From assembly GCA_018645065.1 (NCBI GenBank), contig JABGPF010000015.1, positions 1 to 38,279 on the forward strand: DNA of 38,279 nt, in the 5' to 3' direction. Made by a program: the position numbers and the translations under genes. The number at the start of each line of letters is the position of its first letter. Position 1 is the stretch's first letter. The DNA comes from Phycisphaerales bacterium (GTDB lineage: Bacteria > Planctomycetota > Phycisphaerae > SM23-33). The notes under the pieces were generated by a model. That model worked only from the letters and a program-made list of their open reading frames with translations, was not told the origin of the DNA and ran no database searches. This document shows positions 1-38,279 of the stretch, piece by piece.

Positions 1-154
1 CGGTTCGTAGGATTTTCTTGAGTCCGACATTGACGGCTGCGAACATTTCGCGGAAACGGGCGGTCCGATGGTGAAAGATCGGTTTTGCCATCTCGTTGAG
101 AACGTCGGGGGGCACATCTGTCGGGCCGGGGGGGAAAAGACGTGACTTAATCAT
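1..154 (-). CDS. Class V aminotransferase (alanine-glyoxylate / serine-pyruvate aminotransferase-like), N-terminal part only, truncated by window edge
   Basis: My minus-strand translation from ATG at 154: MIKSRLFPPGPTDVPPDVLNEMAKPIFHHRTARFREMFAAVNVGLKKILRT. It has the typical PGPTxVPxxVLxxMxxPxxHHRTxxFRxxFxxVxxGLKKxxxT N-terminus of this family. Not in the ORF track. Confidence 0.85.
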   Translation of the reverse strand, partial: MIKSRLFPPGPTDVPPDVLNEMAKPIFHHRTARFREMFAAVNVGLKKILRT

Positions 155-354
155 TTAACTATCTCCAACTATGCGCTAAGCCTCAGGAACAAGCCAGCAT
201 CGCCGCAGGCCCTTCCTGCGGTTGCCGCCTGAAGCGGAAATCTCATGTTTCGCGGTGGTATGAGTTCAGAGCAGAACCAATCGCGAGAAAACAACTATAG
301 GCGTGATTCAAAAATATGTCAATCCCTATTTTTGCGACAATCAGGTTGAATTCT

Positions 355-1230
355 CTACAGGGCTCGCCAGTTTTCCGGGCGGAGGGCGGTGGGGCCTTTG
401 GTTTGGGCTGCTTCTATACTGGCCAATAACGCTTCTGTGTCGCGTGAGAGGACTCCGGCAAGCGGAAGGTAGTTCGAGGCGTGATTAGTGCGGAAAACGC
501 AGCGTGACATGCCCTGGGTGTGCTGGAGGACACCTCGCAGTTCGTCCAGCAGGCCGGCGGGTGACGGTAGGCGAAAACCGCCCTCCTGAGCCTGCGTGTG
601 AAGCGGGGTTCCGGGAACGAGCATCAAAGTCAGCATCGAAAGATAGTGCGGGTCCATCGCGCTAGCGACCCTGCCGGTCTCGGCTGCGTGCTGGGCGGAT
701 AGCTCCACCCCGCCGAGTCCCAACAGCGCGATCACCGAAACGCGAATCCCTGCACGTTTGGCTTTGTGCACAGCTTCGATCATCTCGGCGGATGTGTCGC
801 GTTTGTTCACACGTCGCAAAACCTCGTCGCTTCCGCTCTCCATGCCGAGGTAGATAATCTCGAGCTTCTTGCTGTGCAGGACCGCCAGTTCGTCATCGCT
901 CTTGCGAAGGATATCGCCCGCCGATGCGTATATTCCCACCCGTCGCAGTTGCGGCAGCGCCTCGCCCAGTGCGTCAAGAATCGTGACAAGGCGCGGTGCG
1001 GGCATTACCAGTGCGTTCCCATCGGCGATGAATACTCGCGGGGCGTGGGGGAACCGCTGGGCGGCCTGGGTGATGTCTTCGAGCACTTCTTCCAGCGGGC
1101 GCATAGCGAACTGTTTATCGGGGTAGGTTCCGCAGAACGTGCATTCGTTGTGTGAACAACCGAACGTCGCTTGCAAAATGTAGCTCTCAGCCTCGCTGGG
1201 CGGTCGAATAACAGTACCGTAATATCGCAT
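355..1230 (-). CDS. Radical SAM protein
   Basis: 291 aa; N-terminal FGCSHNECTFCGTYPDKQF cluster motif plus GMESGSDEVLRRVNK and GLGG segments typical of radical SAM TIM barrels. Confidence 0.88.
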   Translation of the reverse strand: MRYYGTVIRPPSEAESYILQATFGCSHNECTFCGTYPDKQFAMRPLEEVLEDITQAAQRFPHAPRVFIADGNALVMPAPRLVTILDALGEALPQLRRVGIYASAGDILRKSDDELAVLHSKKLEIIYLGMESGSDEVLRRVNKRDTSAEMIEAVHKAKRAGIRVSVIALLGLGGVELSAQHAAETGRVASAMDPHYLSMLTLMLVPGTPLHTQAQEGGFRLPSPAGLLDELRGVLQHTQGMSRCVFRTNHASNYLPLAGVLSRDTEALLASIEAAQTKGPTALRPENWRAL

Positions 1231-1334
1231 GAGCGAATCATACTCGCAGCGTTCGAAATTGGCAACGCCCCAGGCAGTGCGCCCAGCAGCGTTTGGGCTT
1301 TGTATCGGCGTCTATAAACGCTATTATGGAGCAT

Positions 1335-2597
1335 ATGGTCAAGATAGGATTTTTCAAGACAACTTCGATTATGCTTCTGTCGGTGGTAGCCTGCGTTCTT
1401 GTAAGCCGCGGCGCCGAGTCGGCTGGAAAGCCCGACAAGACGTATGTGGTCATTCTGGACCTGGCGTGCAAGGACAGTGAACACGGGAAGCAACTCAGCG
1501 ATTCGATTCGCCTGCGGCTGGCGAGGCATAAAAATTTCTCCGTGATCGACCGCCTGACCACACAGGATTTCGCCAAACCAACGCCCGCCGACGCCAACGT
1601 CAAGAGCGTAATATCGCTGATGCAAAACAAACTGCTGGTCACCGTTGGGGTATACGGGACCGTCACGGTAAGCGGCGCCAAAGTCACCGCGAACATCGTC
1701 GGCGTGAATATCACCGATCCGAAAAAACCGCTCTACTGGCGTGAAACGTTTTCCGACAGCACACAACGAGCCCGAGGAATTATCGCGCGGGCGGTAGTGG
1801 AAAAACTCACGGGCAAACCCGAATGGAAGCCTCCGGAATACGGCGACGAGGACGAACCGAAAAAATTCGGGAAACCCCTGAACGTAAATGGCGGGTTCGA
1901 CAAAGCCCACTCCGGATGGGACGCCCCGGACCTGGCGGCGACTTTCCTGATCGACGGGCCCAAGGAACGCGGTAAGGTGCTCAAAATACTCACCACCGCC
2001 AATCGCGATCAGTGGATCGCCTACCGGCGCAAACTGCGACTGGGGCAAATCAAGCCGACAAAAAATCACGGTGTGACATACAAGGGCGAACCAGTTGCCG
2101 CACTGGAGGGCGTGCACTATCGCAGCAAATGGATAAAAGCGAAGCCCGGACAACGCTACTGGCTGACCGCCGATAAGAAAGGACCCGGCGCCAAGATATT
2201 CATCAAGGGCTTCATGGACTGGAGCACCCAAGCCACAGGCCTGCCGGAAAGCTCGCTGGCCAGGCTGGGACTCACGCCCGAAAAATTCGCCAACCTACCA
2301 CGCAAGAAACAACTGGAACTTATAAAAACCGACGCCAAGGCCCATCCCGAACAATATCGACGCCAGTGCTTCCAATGGTTTCTCAACTGCGAATCGAGCA
2401 AAAAATGGAAACATCACGCCGCCCCGTTCCCACCGAAGGGTGGACTGGCGAACAATGTGCAATGGTTCCAGATACAAATCTATTCATACTGGCCACCCGG
2501 TGAATACCTGTGGGATAACGTGCAACTCTACAAGGACCCACGCCAAACCAAACCGCTGCCTGAAGTAAACGCCCGCACAAAAACTACAAAACAATAA
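1335..2597 (+). CDS. Exported protein with CsgG/FlgO-like (TolB-N-like) N-terminal region and an unassigned C-terminal region
   Basis: In-frame ATG at 1335 (or 1326) gives MVKIGFFKTTSIMLLSVVACVLVSRG signal peptide; VVILDLACKD...LSDSIRLRLARHKNFSVIDR...LLVTVGVYGTVTVSGAKVTANIVGV resembles CsgG/FlgO-type domains. GGAG upstream of 1335. Confidence 0.65.
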   Translation: MVKIGFFKTTSIMLLSVVACVLVSRGAESAGKPDKTYVVILDLACKDSEHGKQLSDSIRLRLARHKNFSVIDRLTTQDFAKPTPADANVKSVISLMQNKLLVTVGVYGTVTVSGAKVTANIVGVNITDPKKPLYWRETFSDSTQRARGIIARAVVEKLTGKPEWKPPEYGDEDEPKKFGKPLNVNGGFDKAHSGWDAPDLAATFLIDGPKERGKVLKILTTANRDQWIAYRRKLRLGQIKPTKNHGVTYKGEPVAALEGVHYRSKWIKAKPGQRYWLTADKKGPGAKIFIKGFMDWSTQATGLPESSLARLGLTPEKFANLPRKKQLELIKTDAKAHPEQYRRQCFQWFLNCESSKKWKHHAAPFPPKGGLANNVQWFQIQIYSYWPPGEYLWDNVQLYKDPRQTKPLPEVNARTKTTKQ

Positions 2598-2643
2598 CAA
2601 CCCAACCAGCCGGGAAACCCGAAAAATAACCGACCCTTCTGCT

Positions 2644-4860
2644 TTAACGCCCTGCCGCTTGGGCGGCTAGGAGTTGCTGAATATTCCGGGCTTCGACTGC
2701 CTGCATCTTTTTGCGCTTGGCTTCGAAGCGATCGTAATTCCGCTTCTCGGCGTCTGACCAGGCGTTTGCCTCGCGGTAGTCGCCGCAATACGGGACAAGC
2801 AGGTCGAGCCAGCATGCGATCTTGTCGAGTTCCAGGCGTGAGAGTTTGGCCTTCTCGTGCCCCTTTTCAAGAATCGCAAGGAGTTTACTTTTAGCGGCTC
2901 CTGCGTGGTATGGGCGGAGCATTGAAGGGGCCGACTGCGGACTTATCCAATTGGCCAGCGGGGTCTGTTTACCGCGTTTGGTCAACGCCAGGTAAGACTC
3001 GCTCCAGATGCGTTTTGCTTTTTTATCCACGTGACCTTTCGACAGCAGGCTGAACGATTTCCTGTTGGCGTCGGTTTTCTTTCCTCCGTCATGACAACGG
3101 ACGCAATGCTTGTCGAGGATCGGTTGGATTTCCTTCGGGAAGCTAAAGCCCCTGGGCGGTCCGTGGAACGGGATGAGCTTTCTCGGGCCTTTGCGTGCTG
3201 CAATAGTCGCCCCGGCGGCCGATGGCAGCGTCGTTTCGTTCTTGTTCTCATGGCACCCGATGCAGGCGTATCGCTCACCCGGTTGGAGGGTCGACCAGCT
3301 CCGCATTGTCTGAATCGCACAGCCCCTTTCGTCAATCACCTGAAAGTAGACCGGCGTCCTGGCCGGGACCTCGAAACACGCTGAACCATCGGCTTCGATT
3401 GGCGCATCGCCCAGTACTTTTTTCACATCCCACGAACCGTTGTCTATCGAGATCGGCGTGGTGACCATCGCCCTGCCAGCCGGTCCGCGGTTGGAGTTTT
3501 TCCCAATACCAAGAGCCCGAAATTCCAGCGCGATAACGCGAAGTTTTTTCGCCGCACCCGGTTTAACGCCTTTCAGCCCGGGCCCTGCGTAGACGTTTTG
3601 CATAGCGTAAACGCCGGTCGACTTGCGGTAGTCAACCGTGCTGGCGCGTTGCTGGGGCGTCTTTCGCCTCACCAGAGGAACGGGCTGTGAGCACGGGATC
3701 GAATCGTCCCACGCCAGCAGTTCGCGCTTTCCGCCGGAGGTGAAGAAGTAGAGCCCGAATCCGGGTTTTTCCCTCCAGCCATTCGGCGAATACCCGACTA
3801 TAAAATGTTTCTCACTCAGTGCGTAAGGATGCCTGAACAATTCGCCTTTCTGCCCGTAACGATCCATGCGGGCCGGTTCGGTTTTGCGCATCGGCGATAT
3901 CAACTGAACGCCGCTGGCCTCCTGGCGTCCGCGTGTGGGGTCGATTATCGCAAGCTTGCCCGCACGACGGGTATGGTGACCGGGCAGGATCGCCACAACC
4001 TTCTGCGTGCCCGGTATTCCGCGAGCGAACTGGATGGACGTCGGAAACCACGAATTGTTTCCGTAGAACTCGGTTTGTCCGGTTCCGTCGGCGTTCATTT
4101 GGAACAGTGGCTGGGTGAAAACCTGTCCGCGATCGTTGTAGTCCCATCGCGTATAGACCACTCGCCCATCATCCAGCACAGCCGGTGCGCTGGTATGAAC
4201 CTGGTCGAAACCGACGCGACGCATATGCTTCCCGTCGGCGCGGCATACGTAGAGGTTGCTTACCTCCGGGAAGTTGCAGTCGACCGACTGTATACACCGC
4301 GTGGAGTTGAAGATAATTTCTCCATTGGGCAGATACTTGCCATCGAAGTCCGCCACCCCTGCTCCCGAAGTGATCTGCGTGATCTTGCCCGAAGCCGCGG
4401 ACATTTCGTATAGATGATAATCGTCCTTCAATCGCGATTTCTTCCATGCAAACAGGATTCGCTTACCATCGTACGATACGTCCGGGTCGCGAATAACCCC
4501 GCCCGGGTCGGCCAGCAATGTGCGAACCTTGCCGTACCCCCCCTCCATAGTCAGCAGGCACAACGCCGAATTCGGAGCAAAGTTGCGTTGGTTCTGTGCG
4601 TCAGACAGGGCCTCGGTGTAAAAAATATTGGAACTGGGGATGATATGGTGCTTGGTAAATACAATCTTGTCGCAAACCGCCAGCATAGGAGCCAGCCTCT
4701 TTCTGCGTCGAACATCGCAGGCGCGAATATACGAACTTCCAGATTGAGCTTTCGACCCGTCCTGGGCAAACCAGTCATCCACGATCCGACGGGGTACTTC
4801 TCCCGCTGCAGCGCCGCAGAAAACGCTCATCCCAACAACCAGTATCAGGTATCGTCGCAT
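2644..4860 (-). CDS. Exported TolB/WD40-like beta-propeller protein with HzsA-like region and two c-type heme motifs
   Basis: Start MRRYLILVVGMSVFCGAAAG after an AGGAG RBS; propeller motifs (VSYDGKRILFAWKKS, NGEIIFNSTR, VLDDGRVVYTRWDY); C-terminal CIGCHE and CVRCHDGG (CxxCH). Overall layout matches planctomycete HzsA-domain proteins. Confidence 0.75.
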   Translation of the reverse strand: MRRYLILVVGMSVFCGAAAGEVPRRIVDDWFAQDGSKAQSGSSYIRACDVRRRKRLAPMLAVCDKIVFTKHHIIPSSNIFYTEALSDAQNQRNFAPNSALCLLTMEGGYGKVRTLLADPGGVIRDPDVSYDGKRILFAWKKSRLKDDYHLYEMSAASGKITQITSGAGVADFDGKYLPNGEIIFNSTRCIQSVDCNFPEVSNLYVCRADGKHMRRVGFDQVHTSAPAVLDDGRVVYTRWDYNDRGQVFTQPLFQMNADGTGQTEFYGNNSWFPTSIQFARGIPGTQKVVAILPGHHTRRAGKLAIIDPTRGRQEASGVQLISPMRKTEPARMDRYGQKGELFRHPYALSEKHFIVGYSPNGWREKPGFGLYFFTSGGKRELLAWDDSIPCSQPVPLVRRKTPQQRASTVDYRKSTGVYAMQNVYAGPGLKGVKPGAAKKLRVIALEFRALGIGKNSNRGPAGRAMVTTPISIDNGSWDVKKVLGDAPIEADGSACFEVPARTPVYFQVIDERGCAIQTMRSWSTLQPGERYACIGCHENKNETTLPSAAGATIAARKGPRKLIPFHGPPRGFSFPKEIQPILDKHCVRCHDGGKKTDANRKSFSLLSKGHVDKKAKRIWSESYLALTKRGKQTPLANWISPQSAPSMLRPYHAGAAKSKLLAILEKGHEKAKLSRLELDKIACWLDLLVPYCGDYREANAWSDAEKRNYDRFEAKRKKMQAVEARNIQQLLAAQAAGR

Positions 4861-5033
4861 ATCCAACTCCTGCATCAAGTGGAATTTCCCAGACGGCGTT
4901 GTGTCCGCGACCATCGCGGGGCTTTCATTGTGATTGTATTCGATACAGCGCGTCGAGCAAGTTGAATCTGGCCTCTGGGCATCGGACCAGAGGCGTTCGG
5001 CGCTGACGAACCATGACCGTCACGGAAGCCCAC

Positions 5034-5070
5034 AAAAAAACCGACCGCCACGAGTGATCGCAACGGTCGG
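5034..5070 (-). terminator. Intrinsic terminator downstream of the HEAT-repeat gene
   Basis: Minus strand CCGACCGTTGCGA-TCAC-TCGTGGCGGTCGG (13-bp stem incl. 3 G-U pairs) followed by TTTTTTT, 28 nt past the stop at 5098. Confidence 0.88.
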
Positions 5071-5097
5071 TATTATTTTACGAACGTTAGTCTTTGA

Positions 5098-7317
5098 TCA
5101 GTCAATTCCGCCTGCTTCGAGGATCAGGGGGCTGGCCAGATCGCTGGGCAGGTTCAAGGCGCCCAGGGCTCCTGCCGCCGCTTGACGAATCGCGATGTCG
5201 GTCTTGGAGTTAACAAGGTCGACAACGGCTTGGCTTTGTGCTTTGGTAAGTTGGTTTCCAAAGCGTCTTACCGATTCAGCGAGTGCTTTATAAGCAGCAA
5301 CTCTGATTTCGGCGGCGGCTTCGCCTTGTGCGGCCTGCGAGGCCAGGGCCTGCTGTGCAACGGGTCCTGGAATGGCGGTAAGTGCGTTTGCCGCAGCGAT
5401 GCTTACGGTGATTCTCTTATCGGCCATAACTTCGATCAGAGCCTTTTCAGTCTGCACGATGTTGTAGACCTTGTTCCCTGTGATTCCCAGGAGCCTGATC
5501 GCCTTTGCAGCCCTAATCGACCAGTCGGAGGATTCTTCAGGCGTCAGCGGTTTTCCCGCAGCCAGCTTCGCCGCTTCCGGAAGTGCCGCCACCAGTGCCT
5601 CGCCTGTCTTATCGGCTGGAACGAGCAATGCTTTTTTATCGTCCTGCACCAGTTTTGCAAGTTTGCTTCCACCGCCGAGAATTATCGTCGGCGTCGGCGC
5701 CATGCCCGCATCACGACGGACCATAGAGAGCATCCTGGAGGCAAGTTGTGTCTTGGCGACCACTATGACATCCACACCGCCTGCATCGCGAGCAGCTTTG
5801 ATCGCACTGAGCGAATCGGATGCGGAAACAACTTTGAAACTCTTACTTCTCAAAGCGTCGGTAACAACGTTCAGAGCAGTACCGTCAGCCAGCACCAATG
5901 CTCTTTGCAGCCCACCGGTTCTCAGTGCGTCTGAAAGTACAGGGACAACTACCTGGTAACCCGTGTACGGTTCGGTCGGAAGCGCGTGGGCCAAAACTTC
6001 GGCGGCAAGGAATCTAACCCTGCGATCCGAGTAAGACATGGCTGCGACAAGCGGCTGGACCGTTCCGACGTCTATGATCTTCGGAAGGTTCTTTGCTCCT
6101 GCAACATCTCTTAAAGCTGCGATGGCTCCGAGTGCGACAGCTGTGTCGCCATCGCGGATAGCCCTTGCCAGCACCTGCTGAGCGTAGTCGCATCCCGCCG
6201 CTCGGGTGTAATCACCGGCTTTTGCCTGTCCTTCGGCAACCAGCGGATCGACGGCGCCTTCGGGCAGATCAGCTTCACGTCTCAGGAATGCTCCCAACCA
6301 GAGCGAGACGGCCGGTGAATACTTCTGATTGGCCTGTAGAGTTTTTCTGGCCATTCTCATGGCGTAGACGTCACAGAATATCGCTCTTGGTACGGCGGTG
6401 TATGTGAGGACACCGTCCTTGAACGCCCATACGTTTGCGGTATCGAACCGCTCGTCGGCCAGAACTGAATCGTGCCGATAGTAGTATTTCAGAGCGTTCT
6501 TGTAGTAAAGTTCGCTCAGGGCCTTTTTAACCACACCGCGATCACCATCGCTGCATCGGACCATTGCGGCGATCACAATTCTGCGAGTCGCTTCGGTCAG
6601 ATCCTTGCGTAACGAAACTTCCTTGAGGTGCGGAACCGAGTGCGGGTATTCAATATTTCCCAGCGCAGCGGCGAGAACCTGGATCAGGCGTTCGTTCTGG
6701 GTTCCGATCAACGCTTCGGTCAGCCCGCGAACATTGCCCTTCTTACCCATAGGAAGCACGGTCGAGATTTTCTCGCGCACAACAGCTGAAGTCTTCGGGT
6801 CCAACAGAACCGCGATCATCTGCGGAAGCGCATACTCACCGCTGGCGGCAAGGCGCTTGGAAGCACGCATGTACTGACGCGGATTTCCGCCCAGCAGATC
6901 GATCATCCGCTGGATCTCCTTGGCGTCTGAACGGTAGAGTTGGTATCCCTCGTCAATCTTCGCGCGGATCTTCTTAACGATCGGCGCCAGCTTCTCCACA
7001 CCCATGGCGCGAGTAAGTATCACTTGGGAACCCTTGACCTCAACAGAAAGCATATATATCTGTTCGGGTTTTGCTTCGGCCAGTACCGCTTCGGCGAAGC
7101 TGGTAGCCAGATCGGCGCGAGCCAGTTGCACATAATGCAACATATCGCGCCACTGACTTAATCTCTTCTCATTGGCGGCAAGATCAGTGGCGGACGGTTC
7201 ACCACCATCAGCACCAACCGCCGCAGGGACGACCTGGGCAAAGCCCAATGAGGCAAGAGTAACAACTGTTAGCAACACTACCAGCGAAGCTGAAAAGAAT
7301 CGAGTTTCTCGCAGCAT
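5098..7317 (-). CDS. Exported HEAT-repeat protein containing a receiver-like (pseudo-REC) segment
   Basis: Start MLRETRFFSASLVVLLTVVTLASLGFAQ with AGGAG RBS; multiple HEAT-like units (ALPQMIAVLLDP..., VAAMSYSDRRVRFLAAEVLAHALP, ASQAAQGEAAAEIRVAAYKALAESV); ALVLADGTALNVVTDALRSKSFKVVSASDSLSAIKAARDAGGVDVIVVAK resembles a receiver fold. Confidence 0.75.
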   Translation of the reverse strand: MLRETRFFSASLVVLLTVVTLASLGFAQVVPAAVGADGGEPSATDLAANEKRLSQWRDMLHYVQLARADLATSFAEAVLAEAKPEQIYMLSVEVKGSQVILTRAMGVEKLAPIVKKIRAKIDEGYQLYRSDAKEIQRMIDLLGGNPRQYMRASKRLAASGEYALPQMIAVLLDPKTSAVVREKISTVLPMGKKGNVRGLTEALIGTQNERLIQVLAAALGNIEYPHSVPHLKEVSLRKDLTEATRRIVIAAMVRCSDGDRGVVKKALSELYYKNALKYYYRHDSVLADERFDTANVWAFKDGVLTYTAVPRAIFCDVYAMRMARKTLQANQKYSPAVSLWLGAFLRREADLPEGAVDPLVAEGQAKAGDYTRAAGCDYAQQVLARAIRDGDTAVALGAIAALRDVAGAKNLPKIIDVGTVQPLVAAMSYSDRRVRFLAAEVLAHALPTEPYTGYQVVVPVLSDALRTGGLQRALVLADGTALNVVTDALRSKSFKVVSASDSLSAIKAARDAGGVDVIVVAKTQLASRMLSMVRRDAGMAPTPTIILGGGSKLAKLVQDDKKALLVPADKTGEALVAALPEAAKLAAGKPLTPEESSDWSIRAAKAIRLLGITGNKVYNIVQTEKALIEVMADKRITVSIAAANALTAIPGPVAQQALASQAAQGEAAAEIRVAAYKALAESVRRFGNQLTKAQSQAVVDLVNSKTDIAIRQAAAGALGALNLPSDLASPLILEAGGID

Positions 7318-7556
7318 GAGATCTCCTATGTGGCCAGAGATTGACCGCATCGTCTGCAAGCAATTACATACTTACGCAGTACATAGTCGCACAGAACGCT
7401 TCCACTATTAAGTGTGATTATAGGCAGCACGCTCAACGTGTCAACAAAAGCCTGCTTCTATATTTTTTTACCTTCTTTTTTTTTCTGCCCGTCAAACTAT
7501 TTCAAACCGCATCTAGTTACCACAATAGGAATTACATGAATCACAAAAAATACCTC

Positions 7557-7584
7557 TTGACATAAAGGCCCGGGTATGCATAAT
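7557..7584 (+). promoter_or_regulatory. Putative sigma70-type promoter upstream of the 3D-domain gene
   Basis: TTGACA (7557-7562), 16-nt spacer, CATAAT (7579-7584) in an AT-rich divergent intergenic region; the next + strand CDS starts at 7780. Confidence 0.45.
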
Positions 7585-7779
7585 CACGTCCCTTCCGTTA
7601 CTCTGCTGCGATTCCATACCGAACAAAATAACGCTATGGATGTATGCACAGCTTGAGCGTATGGATGCGAAGCGAAATAAAGCGACTAACGCGATGAGAT
7701 AGAATCCGCAGAACATTAAACGAACCCACAAAACACCGTCGATTCGCAACCGCACGCCCAATGAACCAAGGAAATAACC

Positions 7780-8394
7780 ATGCAACACCCAATAAAACGA
7801 GCGACAGTTCTTCTGCTCCTTTTGAGCGGTTCGGCTGCACTTATACTCGGCTCGGTCGACTCACCGCAACCTGGAGACGTCAGCCGGATAATCCCCACAA
7901 ACGGCGCCAAACCGCTAATCGCATTCGCCAGCGCCAAACAAATCGAACCGCAAGCACCAGTAATCGTCGCAGAACCAGTTGTACTCGAACCTATCCCGCT
8001 GGCGGCGCCTATCCCGCTGCCTCCCCCGCTGGTGAGAAAAAACTATCGACGCAAGCCGCCTACAAGATCGACCAGACCGGCTACCAGAACGATGAGAATG
8101 CTCGTAACTGCCTACTGCCCTTGCAGTAAATGCTGCGGAAAATTCAGCGATAACATAACAGCCAACGGAAAAAGCGTTTACGCGAACAATTCAATGTTCG
8201 TAGCCGCAGACACACGCCTCCTGAAATTCGGGACAATGCTCTCAATACCGGGTTATAAGGGCGGACGCAACGTTCCGGTATGGGATCGAGGCGGAAAAAT
8301 ACGCGGACATCACCTCGACGTATTCTTCCTGTCACACAAACAGGCACAGAAATGGGGCAAACAATACCTGAACGTAAAAGTCAGGGTAAAATAG
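7780..8394 (+). CDS. 3D-domain (RlpA-like double-psi beta-barrel) exported protein
   Basis: N-terminal hydrophobic segment; C-terminal MLVTAYCPCSKCCG...ITANGKSVYANNSMFVAADTRLLKFGTMLSIPGY...VPVWDRGGKIRGHHLDVFF is the classic 3D-domain pattern. Confidence 0.88.
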   Translation: MQHPIKRATVLLLLLSGSAALILGSVDSPQPGDVSRIIPTNGAKPLIAFASAKQIEPQAPVIVAEPVVLEPIPLAAPIPLPPPLVRKNYRRKPPTRSTRPATRTMRMLVTAYCPCSKCCGKFSDNITANGKSVYANNSMFVAADTRLLKFGTMLSIPGYKGGRNVPVWDRGGKIRGHHLDVFFLSHKQAQKWGKQYLNVKVRVK

Positions 8395-8414
8395 CTTGCG
8401 AATTGCCAATAAAC

Positions 8415-8428
8415 GCTCAGATCTGAGC
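8415..8428. repeat. Perfect 14-bp palindrome GCTCAGATCTGAGC between convergent genes
   Basis: Direct reading; the sequence equals its own reverse complement and lies 20 nt after the stop at 8394 and 7 nt before the stop at 8436. Confidence 0.8.
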
Positions 8429-8435
8429 AGATAAA

Positions 8436-8675
8436 TTAGTGTGCGTGCGGGCAGCATCCGCCCGAACCGCATGCCGAACCGCCCGAAACCGCCGCCGCTT
8501 GACACTGAGACATCGCACTGCACGGAGCAGGCGCGCCGTGGGCGGAGAAAGTCGAAAACTGTCGCTCCAACTTCACCGAACCGCACTGTTCGCACTTCGG
8601 TTTGGCTTTGCTCGACGCGACAAGTTTCTCAAATGCATGTCCGCACTGGCTGCATACGTATTCGTAAATGGGCAT
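8436..8675 (-). CDS. FmdB-family zinc-ribbon protein
   Basis: MPIYEYVCSQCGHAFEKLVASSKAKPKCEQCGSVKLERQFSTFS: canonical FmdB N-terminus with two CxxC pairs. Start chosen at MPIYEY, not the 531-nt ORF start. Confidence 0.92.
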   Translation of the reverse strand: MPIYEYVCSQCGHAFEKLVASSKAKPKCEQCGSVKLERQFSTFSAHGAPAPCSAMSQCQAAAVSGGSACGSGGCCPHAH

Positions 8676-8973
8676 AAGGGGTGTAACCTCGGTTAATCTT
8701 TTGTGGTTTTTGCATTTTTCGCATCCACTTGCAAACGCGGATGCATCGTCTGCATTATACGACATCGCTGACAATTCGACAATCGAATCTGTACCACCGC
8801 CAAACCGCCTCGAATATTCACAAATAATTTTCTCGAAAACACGCCAAACCACGCCACAAAAACAGCCTCCCGCAGCTCGCGGTAAAACTCGCAAAAAAAA
8901 TAACTTAAACACGACCCGAACCATCGGTAACACAGTATGAGCAGCAACAGGCCCAAAATTTAGCATAAGACTC

Positions 8974-9003
8974 TTGGCAAGGGTATCTCGGGAGGTCTAT
9001 AAT
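8974..9003 (+). promoter_or_regulatory. Putative sigma70-type promoter
   Basis: TTGGCA (8974-8979), 18-nt spacer, TATAAT (8998-9003); the downstream CDS starts about 215 nt later. Confidence 0.55.
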
Positions 9004-9217
9004 GGTGCAACTGGCGAGCCGTGGCGTCTGTGCGATGCCTTGGGATTAGGACCGCCGGAGGGATCGGCTTTTCTTTCAGGGTGACGTTCAGGTCGCGGTG
9101 GATCAATTCGCCAAAAATACTCAGTTTCAGTTGCAGACGGCAGGTGTTCATGCTTGGTAGTGTGAAAGTCCCCCTCCGATTTTAACCTGATGTTAGATCT
9201 GAACACGAGGTAGAGAA

Positions 9218-9415
9218 ATGAAATTATGCGTTCGAATAGCTCCGAATGACACTGGCGGTTACACCGCACAGTGCCCTTCGCTCCCGGGTTGCACGGTTCG
9301 CGGTGCTACGAAGGACGAAGCGTGCGATCGTCTGGATGAAGCCATAAGAGGCTATATCGCGGCGGTCAACAATTTTGTCCCCGAACACCTGGATCACGAA
9401 GTAGTCGAAATCTAG
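9218..9415 (+). CDS. HicB-like small protein, orphan
   Basis: 65 aa: MKLCVRIAPNDTGGYTAQCPSLPGCTVRGATKDEACDRLDEAIRGYIAAVNN matches the HicB_lk pattern (GGYTAQCPSLPGC...GAT..EA...L.EAI..Y). Confidence 0.75.
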   Translation: MKLCVRIAPNDTGGYTAQCPSLPGCTVRGATKDEACDRLDEAIRGYIAAVNNFVPEHLDHEVVEI

Positions 9416-9481
9416 CAGGGTATCAACACTCTAACCGTTTTGGGGCGACGCTGTTGCAATTGGGGTTCGAGATGCTCAAGT

Positions 9482-9991
9482 TTAATCGACGTCTTTTCGC
9501 GTATCATATTGCTCGAAACCACGACTCAAATAATTATTCAAAGCCGCCGGGTGATCGTCGCTGCATGTGTGCACCCACACTCGATTAACATTCTCGAACA
9601 ACCAGGCCTTTTCTATGGCGCAGCTGAGCATCGCCCCGCCGAATCCGCAATTAATGAATTCTTCCAGGAGCCCGAAGTAGATAAGTTCAACATCGCCAGG
9701 CGCCTGGAATTCCAGTTCGAAATAACCGGCCCGCTTACCGTCAACGCTAACTACCCACGTTTGCAATTCCGCGCGATTGACATAATCGCCCCACTGCTGA
9801 TCGCTCCAGACCAGACGATCGGTCCAGTTCCATTTAGCGCCGACATCGCGATAAAAATCACGATTAACCTCAAACCCAGGCTCCGTAACCATCGAGATAT
9901 CCAGCCCCTCGGGCATCGGCTTGGCGCGCAGACTCCCCGCATCGAGCATTTGAAGGTAATATATTGTTGCGGGTTCTTTATCTGAAGTCAT
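9482..9991 (-). CDS. GNAT-family N-acetyltransferase
   Basis: 169 aa with AGYFELEF...DVELIYFGLLEEFINCGFGGAMLSCAIEKAW...RVWVHTCSDDHPAALNNYLSRGFEQYDT: GNAT-like beta4/alpha3 and C-terminal DHPxAxxxYxxxGF. Confidence 0.87.
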   Translation of the reverse strand: MTSDKEPATIYYLQMLDAGSLRAKPMPEGLDISMVTEPGFEVNRDFYRDVGAKWNWTDRLVWSDQQWGDYVNRAELQTWVVSVDGKRAGYFELEFQAPGDVELIYFGLLEEFINCGFGGAMLSCAIEKAWLFENVNRVWVHTCSDDHPAALNNYLSRGFEQYDTRKDVD

Positions 9992-10128
9992 CGGATCAGG
10001 GTACCCCAGCTGACGAAAACTGTCAACATCCGACCATTCGACACCCAGGCTTGTCCGAGGCGCCCCAAAGTGATAAGCTGCTAATCTAAAACAGGTTCGG
10101 GAATGCGAATTTACAAAAGGGAAAAATC

Positions 10129-10563
10129 ATGGCCGACAATAACGATTGGACTCCGGCGATCGGGTGCAGGAAAGCTGCGATCCAAATAGCCGTTCGATTA
10201 CCACTTGCCCTAGCCGTCGCATGGGGCGGATTCTGGGTACTGCAAAAATTCGTCGGATGGACAGAAAGCGCAACTCAACAAGAGAACGCCAGCGTCGATG
10301 GAATAATTATTTTTCTAATCGCCATTGTCGCCGGCGCCCTGGCCGGACAGATACTCTCGCGAAAACTCTCAGAAGACACGGGGCTGTTCGGTACGCCCCT
10401 ACTAGCAGCCACTTGTATACCGTTCCTGGTGGGAATGTGGATATTCCAGCAGATCGTCGGGTCGAGCTACCCCGAATGGGTGCATGTCACATTCTGGTTA
10501 TTCTCAGAAACCGCAATCGCCGGGTCCGTAATGGCATGGTGGCAATTCGGTTTGGATTCATAA
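10129..10563 (+). CDS. Small integral membrane protein, unknown function
   Basis: 144 aa with about four hydrophobic segments (LPLALAVAWGGFWVL, IIIFLIAIVAGALAG, LLAATCIPFLVGMWIF, TFWLFSETAIAGSVMAWW). Confidence 0.6.
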   Translation: MADNNDWTPAIGCRKAAIQIAVRLPLALAVAWGGFWVLQKFVGWTESATQQENASVDGIIIFLIAIVAGALAGQILSRKLSEDTGLFGTPLLAATCIPFLVGMWIFQQIVGSSYPEWVHVTFWLFSETAIAGSVMAWWQFGLDS

Positions 10564-10628
10564 AACAATCACGCACCGCACACAACCGCAATCTTCACCC
10601 AGCCGAGAATGGTGAAATGGATTCGGAT

Positions 10629-10662
10629 TAAAAAGACGGACGGCCCCGCAAAGAGCCGTCCG
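10629..10662 (-). terminator. Intrinsic terminator for the PEP-CTERM gene
   Basis: Perfect 8-bp inverted repeat CGGACGGC (10637-10644)/GCCGTCCG (10655-10662), with TTTTT following on the minus strand (10630-10634), just past the stop at 10689. Confidence 0.88.
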
Positions 10663-10688
10663 CCAATAACACTTAACAGAGGAAGTTT

Positions 10689-11540
10689 TTACTTCCTACG
10701 TCGACGTCTAATAATCGCAATACCGCCAAGAGCCAGCAGACTCATCGTCGCCGGTTCGGGGACGGCCGTCAAAACAGTAAATCCCGCCAGATCGCCTTGC
10801 GTACGGTAATCCAGCGAATAGTCCTGCCCAGCAGTCCCGTTTGTGATGACAGACCAGCTTGAGCTTGAATCATCCCAGTACCGGATGCCGCCGTCTGCAC
10901 TGAGATAAGACAAGAATGTTGATAGCGAAGATGAGGCATCCACACTGTCTCCCGATGTATCTTGGCATTTGAAAGCTAACATTCCACCGCTGGAGATGTT
11001 GATGAAATTATTATTGCCATCGTAAACTTCAATCCGTTCGACCGCGCTGGCCAGGCCGCCATTGGTAATAGTAAGCGTACAATTGCTACTATAGTTCAGC
11101 ACAAGTCCACCATCGTTTTTCCACGTCGATCCGCTACCGTCAATAGTGGCGGTTCCGACCGAACCGGCGCCGAAACCAAGGTACCCGTAGAAATCATTGA
11201 CCATACCGCCATTGGTGATATGTAGTGCGCCGATACCGTTCCAACCAGCCGCAAAAGTATTTTTTACTTTTAAGTTCGATCCAGCGCCATCGACCGTGAT
11301 AGTACCGTTCCCACCGCTGTTGTAACCGGCATAACCATAGTAACACGAAACAGTGTCACCACCAACGATAGTCAGGCTACCGGTGGAGTCCTCGCCGACA
11401 TAGGCATTATCACTATATAATGACCATGTGGTTGGGGCGCTGCCGGGCGTGACATCGCCACTAATGCCGGTTGTTGCCCCATTAGCTAACGAGGTGATTC
11501 CTAAAACAATAGCTACATAAAAAGTGGTGAATCTTTTCAT
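10689..11540 (-). CDS. PEP-CTERM sorting-domain protein with autotransporter-like beta repeats
   Basis: MKRFTTFYVAIVLGITSLANGA signal peptide after AGGAG; repeated GSLTIVGGD / GTITVDGAGSNLKV / GALHITNGGMVND / GTATIDGSGSTWKN / CTLTITNGGLAS units; C-terminus VPEPATMSLLALGGIAIIRRRRRK. Confidence 0.9.
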   Translation of the reverse strand: MKRFTTFYVAIVLGITSLANGATTGISGDVTPGSAPTTWSLYSDNAYVGEDSTGSLTIVGGDTVSCYYGYAGYNSGGNGTITVDGAGSNLKVKNTFAAGWNGIGALHITNGGMVNDFYGYLGFGAGSVGTATIDGSGSTWKNDGGLVLNYSSNCTLTITNGGLASAVERIEVYDGNNNFINISSGGMLAFKCQDTSGDSVDASSSLSTFLSYLSADGGIRYWDDSSSSWSVITNGTAGQDYSLDYRTQGDLAGFTVLTAVPEPATMSLLALGGIAIIRRRRRK

Positions 11541-11810
11541 CTCAGGCTCCTTGATCTTAAAGACCGTTTTGTACATGCCGCTGCCAGCTAATGACCCCTC
11601 AGCCATTTATTTCCCTGCTGGCCGCGAACCATCCGAACACGCTATCACACAATCATGCTAGCGGACAAATAACTTCACATATCCTTCAATTGGCCCTTCC
11701 TGGTCGACCGCATCAGACAGACCACAGGCCTTTTTAGAAAACAAAAAATCTACGAAAAAAATACTTACTGCCTCATTTCGGATTCGACCGGCTCAGGCCG
11801 AACAGTTCCT

Positions 11811-11829
11811 CCGTTCCACTACGGAACGG
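11811..11829. repeat. Short perfect hairpin CCGTTCC-ACTAC-GGAACGG in an intergenic region
   Basis: Direct reading of 7-bp arms with a 5-nt loop; no T tract. Confidence 0.6.
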
Positions 11830-12015
11830 CCTACGAACCAGTAAGGTACCATGAAATCCAGATATCACAAAGAGAAAACCAGAGTTTTATGTACATTTTT
11901 TGCTTATAATCACTGCAGCAAGCCGCACTAACCACGACGCGGACGCCCTATGAATGCCGACCAATGAACAAGGGTTTCTGCATTTGCTTCTATTTTCAAG
12001 TACGTAGACACGGCA

Positions 12016-13440
12016 TCATTTCTTCTTTGGGCGTTTGCGGGTGAAGAATTTTGCTTTATGGGCGGTTGCTAATGCCTGGAGCTTTGCTGCTGTTTCGGGA
12101 TTTTCTTTGATTACATTTTTGGTTTCGTACGGATCGTTTTCCATGTCAAACAGAGACAACTTTATTTGCCGGCCTTCGTATCTTCCCGGCTTACCGTCTT
12201 TACCCGGTGTCTTCAAATGTCGATATCCGTGAGGCAGGTGGAGTTTCCATTTTCCGTCACCGGAAATCACGCCTTCAAAATTCCCGCCTGTGGAGAACGG
12301 GTAGTATTCGTGCTTGGCTTTGGCGCCAGGTTTGGCGGTGATTATGTCCCAGACGTTCTTACCGTCAACCTCGTTCTTGGGCAGCTTGGCGCCAGCGAGA
12401 TGCGCGAAAGTGGGCATCAGGTCGATCGTACAGAGCATTTTGTGCGATACGGCTCCGGCCTTGATTTTTCCGGGCAGTTTCATAACGCATGCGCTGCGGA
12501 TCCCACCGTCGAAGCCGGTGGCTTTGGCTTCACGGTACGGTGTGGCGCCGGCGTGGTCGCCGTACGAAACCCACGGCCCGTTGTCGGACGTGAAGATCAC
12601 CAGCGTGTCGTTCTCGATCCCGCAGTCTTTGATCGCCTTTGTGATCTGGCCGACCGACCAGTCGATCTCCATCATTACATCACCATACAGCCCGGCGCCG
12701 CTTTTGCCCTCGAACTTCTTGCTGCAGAAGATCGGAACGTGGGGCATCGAGTGCGGAACGTAGAGATAGAACGGTTTATCCTTGTGGCGTTTGATGAAGC
12801 TTACGGCGTGCTCGGCGTACCAGGTGGTCAGGTTCTTCTGGTGTTCAGCCGTCACGTCAGGAATTGTAATTTTCCCGTTATCCCAGAACTGCAGCGGCCA
12901 CTTGTCAAAGTGTCGCGTACCGGGATGGAATTTCCACATATCGTTCGAGTACATAAGCCCGCAAGACTCATCGAATCCGCGTGCCGGGGGGCGAGTCGCC
13001 GGCTGGTCGCCAACGTGCCACTTACCGAACACAGCGGTTTTATACCCGGCGGCTTTCAGCACCTCGCCGGTAGTGGCGTATTTCGGATCGAGCCCGCGAG
13101 CTCGCGGTCCGTGTGCGCCGAACATTCTGGTTCGTCCGGGATAGCATCCGGTGAGCAGTGCGGCCCGGGAGGCGCTGCAGATCGCCTGGGGCACATGGAA
13201 GTTATGGAAGCATGTGCCCTCGGCGGCGAGTTGCTTAACGTGCGGCGTGTCGTATTTGGGCTTTCCGAACGGCTTGAAGTCGGCCCAACCCGAATCGTCG
13301 AGGAAGATCACTACGATATTCGGCGGGCGTTTATCGGCAGCCCGAGCAACACCCGGCCAGACCATAGCGCCTGCAGCTCCTACGGCTGCGATTCGGAGGA
13401 AATCTCTGCGTGACTGCGTTGAATTCGATTTAACTACCAT
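12016..13440 (-). CDS. Sulfatase (alkaline phosphatase superfamily), Tat signal, CxAxR-type catalytic motif
   Basis: SRRDFLRIAAVGAAGAMVWPGVARA Tat-like signal; NIVVIFLDDSGWADF; CSASRAALLTGCYPGR; GKWHVG; TLVIFTSDNGPW. Confidence 0.93.
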   Translation of the reverse strand: MVVKSNSTQSRRDFLRIAAVGAAGAMVWPGVARAADKRPPNIVVIFLDDSGWADFKPFGKPKYDTPHVKQLAAEGTCFHNFHVPQAICSASRAALLTGCYPGRTRMFGAHGPRARGLDPKYATTGEVLKAAGYKTAVFGKWHVGDQPATRPPARGFDESCGLMYSNDMWKFHPGTRHFDKWPLQFWDNGKITIPDVTAEHQKNLTTWYAEHAVSFIKRHKDKPFYLYVPHSMPHVPIFCSKKFEGKSGAGLYGDVMMEIDWSVGQITKAIKDCGIENDTLVIFTSDNGPWVSYGDHAGATPYREAKATGFDGGIRSACVMKLPGKIKAGAVSHKMLCTIDLMPTFAHLAGAKLPKNEVDGKNVWDIITAKPGAKAKHEYYPFSTGGNFEGVISGDGKWKLHLPHGYRHLKTPGKDGKPGRYEGRQIKLSLFDMENDPYETKNVIKENPETAAKLQALATAHKAKFFTRKRPKKK

Positions 13441-13578
13441 TAGTGTTACCCTTTCATTCCGACCGAAAAGTATAAGCCCGAGTTCAAATCATATAGTCTA
13501 CCCTTGCCTTAACGCAATGACTGGCGGTATTGTTGCGTTTAGCAAATCGGAACTACACCTGATTCGGGAGCAATTGAC

Positions 13579-16500
13579 ATGAATGACATGAAAATCAAAT
13601 TGGCGTTGTTAGTGGTGCTGTGCCTGTCGTTGTCGCAGAAGGCCCAGGCTGAATCGGCTAGCGAGATCATCAAGTCGTCCGGCGTTACCGGCGGTCTGGT
13701 GGTTCATATCGGATGCGGTGACGGTAAGCTGACCGCCGGACTCGGCGCTGCTGAGGGATATATCGTCCAGGGCCTGGACAGTTCGCCTGCCAATGTGGAC
13801 AAGGCCCGAGCGCACTTCAGCGACAAGAAACTGGGCTCCAAAGTCACCGCCCGAACGTTCGACGGTAAAACGCTGCCCTACCGCGACAATATGGTGAACC
13901 TGATCATTGCTGACGTCGGCGCGGCGCCCGAGGCGGAGATCACCCGCGCCCTGGCGCCAAACGGCGTGGCGATCGTCGGTGGGAAGAAGCGAATCAAGCC
14001 CCGCCCATCGGAGATCGACGAGTGGACGCACTACCATCACGACCCGCAGGGCACGATGGTCGGCCTGGACAAGAAGGTCGCCCCGCTGCACGGGATTCAG
14101 TGGATGGGATCGCCGAAGTGGCTCCGCAATCATGATTTCATGACGGGCATGCACGCGATGGTCACCAGCAACGGACGGGTGTTTTATGTGATAGACGAGG
14201 GGCTGAGGAATCACATTCTGCTGCCGGCAAAATGGGTTCTGATAGCACGTGACGCGTTTAACGGTGCGGTGTTATGGCGTCGTGATCTGAAGGATTGGCA
14301 TCCGCAGAACTGGCCCCTGAAAAGCGGACCGGGCCAATTCCCCAGGCGGTTGGTGGCTGTTGGCGACCGCGTATACGTAACGTTCGGACAGACCGCAGAA
14401 CTCACCGCCATCGACGCGGTGACAGGCAAGACGATTCGCACCTACGAACAAACCAAATCCACCGAAGAGATCATCCTCGACGGCGAGACTCTCTTCCTGC
14501 TGGTGAACCCCAACAGGAAGAAAGTGGACTTCACGGTCAAATCCACCGGGTACGGTGAGATCAAACGGGCCTCGTCCGGTTGGGCCTGGACGCAGAGCGG
14601 CGAGCCGGAGAGCGTAATGGCGGTCAACGCCAAGTCGGGCAAGACGCTCTGGACCCATAAGAGCAAGGTCGCCCCGCTGTCGCTTGCGCTGGGCGGCGGG
14701 AAGGTGTTTTTCGCAAACGGAACCGGAATGGTCGCCCTGGACCGCAAAACGGGCAAACCGGCCTGGACGTCGACCGCACCGAGAATCAGCAAGGTAGGCA
14801 CCGGCGGATCAGTGCGAGTTGTTTACTCCGACGGCGTGCTGCTGGCGGCGGTGGGCACAAGGCTGACTGCGATGGGAGCCAAAGACGGTAAAATACTGTG
14901 GACCAACAGACTCCTGGCTTCGAGCCACCACTGCCCCAACGATCTGTTCGTAATCAACGGGCTGATCTGGTCGGCCCGCACGGGCGTGCCCCAGAAGCTC
15001 GGAACCCAAATATGGGCCCGCGACCTGCACACCGGGGAGCTTAAGAAGGATTTCAAGGCGACCAATGCCCCAGCGTTCCCAATGCACCCGCGATGCTACC
15101 CAAGCCGGGCCACCACGCAATATCTCATGACCAACGGAATGGGCACCGAGTTCTACAAAATCGGCGATACGAAAATGACGCTCCACCACGCCGTGCGGGG
15201 AAGCTGCATATACGGCGTGATGCCGGCCAACGGACTGCTCTACAAACCCCCGGACTCATGCGCATGCTACTACCAGTCGAAGCTCGAGTACTTCTGCGCA
15301 ATGTCGCCGGAGTCAGCGTTGAAAACCAAAACGCCCGAGGCCCAGCGACTCGAAAAGGGACCCGTATATAAGGATATCATCAACCGCAAGGCCAAGCCCG
15401 CCAATCTGACCGACTGGCCGATGTACAGGCGAGAAGCCTCACGCAGCGGGTCGACCCTGTCGCCAATGACAACCGACCTGAACGAAAAATGGAGCATCAA
15501 ACTAAGCGGAAAACTCCCCCAGCCGGTAGTCTCAGACGGCCTGGCGTTCGTTTCGTCAATCGAGCAGCAGACCCTCTACGCCATCAACACCGCCACGGGC
15601 AAAATCGCCTGGAAGTTCATCGCTGGTGGGAAGATCGACTCATCCCCCACCGTTTACAACAACACGGTCCTGTTCGGCTGCGGAGATGGGCGGGTTTACT
15701 GCCTGCGCGCCGAAGACGGAGCCGTCGCATGGCGATATCTAGTCGCCCCTGCCGACGTGCAGATGGTTTCGTATCAGCAGGTAGAATCGGTCTGGCCGGT
15801 GCATGGCGCCGTGCTTGTCGTGAAGGGCAAGCTTTACGCACTGGCTGGGCGGAACATGTTCTTCGACGGCGGAATACGCCTGGTGGTGCTCAACCCGAAA
15901 ACCGGCGAGATGATTTCCGAGAACATGATGGACAACATCGACCCCGAAACGGGCAAGGAATTCCACGAGACGATAATCGCCAAGTACATGCCCATCGCAA
16001 ACCCGGACATTTTCTCCAGCGATGGGCAGCGACTCTACATGCAGGAGCAGAACTTCGGGCTAGACGGTAAGCGTATTGGCGTCGGCCCGACCCTGCCGGG
16101 GAAAAAGGCTGCGGCGACACCGCCCGGTAAGCACCTGTTCTGCCAGACCGGCCTGCTCGATGATGCGTGGTTCCATCGCTCGTACTGGATATACGGCGAC
16201 GATTGCGGTGAGGGCTGGGGTGCGTACACCTCTACGCGAAGGCGTTCTCCCTGCGGGCGGATAATGTCGTTCGATGAGAATCGCATATACGGTTTCCGCT
16301 CCGACCCGCTGGGCAATATGCTGCACCCACGCACGAGCTACAAGCTGTTCGCTGCCGAAAAGGAACCTGCTCTTGTGCCCGCTCCGGCGCCGACGCCAAA
16401 AGCGAAACAAAAAGCCAAACCCAAAGCCAAGGGCAAGGACAAAAAAGTTCGCAAACCACGAGTCAGGCGCCCCCGCGGCGGCGGGATCAAGCATCACTGG

Positions 16501-16830
16501 CAGGTCGAAACGCCAGGTCTGCTGGTAAACGCAATGGTGCTGGGCAAAGAGAAACTGTTCATCGCAGGCCCTCCCGACCTGGCAGACGAAACAAAAATGC
16601 TCGGACACCTGCCAGGCGCCAACGACGACAACAACCGCCAACTAATCGCCCAAGCCGAAGCATGGAAAGGCAAGCGAGGCGGACTGCTGCGAGTGGTCTC
16701 ATGCAAGACCGGTGAAAAACTCGCCGAATGCAAACTGAAGAACATTCCGCTGTTCGACGGAATGTCAGCGGCCGATGGTAAACTCTTCATCGTCACGCTC
16801 GACGGCAATATAGTATGCATCGGAAAATAA
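13579..16830 (+). CDS. Exported fusion of a SAM-methyltransferase-like domain with PQQ-type beta-propeller repeats
   Basis: Signal peptide MKIKLALLVVLCLSLSQKAQA; GGLVVHIGCGDGKLTAGLG...VQGLDSSPANVDKAR (class I MTase motifs I/II); repeated propeller strands (AVNAKSGKTLWTHKSK, ALDRKTGKPAWTS, AINTATGKIAWKFIAGGKIDSSPTVYNNTVLFGCGDGRVYCLRAEDGAVAWRY). Confidence 0.82.
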   Translation: MNDMKIKLALLVVLCLSLSQKAQAESASEIIKSSGVTGGLVVHIGCGDGKLTAGLGAAEGYIVQGLDSSPANVDKARAHFSDKKLGSKVTARTFDGKTLPYRDNMVNLIIADVGAAPEAEITRALAPNGVAIVGGKKRIKPRPSEIDEWTHYHHDPQGTMVGLDKKVAPLHGIQWMGSPKWLRNHDFMTGMHAMVTSNGRVFYVIDEGLRNHILLPAKWVLIARDAFNGAVLWRRDLKDWHPQNWPLKSGPGQFPRRLVAVGDRVYVTFGQTAELTAIDAVTGKTIRTYEQTKSTEEIILDGETLFLLVNPNRKKVDFTVKSTGYGEIKRASSGWAWTQSGEPESVMAVNAKSGKTLWTHKSKVAPLSLALGGGKVFFANGTGMVALDRKTGKPAWTSTAPRISKVGTGGSVRVVYSDGVLLAAVGTRLTAMGAKDGKILWTNRLLASSHHCPNDLFVINGLIWSARTGVPQKLGTQIWARDLHTGELKKDFKATNAPAFPMHPRCYPSRATTQYLMTNGMGTEFYKIGDTKMTLHHAVRGSCIYGVMPANGLLYKPPDSCACYYQSKLEYFCAMSPESALKTKTPEAQRLEKGPVYKDIINRKAKPANLTDWPMYRREASRSGSTLSPMTTDLNEKWSIKLSGKLPQPVVSDGLAFVSSIEQQTLYAINTATGKIAWKFIAGGKIDSSPTVYNNTVLFGCGDGRVYCLRAEDGAVAWRYLVAPADVQMVSYQQVESVWPVHGAVLVVKGKLYALAGRNMFFDGGIRLVVLNPKTGEMISENMMDNIDPETGKEFHETIIAKYMPIANPDIFSSDGQRLYMQEQNFGLDGKRIGVGPTLPGKKAAATPPGKHLFCQTGLLDDAWFHRSYWIYGDDCGEGWGAYTSTRRRSPCGRIMSFDENRIYGFRSDPLGNMLHPRTSYKLFAAEKEPALVPAPAPTPKAKQKAKPKAKGKDKKVRKPRVRRPRGGGIKHHWQVETPGLLVNAMVLGKEKLFIAGPPDLADETKMLGHLPGANDDNNRQLIAQAEAWKGKRGGLLRVVSCKTGEKLAECKLKNIPLFDGMSAADGKLFIVTLDGNIVCIGK

Positions 16831-16863
16831 ACCCCGCACACAAACACCCAAAGGACTGGACGC

Positions 16864-18579
16864 ATGAAAAGACGTGATTTTCTAAAGAACATCGGAATTG
16901 GCGCAGCCTCATTGAGCATCGGCGCCCTGACGCCGTCGCTTCGAGCAGCATCAAAAGCAGCCAAGCCCAACGTTATAATAGTCCTGACCGACGACCAGGG
17001 ATACGGTGACCTTTCCTGCCACGGCAACCCCCTGCTGAAAACGCCCAACCTCGATAAGCTGCATGCAGAAAGCGTCCACTTCACCGATTACCACGTAGCC
17101 CCAATGTGCACACCAACTCGCGGCGAACTGCTCACAGGTCAGCAGGCGTTCCGCAACGGCGCGGTGTTTGTCTGCCAGGGCAAGTCCATGCCCCGTCGCG
17201 GAATCCCCATGATGCCCGAAATGTTCAAAACCGGCGGATACGCAACCGGGCACTTCGGGAAATGGCACCTCGGCGACAACAACCCCTACCGCCCGCAAGA
17301 CCGCGGATTCGACGAAACCGTCCATCATGGAGCCTGGGGAATCACCTCGATGGCGGACCACTGGGGCAACGATTACTACGACGACATCTACGAACACAAC
17401 GGCGTGCGGAAGCAGTATAAAGGTTACTGCACCGACGTATGGTTCGATGAAGCTATGAAATGGATGTCGGCCAGGCAGAAAACAAAACAACCGTTCTTCT
17501 GCTACCTGCCCACCAACGTGCCCCACGTGCCGCTTATCGTGGACAAAAAATACTCAGACATGGTCAAGGGCAACAGGTTCCTGGGCATGATCGCACAGTT
17601 CGACGAGAACATGGGCAGGCTCGAAGCGTTCCTCCAGAAGAGCGGGCTGCGTGAAAACACGATCCTGATCTTCATGACCGACAACGGAACAGCCGGCGGG
17701 CATCGCATTTTCAATGCGGGCATGCGCGGGCACAAAACAGAATATTACGAAGGCGGTCATCGCGTTCCGTTCTTCCTGCGCTGGCCGGCGGCTGGGCTCG
17801 ACAAACCACGCGACATTAACGAACTGACGCACAGCACCGACATCTTGCCCACATTGCTCGACCTGTGCGATCTAAAGAAGCCCGAAAACGCCAAGTTCGA
17901 CGGACTCAGCCTCAGCGGGCTCATCAAGGGCGAAACCAAAAAACTGCCCGACCGCAAGATCGTAATCCAGTACAGAGATTTCCGCCGCCCCGGCGTGGTG
18001 CTCTGGAAGAAATGGCGTCTGGTGCATAACAATGCACTTCACAATATCGCCGACGATCCTGGCCAGAAAACCAGCGTGCTCGCCGAATATCCCGATATCG
18101 TCAAAGCGATGCGAGACCATTACGCCGCCTGGCGAACCGAGATGACCCCGCTGCAAAAGGAAATCAACACGATCAGCATCGGCGTGGACACCGAACCGGA
18201 AACGTTCCCCTGCTCAGCCAACTGGATAGGCTCGTACGCCGACAGTTGGGGCAATATCCGGGGCGGAGTGAAGAACGGTTACTGGGACCTCCAGGTCGAG
18301 AAGACCGGAAAGTACGAGATCGAAGTATGCGGGTGGCCTAAGGGCTCGGGCGTCCTTCCTAAGGACAAGTTACGAGGGATCCGCGGCAGACCCGTCGCCG
18401 GCGCCAAACTCAAACTTGGCGACAAAGAACTGACAAAGAAAATGGCTCCGACCGACATGTGCGCAACGTTCAGCGTCGACCTGAAAAAAGGCGACAAACC
18501 CCGCCTGCAATCATGGTTCAATAATGAAGCAGGCAAGGACCTCGGCGGATCATACTTCGTATACGTCACGAAGAAATAA
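16864..18579 (+). CDS. Sulfatase (arylsulfatase-like), Tat signal, CxPxR motif
   Basis: MKRRDFLKNIGIGAASLSIGALTPSLRAA; NVIIVLTDDQGYGDLSCHGNP; CTPTRGELLTGQ; GKWHLGDN; TILIFMTDNG; extra C-terminal beta-rich region. Confidence 0.94.
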   Translation: MKRRDFLKNIGIGAASLSIGALTPSLRAASKAAKPNVIIVLTDDQGYGDLSCHGNPLLKTPNLDKLHAESVHFTDYHVAPMCTPTRGELLTGQQAFRNGAVFVCQGKSMPRRGIPMMPEMFKTGGYATGHFGKWHLGDNNPYRPQDRGFDETVHHGAWGITSMADHWGNDYYDDIYEHNGVRKQYKGYCTDVWFDEAMKWMSARQKTKQPFFCYLPTNVPHVPLIVDKKYSDMVKGNRFLGMIAQFDENMGRLEAFLQKSGLRENTILIFMTDNGTAGGHRIFNAGMRGHKTEYYEGGHRVPFFLRWPAAGLDKPRDINELTHSTDILPTLLDLCDLKKPENAKFDGLSLSGLIKGETKKLPDRKIVIQYRDFRRPGVVLWKKWRLVHNNALHNIADDPGQKTSVLAEYPDIVKAMRDHYAAWRTEMTPLQKEINTISIGVDTEPETFPCSANWIGSYADSWGNIRGGVKNGYWDLQVEKTGKYEIEVCGWPKGSGVLPKDKLRGIRGRPVAGAKLKLGDKELTKKMAPTDMCATFSVDLKKGDKPRLQSWFNNEAGKDLGGSYFVYVTKK

Positions 18580-18651
18580 TCACGATTCGTCGAACTGTTT
18601 AGCGTTTACTGATGACTAGATGGATTAAGCACATAACGGCGAACGACGAAC

Positions 18652-18668
18652 GCGGGGCGTTGCCCCGC
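18652..18668. repeat. GC-rich hairpin between convergent genes
   Basis: GCGGGGC-GTT-GCCCCGC perfect 7-bp inverted repeat between stops at 18579 (+) and 18751 (-); no T tract. Confidence 0.6.
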
Positions 18669-18750
18669 CGCTAAACAGACAAACGGATCACAGGCGAACA
18701 GACAACGACGAACGCCTATATCTCTCGATGCATCGCTCTGCTAAACACGA

Positions 18751-19671
18751 TCACATGAGTTTTTTGAGATTCTCGGCGATGATTTGGCGGTCGGCGGGCG
18801 AGAATTTTTGCAGCGGTTGGGCCATCTCATCGGTGCATATGCCCAGGCACGCCAGGGAGCACTTTACGCTCTTGACGTAGCATGACGGGTCGTCGATCGC
18901 GTGATAGATCGTGTCGTAAATCTGCACGACCTTCTTTTGCAATCGGTCAACCGTTTCCTGATCACCGGCCCGCGCCGCTTCGTACAGGGCTACGTAGTGC
19001 TCTGGAAACATGTTGCTCCCGCCGTTCACCGCTCCATGGGCGCCCATCATAACCGCCTGGCCGGTGAGTTTATCGGGGCCCATTATCAGCGTGAAATCCG
19101 GGCGGTCGGCCAGCAGTTCGGTAAGCTGGCGGAAGTTTTCGATATCGCCGCAGGAATCCTTAATCCCCACCACGCCCGGAATGTCAGCCGCCGCTCGCAC
19201 GGTTTCCGGGGCGAACGGAACCTTAGTGCATCCGGGTATATTGTACAGGAATATCGGCAGGGGCGACCGCCCAGCCAGGCATTCGATGTACTGGAGCAAG
19301 TCGGCTTGGGATGCATGAAAGTAAAACGGAGGCGCGACGACTATCCCCGCCGCTCCGCACTGGGCGGCATGGACGGCAAGCGATACCGATTCGTTGAGCG
19401 ACGGATCTGTCACGCCAACCAGCACCGGCGCCCGCCCTGCTGTTATGCGACAGGTCTGGGCGATAAGTTCACGCCGCAGATCGTAACCAAGCGACGGACC
19501 CTCGCCGGTGGTGCCCATAACGAACAATCCGCTCACACCGCCTGCCAGCGTGTGTTCAATCAACCGCTCCAAACCGTCGGCGTCAAGAGTGTCGGTATCG
19601 ATCAGCGGCGTGGCCAGCGGCGGAATTACACCTCGCAGCGGGGCCGGAAGTTCAGCATCAGGACGGGTCAT
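18751..19671 (-). CDS. Dihydrodipicolinate synthase family (DapA/NanA/KDG-aldolase-type) protein
   Basis: LRGVIPPLATPLIDTDTLDADGLERLIEHTLAGGVSGLFVMGTTGEGPSLG; FLYNIPGCT; VVGIKDSCGD (Schiff-base Lys). Start chosen at MTRPDAELP, after AGAGAG. Confidence 0.9.
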   Translation of the reverse strand: MTRPDAELPAPLRGVIPPLATPLIDTDTLDADGLERLIEHTLAGGVSGLFVMGTTGEGPSLGYDLRRELIAQTCRITAGRAPVLVGVTDPSLNESVSLAVHAAQCGAAGIVVAPPFYFHASQADLLQYIECLAGRSPLPIFLYNIPGCTKVPFAPETVRAAADIPGVVGIKDSCGDIENFRQLTELLADRPDFTLIMGPDKLTGQAVMMGAHGAVNGGSNMFPEHYVALYEAARAGDQETVDRLQKKVVQIYDTIYHAIDDPSCYVKSVKCSLACLGICTDEMAQPLQKFSPADRQIIAENLKKLM

Positions 19672-19685
19672 GGTAATTCTCTCTA

Positions 19686-21140
19686 TTATTTCCTGCGTAG
19701 TTTCACGATGAATATTTGCGGCCAACGGATGTCGGCGTGTTTGATGCGTCTGGAAAAGGCGATCATATCACCGCGGTTCGACCAGACCACCGCGTGCGAT
19801 TCGGGCTTGCGGTCATCGTCTGTTCGTTCAGTAATTCGCGTTGTTCTACCGAACGTTTCGCCCGGCTTGGTGTCGGTTACGAATATCGAGTTGTCCATCG
19901 CATAGGCGATGTATCGCCCGCCAGGGCTCCAGTCGAACGGCGAGTCCAGCGCCCACTTGTTGTTCGTAAGCTGGATACTCTTCCCACCGTTCGGCGAGAC
20001 CAGATGAATCTGCGACGCGCCATTATCGTCCTTTGCAAGATAGGCGATCCACTTACCGTCTGCTGATGATTTCAACCAGTGCAGGGGGCCTTGGATACCC
20101 GGATATTTGCGTTTGGTGTTGTCCGTCAGACGACGCTGGGCGGCGCCTTTGGGCGGCATGGGGCGCATTGTTGGCGTTCCCTGAAGCGGTCCGTGATCAC
20201 CGGGCGTGTCTATGCGATCCGGCAGATCGACTATAAACACTTCAGCCACAGATTCAGACTCATCGTTCAGTACGATCCCCTGGAAGGCAAGCGCGCGTTT
20301 CTGCCTGCTGCCGTCGGGCTTGACATATCCGTTCACGCCCACCCAGCTTGGGTTGTACGCCCGGTCGATTTCGTCGCCCTGGCGTTTCATATCGCCGTTA
20401 ACCCGCACAGCCAGCACGCTGAACATTTCCCCGTCAATATTTTCGCCCTCTGCGTCACGATCGACCTTCACCGCTCTGATCGGAGCCATTACGCCAATAG
20501 TTCGCAGATCAAGCCTCTTGCGCTGGGCCTTACCCAACATTCCCAGAACCATATCATGGTAAGTGAAACTGATCCACTTCCCGTCGCCGCTCCAGGTGTG
20601 CCCATAGGTTCCGCCTCGCAAGGCGCCCGGGGTGAACCGAGGCGTTATATCACGCCCGTCAGCGTGAATCGCCTTCGTGGGATCCGAGGCGTCAACAATA
20701 ACACCTCCGCGACGCCATGGCCCGTAGGGTTTCAGAGAATTACTTCCCAACAGACCGCGAGTAAATACTATCCGATCATTTACGGGATTCCACCCAGCCG
20801 CCCCGGCGCCTGGCCCGAATTCATTCTGATTGGGCGTGCGGTAGACAACCATCATCTCACCGGTCCTGATGTTCACCTTCTCGATAACGCCAGAGCGGGC
20901 GATCGTGCCCGGACCAAGGCGAGTATCGTAAACAATCCACTTATCGTCCGATGAGAAACAGTTCGTGTGGTTCAGATAATGCCCCTTGTAGTCAAACGTA
21001 ACCTGCACTTCAAGCCCGCCGAGAGTCGGATCAATCGCCCCTCTGAAACAACCCGGCGTCAGCATGGCAAGGGCGCAAATCGCAACCGCAACAATCATGC
21101 GGCGTGCGACTCTCACGATGTAAACTGAGCGAAGTTCCAT
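19686..21140 (-). CDS. TolB-like beta-propeller putative lipoprotein resembling DUF3748 (YidR-like)
   Basis: LTPGC lipobox after a hydrophobic N-terminus; HTNCFSSDDKWIVYDTR...SGVIEKVNIRTGEMMVVYRTPNQNEFGPGAGAAGWNPVNDRIVFTRG...RRGGVIVDASD, reminiscent of YidR/DUF3748. Confidence 0.65.
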   Translation of the reverse strand: MELRSVYIVRVARRMIVAVAICALAMLTPGCFRGAIDPTLGGLEVQVTFDYKGHYLNHTNCFSSDDKWIVYDTRLGPGTIARSGVIEKVNIRTGEMMVVYRTPNQNEFGPGAGAAGWNPVNDRIVFTRGLLGSNSLKPYGPWRRGGVIVDASDPTKAIHADGRDITPRFTPGALRGGTYGHTWSGDGKWISFTYHDMVLGMLGKAQRKRLDLRTIGVMAPIRAVKVDRDAEGENIDGEMFSVLAVRVNGDMKRQGDEIDRAYNPSWVGVNGYVKPDGSRQKRALAFQGIVLNDESESVAEVFIVDLPDRIDTPGDHGPLQGTPTMRPMPPKGAAQRRLTDNTKRKYPGIQGPLHWLKSSADGKWIAYLAKDDNGASQIHLVSPNGGKSIQLTNNKWALDSPFDWSPGGRYIAYAMDNSIFVTDTKPGETFGRTTRITERTDDDRKPESHAVVWSNRGDMIAFSRRIKHADIRWPQIFIVKLRRK

Positions 21141-21183
21141 GGAGCCTATGATAGACTCTGCCCCAATGTAGAGCAATCCCAAG

Positions 21184-24100
21184 CTATTTCTTACTCCAAC
21201 ATGTAAGTTTTCCGTCGCGGGTGGCCATGTAGAGCTTTCCGTTTGCGGTGATCAGTCCGTCGAGTACGGGCGGGGATTGCAGTTTGTATTCGGCGAGTTT
21301 GGTTCCGTCTGATGACGACACTGCACGCAACAGTCCGCCCGCTCGGGCTTCCAGAGCGGCGAGGGGGGCTTTTTCGTCGAGCGTGTCCGGGGCGCCTGCG
21401 ATGAATAGTTTATCAGTTGAACTAACCATCGCCTTAACGCGGATAGGGACCCAGACCGCCCATTTCGGCGGCTTTACGCGGGAATAACCCACGCCTTTGT
21501 CTTTGTTGTACGTATAGGCGTTCACCTCGCTAAGCTGCGGGGCGCCGCCGATATTCGGACCGAACTTCTTGCCCTTGTCGTTACCGCCGCGAGTGAGATT
21601 AAACTCCGGCAGCCATTTCAACGCCTTGCCCTTATCACGACCAATCAGGATCGGCTCGTTATCGTTATCGTCAGCCACCAGAAGATAGCCCTTGGTCGCA
21701 GGGAAGAACATCGGGCTGTGACGGTTACGCGTCCAGAACGTTTTGATTCCGTAAGTGGTGTCCTTGTCGACCACGAGCAATTGACCGCTCTTAGACGCCT
21801 GATTGGCCAGATAGTAACCGGGCCAGATATTACTGTTCATCCAGAACGTGCGGTTATACCACTCATCGTCCAGAAAACCGGATGTCGAGAAAATGTGGCG
21901 CCCGGCCTTGCGATCACCCAGAAGCGAAATGGTTTTCGGCAGCACAGGCTTGAGTTTCTTGTCGAACCGAAGTTGCATTATATAGATGTACTGGTCATCG
22001 CTTACCAGCACATCGTTGCGGGCGCCCTCGGACCAATATGAATGCCCGTGGCCCTTGGTGTGATCCTCGTAAGGCCCGAGTTCCTGGTGATGGTGAACTA
22101 CCTTACCCGTTCGCGGTTCGATAGCGTACAGGAATATCCCACCGTCGAGATAAGTCGACCGCCCTGCCGAAACGTACGCCAATCCGTCGAGCATCAGCAC
22201 CGAACCATGCACCGGCCAGGCCGATTCCAACTGACCGAACGATCCGATTAACCGCTCGTGGGGCGCAGCCCGGAATCGCCAGGCCAACTTACCGTCAGTA
22301 GCTCGCAGGCAGTAGACCCACCCGTCGGCTGAGCCCATCAGGACAAGCCCGTTATGGATAGTCGGCGGTGAATCGATCCGCCCGCCGGCGATGAAACTCC
22401 AGCGTTTCTCGCCTGTTTCAGCGTTCAGGGCGTAAAGCGTGTGGGTGTCGCGCGAGGCGATCCAGATCGTGTCGCCAACGGCAACCGGCTGGGTTAAGCT
22501 GCCGGGTAATTGTATCTGCCAGGCGGATTTGATCTCGGCGGGAAGTTTGACGCCGGCCGCCCCACTGCGAGCCGAATCATGACGAAACGCAGGCCAAGCC
22601 TGAGCAGTATTGCCACTAGCCTTAACGGGCTTCCCGTAGGCGGCGCCCTTCTGCAAGCGTTTTTCCGTCGGCGCCACCGGGCCCATATCTTTGGCGCCAG
22701 CCAGTGCGTTGAATCCGAGGATTTTCACGCCAGCAGAGCAGTAGCACTGATCGGTCGGAACGTACGTCATACCGTTAGCGGGCATGATCCCCAACTTGCA
22801 ACTGCCCCGCACCCAGTTGTTGCGCGAGTGCTCGTCTCCGTTGATCGCCAGATACTCCATCCCCTCCATCGCGCCTATCACGTAGCGGCTCGTAGCCTTA
22901 TTTGTGTAGCAGCGATGATGATGCTGCGGGCTCCACAGGCCAGTCACGTCCAGGGGTTTTAGTTTCTTGCCCGTAGCCAGATCGATCCGCTGACCTCGAT
23001 ATCCCACCCAAATAGTATCGTCGACTATAAAGACCTCGCCATTGACCCCTCCGCCGCGACGACGCTTGCCTGCGGTGGTTTTGCGATTTGTCCAGATCGT
23101 CTTGCCCGTAGCCAGTGAAAGAGCCTGCATATCCGGCGAGGCGTTCAGGAGCACCGTCTGGCCGGAAATTACAATCGCGCCCCGCACCGCCAGATCCGAA
23201 CTCCACAACACCTTGCCCGACCGGATGTCCAGACAGTGAATTTCATTCGCTCCGCTACGGTGAACAACGCGGTTTCCACTGGCGGCGCATGATGGGACTC
23301 CCTTGTCAACTTCCCAGAGCCTCTTGCCGGTGGCTGCGTCAAACGCCAGCAGCCCTTTCGCCATTTTCGCGACCAGCACTCCACCGCTGAGTAACAATTT
23401 CTGCGGCGCATCGCTACCCTTGCATACTGCAATGACTTTCCCGCTGGCTGCATCGATAATACTGACCGGCGCCGCGGCGCCTATCGTAAAGTAAACCCGC
23501 TTATCGTCTGCGACCAGACGATTGGCGTAGTCGCGAGGGATTTTCGTCCGGAAGCTCAGCGTTTTTATCCAGCCGGTCTCACCTTTGTATTTTGTCCGCC
23601 ACCCGCTCTGAAAAGTCTGCCAGCCCCACTTGGGGACCGGGATCTTCCACAGCAGCGTACCGTTAAATGCATCACGTCCGATCAGCGACCATTTCTCGGG
23701 CAGTCGCGAATCGGTCACGCCGATGGGGCCTTCGTCCAGAGTGTAGAAAATGCGCCCGCCTGCGGTAACCATCGACGAAATCCCCGTAGGAACTTCATGG
23801 CTTCGGAGCCATCGCGGACCTGCGGGCCATTGCATACGTCTTGGAGGGGCTACGACGCTGTCGTCAGCCACCGGATTATTCTCCGGACCCTGTTGAAAAT
23901 GACTCCAATCGTCGATATTGCTCGGCACGGGCTTGGTCAACTTGCGATCACCAATCATCGCCACACCGCCCGGCGCCAAGGCGCGAAGTATCTCGGCGTC
24001 AGCAACTTTGCAACCATCGCCAGCCACCACCAAATTCACCATATTCTCTGCATAGGGCAGCCTGGCGCCGTCGAACGAGGCGATCGAAATTTTCCCATAG

Positions 24101-24354
24101 CCGCCCGCCGCTGTGATAAACTCCCGAGCAGCCTCCACACTGGCAGGATCAGTGTCGAGCCCGTGGACCAGATAGCTGTCATTAGCCCGCAACGCCGCGG
24201 TAAGTTTCCCATCACCACACCCGACATGCACAACCACCCCGCCGCGAACTCCGGAAGCTTTCAAAATATCACCGGCCGACTCAGCCCCAACCGCAAGATT
24301 CGAAACCAATAGCGTCGAAGAAATAACAAGCCCGCACAAAAATTTCATTTTCAT
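21184..24354 (-). CDS. Second exported SAM-methyltransferase-like / PQQ-type beta-propeller fusion (paralog of 13579..16830)
   Basis: MKMKFLCGLVISSTLLVSNLAVGAESAGDILKASGVRGGVVVHVGCGDGKLTAAL...LVHGLDTDPASVEAAR; propeller strands ALNAETGEKRWSFIAGGRIDSPPTIHNGLVLMGSADGWVYCLRATDGKLAWRF collinear with the paralog. Confidence 0.82.
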   Translation of the reverse strand: MKMKFLCGLVISSTLLVSNLAVGAESAGDILKASGVRGGVVVHVGCGDGKLTAALRANDSYLVHGLDTDPASVEAAREFITAAGGYGKISIASFDGARLPYAENMVNLVVAGDGCKVADAEILRALAPGGVAMIGDRKLTKPVPSNIDDWSHFQQGPENNPVADDSVVAPPRRMQWPAGPRWLRSHEVPTGISSMVTAGGRIFYTLDEGPIGVTDSRLPEKWSLIGRDAFNGTLLWKIPVPKWGWQTFQSGWRTKYKGETGWIKTLSFRTKIPRDYANRLVADDKRVYFTIGAAAPVSIIDAASGKVIAVCKGSDAPQKLLLSGGVLVAKMAKGLLAFDAATGKRLWEVDKGVPSCAASGNRVVHRSGANEIHCLDIRSGKVLWSSDLAVRGAIVISGQTVLLNASPDMQALSLATGKTIWTNRKTTAGKRRRGGGVNGEVFIVDDTIWVGYRGQRIDLATGKKLKPLDVTGLWSPQHHHRCYTNKATSRYVIGAMEGMEYLAINGDEHSRNNWVRGSCKLGIMPANGMTYVPTDQCYCSAGVKILGFNALAGAKDMGPVAPTEKRLQKGAAYGKPVKASGNTAQAWPAFRHDSARSGAAGVKLPAEIKSAWQIQLPGSLTQPVAVGDTIWIASRDTHTLYALNAETGEKRWSFIAGGRIDSPPTIHNGLVLMGSADGWVYCLRATDGKLAWRFRAAPHERLIGSFGQLESAWPVHGSVLMLDGLAYVSAGRSTYLDGGIFLYAIEPRTGKVVHHHQELGPYEDHTKGHGHSYWSEGARNDVLVSDDQYIYIMQLRFDKKLKPVLPKTISLLGDRKAGRHIFSTSGFLDDEWYNRTFWMNSNIWPGYYLANQASKSGQLLVVDKDTTYGIKTFWTRNRHSPMFFPATKGYLLVADDNDNEPILIGRDKGKALKWLPEFNLTRGGNDKGKKFGPNIGGAPQLSEVNAYTYNKDKGVGYSRVKPPKWAVWVPIRVKAMVSSTDKLFIAGAPDTLDEKAPLAALEARAGGLLRAVSSSDGTKLAEYKLQSPPVLDGLITANGKLYMATRDGKLTCWSKK

Positions 24355-24614
24355 AATACACATCCATTAATCATCAATAGTTAGCCAATGGTTAACCCAG
24401 GCACTGTAACCGGACAATCAGTATCCCACGCAGCATCCGCACATGTCAACCATGGGTGTTGGCCAACAGGCTTATTTGCGGTCGATTCTACGCCTTGGAG
24501 AACCAGCGTCCATATTTTACTTGCTCAGTGCATTACCTCGGATATAGTCACTGTCAAAACCCCACGGTGATCAAAGCTGCTGCAAACATCGTGCAATGGA
24601 GAAAGGCGCCAGGA

Positions 24615-27479
24615 ATGCGAGCATTCATAATCAACAGTATCATAGCACTAAACATTCTGGTGGGCGTGCAGACGGGATTTTGTAATAAAACCCCCGCACC
24701 CGCTGCGAACACCGGTAATCTGAAGCTACAGTGCGGGCGGATGTCTCTTGTCCTGAATAGTCAAGGAGTAGTGGTGTCGCTGAAAGATACGCAAGGCTCC
24801 GAACATTTATTAAAAGATACGCCCTCTCCTATTCTGCGACTGAAAACGTTTTCAGGTGCGAATCTCGAAACCCCTCGAAGCATGACATGGTCAGAGAAAA
24901 ACGGCGACAAATGGCTAGAGTTGAAATTCAAGGAAAGTTCTGCGGTTATCAGGGTAAAAGAGAAGGACGCCTTCATGACTCTGGAACTGACGGCAGTGAA
25001 AGGCCAGCAGGCCGAGTTGGTCATGTGGGGTCCGTATCACGTCAACATCAGGGATCAGATCGCCGAATCCCTGGGCGCAGTATATGATAAGGAATTCGCC
25101 ATCGGCGTGATGGCGTTAAACATAAAGACATGCGGGGGATACAAGACACCCTGGGACAGCTATAGAGGAACTGTCGCAACCCCCGCCGGCTCTGGAGCAA
25201 AACTCCAGGCCCATGCGCGGGACAGAACTCGCCCCGGGCTCTTTACCTACGGGAAACAGAAGCGGATTCACGTCCCGCCGATCAAGGAAGAAACCGTCAT
25301 AGGAACGAAGATAGCGTTGTACGGAACCGCCAGCGACGACCTGCTGAAGCTCATCGGAAAAATCGAACGGGCCGAAGGACTACCCCAGCCGATGCGCAAT
25401 GGAAAGTGGTTAAAGGAATCGAGCTACGCGACTTCGTCCAAGCTCATCACCAATTTCAACGAGAATACTTTCGACGACTTCCTGAACCTTGCCGATGCGG
25501 CGGGGATAAGCTGCATTTACAACCCCAATGTCTTCAAAACGTGGGGAACCTACCAAGTGGACCCGGGCAAGTTTCCCGGCGGGATGGCGAGCCTGAAAAA
25601 GTGCGTCCAGAAAGCCCGAAAACGAGGGATCACTCTAGGCACGCACACGCTGACGAACTTCATACAGGTCAACGACCCGCTGGTAACGCCAATCCCACAT
25701 CCGGGCCTGCTCTACGCCGGAGAGACAACTATCAAGAAAGCCCTGGACGCCAAAGCAACCGAAATTGTACTCACAGACGATGCACCCATCATGGCGTACG
25801 ATCGCACCGGACACGGAAAGGCACATATCGTGCGAATCGATGACGAACTGATCGAATTCAGCGCACGCAGCAGCAATCGCCCATGGCGATTGACCGGATG
25901 CAAACGCGGGGCTTTCCGAACGAAAATTGCAGAACACAAATCCGGGGCCCGAATCGTGAAAATGGTAAGCCATGGATACGGCGTGCTTCTGCCTTCGATC
26001 ACGCTCCAGGACGAAATGGCGTCACGTATGGCAAAATTCTTCAACGAAAGCGGTTTCGAGCGACTCAGCTTCGACGGGCTGGAAGGATGCTTGCGAACCG
26101 GACAAGGCCGCTACGCCGAAGAACGCTTTTTCAAAGTCTTTTTTGACAATCTAAAGAACAAGAACATTATCGTCAATTCCTCGCAACTACCGCATTTTGC
26201 GTGGCATTACACAAGCAACGAAAGCTGGGGCGAACCGTGGGTGGGCGGATTCCGCGAATCAATGCTAGATCACCGTTTGCGAGCCCAGAAATTTCTGGTC
26301 CGCAACAAACTACCGTCCAAACTCGGACAGTTCAGGATCGGAAAGAAGACCACCGTCGAGGACATCAACTGGGTTATGGGCCTTTGCGCCGGGCTGGATT
26401 CGGGAGTCGACTTTTACATCGAACCCTCAATCTTCACAAAGAACCCGCAAGGCAAGGAACTGCTAGCGACCATAAAACGCTGGGAGACAGCACGCCTGGA
26501 GGGGATATTCACCCAAGCCGAAAAAACCGAACTACGCAAGTCAAACACCATATTCACCCTGGTCCAGGACGGTAAAAAAGTAAGGCTGAAGTTCGTCAAG
26601 GATTGGGTTGCCCAAGCCAGGCGGAAGCAAGAGCAGAAAATGACGCTGATGAAGGGGATGTTCGGAAGCAGCGCCGGACATTCACTCTCCGATGACTTCG
26701 TCCACGTCAATCAGTCCCGCGAACCGGGCCAGCCGACCAACGCAAACTGGATATATGAGAACACAAGCAAAATACAACCACTACAGTTCACCATGCGATC
26801 GCCGAAGACAAATATACAGTTAATTAAGAACGCCTACTTCAAGATCGGGGCGATCACATGCCCGATCCCATTCGAACTTAAAGCAGGCCAATACCTCGTC
26901 GCAAAAGGCGACGGTGAGGTAATCCTCCACTCCGCAGCAGGCAAGGTGTTGGACAAAAAGCCCATCAAGGACCTGACACTGAATCCAGGCGAAAACGAGA
27001 TCATCTTCAATAATCACCGCAACGGAAACGAGCCCGGGCCCAAAGTGATAATCAATTTCAGGACGCAATTCGAAGGCTACAGCCTGACTACAGGAAAACC
27101 GGTGAGTTGCTCCAACAATAAAGCTGATGCGTCACTGGTGAACGACGGTAAGATGAAATACTCCAAACACCACTGGTCAGGCGCCAGTGGAAACAAACCG
27201 TGGTGGCGGGTTGATCTGGAGCAAATCCGGAGCCTCAAGCGTATTGCGATCGTGCCCTATCACAACGGACGAAGGTACTACCAATTCACTGTCGAAACCT
27301 CCCGCAACGGCAAGGACTGGATCACCACAATCGATCAGAGGAACAATACGAAGCTGGTACCAAAATCCGGCTATGTTTTTAACATCAAGGCGACCCAGGC
27401 TCGCTACATTCGGGTCAACATGCTGAAACACTCCCTCAACGGGAGCGTGCATCTGGTTGAAGTCATGGCGTTTGAATAA
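24615..27479 (+). CDS. Secreted putative carbohydrate-active protein with C-terminal F5/8-type-C (discoidin) domain
   Basis: MRAFIINSIIALNILVGVQTGFC signal peptide; C-terminal ASLVNDGKMKYSKHHWSGASGNKPWWRVDLEQIRSLKRIAIVPYHNGRRYYQFTVETSRNGKDWITTI...ARYIRVNMLKHSLNGSVHLVEVMAFE is discoidin-like; large uncharacterized centre. Confidence 0.72.
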   Translation: MRAFIINSIIALNILVGVQTGFCNKTPAPAANTGNLKLQCGRMSLVLNSQGVVVSLKDTQGSEHLLKDTPSPILRLKTFSGANLETPRSMTWSEKNGDKWLELKFKESSAVIRVKEKDAFMTLELTAVKGQQAELVMWGPYHVNIRDQIAESLGAVYDKEFAIGVMALNIKTCGGYKTPWDSYRGTVATPAGSGAKLQAHARDRTRPGLFTYGKQKRIHVPPIKEETVIGTKIALYGTASDDLLKLIGKIERAEGLPQPMRNGKWLKESSYATSSKLITNFNENTFDDFLNLADAAGISCIYNPNVFKTWGTYQVDPGKFPGGMASLKKCVQKARKRGITLGTHTLTNFIQVNDPLVTPIPHPGLLYAGETTIKKALDAKATEIVLTDDAPIMAYDRTGHGKAHIVRIDDELIEFSARSSNRPWRLTGCKRGAFRTKIAEHKSGARIVKMVSHGYGVLLPSITLQDEMASRMAKFFNESGFERLSFDGLEGCLRTGQGRYAEERFFKVFFDNLKNKNIIVNSSQLPHFAWHYTSNESWGEPWVGGFRESMLDHRLRAQKFLVRNKLPSKLGQFRIGKKTTVEDINWVMGLCAGLDSGVDFYIEPSIFTKNPQGKELLATIKRWETARLEGIFTQAEKTELRKSNTIFTLVQDGKKVRLKFVKDWVAQARRKQEQKMTLMKGMFGSSAGHSLSDDFVHVNQSREPGQPTNANWIYENTSKIQPLQFTMRSPKTNIQLIKNAYFKIGAITCPIPFELKAGQYLVAKGDGEVILHSAAGKVLDKKPIKDLTLNPGENEIIFNNHRNGNEPGPKVIINFRTQFEGYSLTTGKPVSCSNNKADASLVNDGKMKYSKHHWSGASGNKPWWRVDLEQIRSLKRIAIVPYHNGRRYYQFTVETSRNGKDWITTIDQRNNTKLVPKSGYVFNIKATQARYIRVNMLKHSLNGSVHLVEVMAFE

Positions 27480-27493
27480 CTCTCGAACAATCT

Positions 27494-29176
27494 CTACTTA
27501 CTGGTTGAGGTTATTTTTTCGGCTTGGCGATATAGTTCGGCCAGTTGGGTTGGAGTTACGAATATCATATCGGCGTCACGATTTTCGTGTATCGTGTGAA
27601 TTTTGTCCAGATCGTTGAACGTCCAGCAATGCAAAAAACCGTTCACAAACGCCGGGCGTTTCTTGCCCACGTGCTTGCGTATCTCGGGCAGGAAGCCTTT
27701 CACACCGCCTCGCCATGTGGTCGCCGCACGAAATATCGCCATCCCGTCCAGCGTGTAAGTCAAATTATCGATCCCCTTGTAACCTGAATAGCAGCCCATG
27801 TCAGCCAGGATCGAATGCATTTTGGGCAGCCTGGCTACATACCGCTTGAGGAATGCGTCGTCGCCGCTTACGGTGCGAACGGTTCGCATGTTCATCTTGT
27901 CGAGATAAATACGCGTCCAGTTCAAGTAACCGTCCATAACCGCAGGCGGATCGGTGTACGCCGCCCCATAAACTTTCAGCTTGGTGTAGGCTATACCCGA
28001 AACGTCGGCGAAGAACTCGGTATTCGTTGCCGCATGGGCGTAATACCACTGTGCGATCGCCGGCTGGATGTCCGCTATCGCCGGGCCCATTCCAAACGCG
28101 ACAGGGATCTTCCCGTGATCCTTGTGGGTGAAATAGCGTTGGCTAAAGCCGCGCCACACGTTCATATTGTCCCCGTCCGACAGCGCCAGTGCGATGTAGA
28201 TTTTGCTCCGGTCGAGTTTTGGCGTGGGCGTTTGTTTCGGCTGGGTCCATTTGTCGATCCGCACTCCGCTGGTGACGCATGTGTTTCGCAGGTGATCGGT
28301 GCAAACCAGCGCCTTTGCGTATTTACTGGCGAATGCAACACCTTGCGGTTCGCCCGGACCAATGCCAGTCCCAGCGTACGGGAAGCCCATAATCGGCGTG
28401 TTGGGCGCCAGCTCGGACATGATTTTCGCGATGATCTTTTTCTCGGCGGCGATATCGGCGCCCGGTTCGGCGCTGTCGACTTTACCGGCCAGCCAGAACG
28501 CAACGCCGCGCCATTGCATCAGATACGAAAACGCCCCGGTGTTCATCAGCGTGGGATGATGGTATCCGCAAATGTGGCGGCTCAGTTGATTCTTGTAGGC
28601 TCCCCAGAGCCATTCCATACCGGCGGCGTAAGTTTTGAACCGGCCGCGAAGATCGATTTTCACGGGGAGTTTCAACTCTGCCGCGAGTTTCGGATCGGCG
28701 ATAATTAAGTCTTCGCATGCGGCGGTATTCGCAGCCAGCAGATCGCCGCGGTAAAGTTTCGGATCCGGTGCGATCGCGCCTTTGTACGCACTGCGATAGG
28801 TCGCAAACAGTGTTCGCCAGTCATCGACGGTGTCATAACCGTCGATATGCTTCATCTCCACGTGCCAATCGAGCCATCGTTGATCTTCCTTGCCCAGGCT
28901 CACCCAGAACCGAGGGCGGGTGCGACTTACAAGCGCCTGGAGAGACCAGAGTGCGATCCGCTCGTTTGGTTCACATTTGCGAGCATCAACAACAATAAGC
29001 CGCCGCGCGGGCGGTTTGGACTTGGGCAAATAAGTATCACCCCAAGGCCGCGGACCAGCCTCATAAACAAGCCCACTCGGCTCGCCAGACGCCGATGCCG
29101 ATTCGGCCCTGCCATCAATGACTGCCATCAAAAACAAAACTATAATCACAGGCACAGATAACCAGTGCAATTTCAT
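27494..29176 (-). CDS. GxGYxYP-domain-like exported protein (putative glycoside hydrolase family)
   Basis: MKLHWLSVPVIIVLFLMAVIDGRA signal; LIVVDARKCEPNERIALWSLQALVSRTRPRFWVSL; IYIALALSDGDNMNVWRGF; FFADVSGIAYTKLKVYG in the signature position. Confidence 0.7.
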   Translation of the reverse strand: MKLHWLSVPVIIVLFLMAVIDGRAESASASGEPSGLVYEAGPRPWGDTYLPKSKPPARRLIVVDARKCEPNERIALWSLQALVSRTRPRFWVSLGKEDQRWLDWHVEMKHIDGYDTVDDWRTLFATYRSAYKGAIAPDPKLYRGDLLAANTAACEDLIIADPKLAAELKLPVKIDLRGRFKTYAAGMEWLWGAYKNQLSRHICGYHHPTLMNTGAFSYLMQWRGVAFWLAGKVDSAEPGADIAAEKKIIAKIMSELAPNTPIMGFPYAGTGIGPGEPQGVAFASKYAKALVCTDHLRNTCVTSGVRIDKWTQPKQTPTPKLDRSKIYIALALSDGDNMNVWRGFSQRYFTHKDHGKIPVAFGMGPAIADIQPAIAQWYYAHAATNTEFFADVSGIAYTKLKVYGAAYTDPPAVMDGYLNWTRIYLDKMNMRTVRTVSGDDAFLKRYVARLPKMHSILADMGCYSGYKGIDNLTYTLDGMAIFRAATTWRGGVKGFLPEIRKHVGKKRPAFVNGFLHCWTFNDLDKIHTIHENRDADMIFVTPTQLAELYRQAEKITSTSK

Positions 29177-29188
29177 AACATACATCCA

Positions 29189-29962
29189 TTAATCGCCAAC
29201 AGTTCGCTTTTTCAACATTGCCTCCAGGAAGCTGCTGTACTCATCTCGCATCGGCAAGTCCATATCGCGAACTACCCTACGCCGTGTCGCCGCAACTTTC
29301 TCGCCGGTCACGGGATTAATCGCTTCCTTTTCGAACGTTTCCCAGTAAAGTCCAACGCCTCTTTTTTGCCAGTTCGGGATATCATTGAAGTTCACACCGC
29401 GTTGGAACAAAAACTCATTCTTGTCCGACGAGGAAAGCCCGAGCAATTGTTTCGTGGCCTCATCCGGGGCGAGGCCTTCGCGGCGAAGGGCCCAATAACA
29501 GTGAGCGTTCAGTGCGTTTCGGCAGGCGTCTTCATTTCGCCAGCGAAAATAATCCACAACCAGAGCCATACCGGGCAATTGCGAGATGCGGCTGTCGAAC
29601 ACCGCCTGAGCCCCCAGGGCAAGCGAAAATTTTGCACTGGCTTCGGCAGCAAGAATCGAATTTAGCTTCCGCAGTTTGCGCCCGAACGATTGTTCTTCAG
29701 GATGGAACAGGAGGGAAATTTCATCGCTTTCGGTGTACGCGTAGACAACCCGGAACCCGCAAGCCATAAGATATTCGGTGGTATCGACCATAAGGTCCCT
29801 GAATTTCACATCAAAGGGCGCCTCGAACTGATGAACGTCCTTGGTTAGGCGTGTAAAATTCCGCCCGTCGAGGCGGGCGACAATAAACATCCCGGGCGGG
29901 ACGCAAAAGTCATGCGCCACTTCAAACACCCGCATCTTTTTGTCCAATTCGTCAAACTTCAT
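29189..29962 (-). CDS. Thg1-like protein (tRNA(His) guanylyltransferase family, 3'-5' nucleotidyltransferase)
   Basis: MFIVARLDGRNFTRLTKDVHQFEAPFDVKFRDLMVDTTEYLMACGFRVVYAYTESDEISLLF: Thg1-family catalytic carboxylate motifs (RLDGRxF and SDE); YFRWRNEDACRNALNAHCYWALR in place of the eukaryotic HINNLYN motif. Confidence 0.9.
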   Translation of the reverse strand: MKFDELDKKMRVFEVAHDFCVPPGMFIVARLDGRNFTRLTKDVHQFEAPFDVKFRDLMVDTTEYLMACGFRVVYAYTESDEISLLFHPEEQSFGRKLRKLNSILAAEASAKFSLALGAQAVFDSRISQLPGMALVVDYFRWRNEDACRNALNAHCYWALRREGLAPDEATKQLLGLSSSDKNEFLFQRGVNFNDIPNWQKRGVGLYWETFEKEAINPVTGEKVAATRRRVVRDMDLPMRDEYSSFLEAMLKKRTVGD

Positions 29963-30401
29963 CGTCCCATTCCTTTACCACAAAACCAGCGGGAGACTGT
30001 AGACTCACATAATACAATTCATCAAATCCTTCATTCCTGGAAGGCAACACTAACCGCGAATACGCCCCACGTATCGCCAGGTCAGGAACCCGCCTATCCT
30101 CGGAACGTGAATTATTGCGACTCAAAAGATCATCCAAACGAGATTGAAAATAGTAGCCTACTACCTTGAACCCCGCCTCACGAGCGGCCGGAATATATCG
30201 CTGCCGATCGCAGACTTCCGGATTCGTATTATCTATAACAAACTTCTGTTTCATTTCAAGGCACGCCTGCAACAGGAGTTTTTCCCGATGGCGAGTGCGC
30301 AACATATCCAGATTGATCCTGACATGAGAATCGCAAAAGCGATCACGATAGAACGTCGATTTCCCTGATGCCTGCAACCCGATTAATATTACCGCTTCCA
30401 T
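29952..30401 (-). CDS. P-loop kinase, polynucleotide-kinase-like (AAA/Zeta-toxin/PNK superfamily)
   Basis: MEAVILIGLQASGKSTFYRDRF (Walker A GxxxxGKST); RINLDMLR; KFVIDNTNPEVCDRQRYIPAAREAGFKVVGYYF, the layout of Pnkp/T4 PNK-type kinase domains. Confidence 0.85.
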   Translation of the reverse strand: MEAVILIGLQASGKSTFYRDRFCDSHVRINLDMLRTRHREKLLLQACLEMKQKFVIDNTNPEVCDRQRYIPAAREAGFKVVGYYFQSRLDDLLSRNNSRSEDRRVPDLAIRGAYSRLVLPSRNEGFDELYYVSLQSPAGFVVKEWDDEV

Positions 30402-30510
30402 TGCTTCCGCCGATCATGACCAGTGCTGTCCAACATCCAAAAATCATCCAGCCGGAATCATATCCAAAGCGACGAAACTTTACCCGCAAAAATTAGAAGC
30501 CCCGAGCGTT

Positions 30511-31971
30511 TCATTTGGCTTCCTTGCCCTTGCGGCGTTGGGTCTTGGCGCCAGAGCCTGCCGACGGGTCATACTTCGGGTTCTTCTCGGTGGGTACGGG
30601 CGCCTTAGTCTCTTTTCTCCATTGCAGCATTATCGCGTGCAGTTCTTTGGTTTTGTCGGGCATCTTGGCTGATAGATCGTTCCGCTCGCCAAGATCGTCT
30701 TTCAAGTTGTACAACTCCAAGCCGCCGTCCTCAAAATATTCGTGCAGCTTCCAGTCGCCAACTCGCACCACACAACCAGGGCGCGTGCGGAACAGCGGAT
30801 CGCGAGACTCATCGGCCCCGCTGTAGCTCTGCAGGTAGATCGGAAAATGCCAGAACAACGCCCGCTCACCGATCTTTCCGCTTTGTGTCAACAGGGGCAT
30901 GATATTGACTCCGTCGAGCAGTTTGCCCTTGGGCTTTTTGGCGCCCGTCGCAGCCAGCAGCGTCGGGTAAAAATCGATCCCGATAACCGGCGTGTCGCAT
31001 TTGGAGCCGGCTTTAATTTTAGCAGGCCAGCGAACGACAAGCGGTTCGCGGATTCCGCCTTCGTAATACGACCCCTTGCCCGCACGGGCTGGGGCCTGGG
31101 AGGAAATCTTGCATATCCCGCCGTTATCGGATGTGAAAATAACGATCGTATTGTCACGCAGTTTGAGCTCATCGATCGCCTTCATCAGGCGTCCGATATT
31201 CGTGTCGGCGCTTTCGATCATCGCGGCGTATTTGGGGTTACCCTGCCCGCCTGAAGGCTTTTTTTTCGCGTATTTGGCGGTAATATCCTTCTTGGCCTGG
31301 ATCGGCGTGTGCACCGAGAAGTACGGAAGGTAAAGGAAGAACGGACGGGCCTTGTTGGCTTCGACAAACTTGATAGCCTCAGTCGTCAGGCGATACGGAA
31401 GATGCTCGCCTTTAGGCCCGTCGGAGAGTTTTTTATTCCTGTACGGGCTGAAATAACTGCGCGGGCTGCCTGCGGTGGTTCCGGCAACGTTCACGTCGAA
31501 GCCTTGTGTTTTCGGATCGGCGCCAAGATGCCATTTGCCCATCGTGGCGGTTATATAACCAGCCGACTTAAGAGCTTCAGCCATGGTCACATTATCATCG
31601 GGCAGATCAGTGCGGTTCTTCGTCGGGATAAGTTTCCGCGTTTTGGCGTGACCCCGGGCCGAACTGGCGACGGTGTAAACGCCATGCCGCGGACCATACT
31701 GGCCCGACATCACGCACGCTCGCGAAGGAGCACAGTTCGCCGCGTTGGAATACGCGTTGGTAAACACCATGCCCTGGCTGGCCAGGTTGTCGAGGTTCGG
31801 AGTCTCGTAGTATTTCGAGCCCATAAACGCAAGATCTTTCCAGCCGAGGTCGTCCATATTGATCAGGACGATATTCGGCCTGAGCGGCGTATCCGCCGAC
31901 TGTGCGGTGCGGGGCAAAACAGCGGCTGTCGCGGCGAGCGATATCGTTTTAAGAAAATTGCGACGTTTCAT
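30511..31971 (-). CDS. Sulfatase, Tat signal, CxPxR motif
   Basis: MKRRNFLKTISLAATAAVLPRTAQSA; NIVLINMDDLGWKDLAFMGSKYYETPNLD; CAPSRACVMSGQYGPR; GKWHLGAD; TIVIFTSDNGG. Confidence 0.95.
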   Translation of the reverse strand: MKRRNFLKTISLAATAAVLPRTAQSADTPLRPNIVLINMDDLGWKDLAFMGSKYYETPNLDNLASQGMVFTNAYSNAANCAPSRACVMSGQYGPRHGVYTVASSARGHAKTRKLIPTKNRTDLPDDNVTMAEALKSAGYITATMGKWHLGADPKTQGFDVNVAGTTAGSPRSYFSPYRNKKLSDGPKGEHLPYRLTTEAIKFVEANKARPFFLYLPYFSVHTPIQAKKDITAKYAKKKPSGGQGNPKYAAMIESADTNIGRLMKAIDELKLRDNTIVIFTSDNGGICKISSQAPARAGKGSYYEGGIREPLVVRWPAKIKAGSKCDTPVIGIDFYPTLLAATGAKKPKGKLLDGVNIMPLLTQSGKIGERALFWHFPIYLQSYSGADESRDPLFRTRPGCVVRVGDWKLHEYFEDGGLELYNLKDDLGERNDLSAKMPDKTKELHAIMLQWRKETKAPVPTEKNPKYDPSAGSGAKTQRRKGKEAK

Positions 31972-31982
31972 ACCAGTGGTCC

Positions 31983-33449
31983 TTATTTTTTCTCGCGTTT
32001 CTTTTTGGGCGGTTTGGGGTTCGGGTTGGCACGAGGAATTTTGGCGCCCTGGGCTTTCAGGGCGGCCGCCAGGTTCGCGTCGAGCTCCTTAACCTTGTCG
32101 GGCATGTCTGGAGCAAGGTCTTGTTTCTCGCTGAGATCCTTGGCCAGATTGAACAGTTCGAACTCCGGTTTACCGGCGTAGCGTTTGATAAGTTTCCAGT
32201 CGCCTTGGCGAATAATGCTGTAAGGCATGATCCTGCCGCGGAAGTGCGGGAAGTGCCAGTAAATTGCCTTGCGTTTAAGCGCAGCCGATTGGGTGAGCAA
32301 ACCGGTAAGGTCCTCACCGTCAATCGTTCTGCCGCTCGGCAGCGCGACGCCTGCTGCCTTGCAGATCGTCGGGAAGAAGTCCACACTGATAACGGGCGTT
32401 TTGCAAACGGTTCCGGGCTTGATAACGCCCGGATGGCGGAAAATATACGGTACGCGAATCCCGCCTTCATACGGATAACCCTTGCCCGAACGCAGCGGTT
32501 TATTGTTCGTTGGCCCGAGCAATCCGCCGTTGTCGGAGCTGAATATCACCAGCGTATTGTCGGCGATTTTCAGCTCATCGAGAACCGCCATAACCTTGCC
32601 CACCGAATCGTCGACCGACTCGACCATGGCGGCATAGGTGGCGTTTTTCTGGTTGGTCACGGGCTTGTTTTTGTACTTGGCGACAAGGTCCTTCTTGCCC
32701 TGGATCGGCGTGTGAACCGCGTAGTTCGCCAGGTACAGGAAGAACGGCTTGTCTTTGTTGGCACGGATAAAATTCGCAGCCTCGTCGCCTTCGCGGTCGG
32801 TGAGATACTCGCCTTCCTTTCGCGGTTTCAGCGTTGGGATGTTCGCAAGTCGTTTGTTTTTGTACGGATCGAAGTAACTGGGCGGCTGGCCGTAATCGCA
32901 ACCGCCGAAGTTCTCGTCGAACCCCTGCTTCTCGGGGTACCAGTCGTCGGCGCCGAGGTGCCACTTACCGATATGGCAGGAAACGTATCCCGCAGGTTTG
33001 AGCACTTCTGCAATGGTGATTTCGTCGCTTTCCATCCAGAGTGCATTTTTCGGGCACTGGACAGCTCCGTTGCCCACGAAGCCCGAGGGGTTCTTCTTGT
33101 CGGCGGGGATTCGCCCGCCCTGGAAGCGAGAGCGGATCCAGTCGGTAACGCCAAGACGGGCGGGATACCGTCCGGTCATCACAGCCGCACGGGTGGGCGA
33201 ACAAACCGCACACGCCGCATAACCGTTTGTGAACTTCATCCCACCGGCTGCCAAACGATCGACATTCGGCGTCTCGTAGTATTTGCTGCCGAAGCATCCG
33301 AGGTCGGTCCAACCAAAATCGTCGATAAGAATCAGCACAACGTTTGGTTTGCGAGTGGCCGCTGCCTGCGCCGACCGAAGGTTTCCCGCCAACACCGTTG
33401 CTGCTGCGCCAACGCCTACAGTTCTGAAAAAGTCGCGTCTGTTCATCAT
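31983..33449 (-). CDS. Sulfatase, Tat signal, CxPxR motif
   Basis: MMNRRDFFRTVGVGAAATVLAGNLRSAQAA; NVVLILIDDFGWTDLGCFGSKYYETPNVD; CSPTRAAVMTGRYPAR; GKWHLGAD; TLVIFSSDNGG. Confidence 0.95.
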   Translation of the reverse strand: MMNRRDFFRTVGVGAAATVLAGNLRSAQAAATRKPNVVLILIDDFGWTDLGCFGSKYYETPNVDRLAAGGMKFTNGYAACAVCSPTRAAVMTGRYPARLGVTDWIRSRFQGGRIPADKKNPSGFVGNGAVQCPKNALWMESDEITIAEVLKPAGYVSCHIGKWHLGADDWYPEKQGFDENFGGCDYGQPPSYFDPYKNKRLANIPTLKPRKEGEYLTDREGDEAANFIRANKDKPFFLYLANYAVHTPIQGKKDLVAKYKNKPVTNQKNATYAAMVESVDDSVGKVMAVLDELKIADNTLVIFSSDNGGLLGPTNNKPLRSGKGYPYEGGIRVPYIFRHPGVIKPGTVCKTPVISVDFFPTICKAAGVALPSGRTIDGEDLTGLLTQSAALKRKAIYWHFPHFRGRIMPYSIIRQGDWKLIKRYAGKPEFELFNLAKDLSEKQDLAPDMPDKVKELDANLAAALKAQGAKIPRANPNPKPPKKKREKK

Positions 33450-33485
33450 TTATCTATTCTCCTGGCGTATTTTGTCGCCTTTTTT

Positions 33486-35054
33486 TCAACCCTTTTTATC
33501 TCTTTTGTCTCTTGTACCCGACTTACCTTTATCCTTTTTTGACTTCCACTTCTTCTTCGGATCGGCTTTACCTGTTTTTTTCTCCACGGGCTTTATAACC
33601 GTATCAAGCGTTTCGGGGTGCTGGGCGATCTGATCTATGTGAATGTGTCCCCAACTGCCCGGGTCAGTGTCTACAATACGTATCTGTGCGGATTTCCCAA
33701 CGAGTCCTGAAACATCCCACCCGGCATGACGCAAGTTGTTGCTGGTGTGCCCGGTGACGCTGCGAACCGATTTCCCTTCGACGAGAAGATCCATCCCGAC
33801 TCTGGCCTCCGATCGGCCGCCCCACTGTCCGCCTGCGACGAGGAACGTAATGCTCTTACCGCGTATGGTAAATTTCGGCGACGTCAGCGTGCCTACGCTC
33901 GTATCACCGCCATGACACGAACTGACCATCCCCTTGCCTTCAAAACCGCTGGCGGGAGCCGCGATGTCAACTTTCCCATCGCACGGGCCCTTTCCAAACG
34001 CCGTTCCGGTGAACACCCATCCGGTAAGTCGCGGCGATTCGAAGTCGGCGATAACGCCCGGTTTTTTCGACGCGCCCAAACCCGCCGAGCCCAGCTTCAC
34101 CGATTCGACGGTAACCTTTTTAAGGATAAGCTCAGCCCGCACCCTGGCCAGATCGGTTTCGGTGTGCAGAGCGAGAAATCTATTCAGATATGTCCGTGTT
34201 CGCCCCAGGATGGCGACTTTTGCGTTGATTGTTCGCGCCGTCGGGTACATTTCCCAGTACCATCGCCCCAGGCCCATCGACGTATCGGCGTCGAGATCGT
34301 CGGTATCCTTTACTGCCAGCCGAACGTAGGTTCGCAGTTGTTCGTCGAGATCGTCGTTAAGGAACGTTGCAGCCTTTACCGGATTGTCGAGTTCGAACAT
34401 GTAGTATTTCACAACGGCAGCCCGCATTTTCACGTTATCTGGATCTGCGGCAACCGCTTTGGTCATTCGTAGTATTTCGCGTTGCTTGGCGGCTTGAGCG
34501 TTTGCGTCTCTTATTTTGGCGACAATATCTGTCCTGCGATCGGATTTGGACAAAATAGCGATCGACAGCGCTTTTCGGTAAGTAGCCAATGCGTTGGGAC
34601 CTCGCTCGGCCTTGAGTTGCTCGTCTCCGATTGTGATCAGTTCTGCGGCCTGTTGATCGCCCAGTTCAGCCCTATCGGTTCGAGCAGTCATCGCGTATTG
34701 GCGTCTGTAGACCGCGGTGAGTTTTTCCAGCCATTTCGGGCTGGCATCCGGCGCTTTTTGCAGGAGTTGCTTGAGCGATTCTGTAGCGACTGCGAATCCG
34801 GAGGGGTCTTTGGCGCCCAGATCGGCGATATGCGTCCACAGGAGTATGTCCAAATCGGGCCGATTCTCGACTGAGCCCACGGTCTCCATCATCTGCGAGG
34901 CCAGTGTCGCCGAAGCCCGGGCGTTGCGCAATAAGGCAACTCGCTTATATTCCTGGCCGAACAGCGTCTGAAAATCCTGTTCGGCATCCGCCAGCAGATC
35001 GCCAACCGCCATCGAAAGCACACAGCAAACAGTTAACACCATAGTTTTACGCAT
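33486..35054 (-). CDS. Exported protein: helical/TPR-like N-terminus plus GH32-associated-like beta-sandwich domain and basic C-terminal tail
   Basis: Signal MRKTMVLTVCCVLSMAVGDLLADA; DFESPRLTGWVFTGTAFGKGPCDG...GFEGKGMVSSCHGGDTSVGTLTSPKFTIRGKSITFLVAGGQ...LLVEGKSVRSVTGHTS...WDVSGLVGKSAQIRIVDTDPGSWGHIHIDQI resembles the extra domain of planctomycete GH32-type proteins. Confidence 0.7.
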   Translation of the reverse strand: MRKTMVLTVCCVLSMAVGDLLADAEQDFQTLFGQEYKRVALLRNARASATLASQMMETVGSVENRPDLDILLWTHIADLGAKDPSGFAVATESLKQLLQKAPDASPKWLEKLTAVYRRQYAMTARTDRAELGDQQAAELITIGDEQLKAERGPNALATYRKALSIAILSKSDRRTDIVAKIRDANAQAAKQREILRMTKAVAADPDNVKMRAAVVKYYMFELDNPVKAATFLNDDLDEQLRTYVRLAVKDTDDLDADTSMGLGRWYWEMYPTARTINAKVAILGRTRTYLNRFLALHTETDLARVRAELILKKVTVESVKLGSAGLGASKKPGVIADFESPRLTGWVFTGTAFGKGPCDGKVDIAAPASGFEGKGMVSSCHGGDTSVGTLTSPKFTIRGKSITFLVAGGQWGGRSEARVGMDLLVEGKSVRSVTGHTSNNLRHAGWDVSGLVGKSAQIRIVDTDPGSWGHIHIDQIAQHPETLDTVIKPVEKKTGKADPKKKWKSKKDKGKSGTRDKRDKKG

Positions 35055-35131
35055 AACAGTCTGTTCCTTTCAATTCCTCCCAGCATATAAACGCAACAGA
35101 TTGTCGAATATTATGCTCGTCAGGTCTCAGA

Positions 35132-35587
35132 TCATTCAAAATGGCATTCGATAATTCTTTTAACGTACGGTAAGGCGGCCAGCTTGTTCAGAACGACACG
35201 ATAACCCGGGCCTGTCTCGCCGATACAGAGACATTCACCCTTCCCGGCTCCGATTCGCCCGCGTGAACCTCGCATGAACCTGACACCCGGCGCAATGGCC
35301 TTGACCTCCGCTTTGCATTTAGCGGTGTCCGGGATACAGAACTCGTACGCAGCCAAGACTTTACCAGTCCCGCGTCCTCGCATTCCGTTCTCGTCGAGTT
35401 TGCTGAGGTCCATCTCAATTTTCGCAGAAGTCACCGACCCAACGCTATTCGGCGCCGTGGTCGGAACGATCGCTGGCGTAGTGGTGGCAGCAGCCCGCTG
35501 GGGTTTCGCCGGCGCCGCAGGTGGAACTTCACTGCAAGACACGCACATGAGCAGCAGCCCCAACAACAATATGCTTCCAATTTTCAT
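35132..35587 (-). CDS. Small putative lipoprotein, unknown function
   Basis: MKIGSILLLGLLLMCVSCSEVPPAAPAKPQ: lipobox-like VSC; Pro/Ala/Thr linker; Cys-containing C-terminal domain. Confidence 0.7.
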   Translation of the reverse strand: MKIGSILLLGLLLMCVSCSEVPPAAPAKPQRAAATTTPAIVPTTAPNSVGSVTSAKIEMDLSKLDENGMRGRGTGKVLAAYEFCIPDTAKCKAEVKAIAPGVRFMRGSRGRIGAGKGECLCIGETGPGYRVVLNKLAALPYVKRIIECHFE

Positions 35588-35781
35588 TTCATCTATCCTT
35601 GGCAATCACAGGGCAAACCTTGCTGGACCTTGGAAGGACAACTATAAGGTATAGCGTCGCAGGAGACAATCGCGAAACAGTAAGCGGTTTTGATTCGCTC
35701 GGTCCTAAAGAAAATTATGATCCGACACCCACCTTCGGTATAATGCCGCGATACTCGCATAAATTTTCAGGAGCCGCAACC

Positions 35782-37227
35782 GTGACAAAATTTCTAAACA
35801 CCGCCCTTATCCTGTGTTTGCTAAGTCAGACCGCTATGGCCCGGAAGCAGCCGCCGACAAAACCGATCCCGCAACCGATCACCGAAGACCGCTTCGAAAT
35901 ATCCAACATCGAAGGCTGGACCACATACATCAATCGCGACGTGCGCAAGCAGCATCCCGAAGCACTCACGCAAACCCTCGATCACCTGAAATGGGAGCTG
36001 TACCAGATCAAACTAGCAGTCCCGCAGGCCGCTGTCAGCAACATGCAGAAACACACGCCAAACTGGATCGAGTACTCCGAACGAGTCAGCCTGTCGTACC
36101 ACCCGGGGCGCCGATGGCTCATAGACCGCGGATACAAACTGCCCAAAGATCCGCCTTCAATGATGTCGCTCAGCGTAAAATCACACTACAGAGACAGCTA
36201 CCGCCATCCGTTCGTAATCTTCCACGAAATGGTGCACGGGTACGATTTCCACTTCATCGGAAAGGGACGCGGCTACGGTAACAAAGAGTGCGAGGCCAAC
36301 TACCAGCGCATGATGAAGACGAAGACCTACGAGAAGGTCAAAATTTGGAACGGGCACATTGGTTCGCATTATGCGCGTTCGAACCGCATGGAATACTTCG
36401 CCGAGAGCAGCGAGGCCTACTTCGCGGTTAACGACATCTATCCGTTCGTGCGGGCCGAACTGCGCGAGCACGACCCCAAAATGGCCCGCCTTATCGAACG
36501 CTACTGGGGTGTCGACGCCGAGCAGATCGTGCAGTTGGAAACAGACCTCGCAGCCTACCAGGCAAACACGCCGCAGCCGACGAGACGCAAAAACTACACC
36601 CCCACGCCCAAATACGATAAACGCAAAATATACGGATGGACGGTTTACGTGAACCCCGAACTCACCGCCCAGCCGGGGCTCTGCAACACGATGGTGAAAC
36701 TGCTGAGCTACAAACTCCACATGATCGATCACTTCGTGGGTCCCGAAGGTAAAAAACAGTTGAATCGCACGCCGGTCTGGCTGGAAATCGGGCGAGCAGG
36801 CCCATACGTGCGGTATTGCGGCAACAAAACTGCACTGCAAAAAGAAAACGCAAATCCCGATAAATTCCAAGCCGTCGAAGTCCGCAACCCGCAACGCATG
36901 ATGGACTGGTCAATGCTCCAGCAGGCAGATGTCCTGGGCGCGGTGGCGCGAGCCTATTACGAACAAACACCCTCACTGGCCAAGAATACCCGCGACGCCT
37001 ACACCAAAGCCAAAGCTGGCGGGAAGTACAAATCCGTCCTGCGATTCGATGGCAAGAAACTCCCGCACCCGGCGTTAGAAAGTGAAAGAAGCTACTTCGC
37101 AGAGATGATGAAAAGTTACTTCCTGGTCAACGACCGCTACCCGTTCATTCGCTGCGAACTGAAAGATCAGGACCCAGACGGATACAAACTTATCGCCGAC
37201 CTGTGGGAAGGCGTTCCGAGACGATAA
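35782..37227 (+). CDS. Exported zincin-type metallopeptidase-like protein with tandem duplicated domain (second copy lacks HExxH)
   Basis: GTG start after AGGAG, signal VTKFLNTALILCLLSQTAMA; first copy VIFHEMVHGYD + RMEYFAESSEAYFAVNDIYPFVRAELREHDP; second copy ADVLGAVARAYYE + ERSYFAEMMKSYFLVNDRYPFIRCELKDQDP. Confidence 0.72.
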   Translation: MTKFLNTALILCLLSQTAMARKQPPTKPIPQPITEDRFEISNIEGWTTYINRDVRKQHPEALTQTLDHLKWELYQIKLAVPQAAVSNMQKHTPNWIEYSERVSLSYHPGRRWLIDRGYKLPKDPPSMMSLSVKSHYRDSYRHPFVIFHEMVHGYDFHFIGKGRGYGNKECEANYQRMMKTKTYEKVKIWNGHIGSHYARSNRMEYFAESSEAYFAVNDIYPFVRAELREHDPKMARLIERYWGVDAEQIVQLETDLAAYQANTPQPTRRKNYTPTPKYDKRKIYGWTVYVNPELTAQPGLCNTMVKLLSYKLHMIDHFVGPEGKKQLNRTPVWLEIGRAGPYVRYCGNKTALQKENANPDKFQAVEVRNPQRMMDWSMLQQADVLGAVARAYYEQTPSLAKNTRDAYTKAKAGGKYKSVLRFDGKKLPHPALESERSYFAEMMKSYFLVNDRYPFIRCELKDQDPDGYKLIADLWEGVPRR

Positions 37228-37264
37228 CCCGCACCTGATAGAAACAGCAACACGGAGATCTTTT

Positions 37265-38279
37265 ATGTTAACACGAAGCTCTTACATAGCCTGCACACTT
37301 GGCGCACTACTGACAATCGCAGCATCCGCACCCGCAGCCGAATACAAAATCGCCCCCCTTACAAAAGCCAACGCCGAAAAGTACAAGCTCGACACAAACT
37401 TCTACAAAAAATCGGCGATGGTGCAGAACATCCTGATCGCCACATCGACCAAGGTCTCGGACCACGCGATCGCCGAAACAGCCTACCAGTTCGACATGCT
37501 GATGAAGAACATCAACAAGAAAGTCGCACAGCGCATCCGCGACCGCGAAGTGCTGTGCCTCCTGATCGGGCACAACGAGATGACCTCCGACCTGCCGCAG
37601 TACGCCAGCACCAAAACGGGCAAGGATCTGGACTTCTACAACTGGCGCAGGCGAGGGTTCCTGAGTTGGAAACACGGGCGCCCCACCGTCGTGTTCGCAG
37701 AAGAAGACGTGATGGAATACGAAGGCGGAATGAAGATCGAGAGCATTTTGATTCACGAGTTCGGGCATGTAATTCACGGCGCCGGCTTCGATAAGGCCCT
37801 CAGCGAACGCCAGAACAAGACGTTTATGCAGGCGCGGGAAAAGGGCCTGTGGAATGACGGTTACGCGGCCCATCGGTTCCGTCGGATCAAGAGCAAAACG
37901 CCTGTAAGCCTGATGTCGGCGCTTGTGATATGGTTTCCCAAGCAGTCGCCCGAGCTAATTAAAAAATGCCTCGACGGCGGTGACATAACAGTCAACGGCA
38001 AGGCGACCAACTCGAAAGTCAAAGTAACCGCCTCCGATAAAATCCAAATCGTATTCGGCGGACCGAAGCAGTGCTACGCAGGCAAAAACCGCTCGGAATA
38101 TTTCGCCGAAGGCGTGCAAAACTGGTACGACACCAATCGCACAATGGACCATGATCACAATCACATCCACACACGCGAGCAGTTGAAAAAATACGATCCG
38201 GACCTGGCGAAACTCTGTCAAGACGTGCTGGGCGATTCGCAGTGGCGGTTCGTCTCACCGCGGAAGCGAGCGGGCAAGG
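37265..38279 (+). CDS. Exported zincin-type metallopeptidase-like protein, truncated by window edge
   Basis: My translation from ATG 37265: MLTRSSYIACTLGALLTIAASAPAAEYKIAPL...ESILIHEFGHVIHGAGFDKAL...NRSEYFAEGVQNWYDTNRTMDHDHNHIHTREQLKKYDPDLAKLC...; no stop before 38279. Not in the ORF track. Confidence 0.8.
   Translation, partial: MLTRSSYIACTLGALLTIAASAPAAEYKIAPLTKANAEKYKLDTNFYKKSAMVQNILIATSTKVSDHAIAETAYQFDMLMKNINKKVAQRIRDREVLCLLIGHNEMTSDLPQYASTKTGKDLDFYNWRRRGFLSWKHGRPTVVFAEEDVMEYEGGMKIESILIHEFGHVIHGAGFDKALSERQNKTFMQAREKGLWNDGYAAHRFRRIKSKTPVSLMSALVIWFPKQSPELIKKCLDGGDITVNGKATNSKVKVTASDKIQIVFGGPKQCYAGKNRSEYFAEGVQNWYDTNRTMDHDHNHIHTREQLKKYDPDLAKLCQDVLGDSQWRFVSPRKRAGK

Follow-up and report, generated by a model that had tools for sequence, protein, structure and literature searches.

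What bacterial Thg1-like proteins do in vivo is an open question (PMC6471195), and a pair of overlapping genes in the 38,279-nt stretch of Phycisphaerales DNA analysed here (hereafter the window) raises it in a specific form: what is the function of such a protein when it is encoded together with a small kinase? A sequence-only reading of this DNA had described a polynucleotide kinase (PNK)-like and a Thg1-like open reading frame (ORF) as a candidate RNA-repair cassette. Both ORFs lie on the minus strand where they had been placed, and they overlap by exactly the 11 nt that had been reported. The pair comprises the following features.

29952–30401, minus strand: gene for a PNK-like P-loop kinase, first of the pair, 149 amino acids, ATG start; ORF with a match to AAA_33 (PF13671, E = 4.8e-14) and with the PNKP kinase domain as its closest PDB entry by sequence and fold (TM 0.84)
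29189–29962, minus strand: gene for a Thg1-like 3′–5′ nucleotidyltransferase (Thg1-like protein, TLP), second of the pair, 257 amino acids, ATG start; ORF with matches to PF04446 (9.5e-32, 110.1 bits; cut-off 29.2) and Thg1C PF14413 (1e-15, 58.4 bits; cut-off 26.3), and to the Methanosarcina TLP 5axk by sequence and fold
29952–29962, minus strand: 11-nt overlap ATGAAGTTTGA, which holds the Thg1 start and the PNK stop; an overlap of this length is shared by 59 of the 82 homologous pairs
29971–29974, minus strand: Shine–Dalgarno-like AGGA within the 3′ end of the PNK gene, 8 nt before the Thg1 ATG (AAAGGAATGGGACG followed directly by ATG); seen in the sequence and backed by a synonymous codon bias in relatives

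We propose that the two genes form a module for the repair of RNA 5′ ends, a reading to which we assign a probability of about 0.72. The source genome carries one copy of each. Frameshifted or spurious ORFs were set aside because both proteins are conserved, as was a chance overlap, which would not be common to so many pairs.

Profile and structure searches with both proteins identify, well beyond chance level, a PNK-type kinase and a TLP, on the basis of sequence and of Foldseek comparisons with AlphaFold2 models that were built from homologues in relatives' loci (mean pLDDT of 94.7 for each). For the kinase, the best solved sequence relative is the kinase domain of mammalian PNKP (9e-12), and Foldseek places PNKP, two fungal kinases and CthPnkp (TM about 0.76) ahead of T4 Pnk, PSTK and PFK-2. 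Its NCBIfam matches, to PNK-3′Pase, PSTK and bacterial Pnkp, are partial and all fall under the cut-off, as a lone kinase domain would lead one to expect; the 149-residue protein aligns with only the kinase region of TIGR01663 (PNK-3′Pase; 7.5e-12, 44.4 bits against a cut-off of 502.8) and thus lies outside that equivalog family, which joins phosphatase to kinase. Conservation was assessed across 52 homologues.

30354–30380, minus strand: Walker A motif GLQASGKST, kinase residues 8–16; G8, G13 and K14 invariant
30297–30308, minus strand: DxxR motif, kinase residues 32–35; D32 invariant
30219–30239, minus strand: VIDNTNP motif, kinase residues 55–61; D57 invariant, N58, T59 and N60 conserved in at least 90%
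30084–30119, minus strand: lid motif RN..R......VP, kinase residues 95–106; N96 and R99 invariant, R95 and P106 conserved in at least 90%

The two motifs that had been quoted earlier, GLQASGKST and VIDNTNP, are therefore present as given, and the P-loop GK, the general-base Asp, the DTN and the lid Arg are all kept (G13, K14, D32, D57 and R99 are invariant). We equate these positions with T4 Pnk residues by assumption, and D32 is presumably the general base, the counterpart by motif of T4 Pnk D35. The predicted protein thus resembles the 5′-OH kinase domains of PNKP, T4 Pnk and CthPnkp in fold, P-loop, D32, DTN and lid Arg, but differs from them in standing alone, with neither a phosphatase nor a ligase domain.

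Given the breadth of the AAA_33 family, and the presence of gluconate kinase, PFK-2 and PSTK among the weaker fold matches, the kinase might instead act on a small metabolite or nucleoside, which would make the pair a metabolic neighbourhood. We regard this as very unlikely: polynucleotide kinases are the best matches in both sequence and fold, the PNK-like residues are conserved, the constant partner of the kinase is an RNA polymerase and its other partners, described below, are RNA-repair enzymes.

The second protein is identified as a TLP on similar grounds. Its best solved sequence relative is the TLP of M. acetivorans (MaTLP, 5axk; 8.8e-37), which also heads the Foldseek matches of the model (TM 0.82–0.88), followed by human Thg1 and BtTLP. 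Two plasmid-record rows were left out of the alignment behind this model. The catalytic residues were compared across 19 homologues.

29867–29869, minus strand: metal-binding Asp, D32 of the Thg1-like protein; invariant, aligned with MaTLP D21 (roles: PMC6471195)
29720–29728, minus strand: catalytic motif S79-D80-E81 of the Thg1-like protein; invariant, D80 aligned with MaTLP D69 (PMC6471195)

K99 is likewise invariant. Conservation of the TLP residues is incomplete: Thr37 stands at the place of MaTLP K26. The eukaryotic HINNLYN motif is lacking, as the sequence-only reading had noticed, and the segment CRNALNA aligns to it in human Thg1. Compared with MaTLP (5axk) and BtTLP (4kgk and 4kgm), the protein is alike in fold, metal-binding Asp residues and absence of HINNLYN, but it is only about 30–33% identical to them and its TLP activity is a prediction. 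The characterized bacterial and archaeal TLPs prefer 5′-truncated tRNA in vitro (PMC6471195). Two divergent Thg1 homologues, L053 (G063) and L054 (G064), are open frames on very long branches with altered catalytic motifs (LEVRRF and QGPELS in the former, LEGYRF and FDEELS in the latter), and judged by sequence they are possibly inactive or repurposed.

The name of the family and its eukaryotic function suggest another role, in which the Thg1-like protein adds G-1 to tRNA-His and the kinase is incidental; the C73 of this tRNA is a template that TLPs can use (PMC6471195). However, the sole tRNA-His gene found in the source genome (contig C202) encodes a G at position −1 that pairs with C73, as is usual in bacteria, so G-1 addition is not needed there. 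This gene, which has no encoded CCA, was located with a looser sequence pattern after a first, stricter one had found nothing. Since RNase P itself generates 5′ phosphates, a kinase would have no purpose downstream of it and would be needed only for ends made by nucleases. Together with the absence of HINNLYN, and with the 59 nearest relatives that do without Thg1, this makes G-1 maturation highly improbable, and the preference for templated 5′-end repair over G-1 addition, which had been put forward from the sequence, is upheld.

Among the best 80 of more than 500 relatives from one scan of genome contigs, a homologous kinase gene lies upstream of Thg1 on the same strand in 66, which span many phyla; within these 66 the kinase of L056 is a C-terminal remnant only, and those of L123 and L125 are about 570 nt distant. 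Of the 14 kinase-less loci, L099 is truncated where its contig ends; others are truly solo. Roughly a sixth of the close Thg1 loci have no adjoining kinase, which is therefore not obligatory. Within Planctomycetota, 19 of 26 Thg1 loci, including that of the window, have the kinase upstream, and it also precedes divergent Thg1 genes of 31–35% identity (L033 and L046). The expectation that adjacency would extend to related genomes was therefore borne out in part: the 59 nearest relatives sampled have no Thg1, but the same-strand PNK–Thg1 order is usual wherever close homologues occur and is conserved across phyla. The distances of PNK and Thg1 proteins are correlated (Mantel r = 0.78, null maximum 0.25, n = 75), a pattern that fits inheritance of the two genes as one unit.

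The overlap itself is constrained. Across 82 pairs with an aligned Thg1 start, it measures 11 nt in 59, 14 nt in 10 and 4 nt in 6. In the 59 pairs with an 11-nt overlap we examined the codon that supplies, with its second and third bases, the beginning of the AGGA some 9 nt ahead of the Thg1 start. Where this codon specifies E, K or Q, it is GAG, AAG or CAG in 47 of 52 cases, against 20.1 ± 3.2 expected from the codon use of those same genes; none of 200,000 simulations reached 47, a P value that is overstated because the loci are related and not independent. Residue choice alone is insufficient to account for this bias, which indicates selection for the Shine–Dalgarno core and establishes the Thg1 start as genuine and as served from within the kinase gene. 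For the translational coupling that had been proposed on the strength of the overlap, this selection is consistent with coupled expression, short of proof.

We then considered the genes that accompany the pair. Clustering of all ORFs of 108 loci, iterative HMMs and the naming of representatives with Pfam revealed Hen1 (PF12623), RlaP (PF10127), an RNA ligase (PF09414), an HD-AAA_33 protein, a NIF-type HAD phosphatase (PF03031) and a Pnkp with kinase, phosphatase and ligase domains (PF16542). At least one of Hen1, Pnkp, RlaP and RNA ligase lies within 8 kb, always on the Thg1 strand, in 27 of 106 distinct loci; duplicate contigs were counted once, L066 and L097 (cross-matching by the pair's own kinase) and L105 (a distant phosphatase only) were left out, and related loci in the count overstate its independence. 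The genes are contiguous in the order Hen1–PNK–Thg1–Pnkp in L082, L100 and L121, Hen1–PNK–Thg1–RlaP–Pnkp in L124, and PNK–Thg1–RNA ligase–HD-kinase in L037 and L119. Hen1 is present in 13 of the 106 regions of 16 kb, where roughly 0.25 would be expected by chance if one Hen1 per about 7 Mb is assumed, an arithmetic estimate for loci that are related and represent at least five lineages. Operons that have a Pnkp or HD-kinase gene of their own nevertheless include the kinase of the pair, and this retention may point to a Thg1-specific hand-off.

Several of these loci have further peculiarities. L119 (Planctomycetaceae HKST-UBA50) contains a nearly gap-free same-strand cassette that begins 460 bp upstream of the Thg1 start and ends 6338 bp downstream of it, in the order PNK, Thg1, RNA ligase, HD-AAA_33, HAD phosphatase and two RlaP genes, with further ORFs between. 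NIF/FCP1-like HAD phosphatases are best known from eukaryotic transcription; the PF03031 protein found near bacterial PNK–Thg1 pairs (L030, L034, L035, L068, L084, L105 and L119) is possibly a 3′-end phosphatase. On the Thiodictyon plasmid pTs417 (L027), a Thg1 that is 57% identical to that of the window is followed by RlaP with no PNK before it, a few kilobases from the BREX gene brxD.

The window locus has no repair genes other than the pair, and among the genes scanned there is no adjacent RNA ligase, in agreement with the earlier observation. Around the pair lie genes for sulfatases and further catabolic functions; its GC content is 0.507 against 0.549 for the window. A scan for sigma-70 and terminator signals gave nothing better than shuffled sequences. 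A gene for a putative GxGYxYP glycoside hydrolase (27494–29185, minus strand) starts 3 nt past the Thg1 stop, which makes its co-transcription with the pair at this locus possible; it is not found among the recurring neighbour families of homologous loci. Two large proteins elsewhere in the window (13579–16830, plus strand, and 21184–24363, minus strand) have an N-terminal methyltransferase domain fused to PQQ-type β-propeller repeats.

The association with repair genes extends to whole genomes. Thg1 is encoded in 26 of 395 Planctomycetota genomes, the source genome included. Hen1 is found in 11 of these 26 against 29 of the 369 Thg1-negative genomes (P = 7.5e-6) and the PF09414 ligase in 14 of 26 against 62 of 369 (P = 4.4e-5), P values that ignore genome size and phylogeny. 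Some RtcB match occurs in all 26 Thg1-positive genomes, a figure that has no Thg1-negative baseline and so is not evidence of association.

Contiguity with Pnkp (itself a ligase) or a PF09414 ligase in many relatives, together with this co-occurrence, could instead mean that the pair is one step of break sealing: the kinase would prepare, and Thg1 would fill in or adenylylate, the 5′ end of the 3′ fragment, and a ligase, or Thg1 via App-RNA, would then rejoin the cleaved tRNA. Ligation by Thg1 itself has been suggested (PMC2904730), and the Thg1 gene of Vibrio phage D69 (L146) has genes for a nucleotidyltransferase, RNA ligase 1 and a polynucleotide kinase on its strand, none more than about 4 kb away. 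The source genome argues against this alternative. Searches of its assembly, about 92% complete, gave no match to the PF09414 ligase, Hen1 (Hen1_L) or RlaP, the Pnkp-specific model PF16542 being outside the search, so the absence of a ligase is provisional; RtcB is represented by one C-terminal piece of 73 of 426 profile positions (C320:2518–2718, L135), a remnant that does not lie at a contig end. Moreover, 10 of the 26 Thg1-positive genomes have neither Hen1 nor the PF09414 ligase, although all have some RtcB match. A sealing step as the general function of the pair is therefore a serious contender that falls well short of even odds, and in the source genome the module probably restores ends without an ATP-dependent RNA ligase.

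The patchy presence of Thg1 is compatible with both lateral transfer and repeated loss and proves neither. In the protein tree the window Thg1 branches, weakly supported (84/86), as the sister of a planctomycetal clade, and Planctomycetota, Pseudomonadota, Chloroflexota and others are each spread over more than one clade. Many large phages have Thg1, but a phage origin of the pair is unsupported: one weak match was obtained when phages were searched for the small kinase. The Thg1 genes of Bacillus phage BSP36 and Xanthomonas phage XaC1 have no kinase annotated next to them. Such a distribution, the occurrence of some relatives on plasmids and of one near a BREX gene, and the phage homologues would all suit a device for phage defence or conflict whose role is to alter the 5′ ends of RNA and not to repair them. 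PADLOC, however, found no match, the neighbours are repair enzymes and not effectors, and the active sites of Thg1 and PNK resemble those of ordinary repair enzymes, so we consider this the least probable of the alternatives.

Taken together, the adjacency, the Shine–Dalgarno selection, the clustering with Hen1, Pnkp, RlaP and ligase genes, the co-occurrence across genomes and the encoded G-1 support the RNA-repair reading that had been drawn from the sequence. From them, and from established chemistry, we infer the activities of the two enzymes, their order, a tRNA substrate and a source of damage, as follows. Nucleases would leave 5′-OH RNA ends that the small kinase phosphorylates; the Thg1-like protein would adenylylate the resulting 5′ phosphate and rebuild the missing 5′ nucleotides in the 3′-to-5′ direction, with the opposite strand as template, typically in the acceptor stem of a tRNA and in the way that characterized TLPs act on 5′-truncated tRNA (PMC6471195). 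Joint expression of both proteins would be secured by the overlap and by the ribosome-binding site for Thg1 inside the kinase gene. In many bacteria the module would form part of systems that seal breaks (Hen1/Pnkp/RlaP, or RNA ligase with HD-kinase), and in hosts that contain a ligase the restored end could be sealed after removal of the pyrophosphate. That the damage arises in conflict had also been suggested; what speaks for this, with ribotoxins as the agents, is the association with Hen1/Pnkp-type systems in other genomes. More tentatively, and at slightly less than even odds, we suggest that PNK–Thg1 is a self-contained, translationally coupled module for rebuilding 5′ ends, ligase-free in genomes such as this one, which Hen1/Pnkp and ligase/HD-kinase operons have captured as a 5′-end editing station while keeping its own kinase.

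These findings extend two lines of earlier work. In the bacterial Pnkp–Hen1 and Pnkp1–Rnl–Hen1 repair systems (PMC4411300), Thg1 is no part of the reconstituted complex, and Hen1 and the PF09414 ligase were not found in our source genome, but the pairs of several relatives sit in Hen1 and Pnkp operons. We found no publication that joins Hen1, Pnkp and Thg1 in a literature search of incomplete coverage. The closest precedent is the work of Anantharaman, Iyer and Aravind in 2010, who identified PNK as the most persistent neighbour of bacterial Thg1, proposed RNA repair and already gave the kinase-then-Thg1 scheme with RNA ligase and MACRO neighbours (PMC2904730). Hen1 is not named in the text of that study, and we identified no MACRO gene adjoining the pair in the loci examined here. 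The neighbourhood is otherwise the same, with the same two families side by side and a kinase likewise taken to make the 5′ phosphate for Thg1. The pairing, the scheme and the ligase neighbours have thus been known since 2010; new relative to that work are the constraint on the 11-nt overlap, the Shine–Dalgarno selection and the co-occurrence statistics. The constrained 3′ end of the kinase gene, together with the Hen1, Pnkp, RlaP and ligase operons, points to 5′-OH ends made by nucleases as the natural substrate of the pair.
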